From: Chitinivibrionales bacterium
Lineage (GTDB): Bacteria; Fibrobacterota; Chitinivibrionia; Chitinivibrionales; WJKA01
Direction of reading: 5' to 3'
Assembly: GCA_014728215.1 (NCBI GenBank)
Contig: WJLZ01000119.1
Location: 1 to 64,000, forward strand
Length of the DNA stretch: 64,000 bases
The notes under the pieces were generated by a model. That model worked only from the letters and a program-made list of their open reading frames with translations, did no database searches and was not told the DNA's origin. Made by a program: the position numbers and the translations under genes. Positions 1-64,000 of this stretch are shown piece by piece (positions within the stretch are counted from its first letter, which is position 1; every line of letters starts with the position of its first letter).

Positions 1-1
1 A

Positions 2-2857
2 GATGCCGGATTGGAGGCTTCTACTGACAAGGAAGGGAAGTTTTTTTTAGGAGGCGATTTTTTTCCATCACCATCAAATCCATCCAGAATAGCTCCAGGT
101 TCCCGGCTGACTGCAAGAGGACGGCAGATTATTTTTACAATCGGCGCTCCAAGGGAACTTGTGCAAATCGCCCTCTTCGATTCCCGGGGGAGGGTGATTA
201 AGCGAATTTACAGCGGTTATTGCAGGCAGGGGACTCACGAGCTTACTATCTTCGATGAAATACCCGATATTCCCGGGAGCAATTTTTTTCTTGTCAGAGT
301 GAATATCGGTGAGTTTATCGGAACCTTTAAACTGCTTCATTTCACGGGGAAACAATATACGATCTCCGGTTTCCATACCTTTGCCCCTCTGAGCTCAGAC
401 ACACAGAAGAGAACTCCGGTCTATAAAGACACTCTGGTTGTCTCAAAATACGGATATTTCGAAGAAAAATTTATTGCCACCTATACAAATATGAATGACT
501 CGACTTATATTCTCACCCCCCGTAATAAAGCGGATTTTTATGCCGCAATTACCGGGTTTACCAGTTCCTGCAATTACAAAAGTGATACGGTTCTTTTGAG
601 CTGGAACTACTCCGGATCGACAAACAATACCTTTTTCCGGGTATATACCACAACAAAAACCAATTCGTACGGTACGCCCGACAAAAGTACACTTGTCCCC
701 GTTGATGGGTATGGAAATATAGCTGCATCGAGGAAAACGGCCAAAATGGTGCTCGCCACCCCGCAGGAAATTGTTTATTATACACTTCGACCGGGAATTT
801 TTACTGAAAGCGACACCCTCTGGGGTAATGTCATTCCCTTTGCCAATGTTATTTATCCATCAGCACTGGTAACAGTTTACAATGACAAAACCGGCCAATA
901 TCGTGACAGGCGATTTGTCGAGCTTACCGACTACACAACAGAATATACCATGCCCGACTATACGAGCAAATCGCAATGGGTCAACCGGGCAGAGTATCTG
1001 AAAACGCACATAAAGGTAACAAACAGTTTATACCCCTCCTCCCCGGAAACACCCCTTAATCCTCGCTATTACGGATCGGTGGAGTTTGATGATTTCGTTG
1101 TTGACCGGGTCTGTTTTGAAAGTTTCCCCGGTTTTTATGTCACCGGAAATCTCTACAGACCCAAAGGCAAGGAAGGGCCTTTTCCGGCAATTCTCTGTCC
1201 TCATGGGCACTGGTCGAGGGGCAGACTGGAGAAGACATCCAGAGTTAATGTCCCGGCGCGGAGTATAATGTTTGCCAAAAAAGGCATAACTAATTTTTCC
1301 TATGATATGATCGGTTACCTGGATTCACGGCAGCTCGGTCATCGTTTCGATAATGATCAGGCCCATTTATGGGGAGTCAGTGCCATGAGCCTTCATATGC
1401 TGAACTCGGTACGAAGTCTGGATTTTCTTTTGTCTCTTCCGGATATCGATACTACCCGGGTCGGTTGCACCGGCGCTTCGGGGGGCGCAACGCAGACATT
1501 CATGCTTTCGGCTATCGATGATCGTATTACTGCTGCTGCGCCGGTAAACCATATATCGGCGCATCTTCAGGATGGATGTATTTGCGGGAATGCACCTTTA
1601 ATGCGCATCGTGACCTTCAATGTCGAAATCGGGGCCCTCTTTGCTCCCAAACCGCTCTTTATCGTTTCGGCCACCGGTGATTGGACTAGCAATACCCCGG
1701 AAGTTGAATATCCTGCAATCAGACATATCTATTCTCTTTTCGGTAAAGAAGACCGGGTTGCCACGGTTCAAATTGATTACCGGCATAATTACAATCTCGA
1801 AAGCCGGGAAAATGTATATGCATTCTATGGAAAAGAGTTTTTTGATGACGCCGATGCCGGTAACTGGAAAGAATCGTCGATCCCATCAATTACCAGCAGT
1901 CAGTTTATGGTATTCAATGGACAATCACTCCCCGATAATGCTCTGGACAGTGTAGCGCTTGTTCAGGCGATGATCGACAGTGCCGATAACCGTATTCTGG
2001 AAGATATCGCTGAATCGTATGGAAAATTCAATGAATTCGAAAATTGTTATCGTACCTCTCTGGAACATACTCTTCTTGTTTCGGAACCTTCGGTGGAGAG
2101 CCTTGCCGTCGTCAACTGCGGAACTTGGAATCTGGATTCGATTATGCTCGAAAAACAACTTCTTTACAGAAATCTGCATTTCGATTATATCCCGGCTGTT
2201 CTGGTGTCTTCTCTGAAATACCAAAAAAACAAAAAGGCAACCTTGTGCCTTCACAAGAGCGGGAAAAACGGCCTGATCGATCAGCAAACAGGAGGCTTTC
2301 TGCCCCTTGTCGACAGTCTGATTGCCGGCGGCGAGCTGGTCTATATGATCGATTGTTTTAATACCGGTGAACACAAGATGCTCGAGCCGGGATATTCCAG
2401 GGAAGACAGCGTTACTTTTTTTACCTCTTATAACCGCTCAGACAGGGCCGAAGCCGTGCAGGATATTATTACCGCACTCAAGTATCTTTCTCGAAGGCAT
2501 GATATTGACGAGGTCCGCGTAATCGGGATTGATGACGCCGGTTTGTGGGCAATGCTTGCCCTTTCCCAAACCGATTTGGCATCAACCGCAGTTGTCGACG
2601 CTGTGCAGTTTGACAATACGAATGATTTCTCTTATCTCTATAAACTGAACATACCAAATATCAGAAACACCGGTGGAATTGATGTTGCTGTTGGTTTGAC
2701 TAAAGCAGACAGACTGATCATTCACAACGCAGGGGAATCGTTTCAGACCAACCGGATTGAATCGATCGCCATGGGGGCGGGAAAAGATAATATCGAGGTG
2801 TATGAAGATCGTGCTGCTCCGGAGGACATTCTTTACTGGTTGGCCGGTAAACACTAA
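2..2857 (+). CDS. Secreted tandem alpha/beta-hydrolase (acetylxylan-esterase-like), 5' end missing
   Basis: The reading frame is open to the left edge, so the start lies outside the window. Residues are counted from the TTG at position 11. Residues 20-115 look like a FlgD-type Ig/sorting domain, placed here ahead of the enzyme. A hydrolase domain follows at about 370-640: an HG oxyanion element (CPHGHW), the nucleophile elbow GASGG with Ser490, Asp557 (ATGDW) and His592 (YRHNY), a full catalytic triad in the order seen in acetylxylan esterase/dienelactone-hydrolase relatives. A second hydrolase-like domain at about 700-948 has GIDDAG where the elbow should be, so its serine is an aspartate (Asp841) and it is probably inactive. 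The likely role is de-esterification of plant or microbial polysaccharide outside the cell; the substrate is not shown by the sequence. Confidence 0.75.
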   Translation, partial: DAGLEASTDKEGKFFLGGDFFPSPSNPSRIAPGSRLTARGRQIIFTIGAPRELVQIALFDSRGRVIKRIYSGYCRQGTHELTIFDEIPDIPGSNFFLVRVNIGEFIGTFKLLHFTGKQYTISGFHTFAPLSSDTQKRTPVYKDTLVVSKYGYFEEKFIATYTNMNDSTYILTPRNKADFYAAITGFTSSCNYKSDTVLLSWNYSGSTNNTFFRVYTTTKTNSYGTPDKSTLVPVDGYGNIAASRKTAKMVLATPQEIVYYTLRPGIFTESDTLWGNVIPFANVIYPSALVTVYNDKTGQYRDRRFVELTDYTTEYTMPDYTSKSQWVNRAEYLKTHIKVTNSLYPSSPETPLNPRYYGSVEFDDFVVDRVCFESFPGFYVTGNLYRPKGKEGPFPAILCPHGHWSRGRLEKTSRVNVPARSIMFAKKGITNFSYDMIGYLDSRQLGHRFDNDQAHLWGVSAMSLHMLNSVRSLDFLLSLPDIDTTRVGCTGASGGATQTFMLSAIDDRITAAAPVNHISAHLQDGCICGNAPLMRIVTFNVEIGALFAPKPLFIVSATGDWTSNTPEVEYPAIRHIYSLFGKEDRVATVQIDYRHNYNLESRENVYAFYGKEFFDDADAGNWKESSIPSITSSQFMVFNGQSLPDNALDSVALVQAMIDSADNRILEDIAESYGKFNEFENCYRTSLEHTLLVSEPSVESLAVVNCGTWNLDSIMLEKQLLYRNLHFDYIPAVLVSSLKYQKNKKATLCLHKSGKNGLIDQQTGGFLPLVDSLIAGGELVYMIDCFNTGEHKMLEPGYSREDSVTFFTSYNRSDRAEAVQDIITALKYLSRRHDIDEVRVIGIDDAGLWAMLALSQTDLASTAVVDAVQFDNTNDFSYLYKLNIPNIRNTGGIDVAVGLTKADRLIIHNAGESFQTNRIESIAMGAGKDNIEVYEDRAAPEDILYWLAGKH

Positions 2858-2943
2858 TTATCGATTTTTCTTTGATTTACCTCCGGCCCTTTATATATTA
2901 GCCCAGTGACGGTTTATCCACCCCTTTCTCAAGGAGGTTTTCA

Positions 2944-3561
2944 ATGAAGCTTCGTATTCGTCATCAGGATCTCTATTCCCGGGGAGAGTTGCTTCTCAGG
3001 ACTATTTTCGGATTTTTTTATATTATAGCCCCCCATTCGCTGCTTTTGATGTTTGTTGGTCTCTGGTCGGCAATTCTGACCTTTATTTCTTTCTGGATCG
3101 TTCTGTTTACGGGGAAATATCCGGAGAGTTACTTTGAATATCAGTTGAAAGTTAAACGATGGATGTTGCGGCTTCAAGCGATTATTATGAACCTTGTCGA
3201 TGGTTATCCCTCTTTTGGTATCAACGGTTCGAGTGATAAGATTGATCTTGATGTTCCCTATCCTTCCCGGTTAAGCAGGGGGCTGGCCCTGGTGAAGCTT
3301 TTTTTTGCACCGGTATATGTCGGCATTCCCCATGGTTTCTGCCTGTTTTTCAGAATGGTTGCCACCCAGTTTTTGCAGTTTCTGGCCTGGTGGGTCGTGC
3401 TGTTTACCGGAAAGTATCCCGAATCCTGGCATGAGTTCAATGTGGGGACACTGAGATGGATGCAGCGGGTTGGGCTGTACAGCAGTTATATGACCGATGA
3501 ATATCCGCCCTTTTCGGGGAAAGAATTGCAGACCGTGCCGGTAGGCGAGGAGACGAAATAA
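2944..3561 (+). CDS. DUF4389 membrane protein with two copies of the domain
   Basis: A 205-residue integral membrane protein of unknown function. It is an internal duplication: each half has a hydrophobic pair of segments, then FTGKYPES, then an amphipathic stretch with RWM and a closing YPPF/YPSF. This layout is that of the DUF4389 family, here in tandem. The start is well set by AAGGAGG a few bases upstream. It is followed after one base by a DUF4870 gene and then an M48 protease, with overlap, so the three are one transcription unit. That context suggests a job in membrane-protein quality control or envelope upkeep, but this is only inferred. Confidence 0.75.
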   Translation: MKLRIRHQDLYSRGELLLRTIFGFFYIIAPHSLLLMFVGLWSAILTFISFWIVLFTGKYPESYFEYQLKVKRWMLRLQAIIMNLVDGYPSFGINGSSDKIDLDVPYPSRLSRGLALVKLFFAPVYVGIPHGFCLFFRMVATQFLQFLAWWVVLFTGKYPESWHEFNVGTLRWMQRVGLYSSYMTDEYPPFSGKELQTVPVGEETK

Positions 3562-3562
3562 T

Positions 3563-4060
3563 ATGGAACCCGCACCCGCACCCATACCAATTCCCCAGCC
3601 TCATGAGATAAGCGATCGTGAAAAAGAAGATGCCATGGGGTCGTATCTCATGATGTTCGCTGCCTGGGGCGCCGGGCTTCCCCTGCCGATTATAAATCTG
3701 ATCGCAGCGGTAATCTATTTCTTTATCAATAAAAAGACATCGCCCTTTGTTGCGTTTCACTCCTTTCAGTCGCTCTTGACTCAAATCCCCATTACGCTGT
3801 TTAATGCAGGGGTCATCTTCTGGCTTATAATGATTATTTCTCCCTATGCGGAGGATACCGTCTACTTTTATTCCTATCTGGTTTTTGTTGTGCTGTGGAA
3901 TTTAATCTATATGGTTTTTTCTATTATCGCCTGTCTACAGGCACGAAAGGGTAAGTTGTACTATTTCTGGGTGTTCGGAAGGCTTGCCTTTGCCCGATAT
4001 TTTGGTACAAAAGCAAAGAAAAAACGCGAGGAAGTGAATCGCCCGCCGGAGGGGTTTTGA
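3563..4060 (+). CDS. DUF4870 (Tic20-like) membrane protein
   Basis: A 165-residue protein with a short proline-rich start and then three to four hydrophobic segments. The stretch INKKTSPFVAFHSFQSL is typical of DUF4870, a small membrane family related to Tic20 with no settled function. The cytoplasmic end is basic (KAKKKREE). It begins one base after the DUF4389 gene and its stop overlaps the TTG start of the M48 protease gene, so translation is probably coupled. Family assignment is good; function is unknown. Confidence 0.75.
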   Translation: MEPAPAPIPIPQPHEISDREKEDAMGSYLMMFAAWGAGLPLPIINLIAAVIYFFINKKTSPFVAFHSFQSLLTQIPITLFNAGVIFWLIMIISPYAEDTVYFYSYLVFVVLWNLIYMVFSIIACLQARKGKLYYFWVFGRLAFARYFGTKAKKKREEVNRPPEGF

Positions 4061-4884
4061 GTATCGGAAAATGGATAAATAAAGAACTACTCTTTTTGTT
4101 GGCCTTTATTATTGTCACTGCAGGTACTGCATACCTTATTGCGAAGTATGTTCCGAAAAAAATGGAAGATTCAGGGAAGACAATCGAAGAAATTTCGGTT
4201 GAATGGGAAAAAAAATTCAAGGAGAGTGTAAAATCCTATATTGCCGAAGATTCAAAGATTGTTACCGACAAGGAACTCATCGGAATGCTGGAGACAATTT
4301 CCGACAGGCTGCTTGATAAAATCGATAAAAATCCCTATGATGTCGAAATACTGCTGGTTCAATCGGATGTTGTCAACGCATTTGCTTTTCCCGGGGGGTT
4401 AATTGTTATCTACACACCGTTGATTCGCACCTGTGATTCTCCCGAACAGCTTGCAGCAGTAATTGCTCACGAAATGGGTCATGTAATCCATCGTGATCCT
4501 CTCCGGAGGCTTATCCAGCAATTCGGAGTATCGGTACTGTTGTCAATGATCGGTAGCGGTGAATCGGTGGCCTATCTGGAAAGTATCATAAAAAATGTCA
4601 TCAATATGAAATACAGCAGGGGCCAGGAAGATAAGGCAGATGATTTTGCACTTGCACTGCTCGATTCATGTTTAATCGACCCCATGCACTTTGCCGATTT
4701 CATGCAGAAAATAGCGGTGGATAAAAAATCAACCAATTTTGCCCGCTGGTTCATGACCCACCCCGACACGCAAAGCCGGATCGATAAAGCCATGGAAAAA
4801 TCGGATGAATTTAACAACGTAGAGGACAGATTCACTATCGACTGGGAAAATGTCAGACAACAATTGCCGTCGGTGTTTGATTGA
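4057..4884 (+). CDS. M48-family zinc metallopeptidase, membrane-anchored
   Basis: A 275-residue peptidase with one N-terminal membrane segment (about residues 6-27) and a periplasmic or cytoplasmic catalytic domain. The zinc site is HEMGH at 138-142, with the third ligand probably Glu191 in GQEDKADDFA, as in the M48 (HtpX/Oma1/BepA) group. The start is a TTG four bases into the end of the previous gene, with GGAGG just upstream. It has no TPR region, so it resembles Oma1/LoiP more than BepA. Grouped with two small membrane proteins, it probably degrades or checks envelope proteins; the substrate is unknown. Confidence 0.85.
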   Translation: MSIGKWINKELLFLLAFIIVTAGTAYLIAKYVPKKMEDSGKTIEEISVEWEKKFKESVKSYIAEDSKIVTDKELIGMLETISDRLLDKIDKNPYDVEILLVQSDVVNAFAFPGGLIVIYTPLIRTCDSPEQLAAVIAHEMGHVIHRDPLRRLIQQFGVSVLLSMIGSGESVAYLESIIKNVINMKYSRGQEDKADDFALALLDSCLIDPMHFADFMQKIAVDKKSTNFARWFMTHPDTQSRIDKAMEKSDEFNNVEDRFTIDWENVRQQLPSVFD

Positions 4885-4975
4885 GTGGGGGCTAAAAAGA
4901 GCCGAAGGTATAAGGTCAGGATAGAGGATTCCCGGGTATTTTCTCAAATCGTTGTCTCTTTTTTTATCTTTGGCC

Positions 4976-7111
4976 CTATCCCAACCCCAGAAATTTTCCT
5001 GCCTGATACACGATTGTCGCACAAATCCAGGCAAAGGCGACCTGGTATCCAATCGAAAAGATCGACCATTTGAAGCTTCTCAGTTCGTGGACAACAGTTA
5101 CCAGCGCAACAACGCAGGGAGTATAGAGCAGTACAAAAAGCATGAACGCAAAAGCTGAGAGGCGGGAAAAATGTTCCCGCAATTTTTCACGGAGGACTGT
5201 GCTTTTTTCGGTCTGTTCTTCGCCGGCCGCATACAGGACTCCCATGGAGCCAACGACAACTTCTTTTGCCACAAAGCCCGAAATAAGGGAGATAGCTCCC
5301 CGCCAGTCGGTTCCAAATGTTCGAACCATCGGTTCGAACAGGGTGCCGACCTTGCCGATATAGCTGTGTTTAAGGGTTGCGGATAGTTTTTCCGCTTTCA
5401 GGCTGTCTATCAGAGTGGCTTTTTTGTTTTGTGAAAGCTCCGATGCCGTTTTTATTGATTCGATTCTGTTTTCAAATTGCTGTTCGATCTGCGGTGCTTT
5501 CGGATACTCCACCGCCCACCAGAGGATTACCGAGAAGACAAGCACAACCCCCCCCATTTTTTTAAGATAATGTTCTGCTTTATGCCACATATGGATAACC
5601 ACACTCCGGGCTGTGGGAATGCGATAGGGGGGGAGCTCCATGACAAAGGGGTAATCTTCGGTTTTGCGGAAAAGGGTATGTTTGAACACCAATCCCATGA
5701 AAAGAAAGGCGCCGAAACTGAATATGACCTGAAACAAGAAAACAATATTGCCTGCATGACGGGGGAACAGGGACCCTGCGAAGAGCACAAAAACCGGTAG
5801 TCGGGCTGAACAGGCGATGAGGGGGGTGAGCAGGATTGTTTTGATTCGGTCCTTTTCCGATTCAAGTGTTCGCGCCGCCATAATTGCCGGTACACTGCAG
5901 CCCAGCCCCATGATCATGGGAATAAAACTTTTGCCGTGAAGACCCACATGGTGCATCAATTTATCGGTGATAAATGCTGCCCGGGCCATGTAGCCGGTGT
6001 CTTCCATAATCGAAATACCCAGAAACAGTATCAGAATGTTGGGGAGAAAAACAGCGACTCCTCCAACACCGGCAATAACGCCTTCAGCAAGAAGGTCTCT
6101 GAAAGGGCTCTCATCCATAGTGATAATAACAAAACCATGGAGCCAGTCAAAAAGCATTTCGATCCATGACATAGGGTATTCACCCAGCTTGAATGTCGCC
6201 TGGAACAAAAGCCACATGAACATAATAAAGATCGGGTAGGCCCAGAAACGATGGGTAAGGACCGTGTCGATCCGGTCGGAAATCTCTACGCGGTTAATTT
6301 TTGTCTGTTTAACTGTTTCATGAAGCGCACCTGAAATAAATCCATAACGGGCTTCGGCAATCAAACTCTCGGAATCTTCACCCAGCACGCGCTCAAGATG
6401 TTTTTCGGCTTCATTCCGATCGCTAATGATCGTTTTTCCTTTGTCATGTTCATGGATAAACCGCTCTATTTGATTATCATGCTCGAAAAGTTTGAGTGCA
6501 AGCCATTCTGATGGATATTTTTCGATGCCGGTCTCCCGAATTTTTAACCCGAGTTTTAAAACTGCACTCTCAAGTTCCTCCGGAAGAGTTACCCGGAAAT
6601 TTTCCAGCGAGGAAGGGTTTTGCCGTGTCTGCTTTACGGCTTCCCGGAGAAGCGTATCGATTCCTTTTCCTGTCGTCGCTGTCGTCGGCACGATAGCGAG
6701 CCCTAAAAGAGCACTCAGGCGTTCGATATCGATCGACACTCCTTTGGATAAAACTTCATCCCACATATTGAGCGCCAGAACCGGACGAACTCCCATTTCC
6801 ATCATCTGGACAGTAAGATACAAATGACGCTCCAGATTGGTAGCATCGATAACATCAATAACAACATCGGGATTCTCTTCGATGATATAATCCCGGGCAA
6901 CGCGCTCTTCGAGAGAATAGGCACACAAAGAATAGGTTCCGGGAAGGTCGATAATTGCAACTTTTTCGCTGTCAATCGATGTGAAACCTTTCTTTATATC
7001 GACAGTTACACCACCCCAGTTGCCAACCTTCTGCATTGCACCGGTAAGTTGATTGAAAAGTGAGGTTTTTCCGGAATTAGGATTTCCCGCAAGTGCTATT
7101 CTAATGCTCAT
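4976..7111 (-). CDS. feoB: Ferrous iron transporter FeoB
   Basis: A 711-residue inner-membrane Fe(II) transporter. The N-terminal G domain has the P-loop GNPNSGKT, the switch element DLPGTY and NMWDE as the base-recognition motif. A helical spacer and a polytopic membrane region with the family's CSVPAIMAAR and CSARLPV cysteine gates follow. I chose the ATG at 7111 because GAGGAG lies five bases upstream; a longer frame to 7177 runs inside the regulator gene. The gene overlaps the end of the DtxR-family gene by 11 bases, so the two are co-transcribed and iron or manganese control by that regulator is likely. No separate feoA is present. Confidence 0.95.
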   Translation of the reverse strand: MSIRIALAGNPNSGKTSLFNQLTGAMQKVGNWGGVTVDIKKGFTSIDSEKVAIIDLPGTYSLCAYSLEERVARDYIIEENPDVVIDVIDATNLERHLYLTVQMMEMGVRPVLALNMWDEVLSKGVSIDIERLSALLGLAIVPTTATTGKGIDTLLREAVKQTRQNPSSLENFRVTLPEELESAVLKLGLKIRETGIEKYPSEWLALKLFEHDNQIERFIHEHDKGKTIISDRNEAEKHLERVLGEDSESLIAEARYGFISGALHETVKQTKINRVEISDRIDTVLTHRFWAYPIFIMFMWLLFQATFKLGEYPMSWIEMLFDWLHGFVIITMDESPFRDLLAEGVIAGVGGVAVFLPNILILFLGISIMEDTGYMARAAFITDKLMHHVGLHGKSFIPMIMGLGCSVPAIMAARTLESEKDRIKTILLTPLIACSARLPVFVLFAGSLFPRHAGNIVFLFQVIFSFGAFLFMGLVFKHTLFRKTEDYPFVMELPPYRIPTARSVVIHMWHKAEHYLKKMGGVVLVFSVILWWAVEYPKAPQIEQQFENRIESIKTASELSQNKKATLIDSLKAEKLSATLKHSYIGKVGTLFEPMVRTFGTDWRGAISLISGFVAKEVVVGSMGVLYAAGEEQTEKSTVLREKLREHFSRLSAFAFMLFVLLYTPCVVALVTVVHELRSFKWSIFSIGYQVAFAWICATIVYQAGKFLGLG

Positions 7112-7592
7112 CGTGCTCCTCGTTGATAGGGTATCCGCAGGTTGATGTACAGTCAATTTTTTTTGAATAGTATGCAATTTTTTTCTTCAGTGTTTCGGAT
7201 AATCCAGGATTGTTTTCCATTACCGCACAAAGGGACGCTAATTTTCTGCACACCTTCGGAGTCATGCCATGTTCCATTTTGCATGCGGCGTCATTGGCGT
7301 CGGATTCGGGCAAATCGAATAGTTTCATGAAAACGTCCTGAAGAATATGATGCCGTCGATCGATGCATTGTGCGGCATCTCGCCCCTTTTCGGTAAGCGT
7401 GATATAGGACCGGGGGGTATAATTGATAAGGCCTTTTTCGGCAAGGGAACGGAGCGCAACGGTAACCGATGACCGCTTAACGCCAAGGTGTTCCGCTATC
7501 TCCATCGAGCGAGCAACTTCGTGAGTTGAAACGATAGAGAAGATGGTTTCCAGATAATCTTCGAGATTGGATGTAAGTTTTTTAGTGTTCAC
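7101..7592 (-). CDS. DtxR/MntR-family metal-dependent repressor
   Basis: A 163-residue regulator with an N-terminal winged helix (residues 5-65; ARSMEIAEHLGVKRSSV is the helix-turn-helix) and a metal-binding and dimerisation domain. The ligands expected for this family are visible in CKMEHGM (Cys, Glu, His) and in the earlier RRHHILQ histidines. An extra CTSTCG pair near the C-terminus is not part of the classic site. The start is GTG with only a weak ribosome site. It precedes feoB with overlap, and operator-like dyads lie directly upstream, so it probably represses its own operon when iron (or Mn) is bound. Confidence 0.9.
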   Translation of the reverse strand: MNTKKLTSNLEDYLETIFSIVSTHEVARSMEIAEHLGVKRSSVTVALRSLAEKGLINYTPRSYITLTEKGRDAAQCIDRRHHILQDVFMKLFDLPESDANDAACKMEHGMTPKVCRKLASLCAVMENNPGLSETLKKKIAYYSKKIDCTSTCGYPINEEHDEH

Positions 7593-7611
7593 AGGCTATC
7601 CAAACAAGTAA

Positions 7612-7646
7612 GTTAGATTGTTCTAACAAAATAAAACAATCCTAAC
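7612..7646. promoter_or_regulatory. Probable operator of the DtxR-family regulator
   Basis: GTTAGA and TCTAAC form a dyad at 7612-7627 around a four-base centre. In addition GTTAGATTGTT at 7612-7622 is mirrored by AACAATCCTAAC at 7635-7646, so two dyads overlap. The TTAG/CTAA core resembles known DtxR-type sites. Position over and just downstream of the predicted -10 fits repression. Binding is inferred. Confidence 0.6.
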
Positions 7647-7656
7647 CAAAAGGCAA
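7628..7656 (-). promoter_or_regulatory. Predicted sigma70-type promoter of dtxR-feoB
   Basis: On the minus strand, TTGCCT (7656-7651) and TATTTT (7633-7628) are separated by exactly 17 bases. The spacer and the start region carry the operator dyads, which supports this as the controlled promoter. The first gene starts about 36 bases below the -10. Confidence 0.5.
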
Positions 7657-7950
7657 GGGCACAAAATAATTTGCAGATGCGCCGGTAACATAATTGGCTG
7701 CTCCTCATTTTTGCCCATTAGTTGCATGGATAATTTCTCTAAATGCAGTTAGTGCACATGCCACTACCCGATGTCGGTTACGACAATATGTTTAAATACA
7801 GCAATGAGTCATGCCAAACACTTGTATTCCTTTACCTGGTCGATTTCGATATCATTGGATGATGAGGCAATATATTAATTATATTTATAAATATTATAAA
7901 CATTAAATACGTATTTTTATTGAAACTCGACCATATCAGGAGCTTGTACC

Positions 7951-8361
7951 ATGAAACTGCTCAAAAGCGTTTTCGCACTCCACATTCTCCTCTACACCAC
8001 TGTCTGGTCGGGGTCATCGTGTATGTGCGGGATACACTCCACCGGTGCACAAGCCATTAAATCCCCTGCATGTTGCAATTCAGAATGTTCGATAGAAAAT
8101 CAACTCAATGAATCGCTGTCAGGCTTTTCATCGTCCAATCAATCAAATCAGAAACTTTGCGAAGGCTGTTGTTTCAACCATGATAATAAGCCTCTTGCCT
8201 TAGAATCACGAACAACTCATTTTCGATTTGTTTCATTAGCGCCATCATTTTTATGTGCATTGCCTTGTGTCAATGAATTGAATTCCGTTGTAAGCTCCTG
8301 TGCAAATCGCATAATGCCCCGAAAAACCGGTTTTCTTCAAGCAATTCCTCTCCGGCTCTGA
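7951..8361 (+). CDS. Small exported Cys-rich protein ahead of the Cu/Ag efflux genes
   Basis: A 136-residue protein that I do not recognise by family. It has a basic N-terminus and hydrophobic segment (residues 1-22) consistent with a signal peptide. After this it carries eleven cysteines in pairs such as CMC, ACC and CEGCC followed by FNH, a pattern suited to soft-metal binding. The start is set by AGGAG eight bases upstream. It reads toward cusC, 141 bases away, and is most likely part of copper/silver defence as a periplasmic metal sponge or sensor. That role is inferred only from cysteine content and position. Confidence 0.65.
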   Translation: MKLLKSVFALHILLYTTVWSGSSCMCGIHSTGAQAIKSPACCNSECSIENQLNESLSGFSSSNQSNQKLCEGCCFNHDNKPLALESRTTHFRFVSLAPSFLCALPCVNELNSVVSSCANRIMPRKTGFLQAIPLRL

Positions 8362-8426
8362 TTCTTTCCATACCTTGGTTTCAGCACATTCAGCTGTACG
8401 ATAAAATTCGACTAATTATTATTTTA

Positions 8427-8450
8427 CTTTAAAGCTTTAAAGCTTTAAAG
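8427..8450. repeat. Three tandem copies of the 8-base palindrome CTTTAAAG
   Basis: CTTTAAAG occurs three times without a gap at 8427-8434, 8435-8442 and 8443-8450. Each unit is its own reverse complement, so the array can pair in several registers. It lies 52 bases before the cusC-like start and could be a regulator site or an mRNA hairpin. Confidence 0.8.
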
Positions 8451-8502
8451 CAGCATCTGAAATCCGCTGTTTTATTATCCTTAGCACTGGAGTTGATGCC
8501 GG

Positions 8503-9795
8503 ATGCATACAACAATAAAAAAGATCAGTTATCCTCTTTCGATTACCTTTTTCATGCTGATGTCGCAGGTGTTTTCTCAGATTTCCAGCGCCGAAAGTGA
8601 AAAGCATGGGCTTGGTTATTATATCGATCTGGCGTTTAAAAACAATCCCGAGATGCATGCAATGAAAAATGCTGTTGACGCCGCCGGGCATGGGGTACAG
8701 GCAGCGTTCGATATGCCCGACCCGGTACTTGGAATCCATACGGGCATGACCGATTTCTCTCATCCGACAAAATTCGTACTTTCCCAGACAATTCCCTGGC
8801 CCGGCACACTCATGGCCCAAAAACGGGAAGCGCGCAGTCTCCATTATCAGCGAAAGGCTGAATACAAAGATGCGGTCAATGATCTGATATTCATGATCCG
8901 TAAAACCTGGGGGGAACTCTATGAGACCGGCAGAACAATTGAGCTGACCCGCCAGTCACTCAAACTGCTCGAACAGGCCGAATCGGTCCTTTTAGCCAAA
9001 TACTCAGTGAATCAGGCTTTTGCCGGTGACCTCCTTAAACTCCAACTCGAAATGGCTGTCTTAGAGGATGATATCCGTCAAATGCGCACTGAAGCTGATA
9101 ATATTCGTAACCGTTTCGGTATCCTGATCGACAGCAGCAACCTGTCTATTCCTTTCCCAGATTCGATACCCTCGCTGAGTGTTCCCGACGATCCGGCGAC
9201 GGTGGTGCAGATAGCGCTTGAGCAGAATCCGGAAATCGTTGCCTATGAATATGCACTCGAGGTCAAAGATGCGCTGGTGGATGCAGCAAAATCACGTTAC
9301 CGACCATCGTTGGTGCTGTCGGCGGATTATGAAACAAATAAAATGATAAACGGCGTATCGGTGGATGATGATCTTATGGCCGGTATTGGTATTTCTCTTC
9401 CGATCTGGTTGTCGCAAAAAAAAGGAAAACTCCAACAGGCCCGCTCGCTACAAAAAGTGGCCGCCAATGAACTCAAACAAGCTGAAAATGAACTTGCAGC
9501 AGAAGCGCGTATCTATTTGAATACCCATAATGATGCTGTCAGACGTATCGAATTGCTTGACAATGTCCTCATTCCGAAGGCAGAACAAACCTTGTCGGTT
9601 ATCGAAGAAGGATACCGGAACAATACCATGTCGATTCTTGATTTTCTCGATGCACAGCGGACATTGCTTGATCTGGAAATTGAAAAAGTATCCAGAATAG
9701 AGCTGAAAGAAATGATAGCCGGGGAAATCGTTATCTGTTGCCTGGCGGAATTTACAAAAAATAAGTCAACCCATTCCACGGAGGCGGAGAAATAA
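8503..9795 (+). CDS. TolC-family outer-membrane efflux protein (CusC-like)
   Basis: A 430-residue outer-membrane channel subunit. A signal peptide (to about residue 30, SQISSA) is followed by the two long-helix repeats of the OEP family; typical elements are NPEMHAM at the first repeat and QNPEIVAYEYAL at the second. It is the exit duct of an RND pump and would form a trimer across the outer membrane. The stop shares one base with the next start (adaptor), and the pump gene overlaps in turn, so the operon is tightly coupled. Length is normal for this family. Confidence 0.9.
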   Translation: MHTTIKKISYPLSITFFMLMSQVFSQISSAESEKHGLGYYIDLAFKNNPEMHAMKNAVDAAGHGVQAAFDMPDPVLGIHTGMTDFSHPTKFVLSQTIPWPGTLMAQKREARSLHYQRKAEYKDAVNDLIFMIRKTWGELYETGRTIELTRQSLKLLEQAESVLLAKYSVNQAFAGDLLKLQLEMAVLEDDIRQMRTEADNIRNRFGILIDSSNLSIPFPDSIPSLSVPDDPATVVQIALEQNPEIVAYEYALEVKDALVDAAKSRYRPSLVLSADYETNKMINGVSVDDDLMAGIGISLPIWLSQKKGKLQQARSLQKVAANELKQAENELAAEARIYLNTHNDAVRRIELLDNVLIPKAEQTLSVIEEGYRNNTMSILDFLDAQRTLLDLEIEKVSRIELKEMIAGEIVICCLAEFTKNKSTHSTEAEK

Positions 9796-11786
9796 TGAAA
9801 ATCAAAAAGCAACGGCTGTTTATCATCGCTCTTGTTGTGTCGGTGCTTGCCGCTTTTCTGGTCGGCAGGATTTCAAAGGGAACCGGTTCGCAAGCTCATA
9901 GCGATGCTGCAGCAGCAAAAGACGCTGGTGAAGATGTTACCTGGACCTGTTCCATGCATCCGCAAATTCAGCTCCCTGAACCCGGGCAGTGTCCCATCTG
10001 TTTCATGGATCTGATTCCGGTAAATGAGAGCGAAGCCGGTGGGGAGCACGAAGCTCCCGCCACGTTAACACTTTCGAAACATGCCGCTGCCCTTGCCGGC
10101 ATTCAAACCATTCAGGCAGTGAGGCGTGGAGCTACCGCAAAAATTCGCATGGCCGGCAAAATCGATTTCAATGAAACGAAAGTCGAAATGATTACCTCCC
10201 GGATGTCGGGAAGAATCGACCGCCTCTATGTCGACTACACCGGAATCCCGGTAAAACGGGGCGACCATCTTGCCCGTATCTACAGTCCCGAACTTGTCTC
10301 GCTTCAACGGGAGCTCCTCGAAGCCAAAAAAGCGGCAAACCGTTTGGACAATACCGGAATTTCTGGTATTGCCGAAGAAAGTATAACCCGGACCCTCGAA
10401 GCGGCGAAGGAAAAACTGAGATTACTGGGCTTCTCGGACGCCGAATTGAATGCTATCCTTTCCCGGGGAACAACCTCCGAGCATATGACAATCAGGGCAG
10501 GGCAGCAGGGCGTGGTGATCAAAAAGCTTGTCGATGAAGGCATGTATGTTCAAACCGGAACCCCGCTGTTCCATATCGCCGATTTGCAGTCGCTCTGGGT
10601 AAAACTTGATGCCTACGAATCCGATCTTGCGTGGCTTCGCCTGGGACAGAAAGCCACTTTTAGTGTCGAGGCCTGGCCGGGGGAGAATTTCAAAGGAACA
10701 ATTTCGTTTATCGATCCTGCGGTGGATCCCGAAACCAGGACAGTCAAGGTGCGGGTTATTGTCGATAACAAAGAAAAAAGACTCAAACCCGAAATGCTGG
10801 TTACCGCACGGGTAAAGGCCCACGTGTCAAAATCGGGAAAAGTGAAAGGCGGTAATCTCAAAGGAAAATGGATCAGCCCGATGCATCCGCAAATTGTCAA
10901 AGATGGTCCCGGGACCTGTGATATCTGCGGCATGCCGCTGGTACCGGCCGAGGAACTCGGATATGTTACCTCGGGCTTTGAAGATGTCGATCCGTTGGTG
11001 GTTCCCTCAACCGCGCCGCTGATCACCGGTGAACGGGCGATCGTCTATGTCCGCCTTCCCGATAAAGAAAAGCCGACATTCGAGGGCAGAGAAGTCGTTC
11101 TCGGGCCGCGGGTCGGCGATTATTACGTTGTTAAATCGGGGATCTCCGAAGGCGAACCGGTTGTTGTTAACGGTGCGTTTAAAATCGACAGTGAATTGCA
11201 AATCAGGGCAAAGCCGAGTATGATGAATCCCGGGCATGGCACAACCGCTCAGGCATCGGCCGACAAGACCCACCCAGCGGCTGCGCCGGCCAAAGTGTCC
11301 GGTACGGTCTCCACAGAGTTCAGAAAAAAATTGAATGGACTTTTCGAGAAATATTTTGCGCTTGCCAATGCTCTTGCAGGAGACGATCTCGCCAAATCAA
11401 AAAAAGCCATGGAATCGCTGCAAAATCACATTGCTGCTACCGATGCACCACAATCAAAACTGTACAAGGCATGGCGCTCGGCAAAATCGAATCTTTTGGA
11501 AGCGCTGAAACAGAAAAAAGATATCAAAGATTTATCCGATGCCCGGATGGTATTCGAAAAAATATCCGGGCAGGTTATCATCCTTCAAAAACACTATGAG
11601 ACCAATACCGACGACCATTACCTGGCATTCTGCCCAATGGCGTTTGGCAATGAAGGCGCGTACTGGCTTCAGAAAAAGAAAGAAATCCGTAACCCTTATT
11701 TCGGAGCATCCATGCTCAAATGCGGTGAAATAAAAGAATCTTATCCATCACCCGGGCAAGCAAAGGGACATAACCATGAACACTGA
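9795..11786 (+). CDS. cusB: RND periplasmic adaptor (CusB-like) with two heavy-metal-binding motifs and DUF3347
   Basis: A 663-residue membrane-fusion protein with an N-terminal membrane anchor (residues 8-24). Next is a YHS-like heavy-metal-binding motif (CSMHPQI...CPICFMDL, about 54-76), then the barrel-sandwich and beta-barrel adaptor core (about 100-345). A second motif of the same kind (SPMHPQI...CDICGMPL, about 358-381) is inserted before the membrane-proximal domain. A C-terminal DUF3347 domain (about 510-640) ends with CPMAFG and MLKCGE. It passes Cu(I)/Ag(I) from the periplasm to the pump. Three separate metal sites in one adaptor is more than in E. coli CusB. GGAGGCGGAG precedes the start. 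Confidence 0.9.
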   Translation: MKIKKQRLFIIALVVSVLAAFLVGRISKGTGSQAHSDAAAAKDAGEDVTWTCSMHPQIQLPEPGQCPICFMDLIPVNESEAGGEHEAPATLTLSKHAAALAGIQTIQAVRRGATAKIRMAGKIDFNETKVEMITSRMSGRIDRLYVDYTGIPVKRGDHLARIYSPELVSLQRELLEAKKAANRLDNTGISGIAEESITRTLEAAKEKLRLLGFSDAELNAILSRGTTSEHMTIRAGQQGVVIKKLVDEGMYVQTGTPLFHIADLQSLWVKLDAYESDLAWLRLGQKATFSVEAWPGENFKGTISFIDPAVDPETRTVKVRVIVDNKEKRLKPEMLVTARVKAHVSKSGKVKGGNLKGKWISPMHPQIVKDGPGTCDICGMPLVPAEELGYVTSGFEDVDPLVVPSTAPLITGERAIVYVRLPDKEKPTFEGREVVLGPRVGDYYVVKSGISEGEPVVVNGAFKIDSELQIRAKPSMMNPGHGTTAQASADKTHPAAAPAKVSGTVSTEFRKKLNGLFEKYFALANALAGDDLAKSKKAMESLQNHIAATDAPQSKLYKAWRSAKSNLLEALKQKKDIKDLSDARMVFEKISGQVIILQKHYETNTDDHYLAFCPMAFGNEGAYWLQKKKEIRNPYFGASMLKCGEIKESYPSPGQAKGHNHEH

Positions 11787-14700
11787 AAAGAAATCGTTGT
11801 CGCCGGTTGATAAGGCGATCCGCTTTTGCCTGAACAATAAGCTCATTGTTGCCCTTGCCGCTGCCGGACTGGTGGTCTGGGGCATAGCCGTAGCGCCCTT
11901 TGAATGGGATATTCCCTGGTTGATCAGAGATCCGGTCCCGGTGGATGCTATTCCTGATATCGGCGAAAACCAACAGATCGTTTTCACCCGGTGGCAGGGG
12001 AGAAGTCCCCAGGATATCGAAAACCAGGTGACCTATCCACTCACCGTCTCTCTGCTCGGGATACCGGGCGTCAAGACAGTCCGGAGTTTTTCCATGTTCG
12101 GATTTTCGAGTATCTATGTGGTTTTCAAGGATGATATCGAATTTTACTGGTCTCGGAGCAGACTCATGGAAAAGCTGTCATCCCTTCCTGCAAACACGCT
12201 CCCTGAAGGAGCGAAACCCACCCTTGGTCCCGATGCCACTGCCCTGGGCCAGGTGTTCTGGTATACCCTTGAAGGCCGCGATGCAAACGGTAGTCCTGCC
12301 GGCGGATGGGACCTCCAGGAACTCCGGTCGATACAGGACTGGCATGTGCGTTATGCACTCATGGCCGCCGACGGCGTTGCTGAGGTTGCATCGGTGGGAG
12401 GGCATGTGAAAGAATTTCAGATCGATGTCGATCCCAGTGCGCTTCTGGTGCACAATATCACCCTCGAACAGGTCTACAATGCGGCCCGGCATTCCAATAT
12501 CGATGTTGGTGCAAGAACCATCGAGATTAACAGCGTTGAATATGTGATACGCGGAGTCGGTTTTGTCAAAAATGTTGCCGACCTCGAAAACGCGGTGATC
12601 CGGGTTGAGAATAATGTGCCGATTACAATCGGTGATATTGCCACTGTCGGCCTGGGACCTGCTCTTCGACGGGGCATTCTTGATAAGGAAGGTGTTGAAG
12701 TTGTCGGGGGTGTTGTTGTTACCCGGTACGGCGAAAACCCTCTTAAAGTTATCTCCAATGTCAAAAATACGATTGCCGAAATTGCACCGGGACTTCCGGA
12801 AAAAGAACTCAGCGACGGCTCTGTTTCAAAAGTCACCATCGTTCCGTTCTACGATCGCGCCGGATTAATCAAAGAAACCCTGGGGACGCTCAATAACGCA
12901 ATCTATCTTGAGATTCTGATAACCATCCTTGTAATCCTTGTCATGCTCAATAGTATCGGGAACTCCCTTGTCATCTCCATGGTGCTTCCGGTAGCCGTGT
13001 TGATAAGCTTTATCGGAATGAAATTATTCAATGTGGATGCCAATATTGTCTCTCTTTCGGGCATCGCCATAGCGATTGGAACTATTGTCGATATGGGAAT
13101 CGTGCTCAGCGAGAATGTAATGAAACATTTCGGGAAAGCACAGCCCGGCGATTCAATTAAAGAACTCGTATTTAAAGCATCGTCGGAAGTAGGTGGTGCG
13201 ATCCTGACTGCGGTACTCACCACGATTATCAGCTTTTTACCGGTCTTTACCATGGAAGCCGCAGAGGGTAAGCTTTTCAAACCCCTTGCTTTTACCAAGA
13301 CCTTTGCGCTGATAGCTTCGATCCTCATTACGCTGTTTGTTCTTCCGCCGCTGCTTCATGTGATATTTGCGCGAAAAAGAAATCGGGGGGGTTTTGGCAT
13401 ATGGATTCTGCCGTCACTGCTGTGCATCGGAGGAATTGTCGCATGGGTTGTTATCGGATGGTGGGCCGGCATACTGTTGATTCTCTTTGGCATGCGTTCG
13501 CTCGCTGCTAAGTTTCTCCCGCAAAAATGGAAAACCCGCCTTCCTCTTCTCGGTACGAGTGCGGTGGTTGCGGTAACCGGTATTCTCCTCACAAAAGAAT
13601 GGCTCCCCCTGGGCGCATCCCGGACATTCCTTTTCAACTTACTCTTTGTCGTTCTCAGCGTAGGAGGATTGCTGTTCTGTTTCAAAATATTTATCAGGAT
13701 ATACCCGAAACTTCTTGCGTGGTTTCTCGATAGAAAATGGGCGTTTCTGACGCCGGCAGGTCTGGTTGTTCTCACCGGGCTTGTAATATGGCTTGGGTTT
13801 TCCCGGGTGTTTTTCTTTATTCCCGATTCTGCCTATAAATTCAAGCCGCTCTCCGGGCTCTATCACAGTTTTCCCGGACTGGGTAAGGAATTTATGCCGT
13901 CCCTTGATGAAGGTTCCTATTTGTATATGCCCACTACCATGACCCATGCTTCGATCGGTGAAGTCCATGTTATTCTCCGGAAACAGGACATGGCGATTAC
14001 CGCAATTCCGGAAGTGGAAAGTGCGGTGGGTAAGCTCGGGCGGGTGGAAAGCGCACTTGATCCTGCTCCGATTTCCATGATCGAAACGATAATCAATATA
14101 AAACCGGAGTATAAGCTCGATGAGAAAGGTGACCGAATCCGTTTTAGATACGATGGAAAGAATAAGGAATTTATCCGCAATGAAACAGGCGAGCTTATTC
14201 CCGATCCCCGCGGCAAGCCCTTTCGGCTGTGGCGTGATAATATCACCCATCCCGATGACATCTGGGATGAGATAGTCAAAACAGCGCAGATCACCGGGGT
14301 GACCTCGGCGCCGAAACTGCAACCGATCGCAGCACGCATAGTCATGCTTCAGAGCGGCATGCGAGCACCCATGGGTATTAAAGTCAAAGGCCCGGACCTT
14401 CACACAATAGAACAGTTCGGTATAGAACTGGGGCGTTTGCTCAAAGAGGTCCCAACCGTCAAATCTTCAGCGGTCTTTGCCGACCGGATTGTAGGAAAGC
14501 CCTATCTTGAAATCGAAATCGACCGGCATGCGATTGCCCGATACGGCATTTCTGTTATGGAAGTCCAGAATGTTATCGAAATCGCCCTTGGCGGCAAGAG
14601 TATTACGCAGACTGTTGAAGGACGGGAGCGGTATGCGGTGCGGGTACGCTATCCCCGGGAACTCAGAGGGCTGGGCAAGGGTATCGACGACATAAAGAAA

Positions 14701-15588
14701 ATCCTGGTTGCGACCAGAGGCGGGGGACAGGTGCCGCTGGGGCAATTATCTTCGGTCATTTACCGGAGAGGACCGCAGGTTATTAAAAGTGAAGATACCT
14801 TTCTGACCGGCTATGTGCTCTTTGATATGCAAAAGGGAAATGCCGAGGTCGATGTTGTCCGTGATGCACAGAAATATATCAGCCATGCAATTGCAACAAA
14901 GGAGATAAGCGTGCCTGATGGGGTATCCTATTCTTTTGCCGGAAGCTACGAGAATCAGGTGAGGTCGGAAAAACGGCTGGTAATTATCCTTCCGGTCGCA
15001 CTGTTTCTGATCTTTCTCATTCTCTATTTCCAGTTCCGGAAAGTACCCGTAACGCTTCTTGTTTTCAGTGGGATTGTTCTTGCCTGGTCGGGTGGGTTTA
15101 TTCTGATATGGCTCTATGGTCAGGGATGGTTCATGGATATCAGCATTGCAGGAGTAAACTTCAGGAATCTGTTCCAGATACAAACGATTAACCTGAGCGT
15201 GGCAATCTGGGTGGGATTTCTTGCGCTCTTTGGTATCGCTTCCGATGATGGCGTTGTTATGTGCGCATATCTCGATCAGAAGTTTGCAGATAAGAAACCG
15301 GGTTCGGTCGACGAAATCAGGAAAATGACTGTGGAGGCAGCGATAAAACGGGTCCGTCCGGCCCTGATGACCTCTGCGACAACGATTCTGGCGCTGTTCC
15401 CGATCCTTACCGCCACCGGACGGGGCTCTGATGTCATGATTCCCATGGCGATCCCCTCATTCGGCGGCATGATGATCGAGGTGCTGACAGTATTTCTGGC
15501 CCCGGTGCTGTATTGTATGATTCAGGAGCGGAAGATGAAGAAAGCCCATGGAAAACATGGAAAGGCACAGAAGGAAGAGGATAATTGA
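11776..15588 (+). CDS. cusA: Heavy-metal RND efflux pump (CusA-like)
   Basis: A 1270-residue inner-membrane proton/metal antiporter of the HME-RND family. Family marks include the N-terminal DAIPDIGENQ, the TM4 region GIAIAIGTIVDMGIV, the periplasmic GKEFMPSLDEGSYLY, and GIASDDGVVM near the end. It is some 200 residues longer than E. coli CusA; the extra part is mostly at about 535-680, where several added hydrophobic segments lie between the first membrane bundle and the second periplasmic domain. Similar long forms are known in Bacteroidota-type genomes. It starts 11 bases inside the adaptor gene. The substrate is most likely Cu(I)/Ag(I), judged from the adaptor. Confidence 0.93.
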   Translation: MNTEKKSLSPVDKAIRFCLNNKLIVALAAAGLVVWGIAVAPFEWDIPWLIRDPVPVDAIPDIGENQQIVFTRWQGRSPQDIENQVTYPLTVSLLGIPGVKTVRSFSMFGFSSIYVVFKDDIEFYWSRSRLMEKLSSLPANTLPEGAKPTLGPDATALGQVFWYTLEGRDANGSPAGGWDLQELRSIQDWHVRYALMAADGVAEVASVGGHVKEFQIDVDPSALLVHNITLEQVYNAARHSNIDVGARTIEINSVEYVIRGVGFVKNVADLENAVIRVENNVPITIGDIATVGLGPALRRGILDKEGVEVVGGVVVTRYGENPLKVISNVKNTIAEIAPGLPEKELSDGSVSKVTIVPFYDRAGLIKETLGTLNNAIYLEILITILVILVMLNSIGNSLVISMVLPVAVLISFIGMKLFNVDANIVSLSGIAIAIGTIVDMGIVLSENVMKHFGKAQPGDSIKELVFKASSEVGGAILTAVLTTIISFLPVFTMEAAEGKLFKPLAFTKTFALIASILITLFVLPPLLHVIFARKRNRGGFGIWILPSLLCIGGIVAWVVIGWWAGILLILFGMRSLAAKFLPQKWKTRLPLLGTSAVVAVTGILLTKEWLPLGASRTFLFNLLFVVLSVGGLLFCFKIFIRIYPKLLAWFLDRKWAFLTPAGLVVLTGLVIWLGFSRVFFFIPDSAYKFKPLSGLYHSFPGLGKEFMPSLDEGSYLYMPTTMTHASIGEVHVILRKQDMAITAIPEVESAVGKLGRVESALDPAPISMIETIINIKPEYKLDEKGDRIRFRYDGKNKEFIRNETGELIPDPRGKPFRLWRDNITHPDDIWDEIVKTAQITGVTSAPKLQPIAARIVMLQSGMRAPMGIKVKGPDLHTIEQFGIELGRLLKEVPTVKSSAVFADRIVGKPYLEIEIDRHAIARYGISVMEVQNVIEIALGGKSITQTVEGRERYAVRVRYPRELRGLGKGIDDIKKILVATRGGGQVPLGQLSSVIYRRGPQVIKSEDTFLTGYVLFDMQKGNAEVDVVRDAQKYISHAIATKEISVPDGVSYSFAGSYENQVRSEKRLVIILPVALFLIFLILYFQFRKVPVTLLVFSGIVLAWSGGFILIWLYGQGWFMDISIAGVNFRNLFQIQTINLSVAIWVGFLALFGIASDDGVVMCAYLDQKFADKKPGSVDEIRKMTVEAAIKRVRPALMTSATTILALFPILTATGRGSDVMIPMAIPSFGGMMIEVLTVFLAPVLYCMIQERKMKKAHGKHGKAQKEEDN

Positions 15589-15677
15589 GTATATAACGCA
15601 CCTCTCGAATCCTTTTACCATCCAATCCTCCGTTCTCCAGCATCTTTCTTCGCCCCTGTGCTATTTTGTTTATATCC

Positions 15678-16679
15678 ATGCAAAACGGCAAAGAAGATAA
15701 AATAAAGCGCCTTCGGGCAAAGCTCGATGCTCTGGAGCGGAAGCACAAAAAGGGGGAGAAGCAAACCCAGAGACGTCCTGCCGCGCTCGATGAGCTGTAT
15801 CGGGCGGTTGGTCGCCATAAAAAGAAATCTTCTCCTGACTTTGAGCCGTCTGATAATGTTTTATCAAAGCCGGAGCCCATTGTCTATCACCGAAAACTGC
15901 CCCGTGCCGCAACAAAATCATCTGTTCGGACAAAACCTGCTGTTGCACAGGCCTGGAAAGTCTGTCTGGAAGATGCTGTTGAGGGTGTAGAAATGCCTGT
16001 TGAAGGCAGGGGAAAGGCCTGGCTGGTGTCGAAAATGATCGATGAAGTCGATCAGGCGGAATTTGTAAGCCGCGATTTTGCTCATCGATTATCAGAAGAC
16101 AATTCATTTCTTGCGGGTAAACTTCAGGCCCTATTCGGGGGAGAAAAGCCTGCTCCCGATGATTTCATTTTTATGGATATCGAGACCACCGGCCTCAGTA
16201 ATTCGCCGCTCTTTTTGATCGGGGTTATGGTATGGACCCGGGGTGGATTTGAAGTACAGCAGTTTTTTGCCCGCGATTACAGTGAAGAAGTTGCGGTGAT
16301 CCACATGTTTTGCGAGGCCTGCAGATCAAAAAAAATTCTGGTCACGTTCAATGGGAAAAGCTTCGATTTACCCTATATCCGCACCCGCGCTGCTGCAATG
16401 GGTGTCGGGTTCGACCTGAATCCTCATCATTTCGATCTCCTCCATGAAAGCCGCCGAATCTGGAAATATACCCTCCCAGACTGCAAACTTCAGACTCTCG
16501 AACGCCATATCTGCAACCGGCGGCGATTCGGTGATATTCCCGGAAGTGAGATTCCCGATGCCTATCACCAGTATGTGCATACCGATAATGCCTGGCAGGT
16601 GGTGGAAATCCTCAAACATAACCTGCTCGATCTTGTCACCCTGGCCGATTTGATGGTCAGAATGCCCGCAAATGATTAA
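15678..16679 (+). CDS. YprB-type RNase H-like exonuclease domain protein
   Basis: A 333-residue protein whose C-terminal half (about 155-333) is a DEDD-type exonuclease. Motif I is FMDIETTGLS, motif II FNGKSFD, and a late D follows in HNLLDLVTLADL, as in the YprB RNase H-like family. The first 60 residues are basic and coiled-coil-like (KRLRAKLDALERKHKKGEK) and the following linker carries no domain I recognise. No Shine-Dalgarno is seen; I chose the first ATG rather than a TTG twelve bases earlier. The nucleic-acid substrate is not known. Confidence 0.8.
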   Translation: MQNGKEDKIKRLRAKLDALERKHKKGEKQTQRRPAALDELYRAVGRHKKKSSPDFEPSDNVLSKPEPIVYHRKLPRAATKSSVRTKPAVAQAWKVCLEDAVEGVEMPVEGRGKAWLVSKMIDEVDQAEFVSRDFAHRLSEDNSFLAGKLQALFGGEKPAPDDFIFMDIETTGLSNSPLFLIGVMVWTRGGFEVQQFFARDYSEEVAVIHMFCEACRSKKILVTFNGKSFDLPYIRTRAAAMGVGFDLNPHHFDLLHESRRIWKYTLPDCKLQTLERHICNRRRFGDIPGSEIPDAYHQYVHTDNAWQVVEILKHNLLDLVTLADLMVRMPAND

Positions 16680-16751
16680 AATCATTTTCTTTATCTTACC
16701 ATAAATATAAAATTAAATATCAAAGCATTATTCGTTTATCAACTGCCTGGT

Positions 16752-17594
16752 ATGCTAACCATGATTTCATCAGAGCAAAAACGACAGCTGTCTCAAAAAA
16801 TTACCGACCTGATCGAGCAATTACCCCCCCTGCCGGATACCATTGCGGAACTCAGGCGTGTTGCAGCCAATCCGAATGTGCGGTTTTCCCATATAGCGCC
16901 GATCCTCAAAAGAGATTCTTCACTCTGCGCCGATCTGTTGCACCTCGTTAATTCTGCCTATTTCGGTGTTAATCATTCGGTTGATACAGTCGATGAAGCT
17001 TTGCGGATATTCGGGGTAGAACCCCTGATTAACTTTGTCACTCTTACGTTTTCGGAGAAAGTAATACGGGAGCGGTTTCTCTCGATAAATAATGTCGGGG
17101 ATTATTTCCAGCATTCCCGTGAAATTTCAAAGGCTGCGGTTATTGTTGCCGGGAAAGCGAAAATGAACCGGCGAATCAAAGATTTCATTTCCACGGCAGG
17201 ATTGCTGCATGATATTGGAAGACTTGTCATACTCATGGCGCAGGATAAAAGTGTTTTTGAATTGGCGGGAAATTCGGCCGAAAGCCTGAAAGAAGTAATT
17301 GAAAACGAACAGGATATTGCGGGGATGAATCACTGTCTGGTCGGGAGTCTTATCTGCGAAAAATGGCATCTGTCCACGTTTTTACAAAACGCAATCAAAT
17401 ATCATCACACACCTCTTGATGGAGGAGTACATACTGAAGCCGCCTATATTTTTTTAGCCCACTTTCTTACTTTTAACGAAGTTTCCGATATGATGCTTGC
17501 TACGGTATTGCCCCAGGACAATATAAAATCACTCGGTCTCTCACCAAAATCCATTGTCGCTGCTAAAGAAGAATACTCGAAATCGCGGAAATAA
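16752..17594 (+). CDS. HDOD domain signalling protein
   Basis: A 280-residue protein consisting almost wholly of an HDOD domain (about 15-215). The start LPPLPDTIAELR, the LHLVNSAYFG helix and the LLHDIGRL pair are typical. HDOD proteins are non-enzymatic or weak relatives of HD phosphohydrolases and often sit in c-di-GMP, chemotaxis and stress signalling. Seven bases separate it from a second, larger HDOD gene, so the two likely act together. An alternative start three codons in (ATG at 16761) is possible. Confidence 0.88.
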   Translation: MLTMISSEQKRQLSQKITDLIEQLPPLPDTIAELRRVAANPNVRFSHIAPILKRDSSLCADLLHLVNSAYFGVNHSVDTVDEALRIFGVEPLINFVTLTFSEKVIRERFLSINNVGDYFQHSREISKAAVIVAGKAKMNRRIKDFISTAGLLHDIGRLVILMAQDKSVFELAGNSAESLKEVIENEQDIAGMNHCLVGSLICEKWHLSTFLQNAIKYHHTPLDGGVHTEAAYIFLAHFLTFNEVSDMMLATVLPQDNIKSLGLSPKSIVAAKEEYSKSRK

Positions 17595-17601
17595 AGCTAT
17601 C

Positions 17602-19107
17602 ATGGAATTCAGGGAATCAGAGATAGTTGAAGCTGTTGAAAATTGTAAGTCGATCAGGTATCGATTTTACCGGATAACCGATGATTCCAAGTTGTTTCTG
17701 AATTCTGTTATTACCACCCTTCTCAAAGAACTCAAAAAGGATTTTATTTCAAGCAAACTTCAGTATATTGTCCATGAACTGATCGATAATTCTTATCGTA
17801 TACTGCTGAAACGGCTCTATTTCAAAAAAAGAAAGCTTGATATAAATAACAAAAAGGATTACGAGACCGGCATTCAACTCTTTGCGTCTCAGTTATGGGA
17901 TGAAGAGGATGAGCTTGCGCCATACCTGGAGACAGAGGGATATTATACCGATGTTCAATTTAAGGTCGACGCCGATTTTCTTTCAATATTAATTGTCAAC
18001 AAAGGCCTTCCGGTCGAACAGGAAATGGAAAAAATTCGGTACCGTCTTAATTCCGCCATGGGGATGCGAACTATTGGTGAGGCTCTGAAGCGACTGCAGG
18101 ATAATACCGAAAGTGCCGGGTTGGGGACGGCAATGATTATCATGATCCTCCGCAAAATCACCAATAATCCACCCGAAATAGAACCTTATATCTTTTCTGT
18201 TGAGCAGAAAAACAATCGAAGTATTGCAAAAGTTACAATTGCGCTGAATACGCTGCCCGAAAAACTTGTTGAACCGCTGTCGGAAAAAATCGCCGGAGAA
18301 ATCCGTACACTTCCCGTCTATCCCGAAAACCTGCTTGAGCTTGAAAAAATGCTGGCCCAATCGGATATTCAGTTTTCGCAGGTGGCTTCGGTGATCGAAA
18401 AAGACCCTGCGTTGACAGCCGAGCTTTTGAAAGTTATTAATTCGGCCCAATATTTTCTTCCTCAGAAAGTCAAAACCATTCAAAATGCCCTCTCCTTGAT
18501 AGGTATTCGCGGTCTCAGAAACCTCCTTCTCTCCTTTGGCGCAGCACGGATAATGAAAAAGCGGTATGGAAAACAACAGCAACACTGGGAACATTCGGCG
18601 CGATGCGCATTCTATGCCTGTACAATTGCACGTGACTACAATAAAATGAAATTAATTGACGATATCTACATGGGTGCGATTCTCCATGATATTGGGGAGA
18701 TCATTATCCGTAGCGTGGAACCCTCACTTGCAGAAACAATACAGAAATTTTGTGTTCAAAAAGGGATTAACGGCGACACGATCGAACAGCTCAGTATTGG
18801 AACTTCACATTTCAAAATAGGTGCTTCTGTCCTTCGGAAATGGAATTTCCCCGAGGACATCTGCTCGCTTATCGAATTTGTAATCGAACCGCTCATTGCT
18901 CCTGATAATCTCAAGGAGATAGCTGCAGTTATCTATGTTGCCGATCAACTGGCAATGTTTCATGAAAACAGAATCAGCCTTTCTTCAATGCAACCCACTA
19001 TCTTTAATGTATTCGATCTAAAATCATCCGAATCAATTAAGAGCTACAGTCAGCACCTTCAATCAAAATATTCCTCGATGCTCGAAAAGAAAGAGTATTC
19101 TTTGTAG
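17602..19107 (+). CDS. Fusion of a histidine-kinase-like ATPase domain and an HDOD domain
   Basis: A 501-residue protein. Residues 1-230 look like a GHKL/HATPase module: an N-box-like HELIDNSYR, a G1-like NKGLP where the usual Asp is Asn, and a G2-like ESAGLGTAMIIM. Residues about 240-440 form an HDOD domain starting LPVYPENLLELEKML, with IKVINSAQYF and ILHDIGEI. I placed the start at the ATG seven bases after the previous stop; the longer frame would run 41 bases into it. I infer an ATP- or partner-binding input coupled to HDOD output. The ATPase fold is recognised from motifs only and needs a profile or structure check. Confidence 0.7.
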   Translation: MEFRESEIVEAVENCKSIRYRFYRITDDSKLFLNSVITTLLKELKKDFISSKLQYIVHELIDNSYRILLKRLYFKKRKLDINNKKDYETGIQLFASQLWDEEDELAPYLETEGYYTDVQFKVDADFLSILIVNKGLPVEQEMEKIRYRLNSAMGMRTIGEALKRLQDNTESAGLGTAMIIMILRKITNNPPEIEPYIFSVEQKNNRSIAKVTIALNTLPEKLVEPLSEKIAGEIRTLPVYPENLLELEKMLAQSDIQFSQVASVIEKDPALTAELLKVINSAQYFLPQKVKTIQNALSLIGIRGLRNLLLSFGAARIMKKRYGKQQQHWEHSARCAFYACTIARDYNKMKLIDDIYMGAILHDIGEIIIRSVEPSLAETIQKFCVQKGINGDTIEQLSIGTSHFKIGASVLRKWNFPEDICSLIEFVIEPLIAPDNLKEIAAVIYVADQLAMFHENRISLSSMQPTIFNVFDLKSSESIKSYSQHLQSKYSSMLEKKEYSL

Positions 19108-19126
19108 ATTTATTTCAACCACCTAA

Positions 19127-19147
19127 AATGTGAAATATATCACAATT
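19127..19147. promoter_or_regulatory. Rex operator, distal copy
   Basis: ATGTGAAATATATCACAAT at 19128-19146 is a near-perfect dyad (TGTGA...TCACA) matching the TTGTGAANNNNTTCACAA type bound by Rex. It repeats almost exactly 94 bases further on. Confidence 0.75.
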
Positions 19148-19190
19148 AAAATACTCTTCAGCGTATTTACTGAGGTATTCCAAAATATAT

Positions 19191-19219
19191 TTGACTTTTT
19201 ATTGCATTAAGCGTATATT
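19191..19219 (+). promoter_or_regulatory. rex promoter
   Basis: TTGACT (19191-19196) and TATATT (19214-19219) are 17 bases apart, a near-consensus sigma70 promoter. The proximal Rex operator begins two bases after the -10, so transcription would start inside it. Confidence 0.75.
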
Positions 19220-19220
19220 T

Positions 19221-19241
19221 AATGTGAAATATATCACGATT
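19221..19241. promoter_or_regulatory. Rex operator, proximal copy over the transcription start
   Basis: ATGTGAAATATATCACGAT at 19222-19240 differs from the distal copy by one base in the right arm. Its place directly below the -10 fits simple blocking of initiation by Rex. Confidence 0.8.
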
Positions 19242-19256
19242 ATGGTACAAGCTATT

Positions 19257-19898
19257 ATGAAAAAAGAAATGCCGAAGCCAACAATTGAACGACTCTGTCT
19301 GATTTACGGCTTTTTGGAAGACCTTTTAGAATCGGGCAAAAAGGCGACATCTTCGGTCGAAATCGGTGAAATGCTTGGAATCGGGGCGCACAGTGTACGA
19401 AAGGATATAAATTTTCTTGGTGAAATCGGCAATACCAAACAAGGGTATGAAGTAGAAAAGCTAAAAAATGCTATAGGCGAGACACTTGGACTTGAAAAAC
19501 CGAGAAATACCTGCATTGTTGGTCTGGGTAAGTTGGGGACGGCGATACTCAATAATTTGACAATATCCGATGGAAAATACAGAATTATGGCTGGATTCGA
19601 TTCCAATATTAATAAAGTCGAAACAATGAAAGCGCCGGTTGATCTGTATCCAGCCTATGAAATGGAAAATATTATCAAGCAAAAGCAGATAGAACTTGCA
19701 ATTCTATCGGTTTCTGCTGATGCGGCCCAGGAAACGGCAGAAAACCTTATCGAGAGCGGTATAAAAGGAATTGTCAATTTTGCTCCTGTTGTTATCCATT
19801 CACCACGACCCGATGTCAGTATTCGGAACTTGGATATAACTGGAGAGCTGCGATTATTATCAGCATATATAGAAACAAAAACCGGTGTAGTGGAATAG
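19257..19898 (+). CDS. rex: Redox-sensing transcriptional repressor Rex
   Basis: A 213-residue NADH/NAD+-responsive repressor. The winged helix occupies about 5-80 (IGEMLGIGAHSVRKDINFLGEIG) and the Rossmann domain begins with CIVGLGKLGTAI. A C-terminal swapped helix ends the protein, as in known Rex dimers. I took the ATG at 19257: upstream in-frame codons fall on the -35, -10 and operator. Two Rex operators in front indicate autoregulation. Rex usually controls fermentation and respiration genes; no other Rex site was noticed in this window. The same strand carries serC 76 bases on. Confidence 0.95.
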   Translation: MKKEMPKPTIERLCLIYGFLEDLLESGKKATSSVEIGEMLGIGAHSVRKDINFLGEIGNTKQGYEVEKLKNAIGETLGLEKPRNTCIVGLGKLGTAILNNLTISDGKYRIMAGFDSNINKVETMKAPVDLYPAYEMENIIKQKQIELAILSVSADAAQETAENLIESGIKGIVNFAPVVIHSPRPDVSIRNLDITGELRLLSAYIETKTGVVE

Positions 19899-19974
19899 GA
19901 ATCGAAAAGAGTTCCATTATTCTTTCCATACCTCCCATACTCCACTACTCCATTCTTTCATGAAAGGAGCAACC

Positions 19975-21057
19975 ATGAGCCGTGTATTTAACTTTTCAGC
20001 AGGTCCGTCGACCTTGCCGGAACCGGTATTGCGTAAAGCTGCCGATGAAATGCTTGATTCCCATGGAGCAGGCATGTCGGTTATGGAAATGAGCCACCGT
20101 TCCCCCGAATTCAAAGAGATTATCGAAGCTGCCGAATCCAATATCCGTGAGCTTATGGGGATTCCCGGCAACTATCGTGTCCTTTTTCTGCAGGGTGGAG
20201 CATCCACTCAATTTGCCATGGTGCCCCTAAACCTTTTCAGGAAATCAAAAAAAGCCGATTTTGTCAATACCGGCGCCTGGTCCAAAAAAGCTATTGCCGA
20301 ATCGAAACGATACGGCACAGTTAATGTCGTCGCCGGTTCCGAAGACAAAACCTTTACCTATATTCCGGAGTTAACCGGCGACATGTTTGATCCTGAGGCC
20401 GATTTTGTTCATATCACCACCAATAACACGATCTATGGCACCCGGTATACGACACTTCCTGAGGTCGGTGATGTTCCTCTTGTTGCCGATATGTCGTCGA
20501 ATATTCTCTCCGAGGCCATGGATGTCACCAAATTCGGGATAATCTATGCCGGGGCGCAGAAGAATATCGGCCCGGCAGGAATGGCGGTTGTCATTGTCCG
20601 CGAAGACCTTGTTGGCCATGCCCTCGATTTTACCCCGAAAATGCTGAATTACCAAACCCATGTGGATGCGAAATCGATGTTCAACACCCCCCCATGTTAT
20701 GCCATTTATATCAGCAATCTGGTTTTTGAATGGCTGAAAGAACTGGGCGGAGTTGCAGCGATCCAGAAACAAAATGAAGAAAAGGCTTCCATGCTCTACG
20801 ATTATCTCGATAATTCGAAAATGTTCGAGGGGACAGTGGCAAAAAAAGACCGTTCAATCATGAACGTGCCTTTTGTTTGTCCCACCGAGGAACTGAATGC
20901 AAAGTTTATCAAGGAAGCCAAAAGAATCGGGCTGGTTACTCTCAAAGGTCACCGTACTGTTGGTGGTATGCGGGCAAGCATTTATAATGCCATGCCTGTT
21001 GAGGGAGTCAAAAAACTGGTTGATTTCATGAAAAAATTCGAAGCGGAGAATAAATAA
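19975..21057 (+). CDS. serC: Phosphoserine aminotransferase SerC
   Basis: A 360-residue PLP enzyme of class V that turns 3-phosphohydroxypyruvate and glutamate into phosphoserine and 2-oxoglutarate, step two of serine synthesis; it can also serve pyridoxine synthesis. FNFSAGPSTLP at the start and the PLP lysine in YAGAQKNIGPAG are characteristic. AAAGGAG sits before the ATG at 19975, which is preferred over an ATG 15 bases earlier. serA follows, separated by an intergenic repeat, so both serine genes are likely expressed together. Confidence 0.96.
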   Translation: MSRVFNFSAGPSTLPEPVLRKAADEMLDSHGAGMSVMEMSHRSPEFKEIIEAAESNIRELMGIPGNYRVLFLQGGASTQFAMVPLNLFRKSKKADFVNTGAWSKKAIAESKRYGTVNVVAGSEDKTFTYIPELTGDMFDPEADFVHITTNNTIYGTRYTTLPEVGDVPLVADMSSNILSEAMDVTKFGIIYAGAQKNIGPAGMAVVIVREDLVGHALDFTPKMLNYQTHVDAKSMFNTPPCYAIYISNLVFEWLKELGGVAAIQKQNEEKASMLYDYLDNSKMFEGTVAKKDRSIMNVPFVCPTEELNAKFIKEAKRIGLVTLKGHRTVGGMRASIYNAMPVEGVKKLVDFMKKFEAENK

Positions 21058-21067
21058 CAGACTATGA

Positions 21068-21145
21068 ATAGAACGCTGACAAGGCTGATTTTGCTGATAT
21101 TCGCGGGTCTGACTTTCAGCTCAATCAGCGTAATCGGCGTTCTAT
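21068..21145. repeat. Imperfect palindromic intergenic element between serC and serA
   Basis: ATAGAACGCTGA at 21068-21079 is mirrored by TCGGCGTTCTAT ending at 21145, and inner GCTGAT and ATCAGC units also pair. The ends and repeated GCTGAT/ATCAGC words resemble dispersed palindromic elements common in environmental Gram-negative genomes, though I could not test copy number. An accidental 38-codon frame runs through it. Confidence 0.6.
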
Positions 21146-21172
21146 CAAAAAGCACAGAAGGAGCAGACACGC

Positions 21173-22336
21173 ATGTTTAAAATTCAGACACTCAACAAAA
21201 TATCGAATACCGGACTCGATCTTTTTCCCCGGGAAGACTATGAAATAGCTTCGGAGATACTTAACCCTGATGCAATCCTGCTTCGGAGTTTCAAAATGCA
21301 CGACATGGAACTTCCACCGTCCCTGAAAGCGGTTGCCCGGGCAGGCGCTGGAGTCAATAATATTCCTATCGACAAGTGTTCCCAGCAGGGAATCGTGGTA
21401 TTCAATACGCCTGGTGCAAATGCCAACGGCGTAAAGGAGCTTACTATTACCGGGCTTTTTCTTGCTTCACGAGGTATTGTTGATGGCATTATGTGGGCGA
21501 AATCGCTGGTCGGCAAAGGTGCTGATGTTCCCAAGCTTATCGAAAAAAACAAATCGAATTACGCCGGTGGAGAAATTGTGGGTAAAAAACTCGGTGTTGT
21601 CGGCCTGGGCGCTATCGGTGTTTCGGTTGCCAATGCAGCAATTGCGCTTGGTATGGAAGTTACCGGGTATGATCCTTCAATTTCGGTGGAAGCCGCCTGG
21701 GGATTGTCACGAAGCGTGCAACGGGCATCAAGTTTGGAAAGCCTCCTTGCAGAGTCCGATTTTGTGACTCTTCATGTGCCCCTTCTCGAAAAAACCAAAG
21801 GGATGATCAATCGGGACAAATTTGTTCTCATGAAAAAAGGTGTGTGCATTCTCAATTTTGCCCGCGGAGGCCTGGTTAATAACGAAGATCTCAAGCAGGC
21901 TATCAATGACGGCATTGTTGATGTTTATATTACCGATTTTCCTGATGAAGAACTCTTGAAAATGGATAAAGTGATTCCGGTTCCCCATCTGGGCGCCTCG
22001 ACACAGGAAGCTGAAGATAATTGTGCGGTTATGGCTGTTAATCAACTGAGAAATTATCTTGAGCACGGTACGCTGAAAAACTCAGTCAATTTTCCCGATT
22101 GCCAACTGCAGCGAACCGCATCAAAACGTATCGTCATCGGAAATGAAAATGTTCCTGCCATGGTTGGTCAAATTACCGCTGTTTTAGCCGAAGAAAAAAT
22201 TAATATTGCAGAGATGCTCAACAGAAGTAAGGGCAAACTCGCTTATAATATTATCGATTTCGAGGGTGAACTCAGCGAACAATCAATGGAGAAAATCCGG
22301 AAAATCGATGGGTTGATAATGGCGAGGGTACTTTAG
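21173..22336 (+). CDS. serA: D-3-phosphoglycerate dehydrogenase SerA
   Basis: A 387-residue NAD-dependent enzyme for the first step of serine synthesis. The substrate domain comes first, then the nucleotide domain with VVGLGAIGVSVANA, and the catalytic Arg and His are visible in NFARGGLVN and PHLGASTQEA. A single ACT domain closes the protein (about 315-387, QITAVLAEEKINIAEM), the short type used for serine feedback. AAGGAG lies nine bases before the ATG. Pairing with serC confirms the pathway. Confidence 0.94.
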   Translation: MFKIQTLNKISNTGLDLFPREDYEIASEILNPDAILLRSFKMHDMELPPSLKAVARAGAGVNNIPIDKCSQQGIVVFNTPGANANGVKELTITGLFLASRGIVDGIMWAKSLVGKGADVPKLIEKNKSNYAGGEIVGKKLGVVGLGAIGVSVANAAIALGMEVTGYDPSISVEAAWGLSRSVQRASSLESLLAESDFVTLHVPLLEKTKGMINRDKFVLMKKGVCILNFARGGLVNNEDLKQAINDGIVDVYITDFPDEELLKMDKVIPVPHLGASTQEAEDNCAVMAVNQLRNYLEHGTLKNSVNFPDCQLQRTASKRIVIGNENVPAMVGQITAVLAEEKINIAEMLNRSKGKLAYNIIDFEGELSEQSMEKIRKIDGLIMARVL

Positions 22337-22349
22337 AAAGCGAGTGATG

Positions 22350-22385
22350 GGGGAAGCCGGTATTCGATTCACTACCGCTTTCCCC
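22350..22385. terminator. Possible bidirectional hairpin between serA and the convergent gene
   Basis: GGGGAAGCCGGTA at 22350-22362 can pair, with a few mismatches, with TACCGCTTTCCCC at 22373-22385. It lies where serA and a minus-strand gene converge and overlaps the last codons of the latter. No T-run follows directly, so this is a weak call. Confidence 0.3.
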
Positions 22386-25300
22386 GTCCTTTGGAAATAT
22401 AATCGGGGATTTCGATATATTCCCAGTTATCGAAACTGAAGCCGATCCCCACGGTAAACCGGTCACCGCCAACAGGAGCGCCACGGTCGATTCCCCGGTC
22501 CCATTTCAGTTTCAGGGCTAAAGGGTATCTGCTGAATGTCTGGGCTTCCAGGCGAATTTCTGCACCATAAGAAAGTAGCCAGTCATCACGGTTAAGCTCC
22601 TTGATTTCTGCGGGATCGTCCCATCCTGCACCACCGATTACATTGAATGCACCGTAGAGACGGTCGAAATAGATGAAACTCAGTTTCCGTTCAATAGAAC
22701 CCGGCCAGAGAGGGAATCGATAGGAGAATTTGGCGTGAGTTACTGCATTGCCGGCAACGACACCTTTTAAATAGGGGAGACGTTTTATCACTGTATCGCC
22801 GGTTGTTTTGACAATGATCTCATTCTTTTCTTCCTGAGTATAGTAGGCATAGCCCGGGTGCCACCAGATAGCCGGTTCATAATAATAGGGGAATTTATCG
22901 GTATCGGCGCCCGAGAATTTAATGGGCTCGATACCCATTCCGCCAAGCTCTGCATAGAGTGAATGCTTCTTATACCAGGGTGCATCAAAACCGAGCTTAA
23001 TATCGGCCTTTACCGAGTGAAATAAATAAGAATCGTAGTTTTCCTGCATATCGGAACCAAAAGCATTTTCATCGTCGATAAGTTTCTGTTTTTCCACACT
23101 GTAGAGTACTTTGAGGTACGACCCTTTGGGATTGATTCTCATTGTAGGTTCCAATTTTTGTCCCATAGAGGCCAGAAATGCGCCGATACGATGTCCTTTT
23201 CCGATATTGTACTGAAACGTGAAACCTTCCTGCTGCCGCAGAAGAATGGCGACATCGGTTCGGTTCAAAGATGCAAAGGGATAGATACCAGCGATCGCTG
23301 ATGCATTTGAAGTTATACTTCCTCGCATAAAATAATAGGGCAAAATTATATCTGCATAGTAATAGGTAACATTATACGGCTGTGTCTGGAGTTCTTCCTG
23401 AGTTTCATTGTAAAACTCATCCTTGCCCGTTATGCTGCGTTGTGAATAATTAGTCTGAATTGGGGTGGGAAGGAGGTTTGTTTCTCCAAAAAAGCCCAGA
23501 TCATAATCAACTTCAGGATTGATAAATCCTACCTGCGGATCAATAAATTTATGGATTTTCGCCGGATCGAGCAGTAAATACCCTCCCAGCGCGCTCCCGG
23601 TCTTGGCGGCAAAATAATAGGGGTCGAACAGATTTAATACAACCCCTGCCTTTAAAGCGGTTTTTCCCCTGAAAACATCATCGTCATCACTTACCACCTC
23701 TTCGCCCAGAAGCGTAGGGATCAAGAAGAGTTTTCTTGGCATAAACGAATATCGCCGCGGCGGGGTGGTAGGCACATGATTGGTTTCAACGACTTTAGGT
23801 TCACGGTCTTCAATGACAGTGCTGTCGGGGGAGAATTCTTCAACGGCGGTAATACTGTCGATCAGATAAATCCCGTAGCCCTTTTTGTCATAATTGGCGT
23901 ATACCAGCATGGACTCATCGTCGGTAATATCCGGAGCAAAGGCGCCGCCCGATACATTGGTAATTCGCTGCAGGGCTTTAGTATCGAAATGGTATCGGTA
24001 AATATTGAATATCCCGGTCCGGTCGGAAGAAAAGTAGAGTGTTTTGCCGTCACGGGAAAACCGCGGGTCGCGCTCGTCGTGCTCGGTATCGCAGAACACG
24101 CTGAATTCTCCTGACGATGTATCGAAAATGCCGATTTTTCTGTCTTTGTTATCAATATAGCTGATAGCGATAGCGTTGCCCTCGGGCGACCAGTCGAGGC
24201 TGAATATTTTCTGAACACTCAATTCGGGACGGGATGAATCGGGGTAAAGACGTTTGACGTTTTCCCCGGAGGTGTCGCTCATACATAAATAATTTTTTTC
24301 ATTGTTATATCTAACAAATGCAAGCATGTCGCCTGAGGGCGAAAAAGCAGCAGCCATAGCTGCTCTTTTTTCGGTGACCTGACGCTCTGTTTTGTGAAAG
24401 GGCCTGAATTTTTTTTCTTCAGGGGGGAGGGTGTCGATAAATATATCAGGAACACTTTTCGCTCCTTCACTAAGCGGTAACATTGATTTTCGTGATTTTG
24501 CACTTGAAAAGGCTATCAGGCCATTTGTATCGCAAAGTGAATAGAAACTTTTGACAGTATGCATCTGCGGTTTAATTCGCTTATCTTCCTCGACAGTATC
24601 AACAAGATTATATGAGTAGAGGGATCGTAACGAATATTCATATTCACCATTTGATATGAAATAGATTTTCTTTTCATCGGGTGAAAACCGGGGCCAGTAG
24701 TTGTCGTAGCCCTTTTTGTTGATTTTGGTGCCGTATACCTGTGGTCCGATTGCTTCGATCTGTTTTTTGTATTGTTTTTCTAAATGCTGTTTCCACTCTT
24801 TATAGAGTTCCCGTGCTCGAATACCCAGTACATTTTTGATACTTCGGTCAAAGTTAATTCTCCCGAATCTGGAGCTTTCCCGCAGAATCGCAACAACTTT
24901 ATCATAACCGTACTCTTCTGCAATATACTTTACCAGCGAAAAACCATGGTTGTAGGTTTTTTCGTAATCATCACCACGGCCGGCAAAAACGTACATATGA
25001 TCGTAGGGAAGCAGCGTCGATGACAAGGACAACGTGCGGACTATCATATCCCGGTGCGAATCCCATCGGTCGGAACCATGCCGGAAACTCTCGTATTGCG
25101 CAATCCCTTCAAAAAACCATGGGGGGAGAATTTCCAGTGGATATATGTGAAGCCCTTCAAAACGCTCACCCTCGTTTGGATGGCTGAATGCTCCAAACTG
25201 GAAGTAGGGGATTAACGACGACATCTTGTGAGATGCCGTAATGGAAACGATATGAGCGTACTCATGGGTAACGACATCCCTCAGCCAGTGATGCGTTCCC

Positions 25301-25629
25301 CTGAGATTGAAATCAAAGGCATTCGGCGAAATCAGCAGCATATTGGCAATATCCATCGCCCATCCATTACCGCCAACATCGTTGGCAACGAGAACGTCGG
25401 TTTTTTCCGGAAGTGTCAGATCGTAGGTGTCGCGATAGATCGTATACAGCTCTTCCAGGATAGTAGCCGTTCTTTCGGCAACATGGTGGAGGTCTTTGGT
25501 AAAATGAATCTTAAAATGGCTGCTTTCAATGGTATAAATCGGCATTCTGAAGGCATTGAAACTTGCAGATCCTGCATGAATGGCAAGAATGATAACCAGG
25601 AAGAGGCAGAGGGAGAGCATTTTTTTCAT
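22372..25629 (-). CDS. Envelope protein: peptidase-MA-like domain, WD40-type propeller, outer-membrane barrel
   Basis: A protein of about 1085 residues. A signal peptide (MLSLCLFLVIILAIHAGSA) leads to a metallopeptidase-like domain with HEYAH at 122-126 and the downstream PPWFFEGIAQYES, the usual pair in peptidase-MA-like envelope proteins. Next is a TolB/PD40-type propeller (about 330-620; repeats such as YWPRFSPDEKKIYF and DPRFSRDGKTLYFSSD). The last 400 residues alternate like a beta-barrel and end in SFDNWEYIEIP. The zinc ligands are intact, so proteolysis is possible. The start is uncertain: ATG at 25629, 25641 or earlier, with no clear ribosome site. Confidence 0.75.
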   Translation of the reverse strand: MKKMLSLCLFLVIILAIHAGSASFNAFRMPIYTIESSHFKIHFTKDLHHVAERTATILEELYTIYRDTYDLTLPEKTDVLVANDVGGNGWAMDIANMLLISPNAFDFNLRGTHHWLRDVVTHEYAHIVSITASHKMSSLIPYFQFGAFSHPNEGERFEGLHIYPLEILPPWFFEGIAQYESFRHGSDRWDSHRDMIVRTLSLSSTLLPYDHMYVFAGRGDDYEKTYNHGFSLVKYIAEEYGYDKVVAILRESSRFGRINFDRSIKNVLGIRARELYKEWKQHLEKQYKKQIEAIGPQVYGTKINKKGYDNYWPRFSPDEKKIYFISNGEYEYSLRSLYSYNLVDTVEEDKRIKPQMHTVKSFYSLCDTNGLIAFSSAKSRKSMLPLSEGAKSVPDIFIDTLPPEEKKFRPFHKTERQVTEKRAAMAAAFSPSGDMLAFVRYNNEKNYLCMSDTSGENVKRLYPDSSRPELSVQKIFSLDWSPEGNAIAISYIDNKDRKIGIFDTSSGEFSVFCDTEHDERDPRFSRDGKTLYFSSDRTGIFNIYRYHFDTKALQRITNVSGGAFAPDITDDESMLVYANYDKKGYGIYLIDSITAVEEFSPDSTVIEDREPKVVETNHVPTTPPRRYSFMPRKLFLIPTLLGEEVVSDDDDVFRGKTALKAGVVLNLFDPYYFAAKTGSALGGYLLLDPAKIHKFIDPQVGFINPEVDYDLGFFGETNLLPTPIQTNYSQRSITGKDEFYNETQEELQTQPYNVTYYYADIILPYYFMRGSITSNASAIAGIYPFASLNRTDVAILLRQQEGFTFQYNIGKGHRIGAFLASMGQKLEPTMRINPKGSYLKVLYSVEKQKLIDDENAFGSDMQENYDSYLFHSVKADIKLGFDAPWYKKHSLYAELGGMGIEPIKFSGADTDKFPYYYEPAIWWHPGYAYYTQEEKNEIIVKTTGDTVIKRLPYLKGVVAGNAVTHAKFSYRFPLWPGSIERKLSFIYFDRLYGAFNVIGGAGWDDPAEIKELNRDDWLLSYGAEIRLEAQTFSRYPLALKLKWDRGIDRGAPVGGDRFTVGIGFSFDNWEYIEIPDYISKGRGKR

Positions 25630-25754
25630 CTGTTGCAACATATTTCTAAAACAGCATTGAGTATATAACAACGTACAGCATCTCAAAAGATTTCGGTTAA
25701 AATAATCCTATATTATTGAAGCGCTAAAATTTCTTTCTCATATCGTTGTTTCTC

Positions 25755-25772
25755 TCCCGATAGCAATCGGGA
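25755..25772. repeat. Short perfect hairpin TCCCGAT-AGCA-ATCGGGA
   Basis: A seven-base stem with a four-base loop sits in the gap between two minus-strand genes. A T-run follows on the plus strand only, so it does not read as a terminator for the flanking genes. It resembles small CCCGATAG-type palindromes that recur in Bacteroidota-like genomes. Confidence 0.5.
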
Positions 25773-25807
25773 CAGGTTTTTGTCATGGATTTCCCTTTTT
25801 CACCCCA

Positions 25808-28800
25808 TTATTTAACCACCGCCATCTTCCATAGAGTACTTACCTTTTCTCCATTCACGGTGGCTTCAAGGCGGCATCGATAGACCCCGGGACCGAATTT
25901 AGCCAGGCCGATTGGTCCGGGAAGCTCGTTCCAGTCTTTCCAGTGAGTCAGATACCGGTTATCAGAGGGGTTCCAGTGGTAAACATGAAAGCCGGTGTAG
26001 GTGTATATGTCGAGCCTGACATCCTTTGCCGGACCGTTGAATTTAAACCTGAACCGGACTTCATCGGCGCCGTTAGTGGGATTGGGAAATGAATAGAGAC
26101 TGATTTTTTCCTTGTCTACACCAGATGCAACGGGATCGGAGCCCTGATAGGCAAAGGACCGTCCACTATTGTAACCCACCTGAGGCCAGAAGAGAGAATC
26201 GAGGGACAGGGCGTTATTCAGTTCCCATCGATACACACGGCCGTTTTCGGCAATGGCAAACATATCGATACGATTATCTGAATCGATATCAGCAAGAAGA
26301 GGTGAGGTGACAGGTCCGGCGCCATAGGTGAGTGGCCAGTAAGACTGGCGTTCGGGGCCAGTGCCCTGGAGATCGTTAATAAAAACGGGACGTTTCGGTC
26401 GTTTACCGCTGTAATCCACCGCATCGATAAATCCACCCGGCATGATATAATCGGGTATCAACGAATCGCCGTAAACAAAAAGCGTGTCGACCAGTGATGG
26501 TTTCAGGCCACCGATACTATCGGGTGTACCGTCGTTACGAGTAAAATAGACCTTCGTGCTGTCATCAGTTGTGCTGTCGATCTGGAAAAATGAAAAAGTC
26601 TCGTGCTCACCGGTCGGCGATGAATAGAGTACAATTGGATTATTCTGCTTCTCACCTGCAACAAGAGGTGTGGTGGTGACCGATTGACGGTAGTACCAGT
26701 ACCGGTTATCGAGGTAATAGGGCCATCCGTACAACAGCACGCCTTTATAATTGAGTGCATAGAGGCCGTTTGTTCCTCCCACAACAATATCGAGCATACC
26801 GTCCTTGTTAAGATCGGCAAGGGCGGGTGATGAATTGTTGACCGGCAGTGTTCCCCGCGGCGCGGTTGTGCTGTTTTCCTGATAGGTATACACACTCGGC
26901 CAGTCGACTGGGGCATTCTCCCATCCGGGAGCCCGGGAAAGGTTGCGAGTATAGCACCAGAGTCCCTGGCGGCTGTCGGAGACGATTATTTCGCTCGAAG
27001 GATTATCTGGGCCGTTTAAATTTCCGGTCACCAGAGTAAAGGGGCCGATACCGTTGACCAGCGTGCTGTCGAGAGGATATCCTGAGGATGTGTCACAGAT
27101 CGAAAGTATTCCATTGAGTTGAACGGCAACAGCCTTTCCTTGTTCTTCCGGAAGCGCCGCGCAGGCAACAACAGGAAAAGAATCGTTATGAGCAGTAACA
27201 CTGTGTTCAATTGAATCGGTGATTGCATTGCCAAATAATACCTTGCCGTTCGCACATCCGATAGCCCACCAATTACCGCTCAGTTCACACACATAGGTAG
27301 TTGCCGGTGAAGGCAGTGGTATTGTGCGCCATACCGGAACGGCAGTCGTATCCGGATTGACAGCCAGGGGGTTACCGATAGAGATACTGTCGAGTATCCA
27401 GAGCGTATCGCCGGCCGGGAGGTATACCTTATCGTTAATGACACTTGGAAAGGATGATGCCTGGGATGGTCCCTGCATGGAGTATACAGTGTCAAAACCA
27501 ACATGGATAAGCTTTGTTGTGTCGATTGTTGTATCATGGGGAAGCGAGGCGTCTGAGCTGTCGATAGTCATCAGGGTGACATCAGAACTGTCTTTCAACA
27601 GAACATCAAGGGAAGGAAATGTGTCGATATGCCCGCCGAAAGAACGTTTTTTCGACGAATCGGCCGACCAGACATAGAGTTTGCCTGTTTCTGAGAGGGC
27701 GATAAACTCCTGTGAAGCATCACCTTTATAGACATTTGCGCATACCGGTTCTAAAATTTTTTCGTCGGGATGAACCCGTTTGGGCCATCCGTTAACATAG
27801 GATGGAGCGAGCCATGCCGAGGCTGAATCTACCGGTGAAGGAGGGACATCCCATTGCAGCGATATCTCGAATACGGAGTCGACATAGTTTTCGGCGTAAT
27901 AATCCCTGATTGCCGCCATTTCCGAGGGATTAAGACCGGTTGTCGCCGGTGTGATACGCATGGTGAGATAACTGTGCCCTCCGTCATTGCTCTTTGTCGA
28001 CGGGCGGGTCCAGGGGCCCATGGAATCGACAACGATTACCTTATCGTTCTTCCGTACCCGGTGAGGGAAGACATCCTCGGCCCCACCATAATCGAAGGCA
28101 GCCTGATAGAAGACATCCTGGAACATGATTCCCAGATCGGTAATACCATCAGCCTCAACAAGCCGGACACCGCGATAAATCGAATCGGCATTGACCATGT
28201 TGTATTTGATTCGATCACGAATAATGTTTTCATCGATATGCCACACCAGTACACCCGAAGCCGGAAGGCTGACATCATAGTTTTTCACGTTTAGAATAGC
28301 ATTTGTTGCATCCCCGGAGGTCGAATCGACAACTTCATCGAGATTCACATTGTACGGATAGGGGGAAATATAGACTGTATCCCCGTATTCTGTGGTGTCA
28401 TACCCGAAAACATCGGGATTGCCTTCGAGATTGCGCTGGCGGTTCTCGATAAGGTAATATTCATGATCGTTGATCGGCACCATGAGGATTGTTGTATCAG
28501 CTCCCGAGGGATCCGCAGCACCGATTGCCCGCAGATAATGGGTTTGTTCCCCCTCCTGTGGAACGATATGGGGAGTGTCCCATCCCATGAACATACGGAC
28601 CCAGGCCGATGGCCAGGGAGGGATAAAGCCGTAGCCGGCAGAATAACCTGCAAAATCCATAATACAAAAGGCTCCGATACCGGAAATACCGCTGCTGGTC
28701 GAAAAAAGATCGGGAATGCCGACAGCTCGTGCAATCTGATTTACCAGAATGCCGTGGACACCCCAGTTGAGATCATCCTGATTTGACGTCTCTCCCATAA

Positions 28801-29776
28801 GCATGATTTCATCAACCAGAATCGAATCGTTTCCGGTCCAGAGGGTCAAACCGTTTTCACTTCCAATCGTATCGAGATCAAGTGTATCGCTGAAATACTT
28901 GAAAAATTCCTGTGAGATAAAAGCATCGATCATATCGGCGGGGGTGTCTTTACCGAAAACGCCGTCTTTCCCGCCGTCGGTAAGATATGATGCCCCGGCA
29001 TGGATAATCAGAAAGGCAACCTTCTTTCCGGTCGAATCAACGATATGACCGGTTGACGGGTCCCGCCGGAGAGAGGAAAATGGAGAACCGTAGATTTCGT
29101 CTTTTGAAGCTGTAATAATAGCGTCACGAACAAATTTCATCAACCCGACAGTCTTCCTGAATCCATATTCATCCCATGACTCCTTTTTCTTTTTCCCCGC
29201 AGGAGAGTAGTATGCCATGGTCATGGTGTCTTTCAGAGACCGTGCTTTTTTTATCAACATCGTGTCTTTGCTTACTGTCGGGGCTAGCTGGATTGTCGTA
29301 TCGACACTGTCCCGCAAAACGATCGCTTCCCGTACCGAATAGGCGCCGGTCTCCGTTCTGGGGTAAACGGTATATTTGATGGCAAATTTTCCACGAGAAA
29401 CCCGGTTGAAATATTCTTTTGCATACTGGAGCTGATATTCGAAATACTGGCGATTATGAGGCATGTTGTCGTATTTGTAAATACTTGTGTCGTTGTATGC
29501 TTCGATTTCCTCGGGATCATCCATGTCGCTGAAATTTCCGGTACCGGTTGTAGCATCGGCGGTGTCCCGTTTGAACTGAACCCGGAGAGCGATAACATGA
29601 AGTGTGTCGGTTTTTTCTTTTTTAAACGAATAGAGCGGACCGGGATTGTCGACCGCTGTCTTGAACAAGCCTTTGCTTGACTTGCTTTTATGAAGGGTCG
29701 GGGGGGACGAAGGATCGGCGGAACCCGAAAAAACGAACAGGAGCAATGCAACGCTTAACGATGCATATATTTTCAT
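25808..29776 (-). CDS. Secreted M6-like protein with a lost zinc site, propeller/FG-GAP region and sorting-type C-terminus
   Basis: A 1322-residue exported protein. After a signal peptide the region to about 480 follows the M6 (immune inhibitor A-like) peptidase layout: LHVIALRVQF near the start, then GIPDLFSTSSGISGIG, which in active enzymes directly follows HExxH. Here that site reads NQIAR (346-350), so all zinc ligands of the motif and the catalytic Glu are gone. The later part has repeats resembling FG-GAP/VCBS blades (DLNKDGMLDIVVGG, DIDSDNRIDMFAIAENG). The C-terminus (SLYSFPNPTNG...) is a FlgD-like Ig domain of the secretion-tail kind. AAAGGG supports the ATG at 29776. It is probably a non-enzymatic surface protein, perhaps an adhesin. 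Confidence 0.75.
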   Translation of the reverse strand: MKIYASLSVALLLFVFSGSADPSSPPTLHKSKSSKGLFKTAVDNPGPLYSFKKEKTDTLHVIALRVQFKRDTADATTGTGNFSDMDDPEEIEAYNDTSIYKYDNMPHNRQYFEYQLQYAKEYFNRVSRGKFAIKYTVYPRTETGAYSVREAIVLRDSVDTTIQLAPTVSKDTMLIKKARSLKDTMTMAYYSPAGKKKKESWDEYGFRKTVGLMKFVRDAIITASKDEIYGSPFSSLRRDPSTGHIVDSTGKKVAFLIIHAGASYLTDGGKDGVFGKDTPADMIDAFISQEFFKYFSDTLDLDTIGSENGLTLWTGNDSILVDEIMLMGETSNQDDLNWGVHGILVNQIARAVGIPDLFSTSSGISGIGAFCIMDFAGYSAGYGFIPPWPSAWVRMFMGWDTPHIVPQEGEQTHYLRAIGAADPSGADTTILMVPINDHEYYLIENRQRNLEGNPDVFGYDTTEYGDTVYISPYPYNVNLDEVVDSTSGDATNAILNVKNYDVSLPASGVLVWHIDENIIRDRIKYNMVNADSIYRGVRLVEADGITDLGIMFQDVFYQAAFDYGGAEDVFPHRVRKNDKVIVVDSMGPWTRPSTKSNDGGHSYLTMRITPATTGLNPSEMAAIRDYYAENYVDSVFEISLQWDVPPSPVDSASAWLAPSYVNGWPKRVHPDEKILEPVCANVYKGDASQEFIALSETGKLYVWSADSSKKRSFGGHIDTFPSLDVLLKDSSDVTLMTIDSSDASLPHDTTIDTTKLIHVGFDTVYSMQGPSQASSFPSVINDKVYLPAGDTLWILDSISIGNPLAVNPDTTAVPVWRTIPLPSPATTYVCELSGNWWAIGCANGKVLFGNAITDSIEHSVTAHNDSFPVVACAALPEEQGKAVAVQLNGILSICDTSSGYPLDSTLVNGIGPFTLVTGNLNGPDNPSSEIIVSDSRQGLWCYTRNLSRAPGWENAPVDWPSVYTYQENSTTAPRGTLPVNNSSPALADLNKDGMLDIVVGGTNGLYALNYKGVLLYGWPYYLDNRYWYYRQSVTTTPLVAGEKQNNPIVLYSSPTGEHETFSFFQIDSTTDDSTKVYFTRNDGTPDSIGGLKPSLVDTLFVYGDSLIPDYIMPGGFIDAVDYSGKRPKRPVFINDLQGTGPERQSYWPLTYGAGPVTSPLLADIDSDNRIDMFAIAENGRVYRWELNNALSLDSLFWPQVGYNSGRSFAYQGSDPVASGVDKEKISLYSFPNPTNGADEVRFRFKFNGPAKDVRLDIYTYTGFHVYHWNPSDNRYLTHWKDWNELPGPIGLAKFGPGVYRCRLEATVNGEKVSTLWKMAVVK

Positions 29777-29840
29777 TGTTATTAACCCTTTCATCAATCG
29801 TTATACCGGGCAAAGAGCAGCGATTAGTTGTGCAGTCATA

Positions 29841-32267
29841 TCAGAATTTGAAAATAAGCGAGAAACGGGGTTGTCCGTGCCGCACTCCATGACTTCCTTC
29901 CAGATGAGAATCGGTTTCATCCTTGATAAACGTTTTCATAACATCTTTAAAGAATCCCGGAGGGGAGTGGATATAGGAGAAATCGAAATTCAGATTTCCG
30001 TATTTGACACCAAGCCCGATAGTCAACTCATACCGCTCGCCGAGATAATCGAAGAGGAATCCCATACGAGCTGCTATAAACTGAAGATACCAGTATTCAA
30101 GTCCCATATTGACATTGACTTCTTCGAATATGTCGACAATGCCTTCTTCATCCTCGAGGTCGGTAACGATCGCTTTCCAGAACGGATCGGGATCGCGTTC
30201 GATATAATTTTTCGCAAGCTCCCTGTTTAAATCGAGGAGAAGGTTAAGGTCGTGAAGTGGCGTTTCGACAGCACGGTATGCTAAGCCGAATTTAATGGTG
30301 AAGGGAATTGGATCGGCTTCTTCACGGGAAATATAGAAGATTGGCGGTCCCATATTTTGAAGCGAAAGCCCAAGGTCTAAACCACGGGTCAGAAGATTCC
30401 GTTTCAGTAATCCGGCATCGACTGCAAAGGTTCGCCCCACACCCTCGGAACCTTCCCCGATACCCGGTGCCAATGCACTATGCACATACTTGATATTAAG
30501 GCCAAGTGAAAGGTCTTCTTTGAGCGCAAGACCATAGTTCAGACCGAAAACGCCTTCCCAGGACCTGAACCGGGCAATTTCGCGGCCCTCTTCATCGGTC
30601 ATGTAATTTTCACCGAAATTAATGAAATTAATAGTAAACCCGAGCGTTCCCCAGTCTTCGGTAGGAAGGACAAAGGATGCGTACATATGATGAAGATCTC
30701 TGAGTTTCAGTGCAGGAAGAAGCAATTCCCAGAAGAGCATTACCTGCTTTTCTGCATAATCGTACTGATTCACCGCCTTATCGGTTGCCAGCCAGACATC
30801 TTTACCATGGACCGCAACACCATAAACATCATCGCCCTTCAGAGCGTTCTTGGAATGGAATGCTTTCCACTCAGGAGGTTCTTGGACAACAGCTCCTTCC
30901 TTATCGGTTCTCACCCGTCCTTCTTTGTAGGAAATAGCGCCCCGGTTGGTGCCGATCCACACCCGTCCTTCCTCGAGTTCACCGAAGGAGTATACTTTGC
31001 TCTCGGGGAATTTGTACCGTTTCCATGAAGTTTCATCGTAAATGGAGATGCCGCCCTTTCCACCGATCCAGAGCTGGTCCTGCGAGTCAAACATCAGAGC
31101 AGTAACCGACTGGTTCAGAAGTCCGTCTGATGTATCAAGCATTTCCCAGGAATCTTCTTTTTTCACGAGTAACCCATAGGGGGTACCGACATAAAGAACG
31201 CCCGGCGTTCCAAATGCAACGGCATCGACCTGGGGTTCGGGTATTTCCTGAAAATCCAGTTCGTAGGTCTCCCAGAGTCCTTCGGAAAAGACAGCAAGAC
31301 CGAGATCGGTACCAACTGCTATTTCATCGTAAGGCCCCACTCCCAAAGAGGTGATATGGGTTGAAGGAAGACCATCAAGGATGCCGAACCGGCTCCAGGT
31401 GCTGCCGTCAAAACGCCACAAACCACTAGGGGTTCCGATCCATACCTTTTCGGAAGCATCAACAGCAAGTGCAGTGATACTGTCATCAACCGCAATAGTA
31501 AAAGGAACTTTCAGTTCGACAAGGTTTTTGAATTCTTTATCTTCGGTTGTAAGAATCTGAGTTACTTCGTTGGTAAGAGCGGCAGCGGTGGTGGTGTCGA
31601 TTTTTTCTGCAAGAGCATTAAAGATACCGGAACTGTCGTGATATACCGGATCCAATTCGAGTATTTCGAGGGCAAGATCGGCCGGCGCCAGCGTGGAATC
31701 TCCGGATTGCTTATCGGCGCTTGAATCGGCAACCTGTTTTTCGAAAAGGGTGGTAAGGGATTTGTAGCGCTTCATCTCGATATCATTTGTTTTCCTGATT
31801 ATCAAAGCCGCTTTTTCGATGGCCTCTTCATCCTCGGTTTCCAGGTATTTCCGGGCGATGGTGAGCAGATCGTCACCTTCCTCGATCAGATATATCTCAT
31901 GGGATTCCCAGGATTTGCCGCTGTATCGTAAAAGGCCATTCTGGGTTCCTGCCCATATTTTTTCACTGAGACTGAACTCTTTTTTCTTTTTTGCGGCAAT
32001 AACATAAAATGAGGAACCGGAGTTGGCAAGATGGGCTTTCCATGTATTGGCGAGCGGCGCCTGTCCCAAGCCTGCCGGGTTGAAAAATGTGGCATTGGCA
32101 TCGTCGGCCAGCGCAACAAAAGCTTCTCCTAACCCGGTTGCCCGTGCACCGGGAGGGAAGACAAGAGTGATAACCGCAGCCTGAAATGCCGCTGAAACCG
32201 AACTCGAAAACAATAAAAGAAAAATCAGAAAAAATGAAAATGAAACCGATTTTCGTACACTTTTCAT
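29841..32267 (-). CDS. PorV/UPF0164-like outer-membrane protein interrupted by a two-component-type propeller
   Basis: An 808-residue protein. Residues 1-25 form a signal peptide. The mature start (FPPGARATGLGEAFVALADD then NATFFNPAGL) is the PorV/UPF0164 signature. Instead of continuing as a barrel, about residues 85-500 hold Reg_prop-like blades (WAGTQNGLLRYSGKSWESH, VWIGTPSGLWRFDGSTW, LWIGGKGGISIYDETSW, VWIGTNRGAISYKEG) with a helical insert near 110-240. The barrel resumes at about 520 (LNIKYVHSALAPGIG) and ends FSLIFKF. PorV proteins shuttle type IX cargo in Bacteroidota. The adjacent gene has a sorting-like tail, so the pair may work together; this is inferred. Confidence 0.75.
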   Translation of the reverse strand: MKSVRKSVSFSFFLIFLLLFSSSVSAAFQAAVITLVFPPGARATGLGEAFVALADDANATFFNPAGLGQAPLANTWKAHLANSGSSFYVIAAKKKKEFSLSEKIWAGTQNGLLRYSGKSWESHEIYLIEEGDDLLTIARKYLETEDEEAIEKAALIIRKTNDIEMKRYKSLTTLFEKQVADSSADKQSGDSTLAPADLALEILELDPVYHDSSGIFNALAEKIDTTTAAALTNEVTQILTTEDKEFKNLVELKVPFTIAVDDSITALAVDASEKVWIGTPSGLWRFDGSTWSRFGILDGLPSTHITSLGVGPYDEIAVGTDLGLAVFSEGLWETYELDFQEIPEPQVDAVAFGTPGVLYVGTPYGLLVKKEDSWEMLDTSDGLLNQSVTALMFDSQDQLWIGGKGGISIYDETSWKRYKFPESKVYSFGELEEGRVWIGTNRGAISYKEGRVRTDKEGAVVQEPPEWKAFHSKNALKGDDVYGVAVHGKDVWLATDKAVNQYDYAEKQVMLFWELLLPALKLRDLHHMYASFVLPTEDWGTLGFTINFINFGENYMTDEEGREIARFRSWEGVFGLNYGLALKEDLSLGLNIKYVHSALAPGIGEGSEGVGRTFAVDAGLLKRNLLTRGLDLGLSLQNMGPPIFYISREEADPIPFTIKFGLAYRAVETPLHDLNLLLDLNRELAKNYIERDPDPFWKAIVTDLEDEEGIVDIFEEVNVNMGLEYWYLQFIAARMGFLFDYLGERYELTIGLGVKYGNLNFDFSYIHSPPGFFKDVMKTFIKDETDSHLEGSHGVRHGQPRFSLIFKF

Positions 32268-32279
32268 TAAATGAACTCT

Positions 32280-32879
32280 CTATTGAATTTTTGAGACATT
32301 TTTCCAGTCGGGAAGTGGAGGAAGTTTATCTTGGTTGAAAAGGGATTGCATGCCGATAACGGTTGTTTCCCTTAAATTTTCATCTCCGCTATATCTTTTC
32401 AGGGTGCATTGGCAACCCAGATGAAAGGGAGGAATAATTTTTGGATATTTATATATTTGTCCTCGTGTCACAAAATGCCCCCGGGAAATCTTATTTTTAC
32501 ATACAGGATCTTCATTTTTATAGCTGTAATAGTAAAACTCCACACCTTCTTTGTCGCCTTCTTCTATTTCGGAAATGCTCGATTCAATATCATTTTTCCA
32601 GTCTTCAATGAGCAGTTCTTTATCATTTTTAAGAAGCTTAGTACCCCTTATATCTTCGTTTTGTGCCGCCAAATATTTTCGCAAATCTTCCTCGGAAGGT
32701 TTGACCTGATCAATAGATTCCCGGGGGCTCTTGCGCACAATCGAATATATGCCGCTTTTATGGATTACCGGAGGGTGCAATTCCTGTTGACTTTTTTCTT
32801 TATTAACGCCGACTCGAATTGCTATAAGCAAAAAGACAACAAACAGAATTATGGCAACTAATGCGAGAATAATGCTCAC
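32280..32879 (-). CDS. Membrane-anchored protein with a phage Mu F-like Cys/His tail
   Basis: A 199-residue protein with an N-terminal membrane segment (residues 2-24), a charged helical middle, and a C-terminal block with DPVC, then about 27 residues later PPFHLGCQCTL. The spacing and order match the end of Mu gpF/SPP1 gp7-type head-morphogenesis proteins (D-x-V-C ... PP-x-H-x-x-C-x-C), where it probably binds a metal. No other phage gene is nearby. The start is GTG with no strong ribosome site. It sits 12 bases below the PorV-like gene on the same strand. Function unknown. Confidence 0.6.
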   Translation of the reverse strand: MSIILALVAIILFVVFLLIAIRVGVNKEKSQQELHPPVIHKSGIYSIVRKSPRESIDQVKPSEEDLRKYLAAQNEDIRGTKLLKNDKELLIEDWKNDIESSISEIEEGDKEGVEFYYYSYKNEDPVCKNKISRGHFVTRGQIYKYPKIIPPFHLGCQCTLKRYSGDENLRETTVIGMQSLFNQDKLPPLPDWKNVSKIQ

Positions 32880-32935
32880 AATAAACAGCTCGACAAGGTT
32901 AAGTGATATGCACTGTTATTTTATTACAATTATAG

Positions 32936-34150
32936 TTATTTGTCCATGTTTTCCACAATTGCTTTGCCAAAACCGGAGCATGACAAAGTTGTTGCGCCTT
33001 CCATAAGTCGGGCAAAATCGTAGGTAACCTGCTTTTTCTCGATTGCTTTGCTTATTCCGCGTTCGATCAGATCGGCAGGCTCTTCCCAGCCCAGATGACG
33101 AAGCATGAGGACACCCGAAAGAATCACCGAACTCGGATTAACTTTATCAAGGTTGGCATATTTGGGAGCTGTTCCGTGAGTTGCCTCAAAAAGAGCATGG
33201 CCGGTTTCATAATTGATATTGGCGCCGGGAGCAATACCGATGCCGCCTACCTGTGCAGCAAGAGCATCGGATATATAATCTCCATTCAGGTTCATGGTGG
33301 CAATAACATCGAATTCATTGGCCCGGGTTAGAATCTGTTGGAGAAAGATATCAGCGATCGCATCTTTTATCATTATCGTTCCTTCAGGAGGATTCCCTTT
33401 ACACTCCTCCCAGGAGACTACCTTGCCGCCGTATTCTTCTTTTGCCAATTCATATCCCCATTTGCGAAACGCACCTTCAGTGAATTTCTGAATATTTCCT
33501 TTGTGAACAAGTGTTACACTCTTTCGATTATGCAGGAGCGCATATTCGATTGCTGCCCGGATAAGACGTTTTGAACCGGTAATTGAAATCGGTTTAATCC
33601 CGATACCCGAATCTAAACGAATCTCCCATCCGAATTTCTCTTTGCAGAAATCAATAAGCTTTTTCACCTCGGAGGTGCCTTCCTCAAGCTCTTTCCCGGC
33701 ATAGACATCTTCGGTATTTTCCCGGAAAATAACCATATCAATAAGATGGGGCTTTTTAACAGGAGAGGGGACACCGGCGTAATATCGGACAGGCCTGAGA
33801 CAGACATACAGATCGAGGAGCTGCCGGAGAGCGACATTAAGCGACCTGATTCCGCCTCCAACCGGTGTAGTCAAGGGGCCCTTGATTCCAACCAGATACT
33901 TTCTAAAAGCTGCAACCGTTTCATCAGGGAGCCAACTTCCGACCGTATCGTAGGCCTTCTGCCCGGCAAGAACTTCTTTCCACTCGATTTTTCGTGAACC
34001 TTCATACGCTTTTTCTACCGCGCTATCAAATACATACTGGGCTGCACGCCAGATATCAGGACCCGTCCCGTCTCCCTCAATAAAAGGAATTACTGGATTT
34101 TCCGGTACATTCAAACTTCCGCTTTTCATGCTGATTATGCTTTCAGACAC
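32936..34150 (-). CDS. icd: NADP-dependent isocitrate dehydrogenase
   Basis: A 404-residue TCA-cycle enzyme that converts isocitrate to 2-oxoglutarate with NADPH formation. It is of the E. coli type: [11 protein letters not shown] near the start, the substrate loop [22 protein letters not shown] (the Ser corresponds to the phosphorylated site in E. coli), [13 protein letters not shown], and [15 protein letters not shown], where Lys-Tyr favour NADP. The start may be the GTG at 34150 or the ATG at 34129; neither has a good ribosome site. It is a single-gene unit here. Confidence 0.95.
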
Positions 34151-34260
34151 CTTGGTATTCGCTTTCTGGTTGAGATGAGTTAAATTCTTCTTAAAAAGAT
34201 TAAAAAATAGTTAAAACATTCTAAAATACGAAATAGACCATCAAATCACAAGGGCAGGTA

Positions 34261-34289
34261 TTGACATTATTAACCAATAAAGTTATCTT
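34261..34289 (+). promoter_or_regulatory. Promoter of the tRNA-Gly gene
   Basis: TTGACA (34261-34266) and TATCTT (34284-34289) have a 17-base spacer and end 14 bases before the tRNA, as expected for a stable-RNA promoter. Confidence 0.7.
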
Positions 34290-34303
34290 AAACTATTCAA
34301 AAC

Positions 34304-34375
34304 GCGGGAGTAACTCAGTGGTAGAGTGTCACCTTCCCAAGGTGAAGGTCGTGGGTTCGAATCCCATTTCCCGCT
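34304..34375 (+). tRNA. tRNA-Gly (anticodon CCC)
   Basis: A full cloverleaf of 72 bases. The acceptor arm GCGGGAG pairs with TTCCCGC with one G-T pair. The anticodon stem TCACC/GGTGA encloses the loop TTCCCAA, giving anticodon CCC. The T arm contains GGTTCGAATCC. The discriminator base is T and no CCA is encoded. Confidence 0.95.
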
Positions 34376-34570
34376 TTTTACTCTTTTTTTCCGATAATCC
34401 CATATAAACCCCCTTTTTTTTCGATATTACCTCTGCCTCCGTTTATATTTATAAGGTCCTAAAAATTAAAAAACCTGTTTCAGGCAACTAAATTCCAGAA
34501 AATATTTGTTTGAACAATCGTTTTTTTGTATAATATTATCAAATGCTACAACATCTTTTTGCCCTGAAAA

Positions 34571-35305
34571 ATGAATAAACGCTACATTATCGACAGAGTC
34601 AAGTCGGACTTAAGAAACGACATATACGAGTTAATGACCCATTATGGCTACCATACTCTCGAAAAAGAGCTGACCGAATCGTTACTCAATAATAACGAAG
34701 TCTATTGTGCCTTAAGGCATTATATGAACAGGGGAGATATCCCATTACCGGAACGAGTGGAAAGAAAAACGGTCTATTCCTACCTTATTTTCAAAAAGAT
34801 GAATGAACAGCTTGGCGGATTTCATTTCGATCGCTTCAAAAGCTTTACTATAGGAGACAGTCAGAATGATTTGCTCAATGAAATGATGAGTAAATATGAT
34901 TTTGCTGATTTCCTCCGCAATTACGCTTCCTTTGAATCGATGAAAAATGAAGAACCTTACCACGATTTTGCAAAGTCAAATCAGCACAAGAATCTTGAGG
35001 ACACCATTGCCATGGCAATAAAAAAAAATAATGTTATTCCTGCGGTCACCAATGCGATTGCCCAGGATATTGTCGATGCTCTGGAATTAACCGAGAACTA
35101 TTTCTATATGCAATTAGGGGAGGCGTCCAGAGAACAGGTTTTCGATTACTCGGAAGAGTCCATTTCTGATTATATATCTCTGAAGAAACTGAAAGTGCTT
35201 GCCGATAATTCTCAATGCACGGTAATGCTGAAACGCAGCCAGCCCGGTTCACCCTATTTCACATTTTTGCTTACCAATTTCGGTTCATGTATTCGAGGAA
35301 AATAA
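34571..35305 (+). CDS. Hypothetical protein, 244 residues
   Basis: I do not recognise this protein. It has no signal peptide or membrane segment, is mixed charged and mainly helical by composition, and ends in a short stretch (CTVMLKRSQPGSPYFTFLLTN) that looks like beta strands. Codon use is like its neighbours. Twelve bases separate it from the next gene, a long helical protein with a degenerate GGDEF-like end, so the two are likely one operon and may be partners. No Shine-Dalgarno is seen at the ATG. Confidence 0.65.
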   Translation: MNKRYIIDRVKSDLRNDIYELMTHYGYHTLEKELTESLLNNNEVYCALRHYMNRGDIPLPERVERKTVYSYLIFKKMNEQLGGFHFDRFKSFTIGDSQNDLLNEMMSKYDFADFLRNYASFESMKNEEPYHDFAKSNQHKNLEDTIAMAIKKNNVIPAVTNAIAQDIVDALELTENYFYMQLGEASREQVFDYSEESISDYISLKKLKVLADNSQCTVMLKRSQPGSPYFTFLLTNFGSCIRGK

Positions 35306-35317
35306 TTTAACAATTTT

Positions 35318-37474
35318 ATGGTATCATCCCCAAAAACTCCTGAAAACGGATTTGCCCGGCGTGAGGCAGAACTTCTTGCAATCGCCTTCAATGTAATGTA
35401 CAATAGCGCCAATTTTTATGGCGCACAGCATCCTACAACACAGAATAATGCCGCGGATTTTTTTAAACAGTTAAAAAAAACTCACACCCTTCTTCCGGTT
35501 GTTACCCTCTCACGACAGCATGATTCTCTTTATATCGAACAGTATTGCGTCGATTCGAAACTGAAGGCAGACAGGATAATTGGTGCATTTAAAAAAGTGG
35601 GCATCGAATCGATATCTTTTGAGCAGGGAATTGCTGTTAAAGATATCCGGGAATTTGCGCGAATTTTCGATTCGAACGAACAGTATGATTCAATTGATGC
35701 CGTGGAAACAGAACTGGCCCAGCGAAACGTTGGTGGTGTTCGTTTGAATTATATAACCTATCGGCAGGTTAAGGCTGATGAAGATATTGTTAATCGTGAT
35801 GAAACTTTTCTGAATGATGCGCCAGGTGTATCGAAAGAAGATGCATTTCAGAACCATTCATTGGAAAAGCTGGGTAAGCTATTTTCCCTGAATGAACTGA
35901 TAGAAAAACCCCGGGATATCGCCGGTGATATCCTTTCGGTTGTTACCGATGGCACCGATAAAGCTCAATCACAGGTCGTCGGCAGGATACGGGAACTGAA
36001 TTATCAAATCCAGCAGCGGAAAGAGGTGGCTGAACAGGCGGTCTCAATTGATGAAATGATGGAAGCCATGTGTCAGCTGAAAATGCAGCTCCGGGAGGGG
36101 CTCGAATTGCAGCGAACAATGGGGAAAATCGTAAAAACTTCGGCCCCCGTATTTGAAGAGGTTGATCAACTCACCTACGAAGTCATTATTCGCCTTGTCC
36201 GTGAAGAATTCCGCAAAGGACAGATCTCGGTGAGTAGGCTGGCCCAACTCATACAACGGATTCTTCCCGATATTAACGAACTCAAGCGGTTACTTCCCCG
36301 GCTGAAACACGGGCTTCTCGAAGAAGGTATGTCGCTTCCCGATTTCCTCCTGCTGGCCAAAGAACTCAGCAAAGAACTTCAGAGCGAATCGGTCATTCAT
36401 GCCATTTCGGAGAGCGCCGATGAATTCGGGATTTCCACCGATGAGGTAGTACATGCAATTAAACGGGATCCCAAAGAGGCTGTCAAACTGATTCTATTAG
36501 GCTCCGAAATCAAACAAGGTACCGGGGGCACCCAAGAAGAACTGTCCAATCTTTTGAGTTCCTATATAGAAAATACCAGCAGCAAGCTGGCTTTGGAATC
36601 CCATGAAGCACAGGGGAGGGCAGGCGGAATTCAGGCCCTTGAACAGATCATCCATACTATCGAAAAACAGCTTATCGCCCGATTGAGAACTGAAGGTGTA
36701 TCAGAAGAGGTGATGCATCGTGTTGAAGATCAGCTCACTACACGGTTTAAAAAGGCGCTCTCGATCCTTAAATCAAACTGGATTGTCGATCTCGTTGCAA
36801 AGGGAGAAGAAAGCGCAACATCCTACATGATGCAGATTGTCGATACCATTGTCGATCAGGAAATTGAAATAAACAGCATTAATAATCCACTGAGAGATGT
36901 TCTGGCCCATAGGGGATATACCTCTGCTCAGATTAACGAATTTATGACAAAAATAGCAGAGCGGGTGAAAAATCGAAAAACTCTGCGTCCCCTTCCCAAA
37001 GGCGTTTTAAATACTCAGAACCTTCTCTATTTTCTCGGCCGCGAAATCAAAAGCTGGCTCAGATATCAGAGTCCCTTTTCCACTCTCATGGTTGCCCTGC
37101 GCGGCGTCAGGTATGAGATGGTCTGGAAAGAGCTCAAAAACAATGAACAGGCAGAAATTATGCCGGAAATATTTGCTTCCATTCGCTCATTGCTCCGTGA
37201 TCTTGATCTGGTAGGTTCTATAGGAACCCGCTCCAAAGAAATACCCCTGATTATTCTTCCCATGACCGATGAAAGCGGTGCAAAAATTGTCAGGCGCCGA
37301 ATAGCAACGCAACTTCAGAAGAATTCCATCCCCATTGACGACAAAAAAGCGGGAATTCAGACGGTCATCTCGATAACGTCGTCACAGAATGTAACCGGTC
37401 CGGATGTAATGGAGTATATGAAAACAGTTAAGGAGCGCCATAGGGCTGCTGAAGAGCAGGCCAGGAGTGCGTGA
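35318..37474 (+). CDS. Long helical protein with a degenerate GGDEF-like C-terminal domain
   Basis: A 718-residue cytoplasmic protein. Residues 1-150 start with a conserved-looking block (YNSANFYGAQHPTT), residues 150-580 are strongly helical with several coiled-coil stretches. The last 130 residues resemble a GGDEF fold: EIKSWLRYQSPFSTLMVAL, then LRDLDLVGSIGTRSKEIP and LIILPMTDESGAKIVRRRI. The signature loop and both metal ligands are absent, so it should not make c-di-GMP; a binding or scaffold role is possible. The GGDEF link is my motif reading and is tentative. It is partnered with the upstream unknown gene. Confidence 0.6.
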   Translation: MVSSPKTPENGFARREAELLAIAFNVMYNSANFYGAQHPTTQNNAADFFKQLKKTHTLLPVVTLSRQHDSLYIEQYCVDSKLKADRIIGAFKKVGIESISFEQGIAVKDIREFARIFDSNEQYDSIDAVETELAQRNVGGVRLNYITYRQVKADEDIVNRDETFLNDAPGVSKEDAFQNHSLEKLGKLFSLNELIEKPRDIAGDILSVVTDGTDKAQSQVVGRIRELNYQIQQRKEVAEQAVSIDEMMEAMCQLKMQLREGLELQRTMGKIVKTSAPVFEEVDQLTYEVIIRLVREEFRKGQISVSRLAQLIQRILPDINELKRLLPRLKHGLLEEGMSLPDFLLLAKELSKELQSESVIHAISESADEFGISTDEVVHAIKRDPKEAVKLILLGSEIKQGTGGTQEELSNLLSSYIENTSSKLALESHEAQGRAGGIQALEQIIHTIEKQLIARLRTEGVSEEVMHRVEDQLTTRFKKALSILKSNWIVDLVAKGEESATSYMMQIVDTIVDQEIEINSINNPLRDVLAHRGYTSAQINEFMTKIAERVKNRKTLRPLPKGVLNTQNLLYFLGREIKSWLRYQSPFSTLMVALRGVRYEMVWKELKNNEQAEIMPEIFASIRSLLRDLDLVGSIGTRSKEIPLIILPMTDESGAKIVRRRIATQLQKNSIPIDDKKAGIQTVISITSSQNVTGPDVMEYMKTVKERHRAAEEQARSA

Positions 37475-37507
37475 TTTGCTGAAAAAAAGAAACCCGCCAA
37501 GAGAAAT

Positions 37508-38458
37508 TTACTTTACACAGCAAACCTCGATAGGATTCTTGATCCCCTTCAGCTTGGCCGTACCGCACCAGATGAAATCATCGCCGAAACTCGGGGTACG
37601 TAGCTTGATATCTTCATAAAAATATCGGGTACACAGAACCCGGTCGCGTTCGGGAAAAGAATTTAAAAGTTTAATAAAGTCGTTCTTCTGGAGGCTCTCG
37701 ATACGAAAGGCGATATTGACTGCATTGCCGTGAATGTCCTTTGCCCCGGAATCGATTGTGTATGTTTTCCCCTTGTGAAGAGCAATTCTGACATGGATTT
37801 TCGGATTTCGCGTGCGCTGATTGCGGTCGGTGATTCTCCAAAGTATTTCACGGGAGGCCCGGAATGCATCAATTGAATTTTTAAAAGAGGCAATGAAACC
37901 ATCACCGGTATTTTTATGAAAACGAGCATGATGAGCATTGAGCGCCATGCGGGAAATCGTATCGACTCTTTTTTTCAAATGAAATGCCATGGTTTCATTC
38001 ATGTTCGTTAAAGAGGTGGAATCACATAAATCAAGAACAAGCATGCTTTCTTCACGTTCGAGATTTTTTATGCTGTACACCTGAGACATCGACAGTTTGG
38101 GATGGGCCCGGGTGGCGTCTGCAGATTCATTTGCTAAGTGAGTAATTGCTTTCAGTTCTATGCGCAGAGATATTTCTTCGCCTAAAAGCAGTTTGAAAGG
38201 CGGAATGGTATGAGTCGTGCCGCCGATTTTATGCCATTTGTTATTTATTTCAAGAAATGTTCCATTAACGCTCCCGAGGTCTTCAATCAGGCAATCACCC
38301 TTGCATAGAGAAAGTATGAGGTGTTCGCGCGAAATATAGCTGTTTGCAATAACAATATCATTGGCAGCGTTGCGCCCTATCGTAATCCGTTCTTTTCGAT
38401 TGGTGTAGCGCTGGGTTTCGTGGATTCGCAAATCTTCAACTTCAATTTTCCATTCCAT
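37508..38458 (-). CDS. FHA domain fused to a class III nucleotide cyclase
   Basis: A 316-residue protein. The FHA domain is at about 25-95 (ITIGRNAANDIVI, YISREHLIL, SVNGTFL), which binds phosphothreonine. The cyclase domain is at about 130-316, with the metal site start VLDLCDSTSLTN, then KNTGDGFIASF, RIALHKGK and HGNAVNIAFRIES. One expected metal Asp is present in each of the first two blocks, so activity is plausible. It is a soluble, phospho-controlled adenylate or guanylate cyclase by architecture; substrate choice is not certain. It converges with the preceding gene. Confidence 0.82.
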   Translation of the reverse strand: MEWKIEVEDLRIHETQRYTNRKERITIGRNAANDIVIANSYISREHLILSLCKGDCLIEDLGSVNGTFLEINNKWHKIGGTTHTIPPFKLLLGEEISLRIELKAITHLANESADATRAHPKLSMSQVYSIKNLEREESMLVLDLCDSTSLTNMNETMAFHLKKRVDTISRMALNAHHARFHKNTGDGFIASFKNSIDAFRASREILWRITDRNQRTRNPKIHVRIALHKGKTYTIDSGAKDIHGNAVNIAFRIESLQKNDFIKLLNSFPERDRVLCTRYFYEDIKLRTPSFGDDFIWCGTAKLKGIKNPIEVCCVK

Positions 38459-38498
38459 GAAATTTGCAATACATGAATAGGGTGAAGAAACAGATTAA

Positions 38499-40652
38499 TT
38501 ATTGTGCACGTTCTTTTGTCCGCACGAAAAGTATTCGATCCGCGGAGTTGAGATCAGGAAGCTTGACAGTGGTTCCTGAGTAGTGCTTGTTACGAATATA
38601 TTTCCCAATCAATCTTCCCTGCAAGGAATAAATAAAAAATTCACCGGCATCAGGAGAGAGGCTGATTTTACCGTCGAATGATGGAATTATTCTCTGGACA
38701 GAGAACGAAGGGTTTTGTTTGTTGCCGGTGTTGATTTTAGGAGTGCTATGTATGACATCATTGGTTAATTCAAAGCCTGCGTAGAGTCCCATAAGAGACC
38801 CATGGTCCGATCGGGATGGGAGGTCTTCTTTGCGAATAGTTTTTGTGGCGCCGTTCCGAATCTCTTTGATATGGATCGGATAATTTCCCTTGTCCGAATA
38901 TGCTGAAAGTGCATAAATAGCCGAAACGGAAGAATTGTTATTAATAAATGCCGGTGGTTCCAGTGATGCATTTCCGAAATCCTCTGCAGGATATAAGAGT
39001 GTGCCTAGAAATTCTGTCTGGCCGTTGTTGATTGTTTTTATTACCGTGCCTTTTCGTTCGGTTTTCATACCCAAAAGCCATAGTGTTGCACCGCTATTGG
39101 TGATTTTCGGCGATGAAGCATCGGTTTCGATATTGAGTTGCCGGGCCCAGATCGATTGGGAATGGGTGAATGCAAGGGCACCTATGACAATATCTTCCAG
39201 AAACAGCTTTCCTGCGCCACTGCTGCTTTGATATGAATGAATAGCGCAGCTTTTCAGCACTACAGGCCTTGATGACTCGTGTTTGACCCATACCGTTCCT
39301 TCATGCGATTCATCTTCCTGAATCATTTCGATAATGCATGGTTCACTGCCTGCCTGATTGATATGAAATACCGTCACTTCGGAATCATATACCCGGAGGT
39401 GGGTGTCGAAACCCATTATTTTTCTAACGGTGCCGGGTACCGAAAGGGTGTTATTAATGATAAAAAATCCACGAGGAAGGTATACCAGCGGTTTGCCACT
39501 GTTCAGCGCAGCCTGTATTCCGGGAGCATCATTCTCCCAGTCATCAGGATAAGCACCGTGATCTTCAACATTTTCCCACTTTGAAAGATCGTTGGGGTGA
39601 TAAACAGGGGTTTCTTCGACAGGAAGCCCAAGGGATTTATGGGGGCTGTCAAAAAGCGTATGCGATTCGTGTGAGATATATTCGGTAAGAGATAGATCAG
39701 ATTCGAATGCTTTTTGATCACTATTATTTATTTCTACCGAATAACGGTACCCTTTGGAAGTTACATTGCGTGCATAAAGACGCCCGGTTTGCTTGAAATC
39801 AACCATGCGGGTAAGCCTTATCGCCGGATTTGATGAGGCTCCATTTTCAAAAACGGCATCGATTAGAATCGCCATACCGCTTTTACATATCAGCGCAGGG
39901 ACACTGTTGCTGCTGTAAATATCTCTGACCGCGATAATATTATCGATATTCCTGATCGCTGCAATTTTCTGGTTTTTAAGGGTGATATGTTCAAATGGGA
40001 TCCCGAATTCCGAATGGGCTATATCGATACCATAGCGAAACCCGTTTACTTCAAGATTAGAAATTAAACAGGGCCCCGGCCATGGTTTGGTAAGGTCCAG
40101 ACCGGCAACTCCTTCTCCGTCTCCGGAGCTTATGGTTACATTGCGAAGAGACCCTTTGTTGTTTGCCAGGTAGGTGATTCCTGTTGCACCGCTGTTGCCC
40201 TTGCCGGTGTTTATCCCGATATCCCAGATATTATTTCTGTGCGCCGAGTTTCCGGGAGGGCCGGTTTCGATTACCGATTTGGGATCATCCGGATTATCAT
40301 ATCCATAGGCGTTGTCGGCAAGCTTGATGATACTCTGCTCAGGTCCCTGACCACGAATTGACAAGCAGCAACGGTCGGAAATTAGTGCCTGTTTGACTAT
40401 ATATGTGCCGGCGGGGAAGTAAATAAGTTTTGGACGCCCGTAATCCTGCGGTGATTTGGCAAATGCCCGACGGATAGGCTCGGTATCATCCGTAATGCCG
40501 TCTCCCTTTGCATTAAAATCCTTTTTCATATCAAGCCAGCGGATGTCATCGGGATAGGTAATCTGAGCGATGCCGCGAAATACGAAGCTTGTGACTATCA
40601 ATAAAACAATGAATGAAAAATGCAGGCAATGGACAATCGTTGGAAGAGAAAT
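38499..40652 (-). CDS. Secreted GH55/pectate-lyase-like double beta-helix protein, ATT start likely
   Basis: A 717-residue exported protein. Two right-handed beta-helix halves each open with a pectate-lyase-3 type segment: DFNAKGDGITDDTEPIRRAF with IYFPAGTYIV, and HGAYPDDWENDAPGIQAAL with VYLPRGFFIINN. This two-half layout is that of GH55 exo-beta-1,3-glucanases and relatives. The C-terminal 80 residues (FFIYSLQGRLIGKY) resemble a type IX sorting tail. No ATG lies in frame before the mature protein, but AAGGAG (40664-40659) stands six bases before an ATT at 40652, and translation from it gives a good signal peptide ending near RGIAQ. A TTG at 40601 is the usual fallback but would cut the signal peptide. 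Confidence 0.75.
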   Translation of the reverse strand: MSLPTIVHCLHFSFIVLLIVTSFVFRGIAQITYPDDIRWLDMKKDFNAKGDGITDDTEPIRRAFAKSPQDYGRPKLIYFPAGTYIVKQALISDRCCLSIRGQGPEQSIIKLADNAYGYDNPDDPKSVIETGPPGNSAHRNNIWDIGINTGKGNSGATGITYLANNKGSLRNVTISSGDGEGVAGLDLTKPWPGPCLISNLEVNGFRYGIDIAHSEFGIPFEHITLKNQKIAAIRNIDNIIAVRDIYSSNSVPALICKSGMAILIDAVFENGASSNPAIRLTRMVDFKQTGRLYARNVTSKGYRYSVEINNSDQKAFESDLSLTEYISHESHTLFDSPHKSLGLPVEETPVYHPNDLSKWENVEDHGAYPDDWENDAPGIQAALNSGKPLVYLPRGFFIINNTLSVPGTVRKIMGFDTHLRVYDSEVTVFHINQAGSEPCIIEMIQEDESHEGTVWVKHESSRPVVLKSCAIHSYQSSSGAGKLFLEDIVIGALAFTHSQSIWARQLNIETDASSPKITNSGATLWLLGMKTERKGTVIKTINNGQTEFLGTLLYPAEDFGNASLEPPAFINNNSSVSAIYALSAYSDKGNYPIHIKEIRNGATKTIRKEDLPSRSDHGSLMGLYAGFELTNDVIHSTPKINTGNKQNPSFSVQRIIPSFDGKISLSPDAGEFFIYSLQGRLIGKYIRNKHYSGTTVKLPDLNSADRILFVRTKERAQ

Positions 40653-40958
40653 AGTATGCTCCTTTATCTATTTTTAACGTAATTGCAGGATAGAGTACTG
40701 TAATAGTATAATCTGAATATATCAGACGATAATTATTTACTCTGTTTCTAAGAATCGCCAATGGCAGGTCGCTAAGGGTATTAATATAATGATTGTTGAA
40801 AATGAATGCATGAAAATATTTATGGACTTGTCTCATAACACCCAGCCGGCGTCGACCGGCTACAGAGCCGACCGGTCTTCGGCCAACAGATGTATGTATG
40901 AGACAGGTTCTTGCAAAAAATCTTTTCAAGCACCAAAAGCGTTACACAACAAGGAGTT
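40653..40958. other. Divergent intergenic region, 306 bases
   Basis: No gene is seen. The left part holds the ribosome site of the GH55-like gene and AT-rich sequence suited to promoters. The right part holds a terminal-inverted-repeat element at 40826-40908, described separately, just before the protease-TPR gene. Confidence 0.5.
40826..40908. repeat. 83-base element with terminal inverted repeats (MITE-like)
   Basis: ACTTGTCTCATA at 40826-40837 is matched in reverse by TATGAGACAGGT at 40897-40908 (11 of 12). The interior is GC-rich with nested dyads (GCCGGCGTCGACCGGC, CCGACCGGTCTTCGG). Size and ends fit a small non-autonomous insertion or a folded RNA element. No clear target duplication is visible. 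Confidence 0.55.
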
Positions 40959-42536
40959 ATGTCTTTGGAGTATCCGATAACCGTTGCCGGTAATACAAAC
41001 AAAGCTCCATTGGTTGGCCTGGTAAGGATATGCTGCATGATTGTTGGTTTCTGCGGTATTGCCTTTTGCTATGAGCCCTTTGAAGACATTCAACAAAAAA
41101 CGACCTCTAATAAATTGTCAATTATTACGTTACGAATTCTTGATCGTAACAGAAAAGTGATGATGCAGGGTAATGCGTTTTTTATTTCAAATACCGGTGA
41201 TGCCATAACCAGTCGCCATCTTTTTGATAAGGCATTTTTCATTGAAGCGGTTACTACCGACGGCAAGGTGTATCCGGTTGATACGATTGTTTGTGAAGAT
41301 AAGGAAGGGGATTTGATCTGGATATCAGTACCGATTCCCAAGGATATAATTCATCCCCTTGATATTAAAAAAACGTTGCCTTCGGTTGGTGAACAGATCA
41401 TGGTAATGGTGAGTGCAACGCTTGTTTCCGATGGCGAGGTCTCTTCAATTATTTCAATCCCCAATTTCGGCAACCTGATAAAAATTTCCGCCCCCGTATC
41501 TCAGGGCGCGACCGGAAGTCCGGTGGTGGATATGAACGGGGAAGTAGTTGGTGTTGCAGTGCTTCATAATATCGATGGCCAAAACCATGTCCATGCCCTT
41601 CCCGGCAGCAGAATAATAAAAATGGAAAAAACAAAAGGAATCACCTTAGCCCAGTGGCAATCATCCCGTCTTGAAAACAGGAAAGCCGTTGCAGAAGAGC
41701 TCTATGCCGGAGCACTTCCCTTTATCCAGACCGGAAAATATGAAGATGCACTGAAGCATCTTATAGCAGCAGTAAAGAAATATCCCGGTTATGTAATAGC
41801 CTATACCCAACTGGCTTACTGCTATAAAAAACTCGGAGCACTCCAGGAGGCCGGCGAAGCTCTTGAGGCAATTATCCGAATAAGTCCCAAAGATACGAGA
41901 GCTTACTACAATCTGGCGCTAAATTTTACTGAGCTTGGGTTATATAACGATGCCATGATTACTCTGCGCGAGGCCTTGAAAATTGATGATGAATTTCCTG
42001 CAGCCTATACGCTTATGGCATGGATATACAACGAAACGGGATCGCTGGATGAAGCGGTCAAACCATGCAAAAAGGCGATAAGTATCAAACCCGATTTCGA
42101 CTATGCTCATGTTGTACTGGGAACAGTCTACATGAAAAGAAACCAGTTCGACTGGGCGGTCAATTCATTCAAGCAGGCAATTAATATCAATCCCGAAAAT
42201 ATCGATGCCTATCTCAATCTTGCACAAGCCTATAACAGACAGGGGATGAATGAGAAGGAACTCGAAATACTATCACAGGCTAATAAGGCGAATCCCGGAA
42301 ATTTCACTATACTGAAAAACCTTGGTGAAGTCTGTATCAATCAGGAAGAATACTATAAGGCTAAAGGGTATCTTAAGAAAGCCCGGGAAATCAACAGCAA
42401 TGATCCTGATGTTTTATATAATCTCGGGATGGCATATTTGAAGGGCGGAGATAAGAATAAAGCGATGGCATACTACAAAACACTGAGACGGATTGATAAT
42501 ATCAGAGCGGAAAAACTTAAGAGGCATATTAAATAG
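40959..42536 (+). CDS. Trypsin-like (S1C-type) domain with threonine at the nucleophile, plus TPR repeats
   Basis: A 525-residue exported protein. A signal-like segment (about 20-37) is followed by a protease fold at about 45-220: His87 (SRHLFD), Asp118 (EGDLIW), and QGATGSPV where GxSG is expected, so residue 185 is Thr instead of Ser. The C-terminal half (about 235-525) has roughly eight TPRs (e.g. AYYNLALNFTELGLYNDAM). It is probably a scaffold, perhaps with weak or no proteolysis. The ATG has AAGGAG only two bases ahead; a TTG at 40965 is better spaced and may be the true start. Confidence 0.75.
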   Translation: MSLEYPITVAGNTNKAPLVGLVRICCMIVGFCGIAFCYEPFEDIQQKTTSNKLSIITLRILDRNRKVMMQGNAFFISNTGDAITSRHLFDKAFFIEAVTTDGKVYPVDTIVCEDKEGDLIWISVPIPKDIIHPLDIKKTLPSVGEQIMVMVSATLVSDGEVSSIISIPNFGNLIKISAPVSQGATGSPVVDMNGEVVGVAVLHNIDGQNHVHALPGSRIIKMEKTKGITLAQWQSSRLENRKAVAEELYAGALPFIQTGKYEDALKHLIAAVKKYPGYVIAYTQLAYCYKKLGALQEAGEALEAIIRISPKDTRAYYNLALNFTELGLYNDAMITLREALKIDDEFPAAYTLMAWIYNETGSLDEAVKPCKKAISIKPDFDYAHVVLGTVYMKRNQFDWAVNSFKQAININPENIDAYLNLAQAYNRQGMNEKELEILSQANKANPGNFTILKNLGEVCINQEEYYKAKGYLKKAREINSNDPDVLYNLGMAYLKGGDKNKAMAYYKTLRRIDNIRAEKLKRHIK

Positions 42537-42650
42537 TATGGAAAAATCTTTTTTTAAAGAGGAATCGGTACAAAATTATTCTGTTCGGCTTGCCTTCGTG
42601 GTGTTGCATAAATAATTTTATTTATTCATTATTAAAAAATTATCATCGTA

Positions 42651-43493
42651 ATGCTCCCGCAAAACAACGTGAAACCCTTTTCGATTCTCCTCGCAATCCA
42701 TGAGCAGGCCGACTCAATAGGTCCCTTTATTCATGCACTCAGTCTGGCTTCAATCATGAAAGGCGAATTGGAAATTATCGATGTCCGCAGAGATTGTCAT
42801 CATGGTGACCTTGGCGTGAGGCGAACTTTTGAACAGTGGCGTATGCTTCCGGCCGGATCAAACAGAAGTGACGTTGGTAAGATGGGGATTAATGTCAAAA
42901 AAATTCTTAAAAAGGGCCATTCCGAAAAAGCCATAGGAAAACGGCTGGAGCGACGCAACCATGATCTTCTTGTAATCGGAACCGATACCCGAAGCGGATT
43001 TTCTGGTCTTTTCGGACAGTATGTCGCCGAGCATCTGGCACAATCATATCGCCAGACAACGCTCTACGTGCCCGGAAAAACCCGCCCTTTTGTCGACAGC
43101 CTCTCGGGTAAAATCGGCCTGAAAAAAATTCTGATACCCATCACCGAACACCCCTGCGCAGAACCTGCAATCAAACTGACCAAAAATATTCTCCATTCTT
43201 CCAGTCTCCATTCGGCCGAAGTAACCGGATTTCATGTTGGAGAAAGTTTTCCGGTTTTATCATCCCTTGTCTTGGAAAATCTCATATGGAACGAAGTGCT
43301 TTTTGTTCCGAAGGGGGATAAACTCGTCGATACAATTATTAAAAAAGCCCATGAACAAAATCCGGACCTTATTGTAATGACGACCAACGGAAGAGATACG
43401 TTTACGCAGAAAATCATGGGGAGCATTACCGAACATGTGCTCAGAGAAACGCCATGTCCTGTACTTGCGGTAGCTGTTGACTCTCCCTTATGA
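42651..43493 (+). CDS. Universal stress protein with two Usp domains
   Basis: A 280-residue cytoplasmic protein made of two UspA-like halves (about 8-142 and 152-278). The second half keeps an ATP-loop-like stretch ([30 protein letters not shown], in the order G-x9-GS) and the first has a looser [15 protein letters not shown]. Such proteins bind ATP and act in stress and energy-limited survival. No partner is evident. Its stop overlaps the end of tatA on the other strand by six bases. Confidence 0.85.
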
Positions 43494-43673
43494 TGCTTTG
43501 GAATTATCGTCCTTATCGGTATCTTCAATCTGTTTCTGAACATCATCCTGGGCTTTCTTGAACTCCTTAATACCCTTGCCAAGTCCTTTCGCGAGATCGG
43601 GTATTTTTTTTGCACCAAAAAGCAGCATAAGAATAATCAGAATTATTATCAGTTCCTGTGGACCTAAACCCAT
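43488..43673 (-). CDS. tatA: Twin-arginine translocase subunit TatA/TatE
   Basis: A 61-residue protein with the standard plan: [35 protein letters not shown], i.e. a short membrane helix, the FGxKKLP hinge and an amphipathic helix, then an acidic tail. It builds the variable-size channel of the Tat pathway for folded proteins. tatB and tatC are not in the window. AAGGAG precedes the start. The 3' end overlaps the Usp gene on the opposite strand. Confidence 0.93.
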
Positions 43674-43750
43674 ATTAAAACTCCTTGTATCAGCAGTAGT
43701 ACAATTGGTTTGTTCTCAGATAATATAGTCTAAAAGTGAATTTTTTGGAA

Positions 43751-44614
43751 TCAATCTGTTATTTCAATTCGACGGGAGCGGTAATTTTTAATGAGCTTAT
43801 CGATTATATCGGTTACTGTTTTTGTTGGATTTTGTATTTCAAATCCGGTAAAAAAATTTGAAGAATCATGGTCGGGATTGCACCAGATACTTTTGATATT
43901 CAGTTCGAGAGTCTCACCATATATACATTCACCGGGGAGGATTATATTGATTTTGTATACCGAACCGAGATTGGTCTCAAACTGGCTCATAATTTTCAAG
44001 CCGTGGGCATTAATATCGATCAGGGAGCCCATATGCTGCTGAGTTTCTTTGTTAATTACCGGAAGCTGATCACTGAGTTGTATCCGTTCGAGTTTGCGCA
44101 TGTTTTTTGCCATTTCATCTTTGGGAACGGTGAGAAGCGCACCTCGCATATCGCAGTTTATCTGTTCGAAATCATAATCGGGGGGCAATACGGCTCCCCT
44201 GAGATCCGCTCCCCTGAAATCTGAGTCATAATGGCCGGTTCCCAGGGTTGCTCCCCTGAGATCTGCACCGGAGAAGTTGGATTCGCTGCAAAGAGAATCG
44301 ACCAGGATTGCTCCCCGAAGGTCTGCACCCCGGAAATCCGAGTTATTGAAATAGCCGAAACTGAGATTCGCTCCCCGAAGATCGGCGCCAATAAAGGAAG
44401 CTCCCACACAATTGGCTGTTCCGAATTGAAGAAAGCGGAGGTCGGCTGCAGTAAGATCGGCATGTTCGAGATTGACTTTTGTTATTGTGAAGCCACGAAG
44501 GTCGATTCCTGAGAGTATTCGGTGCGACAAATCGATTTCGGAAAGATTCTTTTCATTAATGCGCTCTTCGCTTATTCCATTTTGCAGCAGTTTTTCGGAA
44601 GTAAAGCCATCCAT
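43751..44614 (-). CDS. Pentapeptide-repeat protein with C-terminal PilZ domain
   Basis: A 287-residue protein. Residues about 25-155 are pentapeptide repeats of the A(D/N)LRG type (GADLRGANL, FRGADLRGAIL, FSGADLRGATL) that form a right-handed quadrilateral helix. From about 170 to 280 is a PilZ-like domain: RKLER matches the RxxxR arm, and GSLIDINAHGLKI gives DxNxxG in place of DxSxxG. PilZ domains bind c-di-GMP. The ATG at 44614 has AGAGG six bases upstream; the longer frame to 44896 would enter the next gene. The combination is rare, and its target is unknown. Confidence 0.75.
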   Translation of the reverse strand: MDGFTSEKLLQNGISEERINEKNLSEIDLSHRILSGIDLRGFTITKVNLEHADLTAADLRFLQFGTANCVGASFIGADLRGANLSFGYFNNSDFRGADLRGAILVDSLCSESNFSGADLRGATLGTGHYDSDFRGADLRGAVLPPDYDFEQINCDMRGALLTVPKDEMAKNMRKLERIQLSDQLPVINKETQQHMGSLIDINAHGLKIMSQFETNLGSVYKINIILPGECIYGETLELNIKSIWCNPDHDSSNFFTGFEIQNPTKTVTDIIDKLIKNYRSRRIEITD

Positions 44615-44756
44615 AAAAGCCTCTTTGGTTAAAATAATGTTCAATAACCAGGCAAGGAAAATCGGGAAGTAATATTCATTATATATTATACCATAAAAAG
44701 CGCAGCGCGTCTGCCGGAAAATGTTTTTATCCGGTATAATGGAAGAGGCGGACCGA

Positions 44757-46163
44757 TCAGTTCTCGAGCAGATCTTTAATAATACTTTGTGCAGCTCTTT
44801 TTCCGGCGCCCATAGCCAGAATAACTGTCGCAGCTCCGGTAACGATATCGCCGCCGGCATATACATGTTTTTTTGATGTCCGGCCGTCTTCTTCATCTGC
44901 TTCGATCGTACCCCATTTGGAGACTTCGATATCAGGGCTTGTACGGGGAATCAGCGGGTTCGGTTTATTGCCGATGGCAATTATAACAACATCACAATCG
45001 ATTACAAACTCACTACCTTCAATCGGAACCGGCCGTCTCCGTCCGGAACTGTCGGGTTCACCCAGTTTCATTCGGATACAACGGATTCCTTCAACAAACC
45101 CTTTTTCATCCTGAATAATTTCGACAGGGTTGCAGAGAAGATTAAACTGGATACCTTCTTCTTCGGCATGGTGAATTTCTGCTGCCCGGGCGGGCATTTC
45201 GGCTTCACTACGGCGATAAACAATGATAGATTCATCGGCGCCAAGGCGGAGTGCGGTTCTGGCGGAATCCATGGCAACATTTCCTCCGCCGACAGTCACA
45301 ACACGTTTACCCCGGATGATCGGTGTCTGGGACTCGGGCTTGTACGCCTTCATGAGGTTGCTTCTGGTTAAATATTCGTTTGCAGAATATACTCCGATAC
45401 CGTTTTCACCTTTAATACGCATGAAAGAGGGGAGACCTGCTCCGGATCCTACAAAGACAGCATCAAAACCGTCTTCATTGAACAACTCATCGATAGTGGC
45501 GGTTTTACCCACAATAAAATTCTTTTGTATTTTCACCCCGGCCTTTTCGAGCATTGATATTTCCTGCTGAACAATCTCCTTTGGCAGCCTGAATTCGGGT
45601 ATGCCGTACATCAAAACGCCGCCAGCTTCATGAAGCGCTTCGAAAATGGTAACATCAAAACCTTCCTTAACAAGTTCGCCTGCAGCGGTAAGGCCGGCCG
45701 GGCCGGAGCCGACAACGGCGACTTTTTTGCCCCTTGAGGCTTTGCATTCGGGTGTCGACATCTTTCCATGGTCCCGCTCCCAGTCGGCAGCAAAACGCTC
45801 GAGATTACCAATCGCTATGGGAGTGAATTTCTTGGCCAGAATGCATTTCTGTTCACACTGATCTTCCTGAGGACACACTCTTCCACAGACTGCCGGAAGT
45901 GAATTCGTTTCTTTCAGAATATGGGCCGCTTTGTCAAATTCTCTGTCGGCAATCGCTTTTATGAATTCAGGGATTTTTACATTAACCGGGCACCCTTGCA
46001 CACAAAGGGGCTTCTTACATTGAAGGCACTGAGAGGCTTCTTCAACGGCCTGCTCTTCGGTGTAGCCAAAGGGTACTTCTTTGAAATTCCGCACTCGTTC
46101 CTGCGAAGGCTGCTCATTCATCGGTACCGGTACAGTCCGGCGCTTTCTCTCTTGTTTGCTCAT
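44757..46163 (-). CDS. nfnB: NfnB / glutamate-synthase-small-subunit-like flavoprotein
   Basis: A 468-residue FAD/NADPH iron-sulfur protein. Two ferredoxin-like cysteine clusters are in the first 100 residues (CLQCKKPLCVQGCPV, then CGRVCPQEDQCEQKC). The FAD site is VAVVGSGPAGLTAAGELV and the NADPH site is RVVTVGGGNVAMDSARTA. Such proteins are annotated as GltD-like, but the next gene encodes the NfnA partner with an ATGA overlap, so electron-bifurcating NADH-dependent ferredoxin:NADP+ oxidoreductase is the best reading. No glutamate synthase large subunit is present. Confidence 0.88.
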   Translation of the reverse strand: MSKQERKRRTVPVPMNEQPSQERVRNFKEVPFGYTEEQAVEEASQCLQCKKPLCVQGCPVNVKIPEFIKAIADREFDKAAHILKETNSLPAVCGRVCPQEDQCEQKCILAKKFTPIAIGNLERFAADWERDHGKMSTPECKASRGKKVAVVGSGPAGLTAAGELVKEGFDVTIFEALHEAGGVLMYGIPEFRLPKEIVQQEISMLEKAGVKIQKNFIVGKTATIDELFNEDGFDAVFVGSGAGLPSFMRIKGENGIGVYSANEYLTRSNLMKAYKPESQTPIIRGKRVVTVGGGNVAMDSARTALRLGADESIIVYRRSEAEMPARAAEIHHAEEEGIQFNLLCNPVEIIQDEKGFVEGIRCIRMKLGEPDSSGRRRPVPIEGSEFVIDCDVVIIAIGNKPNPLIPRTSPDIEVSKWGTIEADEEDGRTSKKHVYAGGDIVTGAATVILAMGAGKRAAQSIIKDLLEN

Positions 46164-46999
46164 GCCATGCCTCGTAATCTGCATTGGTGTTTTTCTGTTG
46201 CATCTTTCTCAAAGACGGAATAGCTTGTCAGGCGTTTGATAAGCTCATCCCAGTCTACCCCGGCTGCATCAAATTCGGGACCATCAACGCAGGCAAATTT
46301 CGTTTCTCCGTTTATCGTTACCCGGCAGCCTCCGCACATACCGGTACCGTCGACCATAATAGGGTTGAGCGATGCCATACAGGGAATTCCGGCATTTTTT
46401 ATCAATTGAGTAGTAACTTTCATCATGATAACCGGCCCGATAACAATTGCATAATCAAATTTTTCACCTTCAGACAACAGCTTTTCAAAAACAGTGGATA
46501 CAAACCCTTTTGTTCCTTTGGAACCATCATCGGTCGTGATAAAAAAACGATCAGACCTGGCATTCATTTCTTCTTCGAGGATAAGCAGGCTCTTATTTCG
46601 GGCACCGATAATTGTAGTGATTGAGTTCCCGGCATCTTTGAGAGCGCTGACTATCGGATAGAGAGGTGCAATACCAACACCGCCACCGATACAGAGGCAT
46701 TTGCCGAAATTGGTGATATGAGTTGGCTGACCGAGAGGGCCGGCAAGGTCAAGAATCGTATCACCCTCATTCATCGCAGAAAGCTGCTGAGTGGTCCGTC
46801 CAACAATCTGAAAAATGATCTCAATCCATCCTTCGGAAGGATAGGCATCGGCAATCGTGAGGGGAATCCGTTCGCTGTCTTCTTCCGGGCGAAGGATTAT
46901 AAATTGACCCGCTTTGCGTTTTTTTGCAATTCGCGGAGCAGTAATTCGGAACCGGTAAACAAATTCCGATAACTGCTCGGTTTTGATAATTTCATTCAT
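46160..46999 (-). CDS. nfnA: NfnA / sulfide dehydrogenase-like FAD/NAD subunit
   Basis: A 279-residue protein of the dihydroorotate-dehydrogenase electron-transfer type. The FAD domain (RIPLTIADAY) is followed by the NAD domain (GGGVGIAPLYPI) and a C-terminal [2Fe-2S] site of the form D-GTGMCGGCRV...C, with another Cys in FACVDGPEF. It oxidises NADH and passes electrons to the NfnB flavin and ferredoxin. It precedes nfnB with a four-base overlap. Although this pathway is often Rex-controlled, I found no Rex site upstream. Confidence 0.9.
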   Translation of the reverse strand: MNEIIKTEQLSEFVYRFRITAPRIAKKRKAGQFIILRPEEDSERIPLTIADAYPSEGWIEIIFQIVGRTTQQLSAMNEGDTILDLAGPLGQPTHITNFGKCLCIGGGVGIAPLYPIVSALKDAGNSITTIIGARNKSLLILEEEMNARSDRFFITTDDGSKGTKGFVSTVFEKLLSEGEKFDYAIVIGPVIMMKVTTQLIKNAGIPCMASLNPIMVDGTGMCGGCRVTINGETKFACVDGPEFDAAGVDWDELIKRLTSYSVFEKDATEKHQCRLRGMA

Positions 47000-47363
47000 G
47001 ATTCAATTCCCTGTATTAATTCAAATAATCGAAATAAAATAGCTCGTAGAATGCTTTTGTTCAAAATTTTGTTGACGATCAGGCTTATCTGAGCATAAAA
47101 AGCAGGTAATCTTTCACTCTATATACGGTATCCGGAAATGATTATTTTTCTGCTTTCCGGTATTGCAGAACGGAATTATATGAACTTGAATCTTTGCTAA
47201 AGAAGATACAAGTTAGTGCCCCCGGTTTTCGGCAATATGCATAAATTTCACTAAAAAAACCTATCATCGCAAACTTTATATTCTCAATCTTTTATATTAT
47301 TACCTTTCTATGGCTGAAGAGGCATATTTATTCAAATTATCCACCCAAAACGATTGAGACCTC
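47000..47363. other. Intergenic region of 364 bases
   Basis: No gene or RNA was recognised. It separates divergent nfnAB and the activase-like gene and should hold both promoters. CCGGAAA (47132-47138) and TTTCCGG (47154-47160) could form a weak hairpin with a 15-base loop. The last 150 bases are AT-rich. Confidence 0.5.
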
Positions 47364-50300
47364 ATGAAAAAAGCGAAATCTTTAGGAATTTGTTTAGGTG
47401 CATCAAATATTAAGGCAGTTGAGCTAATTGAAGAAAATGAAAAGCCATGTATGGGTAATACCTGGGTCAAGGGGCACGAAAGCAATCCCCGTCAGGCTTT
47501 CAGCGATCTCCTGAAAGAGATGGATATATCCCGCTATGATTACGTTTCAATCACCGGAAGAAAGTTCAGAGATATTGTCGATGTTTCATCGATTACCGAA
47601 CCTGAAGCGGTCGAGTATGGTCTTCAGTTTTTAACTCTTTCCACCGGAAAACAGGAGCCCTATACTGCAGTTGCAAGTTTAGGCGCCGAGAATTTTGTCA
47701 TTTATATCCTCGATAAAGAAGGAAATATCGCCACCGTTGAAACCGGCAATAAGTGTGCATCCGGCACAGGAGAGTTTTTTCTGCAGCAGATCCGACGAAT
47801 GAATATCGGTCCTGATAAGGCTGTTGAGCTGGCCCGGGATTCGGAAGAGTACAGGGTATCGGGGCGTTGTTCGGTGTTCTGCAAAAGCGACTGTACCCAT
47901 GCGCTCAATAAAGGTGTACCGATTGGAAGAGTAACCGCCGGATTATGCCGTATGATGAGCGAAAAGATCATGGATCTTCTGGAAAAGCTTCCCGAGAAAA
48001 GAGTGCTTGTTATCGGCGGTGTCACCCACAACTCGGTGGTAATGAATTATCTCAGAGATCGAGTCGACTCTCTTTCGGTTCCCAATGAAGCTGGGGTATT
48101 CGAAGCCCTGGGTGCGGCCTGGTATGCCATGCAAAACAAATCTAAAACAGAAATCGATCCGGATAATGTCTTTAAAGAAGAAAAAACCTCATTCTCTTTT
48201 CTGCCGCCAATTTCTGAAGGCGAACGGCTGGTCGAATTCAAGGATGTTCCGGAGGGAACTGCCCGGGATGGAGATGAATGTATTGTCGGTCTCGATGTCG
48301 GATCGACAACAACAAAGGCGGTATTGCTGCGGATAACCGATAACGCCATGCTGGCTTCAGATTATCTCCGCACCAACGGCAATCCGGTCCAGGCATCCCG
48401 TCAATGCTACGAATCTCTGGCCCGTCAGATTTCGGCAAATATTTCACTCGTCGGATTATCGGTGACCGGTTCAGGAAGGCAGATTGCGGGACTCCACGCC
48501 TCCACCGATGCGATTATCAATGAAATTATTGCCCATGCAACCGGAGCGGCCTATTTTGACAGTGAAGTCGATACGATTTTTGAAATAGGGGGGCAGGATG
48601 CCAAATATACCTTTTTGACCAATGCGGTCCCCTCCGATTATGCCATGAACGAAGCCTGTTCTGCGGGGACAGGATCATTCCTTGAAGAATCGGCCCGAGA
48701 AAGCCTCGGAATCGATTACCGTGAAATTGCCAACGTTGCGGTTACCGGCAAAGCTCCACCAAATTTCAACGATCAATGTGCGGCATTTATCAGCTCCGAT
48801 ATAAAAACTGCAACCCACGAAGGAATCGAAAAAGATGATATTGTCGCCGGCCTGGTATATTCGATATGCATGAATTATGTCAACAGAGTTAAAGGTCAGC
48901 GACGTACAGGAGAAAAAATATTCATGCAGGGAGGAGTCTGTTACAACCGTGCTGTCCCGCTTGCGATGGCGAACCTTATTGGCCGGAAAATTATTGTCCC
49001 ACCGAATCCCGGGTTAATCGGTGCTTTCGGCGTTGCCCTGGAACTTAAAAACAGGCTGGAAAGCGGCCTGGCACAGAAACAGCATTTCGATCTGCAAGAG
49101 CTTGCTGCACGGGAAATCGAATACGGCAAAACCTTTGTCTGTAAAGGTGGAAAAGAAAAATGTGATCGGGGCTGTGAGATCAGCATGATGATTATCAACG
49201 GTAAGAAATTTCCTTTTGGCGGGGCCTGTAATCGTTACTACAACCTTGTTCATCATATCAAATACGATGCATCCGAATATGACCATATCAAAAAGCGTCA
49301 GGCCTTGATTTTCGACCACCCCACAAGTCCGGAAAATAATTCTACAGGAAAAAAAGTGGGGATCAGCAGAAGTTACCTGACCAATTCTTTCTTTCCCATG
49401 TTTTCATCCTTTTTTACCAGGCTCGGATATGAAATTGTTGTTTCGGATGATGTTGATCCTGACGGTATCAAACTGAAACGCTCGTCATTCTGTTATCCCG
49501 GCGAGATTGCTCATGGATGTTTTTCCAACCTTATTAAAAAGGATCTCGATTATATCTTTATTCCCCGAATTCTCGAGCTGTATGTGGATAACAGCGTTAG
49601 TTATAAAAAGGAACATCAGTGCACCTGCGTTCTTCTTCAGAGTGAAGCATACTGGTTGAAAACCGCTTTCAAGGATATTCCTTTTTCGGCAAAATTGCTG
49701 ACGCCGGTTCTGAATTTTTCCAAGGGGTATGAAAGTGAAGAGCATGTTTTTGGAAATCTCGCCCGGTTTCTCGGCCATTCGGCTAAAGAGGGGATTGATG
49801 CATTCAGGTATGCGGTTGCTCAGCAGCAAAAGGTTGCCAGGCAGACAAAAGAGGCCGGGGCAGCGTTACTCGAACAACTGGATAAAAAAGATGATGAAAT
49901 TGCCATCGTGCTCTTTGGCAGACCCTATAATGCCTTTGCCCGTGAAGCCAATCTTGCGATTCCGACGAAATTTGCCTCCCGGGGCATTCATATTATTCCA
50001 TGGGATTTTCTCCCCTTCGAAAAAGAGTACTGTGATGAAAACATGTGCTGGGCAATGGGGCAGAACCTCTGGAAGGCTACCGAGTATGTAAAAAAGCATC
50101 CCAGGCTGTTCGGCGCTTTTATTACCAATTTCAGTTGTGGTCCCGACTCTTTTCTGCTCAGTTATTTCCGAGAGATAATGGGAAGAAAACCTTCACTGAC
50201 CCTCGAACTGGACAGTCATACTGCCGATGCCGGAGTGGATACACGAATTGAAGCCTTTTTGGATATTGTCGACCGTTACCGCCATCTCGGAGAAATTGAA

Positions 50301-51683
50301 ACGGCCAAAAAGGCATTTAAACCCGCGGTGGTACAACAGGAAAATAATCAACCCTGGTATGTAACTTCCGAAGGGGAACGGGTGAGTATCTATGATAGGC
50401 GGGTTCATCTGGTATTGCCATCAATGGGTGCGCTTACCACCGAATTACTCGCCGCGGCATTCAGAGGAGCCGGCATAAAAACAACCGCTCTTCCCGTGTA
50501 TAGTTTTGATGTTCTCAAGCTCGGACGTGCGCACAGCTCCTGCAAAGAGTGTTTGCCCCTGCAGCTGACCGCAGGAGGCCTGCTCAATTATCTTAAAAAC
50601 CGGACAAAGAAAGACGAACTTCTGATTTATTTCATGCCCACGACCGGGGGGAACTGTCGATTTACTCAGTATAGTGTCTTTTTAAAACTGCTGATCGAAA
50701 AACACCGGATGCGCAATGTCGCTCTGCTCTCGCTGACTACCGAAAACAGTTATGCCGGATTGCCGATTAAAAGTGCATTGAATGTGCTGAAAGGTATTAT
50801 TGTTTCCGATGTTATGGAAGATATCAAGAATGCACTCGCTGTTCTGGCTCTGGATAAGAAACGCGGACTTGAGATATTTGATGCCGAGTGGAAAAGCATT
50901 TGTGATGAATTCGAAAAAAATGGCGCCGGAAATCTGTATGCGGTGCTTAAAAAGAGCGCCGGCCGTCTTGCCGGTGTCCCTCTCAAATATCCATTAAGCC
51001 AGGCAAAGAAAGTTGCCATGATGGGTGAAATATTTGTGCGGAGAGATTATTTCGCCTGCAGAGATCTTATCGACCGATTAGAAAAACGTGAGATTATCGT
51101 GAAACGGGCCCATATTTTCGAATGGCTCCGTTATATCGATTATATGGTGAAATATAATGTTTATGATCCGGAATTTGACTTAAAAAGCAATATCGAATTT
51201 TATGCAAAGCGTTTTCTGCAAAGAGGTTACGAAAAGAAGATAAAAAAGATTCTCGCCAAATCTATGCTCTATGAGTACGAGCCTGTGGAGATGAAAAAGA
51301 TTCTGAAATACGGAGAACAGTTTTTTGACCTTCGTTTTACCGGCGAATCGATTATTGTTGCCGGCGCCTTTTTCAAAGATATGCTCCATACGGTTCAGGG
51401 AACGGTTTCAGTGGGGCCCTTTGCCTGTATGCCGACACGGGTGATTGAATCGATTTTATCCGCAGAATCGACTTTGGTAACCAAGCAACGGCTCGATAAC
51501 GCCATGGGAAACGGCCATCATTCAAAAACCTACCACTCTGTTATGGAACTTCCGTTCCTCTCGGTTGAATCCGACGGCAATCCTTTTCCACAAATAGTCG
51601 AGGCCCGTATCGAGGCGTTCAGTTTGCAGGTGGAGCGCATGCATGCAAAACTGGGAATGGTGACTGAGACTGCTGCAAGGTAA
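47364..51683 (+). CDS. Giant two-ATPase acyl-CoA dehydratase activase-like protein
   Basis: A 1439-residue protein with two ASKHA-type activator domains (about 5-255 and 303-560). Each has the ATP loop (GICLGASNIKAVEL; VGLDVGSTTTKAVLL) and the bridging-cluster cysteines (KCASGTGEFF with GRCSVFC; ACSAGTGSFL with QCAAF), as in HgdC/BcrA/BadF activators of 2-hydroxyacyl-CoA dehydratases. A DUF2229 region starts about 662 and an HgdB-like subunit region follows from about 1010 (CKECLPLQLTAG). Fused forms like this occur widely in anaerobes without a known substrate. No separate dehydratase subunits lie in the window. A radical or low-potential electron-transfer role is inferred. Confidence 0.85.
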   Translation: MKKAKSLGICLGASNIKAVELIEENEKPCMGNTWVKGHESNPRQAFSDLLKEMDISRYDYVSITGRKFRDIVDVSSITEPEAVEYGLQFLTLSTGKQEPYTAVASLGAENFVIYILDKEGNIATVETGNKCASGTGEFFLQQIRRMNIGPDKAVELARDSEEYRVSGRCSVFCKSDCTHALNKGVPIGRVTAGLCRMMSEKIMDLLEKLPEKRVLVIGGVTHNSVVMNYLRDRVDSLSVPNEAGVFEALGAAWYAMQNKSKTEIDPDNVFKEEKTSFSFLPPISEGERLVEFKDVPEGTARDGDECIVGLDVGSTTTKAVLLRITDNAMLASDYLRTNGNPVQASRQCYESLARQISANISLVGLSVTGSGRQIAGLHASTDAIINEIIAHATGAAYFDSEVDTIFEIGGQDAKYTFLTNAVPSDYAMNEACSAGTGSFLEESARESLGIDYREIANVAVTGKAPPNFNDQCAAFISSDIKTATHEGIEKDDIVAGLVYSICMNYVNRVKGQRRTGEKIFMQGGVCYNRAVPLAMANLIGRKIIVPPNPGLIGAFGVALELKNRLESGLAQKQHFDLQELAAREIEYGKTFVCKGGKEKCDRGCEISMMIINGKKFPFGGACNRYYNLVHHIKYDASEYDHIKKRQALIFDHPTSPENNSTGKKVGISRSYLTNSFFPMFSSFFTRLGYEIVVSDDVDPDGIKLKRSSFCYPGEIAHGCFSNLIKKDLDYIFIPRILELYVDNSVSYKKEHQCTCVLLQSEAYWLKTAFKDIPFSAKLLTPVLNFSKGYESEEHVFGNLARFLGHSAKEGIDAFRYAVAQQQKVARQTKEAGAALLEQLDKKDDEIAIVLFGRPYNAFAREANLAIPTKFASRGIHIIPWDFLPFEKEYCDENMCWAMGQNLWKATEYVKKHPRLFGAFITNFSCGPDSFLLSYFREIMGRKPSLTLELDSHTADAGVDTRIEAFLDIVDRYRHLGEIETAKKAFKPAVVQQENNQPWYVTSEGERVSIYDRRVHLVLPSMGALTTELLAAAFRGAGIKTTALPVYSFDVLKLGRAHSSCKECLPLQLTAGGLLNYLKNRTKKDELLIYFMPTTGGNCRFTQYSVFLKLLIEKHRMRNVALLSLTTENSYAGLPIKSALNVLKGIIVSDVMEDIKNALAVLALDKKRGLEIFDAEWKSICDEFEKNGAGNLYAVLKKSAGRLAGVPLKYPLSQAKKVAMMGEIFVRRDYFACRDLIDRLEKREIIVKRAHIFEWLRYIDYMVKYNVYDPEFDLKSNIEFYAKRFLQRGYEKKIKKILAKSMLYEYEPVEMKKILKYGEQFFDLRFTGESIIVAGAFFKDMLHTVQGTVSVGPFACMPTRVIESILSAESTLVTKQRLDNAMGNGHHSKTYHSVMELPFLSVESDGNPFPQIVEARIEAFSLQVERMHAKLGMVTETAAR

Positions 51684-51733
51684 TTGGCGGGGGCTCTATT
51701 GCAGCCGGTAGCGGATCGCCTGTTGTATCACAC

Positions 51734-52468
51734 TTATTGACCTTTTTCCAGGCGAGTGATAAGAAATTCGGGCATTTTAATTTTTTTCATTTTGTCCTGG
51801 CAGCGCTTGATATCGTATTCAACCCGCCGGAAAGTGAAAAAGCCCTCTTCGGTATCGAGAATACCATAACAGGACCGGGGATCATGGTCGCGGGGTTGCC
51901 CGATACTTCCAATGTTGATTAAAAGGCGGGCATTTGGAATTTCCTGAAGATTAATGCTTGTATCCTGATGGACATACAGCTCATTCCGGTTATTGACCAC
52001 AATGATCAGCGGTATATGGGTATGACCGATAAAACAGAAGTCGGTGTCGAAAAAACGAAAATTATACGCGGCTTCTTCGAGTGACGTAATGTAGTGCCAC
52101 ATGTTCGGTTCATAAGGAGTGGAATGAACAAAGGATTGGGAATACCTGACTTTCTTCAATGGAAGGACATGGAGAAAGGATTTCGATTCGTTGGAAAGAT
52201 TTTCGGATGTCCATTCGATTGCCAGTCTGGCATGAACATTGAAATTTACTGTTGAAAGCATGCAGATCCCCGCAGCATCGTGATTGCCAAGTAAGGTGAG
52301 GGGACAACAAGCTTTTATCAATTCGATACACCGGTTGGGGTCTGCGGCATAGCCGACTATATCGCCCAGACAGATCGTTTCGTCGATATTCTGGTACTCG
52401 ATATCCTCAAAAACAGCTTCGAGGGCTTCCAGATTTGCGTGGATGTCTGATATTATTGCAAGGCGCAT
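51734..52468 (-). CDS. Calcineurin-like metallophosphoesterase
   Basis: A 244-residue two-metal phosphoesterase. All main motifs are visible: SDIHANLEAL, CLGDIVGYAADP, LLGNHDA, and GHTHIPL near 140; the usual VHG is VHS. The family covers phosphoprotein phosphatases and cyclic-nucleotide phosphodiesterases (YfcE-like). Three bases upstream is a double-FHA gene on the same strand, which suggests a link between phosphothreonine reading and removal, but the true substrate is unknown. Confidence 0.88.
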   Translation of the reverse strand: MRLAIISDIHANLEALEAVFEDIEYQNIDETICLGDIVGYAADPNRCIELIKACCPLTLLGNHDAAGICMLSTVNFNVHARLAIEWTSENLSNESKSFLHVLPLKKVRYSQSFVHSTPYEPNMWHYITSLEEAAYNFRFFDTDFCFIGHTHIPLIIVVNNRNELYVHQDTSINLQEIPNARLLINIGSIGQPRDHDPRSCYGILDTEEGFFTFRRVEYDIKRCQDKMKKIKMPEFLITRLEKGQ

Positions 52469-52471
52469 TAA

Positions 52472-53254
52472 TTATTCGTTTTCCATGAATCGAAAGGTAC
52501 TGGAACCAATTTCAATTCGATCTTTATGCTGAAGAAGATGGTTTTTTACTTTTTTGCCGTTGATTTTTGTTTTTCCAAGCAATTTTTTATTCGTCAACCA
52601 GACCCCGTCATCCTTTTTTTCAATCTCAACAATGGCTTCTTCGATAAACAGACCGTCGACAAAAATATCATCATTTTCAGAATTGCCCAATGTAAAATGT
52701 TCTTTATCGATACGATATACAACATGCTTGTTGGTTTCGATAAGTACCGGACAATTTGGTACAGGCCCTGTCTCGACTGGATCCTGTTCGAGCACTTCCT
52801 GTTTTTCGTCGCTCTTTCCTGCAACCTGTTCCCCGGAGGGCAGGGGAGACTCTCTCTGTATGGTATGCGGGGAAGCTTGTCTCGAAGCTGATTCCATTGT
52901 CGGTTCAAGGGCAAAATCGGTTTCTTCCCTGCTATCGGCAGAAGAATTGTCATTTGCAACAGGCACCATATTTTTAAAAATAATTGTATATTTTCCTATT
53001 GTTATTTTATCACCAACTCCAAGGGCGCCTTTGTTGATTTTTCTGTTATTTACAAAGGTGCCGTTCAGAGAATTGAGATCGATAATCTGGTAACCGCCTG
53101 ATGGATCTTTTTCGATACGGGCGTGCCGTCGGGAAACACCCATATTTACGATAGATATCGTATTTTCGGGCAAACGGCCGATGGTAATGACCGGTTCCTG
53201 AATATCGTATGTTTTCAGATGTTGATCATCGAATAAGAGAACAAACTCTGCCAT
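52472..53254 (-). CDS. Protein with N- and C-terminal FHA domains
   Basis: A 260-residue cytoplasmic protein. The first FHA domain (about 20-90) is complete: TIGRLPENTISIV, SRRHARIE, LNSLNGTFVNN. The second (about 185-255) is weaker (FTLGNSENDDIFV, then KTKINGKKV) and lacks the SxxH pair, so it may not bind phosphothreonine. A flexible Ser/Glu-rich linker joins them. It is the first gene of a pair with the phosphoesterase. Confidence 0.85.
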   Translation of the reverse strand: MAEFVLLFDDQHLKTYDIQEPVITIGRLPENTISIVNMGVSRRHARIEKDPSGGYQIIDLNSLNGTFVNNRKINKGALGVGDKITIGKYTIIFKNMVPVANDNSSADSREETDFALEPTMESASRQASPHTIQRESPLPSGEQVAGKSDEKQEVLEQDPVETGPVPNCPVLIETNKHVVYRIDKEHFTLGNSENDDIFVDGLFIEEAIVEIEKKDDGVWLTNKKLLGKTKINGKKVKNHLLQHKDRIEIGSSTFRFMENE

Positions 53255-53565
53255 TGCTTTTATTTACGCCTCATATCATAATTAGTACAGAAGGCAAAAT
53301 ATAAAATTAATATAAGTAATTTCAATAGTATGATGGATTTTATAGATTATTATAAATAATTAACTAACATGAATATTTGTCGATATATATACTGAATAAT
53401 TATATCTATAAAGTGTATTTAAGTTCAATACTTAGTGGAAAATATCATTCAATTCAATGAATTATTTCTTTTATGGATGTCGGCGATTAATATTTTCTTT
53501 AAGAATTTATTGGAACCTTATTGTCGTATATGATATTTTTCCTAAAGAGTTATAATAGTAATGTT
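53255..53565. other. AT-rich divergent intergenic region, 311 bases
   Basis: No coding frame or RNA was recognised. The stretch is much richer in A and T than its flanks and separates the FHA gene (minus) from the flagellar-type group (plus), so it most likely holds both promoters. Confidence 0.5.
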
Positions 53566-54495
53566 ATGAGAAAAATATACTTTCCCATCACCCCCTGTTT
53601 CTCGCCGATCATGCATGCCGTGTTTATTGCTGCCGTTATTTTCTTTTCGACAGGAACATGTTTTGCCCAGGATGATCTTATTTCGCAGAAAAAAAAGCTG
53701 ACATCGCGCCTTGATTCGATCCAGTTGGAGAAACAGAAGCGAAAGAGAGACGGCGCCGATATCAATAAGCTCGAGAAAGAGAGTGCTCGACTAAGAGATT
53801 CTATCGATGCCTTGAAAAAACGTCTCTTTTCCCTGGATCCATCAGTATACGAGCAACGAGCCGAAGAACTGGGTAAAGCCGAAGGGCCCGAAAACATACT
53901 CAAGAGCCTGATGCCCCGGGATCTGTTTGACTGGATAATTATAATAATCGGTGGAGTAGCTATCCTTTGTGCCGTGATCCTTATTGCAGGCCTTTTTAAA
54001 AACTCAGGTTCCCGGAAAAAAAGAGCTAAAGAAAAGAAAGGGCAATTTCAAAAAGCAGTACCCTCACCACCTCCTCCGGAGCATCCAAAACCGGCTCCCC
54101 AGCGTTCACAGGGCTTTCCGCCACCACCCGAACAGGTGCCGAAACAAAAAGTCCGTCCTCATACCGATACCGACGATGCCCGAATCAATGCTTTGCGCCA
54201 GAGGATTAATAGCGAAATATCACAAATCAAGAAATTTGACAATCAGATTCCGCCTGGTATCGAGACCCGGCAGATAAATGACCCGGAACCTGCCCCCAAA
54301 AAGGTTCCAAATCTAAAAAAGGCTCAACCGCAACCGTCTGAGTCGCATCCGGATTCCGGCAATCTGAAAAGTCTGGTTGTCACTGATGCCGCCAAAGGCC
54401 TGGGGGTACAGGAGATATCACGGAAACACCATATCAGCATCGATCAGGTTTCACTCATTCTCCGAATGGCAAAAAAAGACTACGGAAGCAGTTAA
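53566..54495 (+). CDS. Membrane protein with coiled coil, proline-rich linker and C-terminal HTH-like end
   Basis: A 309-residue protein. A signal-like segment (about 15-34) is followed by a coiled coil (35-85), a transmembrane helix (about 122-146), a basic stretch (SRKKRAKEKKG), a proline-rich linker and a final helical unit (AAKGLGVQEISRKHHISIDQVSLILRM). This end resembles the helix-turn-helix-like DUF6115-type tail found beside flagellar genes in some bacteria. It precedes the FliK-like gene by 49 bases. Role unknown; a flagellar or envelope link is inferred. Confidence 0.6.
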   Translation: MRKIYFPITPCFSPIMHAVFIAAVIFFSTGTCFAQDDLISQKKKLTSRLDSIQLEKQKRKRDGADINKLEKESARLRDSIDALKKRLFSLDPSVYEQRAEELGKAEGPENILKSLMPRDLFDWIIIIIGGVAILCAVILIAGLFKNSGSRKKRAKEKKGQFQKAVPSPPPPEHPKPAPQRSQGFPPPPEQVPKQKVRPHTDTDDARINALRQRINSEISQIKKFDNQIPPGIETRQINDPEPAPKKVPNLKKAQPQPSESHPDSGNLKSLVVTDAAKGLGVQEISRKHHISIDQVSLILRMAKKDYGSS

Positions 54496-54544
54496 CTCAG
54501 GACGAGCAGGCATACTAACAATGATTCTATAAACGCGTAGTGTA

Positions 54545-57500
54545 ATGATCCCAAATGCATCCCATATTGCCGCTACCATACTCTCTGCAATCCCCCCACG
54601 ACTCGTTTCTGAGCGCGGTCGAGTGCTGCAAAAAATTGACGATTCAACTTTCCTGATAAAAACTTCATCCAGTAGTGTTACCATAAAAGTGAACAATGGC
54701 TCTCTGGATGCAGGAGAAGATGTACAGCTTACCCGTTTCGGTGATGAGATTTTAATTGAACGAAAAGAATCCGGCGATTCTTTTCACCGCCCAGGAAATA
54801 ATCAGTCGGCGGATTCGCTCAAGCTCGATACAGATCCCGCTACCGCAAAACTGAGGGCACAAATCGACACATTGTCCGAACAGGTACAGGGAAAAGCAAG
54901 CAGTGCCACGTATAAAGAAATCGAGCAGATAGTCAAAGCTGTATCTCAGGTTCTTAGCGGGAGAGATCTCAAGGCACAGGAAACAATCCGCTCCATTACT
55001 CAGATTTTATCCACAGTCTCCTCTCAAAGCGCTCCTGAAAATACCGAAAAAAATCGGGAATTATCAGAGCTTCTTTCCTTACTCAAAGAACAGCTTCAGA
55101 ACCGGGGGAAAGTGGAGCAAACAGAGGCGACGAAAGCTCCGGTTGTTGTTCTGAAAAGCGGAGAATTAAAAGAAGGGTTCTATTTCTTTGAGCGCGTTCG
55201 AGACCTTGCTTCATGGCCTCCCTATAAAGAAGGGCGGGCGAAAATCGATCCATCTGCCCTTATAGCACTGGCGGGCGAAAAGGGGGTGGCTGTCCGAACT
55301 ATGCCCTCCGGTAATGAAGAAACAAGGGCCTTTGTGATGAGTACTCGTGATGCTGCTGGGGAATTAGCTCATTTTATTAACTCCGAATTAAAAAATGTTG
55401 CCTTAAAACAGCTTTCACTCGAAGATATTTCGGTGCTTTTAAAGAGCCTGGACACGTTATCTTTTGAGGAGCTTCGTGCAATCGACCGATTTTTAGTTCG
55501 TGCCGCTACAACCGATCAGCCACCGGTAACACCCTCGATTCACGGCGCCCATAACTCCCTTCTCCAATGGATAACGACGGCATTGGAGAGTCGAATCAAT
55601 CTGGATTTGCTGCCCTTGAGTACTCCCTCAGTGGATGCATCGACAATTCCGGTATCATTCAATCAGATCACTGAACTGGGAGAAACTATCGGTATAGAGA
55701 TGAAACATTATAATGAAGATCAGATGTTCATCACGGAAAGCATTCTTTCTGAGGGCAATAAAAAAGAGCTTTTTCAGGCTTTAATCCGGCAATTGGGATA
55801 TATGCTCGAGCATGATCTGGCCCAGGTAAAAAGCGATATTGCTGAAGGCGAACGTGTTGGGGGTTCTCTTAAAAGTGAGCTTCTTCATGCCGGAAATATT
55901 GCAGAAACGATGAGTGTCGGTGGGGAAATCGATCCAAGCGGTGTGGCCGACAAAACAGGGGAGACCGTTTCTGAAGAACTGTCGGCAATTCGCATGGTCC
56001 TGTCCCGGATAAGCGGAGCTATTAACGAGCTTTCTTCAAAGGTGAGTTCTGTGTCAAATGAGCTCCTGGATCGTCTTCCGGAGCTGAAAGCTGAGGTTTT
56101 ACATACGTTGGTAAGTGGAAATGCTTCCGGATCGCAAGACAGCATTGAACAGGCCGTTTCAGGTGAGATTGCTGCAGTGCAAAAGAATGCTGATCAGTCT
56201 GACACGATTCGTGTCGTTGAAGCTCTTGTCCGGGAGATCGCCTTTCAAACAGATTCAATGATCCGGCAGGCTGAAGAAAACCGAAACAGCTTATTATCCG
56301 CCCTTCTCGGAAAGATTAAGCATGTTGCTGATGACATTCTCGGGAAAATAGAGGCGATTTTAACAACAGGGTCTCGTGCAGAAGAGGGCGGGCAAATCTC
56401 CCCCGAATCGACGAATACCGACAATACATCCTCACCTCCGGTTAAGCCGGAAAGCGCGCCGGTTCAAGAAATTGCCGGCCGGGTTTCCGAGATTATAGAT
56501 TCCATGCCCGAAAGACTTCCGCAGGAAATGACCCATCAAGCCGAAAAGCTCGTTCGTAAGGTGGAAAATCTTCTCCAGATATTCTCATCCAGACTTCCTG
56601 CATCTCAACCGCAGGCGGCATCAATCTCATTTGCCGAAATTGAAGCAGTTCTTCTTAATGCACACCGAACGATTCCCCGGCAACTGACAGAATCAGCCAA
56701 TGATATCAAAATTAATCTCGAAGATATCATGAACAGAATCAGCCGGGATATCCGTGAGTTGATCGAACGAATTGAAAACCGGATTCAATCTGCTCCAAAC
56801 CAATCGATGCCGGCAGATTCGGCCCAGACCAAAGAAATACTGGGTCATATCGAAAAGGTTCTGGAAACATTGCTTTCGCAGCTTTCACTGAAAACCCAGA
56901 CGCTTCAATCTGAAACTGCGGCAGTATTCAATACAACGATACGGGATATTGAGAAAGCGATTCAGGAGATGTTGGCTACCACCAGACAATCGGAAATCGA
57001 GTTCGACAAGGGTGCTCTCTCAAATGGGAGCCGTCAGTTAGCCTACTATTTTTCTCAGCAGATAGATGGATTACAAAAGCTGTCACAAAGCTTTAACGAG
57101 CAGTTTGATTCACTCGTACAATCGTTGCAACAGGATACGAATGCAATCAAACATGAAAATGTCTCTCATTTGAATCATATCAGCGGACAATTGTTTCCCG
57201 ATAAAAACAGTATTCCCAACGAGAATCTCAGCATTTCATCTTCGCAGGAGTACTCCAATTATCATTCTCCAAGTGAAAGCAGCGCTTTTTCTGCCCCCAT
57301 GGAAACAACAAGAGCCGGACAGATAGACAAACTTTTTGGTCAGTTGATTCAGGATATTCGATCTATCTTTACTACTTTTACCGAGCACCTCAAAAATTCT
57401 CCGGATTCTTTGCAGGAACAGGTGGGGAAAATTATCGAGAGAGTCGGTGAACAGGCCGAAAGTGTTCTACGAAACAATGCAGCGGGTTCGGCTGGAAGTG

Positions 57501-58321
57501 AAGGGCAGAAGTCTTTTGCCGCATCCGGGGAAAAGCCACCTCAGACATCAGAATTCACCCATCTTCTTTCCCAGGCAACACAATCGGCCGCCGGTGAAGA
57601 TGTTTCACTTCGCCCTCATCTGGAAAATGTCATTAAAAATGTTTTACAGCAGCTCGATACGCTCATTAGAAATCTTATCTCTACCCGCGAAAATATCGAG
57701 AAGGGGATGGTGCGTAATGGTGAAGCTGTTTTCAGGGATATGGCAAAAAATCTTGAGACATTGACGCGAGAATTAAGCCGTCACCTGGAAACGGCACAAT
57801 CGGAACGCTCGAATACTGGTGAGAAGTTGCCTCTTGAAATGTTTCGTCAGAATGTCGAAACTGCGCTGAACCGGTTCGAGTCCCTTCAAATGCTGGCCCG
57901 CCCGGTTACAACTGCTGAGGGCGAGCAGCAGATGCTCGCCGTGCCAATGAAAATTCAGGGGGAATGGACTGATATCAGAGTTATGATTGTAAAACAGCAT
58001 AACAAGGGGCGCAAAAAGGTTTCGCAGCAGAATTATTCGGTTGTAATCAATGTGGCGCCATCGTTTCTGGGAGAAATTACCGCACGTATAGAGTATCTTC
58101 CCCGGAAATCATTCAATCTGAAATTAGAAATAGAGAACAGTACAACTCGTCGGTGGTTCGAAAAAAACCGGGGCTCTCTGAGTGATGCTTTCCAGGAACT
58201 GGGGTTCAATTTTGCAAAAATTGATGTTTCCGGCCTAAAAAAGGGGAGTGGAGGGAACAGCGTTTTCTCGAATTCTGTATCTCAGACAAAATCCGACAGT
58301 GCGATTGACATGCGAATTTAA
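54545..58321 (+). CDS. Long FliK-like (flagellar hook-length control) protein
   Basis: A 1258-residue protein. The N-terminus (about 1-75) has a small beta-rich fold (GRVLQKIDDSTFLIKT, NGSLDAGEDVQLTRFGDE). A very long Ser/Glu/Gln-rich helical middle follows. The C-terminal 130 residues (from about 1120, LAVPMKIQGEWTDIRVMIVK, NVAPSFLGEITARIEYL) match the Flg_hook/FliK C-terminal fold. It is two to three times longer than common FliK. The next gene is a FlhB-C-like protein, the known partner type, so a role in export-substrate switching or the YlqG-like variant is likely. Only the C-terminal fold is a good match. Confidence 0.7.
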   Translation: MIPNASHIAATILSAIPPRLVSERGRVLQKIDDSTFLIKTSSSSVTIKVNNGSLDAGEDVQLTRFGDEILIERKESGDSFHRPGNNQSADSLKLDTDPATAKLRAQIDTLSEQVQGKASSATYKEIEQIVKAVSQVLSGRDLKAQETIRSITQILSTVSSQSAPENTEKNRELSELLSLLKEQLQNRGKVEQTEATKAPVVVLKSGELKEGFYFFERVRDLASWPPYKEGRAKIDPSALIALAGEKGVAVRTMPSGNEETRAFVMSTRDAAGELAHFINSELKNVALKQLSLEDISVLLKSLDTLSFEELRAIDRFLVRAATTDQPPVTPSIHGAHNSLLQWITTALESRINLDLLPLSTPSVDASTIPVSFNQITELGETIGIEMKHYNEDQMFITESILSEGNKKELFQALIRQLGYMLEHDLAQVKSDIAEGERVGGSLKSELLHAGNIAETMSVGGEIDPSGVADKTGETVSEELSAIRMVLSRISGAINELSSKVSSVSNELLDRLPELKAEVLHTLVSGNASGSQDSIEQAVSGEIAAVQKNADQSDTIRVVEALVREIAFQTDSMIRQAEENRNSLLSALLGKIKHVADDILGKIEAILTTGSRAEEGGQISPESTNTDNTSSPPVKPESAPVQEIAGRVSEIIDSMPERLPQEMTHQAEKLVRKVENLLQIFSSRLPASQPQAASISFAEIEAVLLNAHRTIPRQLTESANDIKINLEDIMNRISRDIRELIERIENRIQSAPNQSMPADSAQTKEILGHIEKVLETLLSQLSLKTQTLQSETAAVFNTTIRDIEKAIQEMLATTRQSEIEFDKGALSNGSRQLAYYFSQQIDGLQKLSQSFNEQFDSLVQSLQQDTNAIKHENVSHLNHISGQLFPDKNSIPNENLSISSSQEYSNYHSPSESSAFSAPMETTRAGQIDKLFGQLIQDIRSIFTTFTEHLKNSPDSLQEQVGKIIERVGEQAESVLRNNAAGSAGSEGQKSFAASGEKPPQTSEFTHLLSQATQSAAGEDVSLRPHLENVIKNVLQQLDTLIRNLISTRENIEKGMVRNGEAVFRDMAKNLETLTRELSRHLETAQSERSNTGEKLPLEMFRQNVETALNRFESLQMLARPVTTAEGEQQMLAVPMKIQGEWTDIRVMIVKQHNKGRKKVSQQNYSVVINVAPSFLGEITARIEYLPRKSFNLKLEIENSTTRRWFEKNRGSLSDAFQELGFNFAKIDVSGLKKGSGGNSVFSNSVSQTKSDSAIDMRI

Positions 58322-58342
58322 GCAGATTTCGGAAATGGATGT

Positions 58343-58633
58343 ATGAAAAAGCTAAATTCCGAAAACCGTGATCGAGCAGTTGCTCTTCGATACGATAGCG
58401 AGCAGGAGCAAGCTCCGCGCGTAGTGGCAAAAGGCGGGGGACATCTTGCAGAAAAAATCAAGCAAATTGCTCAGCAATACGGAATACCGATCCAGCGGGA
58501 CAATGATCTGGTCGATCTTCTTGCCCAGATTGATGTTGATCGTGAAATTCCGTCGGAATTATATGCTGCGGTTGCAGAAGTATTAAGCTGGATATATCGT
58601 GCAAACAATGAAATACGGAAGGAGCTTTTTTAA
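58343..58633 (+). CDS. FlhB C-terminal-domain-like protein (FhlX/YlqH type)
   Basis: A 96-residue cytoplasmic protein matching the FlhB export-gate tail: AVALRYDSEQEQAPRVVAKGGGHLAEKIKQIA, IPIQRDNDLVDLLAQID and the closing LYAAVAEVLSWIYR. The autocleavage NPTH before this region is not present because it has no membrane part. Such stand-alone copies pair with FliK-like proteins, as here, and as in the ylqG-ylqH genes of Bacillus. Its stop overlaps the next start by one base. Confidence 0.88.
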   Translation: MKKLNSENRDRAVALRYDSEQEQAPRVVAKGGGHLAEKIKQIAQQYGIPIQRDNDLVDLLAQIDVDREIPSELYAAVAEVLSWIYRANNEIRKELF

Positions 58634-59409
58634 TGAAAAAAGTGGTATTATGGTTGCTTTCGATGGTTGTTGTCCTTAGTGCCGAAAGCATGGATATTCT
58701 TTTTCTGGGGATTTTCGAAGGAGGTGCACCGTCCTTTGAAAAAAGCTATGAACAGATGCTGCGGGAAAATCTTGCCACTTTTGACGGCACCAATCTCATT
58801 GACCGGGCTCAAACAGAGAAATTCAAGAGTATGCTCGATTTCCGCGGTACACCCGTTTTATCCAAGACGCTGGCTCTTTCATTACAACGCCACTATATGG
58901 ATACCATACTGGTCGTGTGGGGAGAAATAAGAAATTACACCGTTACTCCCTACAGGCGAAATTTAATTGGAAGCGGGATTATCGGTAAGGTTACCGCATC
59001 GCTGACCATGTACAGTCTCCGTGATCGGGATATGGCTTTTGCGGGTGATATCGAATGTGAAATTGCAATAGGGAAAGATCTGTTTTATTTCGGTTCAATG
59101 AAAAAACTCCATATTTCTGCCGCCGAACAGAGCAAAATTATTGAAACACTTTCGGTTGAAGCAGCCAATAAATCGGCTCAGATGGTAAAAGCTGTTGCCC
59201 GGGCTAAAATTGAGCAGACAAGATTAGAATTCACGGGCGTAGAAGAATATAAAGAACCGTCAATATCCGATGTTTTTAATATTCCGAGTGTTGAAGGGTC
59301 CGAGGTCGGTTTTGGTGAAGAGGATACGGAGCAGTCGGAACCGTCGGTGCCGGAAGCTCCCAGTGAAGTATCCTCTGAGGAACCGCAAGACCAGAATGCG
59401 CCGGAATAA
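58633..59409 (+). CDS. Exported protein of unknown function, acidic tail
   Basis: A 258-residue protein with a signal peptide (about 1-18). The middle (ENLATFDGTNLIDRAQTEKF, then SLTMYSLRDRDMAFAGDIE) has the rhythm of CsgG/TolB-N-like periplasmic domains, but I cannot assign the family with confidence. The last 40 residues are acidic and Pro/Ser-rich. Its start overlaps the FlhB-C gene stop, so it belongs to the flagellar-type operon. Confidence 0.6.
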   Translation: MKKVVLWLLSMVVVLSAESMDILFLGIFEGGAPSFEKSYEQMLRENLATFDGTNLIDRAQTEKFKSMLDFRGTPVLSKTLALSLQRHYMDTILVVWGEIRNYTVTPYRRNLIGSGIIGKVTASLTMYSLRDRDMAFAGDIECEIAIGKDLFYFGSMKKLHISAAEQSKIIETLSVEAANKSAQMVKAVARAKIEQTRLEFTGVEEYKEPSISDVFNIPSVEGSEVGFGEEDTEQSEPSVPEAPSEVSSEEPQDQNAPE

Positions 59410-59618
59410 AACAAAAGGACCAAACAGATCATAGATTTTTCTATTGCAAAACAGCCGCCCATTTTATAGAATTATAATTCATTAAATATACCCGGTTAAT
59501 TCGGGTGAATATGGGTGTATTGTTATTTCGATACAAATAAATAATTTAGTATTTAAGCCTATAACTAATATATATTTAATCTGTTTCGGCCACCTGGCCA
59601 ACCGATAAGGAGAAGTAT

Positions 59619-59954
59619 ATGCCGGAGATTGGCTCATACAAGAATGTATTTGACGACCAGAATGAGTTCAATAAGCTTAACGACCTGATCCTGGGCGCAA
59701 TACAGGAGTTCTCGAGTTACCGCAAAGGAAATCTTACCTATGGTGAAATTATGTTTGTCATGGAGTGTATTCTCGATTCCCTGCGGTCATCGTCCGAGAA
59801 AGATGCTCAATTGACTTCAAAAATCAAAGGCGCCGAAGGACCGCCAACATTCACTACCTTGATGTCGATTACCTCCCGGCTTGTTGAGCGATTAGTTAAA
59901 AAAGGTGTAATCACTTCAAATGATGAAACTTTCATTCTTCATGGGGAAGAATAA
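59619..59954 (+). CDS. Hypothetical 111-residue protein ahead of the partner-switching genes
   Basis: I do not recognise it. It is a small soluble, helical protein (FDDQNEFNKLNDLILGAIQEF, GEIMFVMECILDSL). AAGGAG precedes the ATG. It starts a four-gene run with two HATPase proteins and a STAS protein, so it may be a target or input of that module. Confidence 0.65.
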   Translation: MPEIGSYKNVFDDQNEFNKLNDLILGAIQEFSSYRKGNLTYGEIMFVMECILDSLRSSSEKDAQLTSKIKGAEGPPTFTTLMSITSRLVERLVKKGVITSNDETFILHGEE

Positions 59955-59996
59955 ATTGATGTGTGTTATTTCATTTTCACGGAGGATTGAGTACTG

Positions 59997-60479
59997 GTGA
60001 ATTCAAGCAACAAGAGAAATGAATATAAAATCAAACTCCAGTTTCCCGGCGATAGTGAGTACATTCCTCCTATCAGAAAATTTGTAGCGGAAACGCTGCA
60101 GGCATGCAATTTTAACCCGAAATTTGCTTACAGGTCCGAGATCATTGTTGATGAAGTTTGTAATAATGCAGTCTTATACGGATGCAAGTCATCCGAATCA
60201 ATGGTGGAACTTTTATTCAATATCTATCCAAACCGGACCGAATTCATTATCAAAGATCCGGGCGGCTCGAAGGATGATATTGATCGTTTAAGAAAAACTG
60301 TTGAAAAACGGGGTGAAAGTGTCCAGCTCGAACCTCGCAGTAAGAAAGATAAACTGGGTCTGGAAATTGTTCGCATGCTTTCGGAGGAGATGGATTTTCA
60401 GATTGATGAGAATAATCTTACCACTGTGCGGGTGGTAAGGAAAAAAGACGATATAGAACCTGCACCCCAGGAAAAATAA
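59997..60479 (+). CDS. RsbW/SpoIIAB-type HATPase (anti-sigma kinase-like)
   Basis: A 160-residue protein with one HATPase_c_2 domain. The N-box is IVDEVCNNAVLYG, the G1-like block FIIKDPGGSKDD and the G2-like block KDKLGLEIVRML. Proteins of this kind bind and inhibit a sigma factor or other target and phosphorylate the STAS antagonist. The start is GTG with GGAGG 11 bases upstream. Its N-box is nearly identical to that in the next gene, so one domain copied the other. Confidence 0.85.
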   Translation: MNSSNKRNEYKIKLQFPGDSEYIPPIRKFVAETLQACNFNPKFAYRSEIIVDEVCNNAVLYGCKSSESMVELLFNIYPNRTEFIIKDPGGSKDDIDRLRKTVEKRGESVQLEPRSKKDKLGLEIVRMLSEEMDFQIDENNLTTVRVVRKKDDIEPAPQEK

Positions 60480-60507
60480 CTTTTCAGGAAAAGAAAGAGC
60501 ATAATCA

Positions 60508-61302
60508 ATGGAATCAATGCGCATTGAGATATGGCAAACTCAAGATACTCCCAACACAACTGTTTTGCATGTCATAAATGAACTTGATGGAGCAAGTGTC
60601 GAGAAACTCAATGAGGTATTCGATGAAGTCCTGCATAAGTATCCGAGGTATGTCATTGCCGATCTTTCTCAGGTAACTCTTTTTTCTTCTGCCGCGCTTG
60701 GCCGCTTTATGGGATTCAAAAAGCGCCTTGTTGAGAGCAAAGGAGATCTGGTTTTTACCGGGTTAACGCTTGATATCAGGACCCAGCTGTCGTCGTTGGG
60801 CGCCTTTAAAATATTCGAATCCTACCCCAACGTACGATCGGCGGTAAATGCTTATAAATGGGAACATGAAGGAATTTCTCAGTCGCTCACCCTTTCTTTC
60901 CCTCCCGAGCTTCACTTTGTCCCGCCGGTCCGTCAGCTGGTCAGCAGGATTGCCAAACAGAAAGGATACAGCAGCCGCGATTCTTTTCGTTTGGAGACCA
61001 TTGTTGATGAAGTCTGTAATAATGCGGTAGAACATGGTGATGCCGATGCCTATCGTGATATAGAACTGTTTCTCGGGATCGACCGTGAAAAAGTTGAAAT
61101 CAAGGTAATCAATACCAGTAATCCGGCTAAGGTTGAAGTACTGAAACAATTGTCAAACTCAATTTCGAAAACTGCTGTTCCTCAGCTTGACGACAAACGG
61201 GGACGGGGGCTTACACTTATTAAAATGCTGTCAAATAATTTATCAATAGATTTTTCTGAAAACGGAACAACAGTCCATGTTACTCGATTAAGAGGGGATT
61301 AG
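60508..61302 (+). CDS. Fused STAS antagonist and HATPase kinase
   Basis: A 264-residue fusion. Residues about 8-115 are a STAS domain; the usual DSSG stretch reads LFSSAALGRF, so a phosphorylatable Ser may remain but the glycine is lost. Residues about 125-264 are an HATPase domain: N-box IVDEVCNNAVEHG with Glu168, Asn171 and Asn172, then DDKRGRGLTLIKML. In classic systems (SpoIIAA/SpoIIAB, RsbV/RsbW) these are separate, mutually binding proteins; here they are in one chain, which could make switching intramolecular. A free kinase and a free STAS protein flank it. Confidence 0.87.
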   Translation: MESMRIEIWQTQDTPNTTVLHVINELDGASVEKLNEVFDEVLHKYPRYVIADLSQVTLFSSAALGRFMGFKKRLVESKGDLVFTGLTLDIRTQLSSLGAFKIFESYPNVRSAVNAYKWEHEGISQSLTLSFPPELHFVPPVRQLVSRIAKQKGYSSRDSFRLETIVDEVCNNAVEHGDADAYRDIELFLGIDREKVEIKVINTSNPAKVEVLKQLSNSISKTAVPQLDDKRGRGLTLIKMLSNNLSIDFSENGTTVHVTRLRGD

Positions 61303-61305
61303 GAT

Positions 61306-61662
61306 ATGGAGTCTCAAATTGATCTTGAATATAAAGATCTAAAAGGCGTGCAAACAGCGAAAGTAGTCAAATTTGTCGGCGACCTTGATGCCACCAATGT
61401 TGAGTTTGTGCTTGAAAAAATATGCAATTTAATGGATGATGGCTTTGTTAATATTGTTGCCGATTTTAAAAAATTGCGCTATGTGAACAGTACAGGGCTG
61501 GGTGTACTTTTACATTTCAACAAATCCTCAAAAGAAAAAGGTGGAAGCTTCAAAATTGCCAATGTCAATGAAAATGTCTACGAGATCATCGAGATTATCG
61601 GCGCATCTTCGCTCCTGGAAATTTATGATGATGTTGATGAAGCAATTGAAGCGCTGAAATAA
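61306..61662 (+). CDS. STAS-domain anti-anti-sigma factor (SpoIIAA/RsbV-like)
   Basis: A 118-residue single STAS domain. The phosphorylation site region is RYVNSTGLGVLLHF, with Ser in the normal place. Length is typical. It starts three bases after the fusion gene. It is the expected substrate of the free HATPase and perhaps of the fusion. Confidence 0.9.
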   Translation: MESQIDLEYKDLKGVQTAKVVKFVGDLDATNVEFVLEKICNLMDDGFVNIVADFKKLRYVNSTGLGVLLHFNKSSKEKGGSFKIANVNENVYEIIEIIGASSLLEIYDDVDEAIEALK

Positions 61663-61770
61663 CGCTGTTTCCTAATCCTTTTTTATTCCTTTTTTATCGA
61701 GTTGTAACAAGATAAAAATTACACACATTTATATATTTATGTTTCATTTAAACGGTGGAGTTGGTGCTGT

Positions 61771-63519
61771 ATGAAGATGTTTTTACAGATGTGTCTTATT
61801 AGCCTGGTTGTAATCGGATTGAATTGCCAGAAAAAGGGTTCAACCGAAAAGGAACTGGTTAAAATCGGCAGAAAAGTTTTCACTCAACAGGATTACGATG
61901 CATTTCAGCAAATGCGAATGAATTATCCGATGCGAATGACCGGTATATTTCCCGGAAACCGTTCGAATATTACTTTTATGGTAGAGACTGAAGTCGTCTA
62001 TCGGGAAAAGGCAAGGGGAAGCGAAATTTACCGTGAAGTGATCAACGGAGACGACTTGAAATGGAAAAAGAAGTTTTACCCGGCTCAGCTTTATCTCAGA
62101 GATATTCTGGATCGAAATCTCGGGTTTTCCAATGATAAGATCAAAGAGTATTACAATAAGCACAAAAGCAGGTTCAAAGATACAGTAAAAGTATATGACA
62201 CACTTAAGGTTGCAAAAACTGAAGAGGAGATGGAGGACACAAGCGATACCGGCACATCAAAAGACTCACTTGTTGCCCGCGACTCTGTTTATACCAAAGC
62301 GCTTGTGCAGGTACGTCCGGAAATAGTTGAAGAGATGTTTGTCAAAGAAAATCCTCCCTCACCTGAGCATTATGAGAAATTTGTCGCAGAAAACGATTCA
62401 ACACAAATCGATTCTGTAAAAGCCCATAAAGAATGGATCTATTCGATCAAAAATGATCTCCCGACTTTTTTCATGAAAAAAACATACAAAGAAATATACA
62501 AGGAGGAATTCCCCGAATCTATGAGCGAATGGTATGGTAAGGGGAAAAAGATTACTCCTGATGATATGGAAGTAATTCTCGGCTGGATTCCTGAGGCACA
62601 ACGGGAACATTACAGGGAAGATTCCGCCAAAATCAAAAATCTTGCAGAATGGTTGCTCAAATGGGAACTCTTTTCGAAGAGGGCCGAAGATATCGGTTAT
62701 TCAACTACGCAGGAAATGAAACAGATTCTCGATTGGGTTGAAAAATATGATGTTACTGATAAATATATCGAAGAAAAGCTTTATGAAAAAGCCGAAGAGG
62801 CCGTAACCCTCGATACCGCAATGTGTATGTATGCATTCTGGGATGACCGGGGCGCCTACAATCCACCTCCTGATACGGAAGCCCTTAAAAAAGCCTTCGA
62901 GCGGTATAATGAAAAAGAAGTGGAAATGAAACTTGAGGGAAAAATCTACGAAATGAGAAGCAAAGCAGGCGTCAGCTTCCTCCAGGAAGATTTCAACGAT
63001 GAGAAAGACAAGGATCCCGACACGCTTCTCGCCAAGGCGAATACAGCCCGCGATTCGGGTAAAACCGACGAAGCCGAGAATCTGTATAGTACCCTCGTCA
63101 AGTCCTTTCCGTTTACCGAAGAAGGGCATGAGGCCCTGGCCGAATATGCCAAGATCCAGACCGAAAAAGAACGCTATCACAAAGCTATCAGAAACTACCG
63201 TAAATACCTCATGCTCGGCGATGCTGGCAGCACGAAGAAATGCAATACCTTTTTCATGGTGGGCTTTATTTACGATGAATATCTCAGCAAGCCCGAAATG
63301 GCTGAAATCAATTACAAATGGGTATTGGAACATTCACCCGATTGTGAACTTGCCGATGATGCTGAATTCATGGTGCAGCATCTTGATGAGCCGATGACCA
63401 GTGTCGAAGAGCTTCGGGGTGAAGCCGAACGTCAGGGCAGAATCATTGAAGATACCGAGCCTGTTGAGGAATCATCGGTTGATGCCATGAAAGAAGAAGC
63501 TGCAGAAACACAATCATAA
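61771..63519 (+). CDS. Probable lipoprotein with SurA-like N-terminus and TPR C-terminus
   Basis: A 582-residue exported protein. A hydrophobic segment ends in IGLNCQKKG, a near-lipobox with Cys19. Residues 25-135 look like the SurA/PpiD chaperone N-terminal region (KIGRKVFTQQDYDAF, KEYYNKHKSRFKD), but the PPIase core is not seen clearly. The last 200 residues contain three to four TPRs (ARDSGKTDEAENLYSTLVKSFP, YHKAIRNYRKYLMLG). The middle is helical and charged. A periplasmic chaperone or assembly role is likely. A strong terminator follows. Confidence 0.7.
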   Translation: MKMFLQMCLISLVVIGLNCQKKGSTEKELVKIGRKVFTQQDYDAFQQMRMNYPMRMTGIFPGNRSNITFMVETEVVYREKARGSEIYREVINGDDLKWKKKFYPAQLYLRDILDRNLGFSNDKIKEYYNKHKSRFKDTVKVYDTLKVAKTEEEMEDTSDTGTSKDSLVARDSVYTKALVQVRPEIVEEMFVKENPPSPEHYEKFVAENDSTQIDSVKAHKEWIYSIKNDLPTFFMKKTYKEIYKEEFPESMSEWYGKGKKITPDDMEVILGWIPEAQREHYREDSAKIKNLAEWLLKWELFSKRAEDIGYSTTQEMKQILDWVEKYDVTDKYIEEKLYEKAEEAVTLDTAMCMYAFWDDRGAYNPPPDTEALKKAFERYNEKEVEMKLEGKIYEMRSKAGVSFLQEDFNDEKDKDPDTLLAKANTARDSGKTDEAENLYSTLVKSFPFTEEGHEALAEYAKIQTEKERYHKAIRNYRKYLMLGDAGSTKKCNTFFMVGFIYDEYLSKPEMAEINYKWVLEHSPDCELADDAEFMVQHLDEPMTSVEELRGEAERQGRIIEDTEPVEESSVDAMKEEAAETQS

Positions 63520-63547
63520 GCGATTACTTTTACTGCAAATAATCTGA

Positions 63548-63581
63548 AAGCCCGGTAAAAAATATTTTACCGGGCTTTTTT
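63548..63581. terminator. Strong intrinsic terminator
   Basis: A perfect 13-base stem (AAGCCCGGTAAAA with its complement) surrounds the loop AATA at 63561-63564 and is followed by a T-run. An A-run at the other side means it could stop both converging genes. Confidence 0.92.
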
Positions 63582-64000
63582 AATTGCTTTTTGAGGGATA
63601 CGTGTTCGCTGTTTCCGCCTTTTCCGCCGAGGGCTTTCTTTCGGGAAAGCAGAGTTCCTGAAAATTGCAGTACTTACAGACTGACGGCGACGGAGATTGA
63701 GGAAAGTTATCGATTGGAAGGGGTATATTCTGTTCCACATTGCAGCAATAGCTCTGCATTTCCTTTGTCTGTTGCTGTACTGTTTCAAAGAATGCGTGCA
63801 ATTCTCTCTCACTCAGTTTTAACTCAAATTCGGAAAATTCGGGATAAAGGTAGATGATTTTCGGGAATATTCTGTTCCATTGCAGTTGAAAATTGCTGCT
63901 CGCCGCCGCTGCATAGCCGATGAGTTGATTTGAATGCTTGTAGGCATCCTTTTGTCCGGTTTTCCAGTCGAGAATATAGATGTCGTCTTCCACAGGAAAT
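63580..64000 (-). CDS. PD-(D/E)XK nuclease family protein, N-terminal part outside the window
   Basis: Only the last 140 codons are present and the frame is open at the right edge. YILDWKTGQKD is the core of a RecB/Cas4-like PD-(D/E)XK nuclease (Asp and Lys of the site), and CKYCNFQELC at the end is the cysteine pair that often helps bind an iron-sulfur cluster in that group. Whether it is a stand-alone nuclease or part of an AddB/RecB-like protein cannot be told. Confidence 0.78.
   Translation of the reverse strand, partial: FPVEDDIYILDWKTGQKDAYKHSNQLIGYAAAASSNFQLQWNRIFPKIIYLYPEFSEFELKLSERELHAFFETVQQQTKEMQSYCCNVEQNIPLPIDNFPQSPSPSVCKYCNFQELCFPERKPSAEKAETANTYPSKSN

Follow-up and report, generated by a model that had tools for sequence, protein, structure and literature searches.

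Organization of the locus

Four open reading frames, A to D, lie on the plus strand between positions 59619 and 61662 of the window, the 64,000-nucleotide stretch of contig WJLZ01000119.1 analysed here, with intergenic gaps of 42 bp (A/B), 28 bp (B/C) and 3 bp (C/D). The first-pass annotation had read them as a partner-switching module in which a STAS-HATPase fusion is flanked by free copies of both domains, and this reading was supported, the Pfam matches being above the family cut-offs (27.4 bits for HATPase_c_2 and 22.6 bits for STAS). Gene B (59997..60479, 160 aa) encodes a free RsbW-like HATPase (HATPase_c_2, 54 bits) whose N-box reads IVDEVCNNAV in sequence and alignment (60144..60173), with E53 and N57 intact, as is Asp87 of the G1 box. 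Gene C (60508..61302) encodes the 264-aa fusion protein, whose residues 10-112 match STAS (50.2 bits) and whose residues 131-259 match HATPase_c_2 (65.4 bits), so that the profile search proposed for its two halves returned a match above cut-off for each. Gene D (61306..61662) encodes a free STAS protein of 118 aa (65.4 bits), whose phosphoacceptor Ser62 (61489-61491) lies in the motif NSTGLG. A promoter and terminator scan at the locus gave no signal above chance.

Gene A (59619..59954) encodes an all-helical orphan of 111 aa. It had been described as a small protein of no recognizable family, and indeed we found no sequence match in Pfam, NCBIfam or the PDB. Its orthologues occupy the equivalent position at about 40 loci, always immediately 5' of B where present, and their alignment has 29 invariant columns; the motif YRNVFDD...NLTYGEIMFVMECILD is found in this protein. 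The AF2 model consists of four helices (pLDDT 82), for which the PDB held no fold match. On the other side of the module gene E (61771..63519, plus strand), encoding a lipoprotein with TPR repeats, follows D in nearly all loci. The TPR match is weak in the window, orthologues of E carry PPIC-type PPIase domains, and those at L091 and L106 carry Rotamase_2/YfiO.

The AF2 model of C, built from 40 sequences, had a pLDDT of 90.7 and a pTM of 0.74, and in it the final STAS helix (109-121) reaches the first HATPase strand (125) within three residues. Profile searches of the PDB matched the HATPase half to RsbW and the STAS half to SpoIIAA, while Foldseek matched the two halves to SpoIIAA and SpoIIAB. 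LvrC of Leptospira was the top Foldseek match of C and, like C, has an RsbW-like HATPase preceded by a regulatory alpha/beta domain; however, that domain is Rec and not STAS, and the domain orientation differs (rmsd 15). We rejected this Rec-HATPase as a relative of C and regard the likeness as one of fold only.

In the usual scheme a partner switch consists of three diffusible proteins. The Bacillus pairs RsbV/RsbW and SpoIIAA/SpoIIAB, which gave the best PDB sequence and fold matches of the module, belong to the same two domain families and share with it the N-box Glu/Asn pair, and D keeps the equivalent of SpoIIAA Ser58, as does C in most orthologues. The module differs from them in that antagonist and kinase are fused, with STAS first, and placed between extra free copies, in that the G1 Asp of C is replaced by Asn, and in that no sigma factor lies adjacent. 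The earlier statement that antagonist and kinase are separate proteins in known switches did not hold, since Rv1364c of M. tuberculosis (PAS-PP2C-kinase-STAS) joins phosphatase, kinase and STAS in one chain, in which kinase and STAS act on each other (PMC10950880, PMC12143880). An antagonist and a kinase in one chain are thus already known. Rv1364c has the opposite domain order, its own phosphatase and sensor, and no free B or D operon partners, while C consists of STAS followed by HATPase only and does not form a PP2C-HATPase-STAS chain.

Distribution and origin of the fusion

Among the 168 genomes surveyed in the phylum, about 69 have a full-length or strong homologue of C (26-59% identity); public names place them in Fibrobacterota and Raymondbacteria. 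The phylum includes cellulose degraders. The survey of gene order that had been suggested for this locus showed that B usually lies directly upstream and D directly downstream, the genes being arranged B-C-D-E in nearly every case, and the longer order FliK, FlhB C-terminal domain, exported protein, A, B, C, D, E recurs across orders. This recurrence of homologues and of gene order across the phylum argues that the STAS-HATPase fusion is genuine and ancient and conserved across Fibrobacterota. A frameshift or assembly error joining two separate genes, which had been named as a possible source of the fusion, is ruled out, as the same single frame is found in about 69 genomes.

The two N-boxes, in B and in C, both read IVDEVCNNAV, as the first-pass annotation had pointed out, and from this it had proposed a duplication followed by fusion. 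The identity of the motifs stands, but a recent local duplication of the HATPase was rejected by the maximum-likelihood tree, which was made with a quick search and whose root is unsure. B and the C-HATPase are about 32% identical and form separate phylum-wide families, and the C-HATPase groups, apart from B, with free HATPases of Elusimicrobia, Omnitrophota and Patescibacteria (97 SH-aLRT). Because the families are separate and that of C clusters with HATPases that are unfused in other phyla, the tree suggests that the two paralogues are old, their kinase domains having diverged before the origin of the phylum. The shared IVDEVCNNAV would then reflect retained conservation of the motif and is no mark of recent copying.

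The C-type HATPases of unfused relatives adjoin free STAS genes, and at L172 of Omnitrophota and L176 of Elusimicrobia separate neighbouring genes encode these domains, in the order STAS-HATPase-STAS. The fusion would most simply have arisen by joining neighbouring STAS and HATPase genes, which are still separate in these two loci. At the Elusimicrobia locus (L176:6782-8860) STAS and HATPase genes alternate, five in all (STAS-HATPase-STAS-HATPase-STAS), as a multi-copy partner switch without fusion, and Peregrinibacteria/Peribacteria of the Patescibacteria (L177-L191) have a conserved HATPase and STAS pair related to C-D. Fused relatives were also found in genomes named as Gemmatimonadetes (L154) and Cloacimonetes (L167), and both lie on the C-HATPase side of the tree. 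At these loci (L154:6469-9189 and L167:6391-11720) genes for a solute-binding protein and a HAMP-DUF4388 membrane protein precede fused C and D, and in L167 a GAF-SpoIIE phosphatase gene lies immediately 3' of D.

Residue conservation and the putative roles of B, C and D

The catalytic Glu168 and Asn172 of C, which lie in its N-box (61000..61029), are present in 58/58 orthologues, as are the G2 glycines G232 and G234, and the RGRG loop is nearly invariant. The invariance of Glu168 and Asn172 disfavours C as a plainly decayed pseudokinase. At the G1 box, 57 of the 58 orthologues have Asn (Asn202 in the window, 61111..61113) at the position of an Asp which in GHKL kinases contacts adenine, and ATP binding by C could therefore be weak or altered. 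The Asp is present in L154, in L167 and in all aligned unfused relatives outside the phylum.

Ser61 of the fused STAS (60688..60690), in the motif SSAALG, corresponds to SpoIIAA Ser58 in HMMER alignments to 1th8/1tid and is kept in 52/58 orthologues. The observation that this site lacks the usual Gly was borne out, none of the 58 orthologues having Gly at the SpoIIAA Gly60 position. The Ser has been lost in family f4 and in L099; L154 and L167 have another residue there, and in L151 (genome G014), on one metagenome contig, C is a 160-aa HATPase without its STAS half. The losses of Ser, together with the absence of the whole STAS half in L151, argue that the fused STAS is not an essential substrate. 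The free STAS protein D, on the other hand, has its phosphoacceptor Ser in all aligned orthologues, B-decayed lineages included.

In most lineages, the window included, B retains every kinase motif, and the G1 Asp is kept in 36 of the 38 copies with an intact N-box. The N-box Glu/Asn pair was nevertheless lost in 18 of the 56 detected copies of B. On the tree of C+D these losses, counted with one extra locus without detectable B, cannot be explained by fewer than three separate changes, each of them required by supported branches: an E to A substitution in genus g7, a truncation that affects part of family f9, and a loss in g17. B of L151 also has an E to A change.

Read most simply, the pattern of residue loss makes C the indispensable kinase and D the indispensable substrate, whereas catalysis by B and phosphorylation of the fused STAS can be dispensed with. 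It suggests that the fused C, rather than the adjacent free kinase B, would be the working enzyme. Our preferred reading, which we put a little short of an even chance, is that C acts as the dedicated kinase of D with its tethered STAS as a brake, and B as the target-binding paralogue. The HATPase half of C would phosphorylate D on its conserved Ser, and the tethered STAS half, within the chain or within a dimer, would contend with D for this face of the HATPase, as a brake or docking arm. B would be an anti-sigma-like target binder, captured by D or by C, whose own kinase activity is dispensable, and D would be dephosphorylated by SpoIIE-type PP2C phosphatases encoded elsewhere. No PP2C gene was found at the locus, and the window's genome encodes five phosphatases of the SpoIIE type.

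These five phosphatases, and the PP2C gene directly after D in L167, support the preferred reading, as do the relatives in other phyla, which have one C-type HATPase next to STAS genes. Further support comes from M. smegmatis, in which RsbW2 phosphorylates RsfB and does not bind SigF, RsbW1 binds SigF but has no kinase activity, and antagonism of RsbW1 comes from RsbW3, which heterodimerizes with it (PMC7693655, PMC10950880). As the module may do, the RsbW1/RsbW2/RsbW3-RsfB system distributes target binding, kinase activity and heterodimerization over several RsbW paralogues (PMC7693655), but its members are separate single-domain proteins encoded at scattered loci, with SigF as the known target. 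In our preferred reading C would resemble RsbW2 and B would resemble RsbW1. The main reason for doubt over this reading is the Asn202 change; the intact kinase motifs of B in most lineages and the lack of an adjacent target also count against it, as does the fact that the STAS loss of L151 is known from one metagenome contig.

The G1 change also favours a different assignment, in which B is both kinase and anti-target factor. C, a pseudokinase with little catalytic activity, would heterodimerize with B through its HATPase half and present an antagonist through its STAS half, which would make it a two-headed antagonist of B. The Asp that is almost always Asn in C is kept in nearly all intact copies of B, it is also kept in L154 and L167, whose C relatives occur without B, which would fit a decay of C once B had taken over, and in M. 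smegmatis RsbW3 an RsbW paralogue is already known to act through a heterodimer. However, the catalytic Glu/Asn of C show no drift while the N-box of B decayed three times, and the B-decayed lineages would be left with no canonical kinase at the locus, yet keep the Ser of D. We regard this assignment as rather unlikely.

We are more doubtful of a two-step cascade like that from RsbT-RsbS/R to RsbW-RsbV, in which B and C would both be active with different specificity, B on the fused STAS and C on D. Most genomes do keep both N-boxes and a Ser in both STAS domains, but the losses of the fused Ser and of the B N-box are uncoupled: g7 and most of f9 lack the B motif and have the Ser, while g15-g16 lack the Ser and have B.

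Literature searches on Fibrobacter partner switching or STAS-HATPase fusions found no direct account. What appears to be new, judged from the aligned sequences, is the repeated loss of the B N-box in three lineages beside an invariant Glu/Asn pair in C and a conserved Ser in D, the loss of the fused-STAS Ser in several lineages, and the near-fixed Asp-to-Asn change at the G1 box of C, not seen in relatives outside the phylum. A phylum-wide welded antagonist-kinase, with a free paralogue losing catalysis, offers natural mutants both for the effect of tethering on the switch and for how kinase and target-binding roles separate, and the module offers a testable, predicted asymmetry between its two kinases B and C.

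Flagellar linkage and the target of the module

Upstream of the module, also on the plus strand, lie genes for a FliK-like hook-length protein (54545..58321; Flg_hook, 32.5 bits; detected at 9 loci), for the C-terminal domain only of FlhB (58343..58633; PF01312, 82.4 bits; 24 loci) and for a conserved exported protein of 258 aa without a Pfam match (58633..59409; 33 loci). Neither a sigma factor nor any other target adjoins the module or was found among its conserved neighbours. From the flagellar-type neighbours a motility target had been suggested; the conserved linkage to FliK and FlhB-C stood, while the motility target did not, as C-D is kept in genomes without FlhA or FliA. Among 168 genomes 57 had both C and FlhA, 12 had C only, 5 had FlhA only and 94 had neither, a count that ignores phylogeny. 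Ten of the 12 genomes with C and without FlhA (G032, G139-G144 and G147-G149) also lack FliA above cut-off, and nine non-flagellated genomes of genera g30, g33 and g34 keep C-D. The near-complete genome G032 (L080) lacks FlhA, FliA, FliK, FlhB-C and the exported neighbour, and retains A-E; its congener G031 keeps FlhA, FliA, FliK and FlhB-C.

The flagellar link is thus real but not obligatory. That the module controls the flagellum specifically, through FliA or through the FliK/FlhB-C export switch, is in our view very unlikely: the linkage in many lineages and the co-occurrence of C with FlhA speak for such control, but the 12 genomes without FlhA led us to reject a strictly flagellar role, and G032 has kept A-E without any of the flagellar neighbours. 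The persistence of C-D in non-flagellated genomes argues that the target is not the flagellum alone, and from the constant neighbour E, an envelope lipoprotein, our guess is a target in the cell envelope. A fuller picture, which we consider unlikely in all its parts, is a self-tethered switch. C would be an active serine kinase of the GHKL type, its nucleotide pocket carrying Asn and perhaps differing in nucleotide affinity or specificity, and its own attached STAS would compete with the diffusible D. B would be an old paralogue that has repeatedly become a kinase-dead binding partner, and the target would be a function in the cell envelope or in growth that predates the flagellar link.

The 1258-aa FliK-like protein and the stand-alone FlhB C-terminal domain that follows it (54545-58633) lie apart from the main flagellar cluster, and FlhA and FliA of the window's genome are found on contig C129. 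Near the operon, on the minus strand (52475-53254), an FHA-domain protein is encoded which also matches the YscD cytoplasmic domain.
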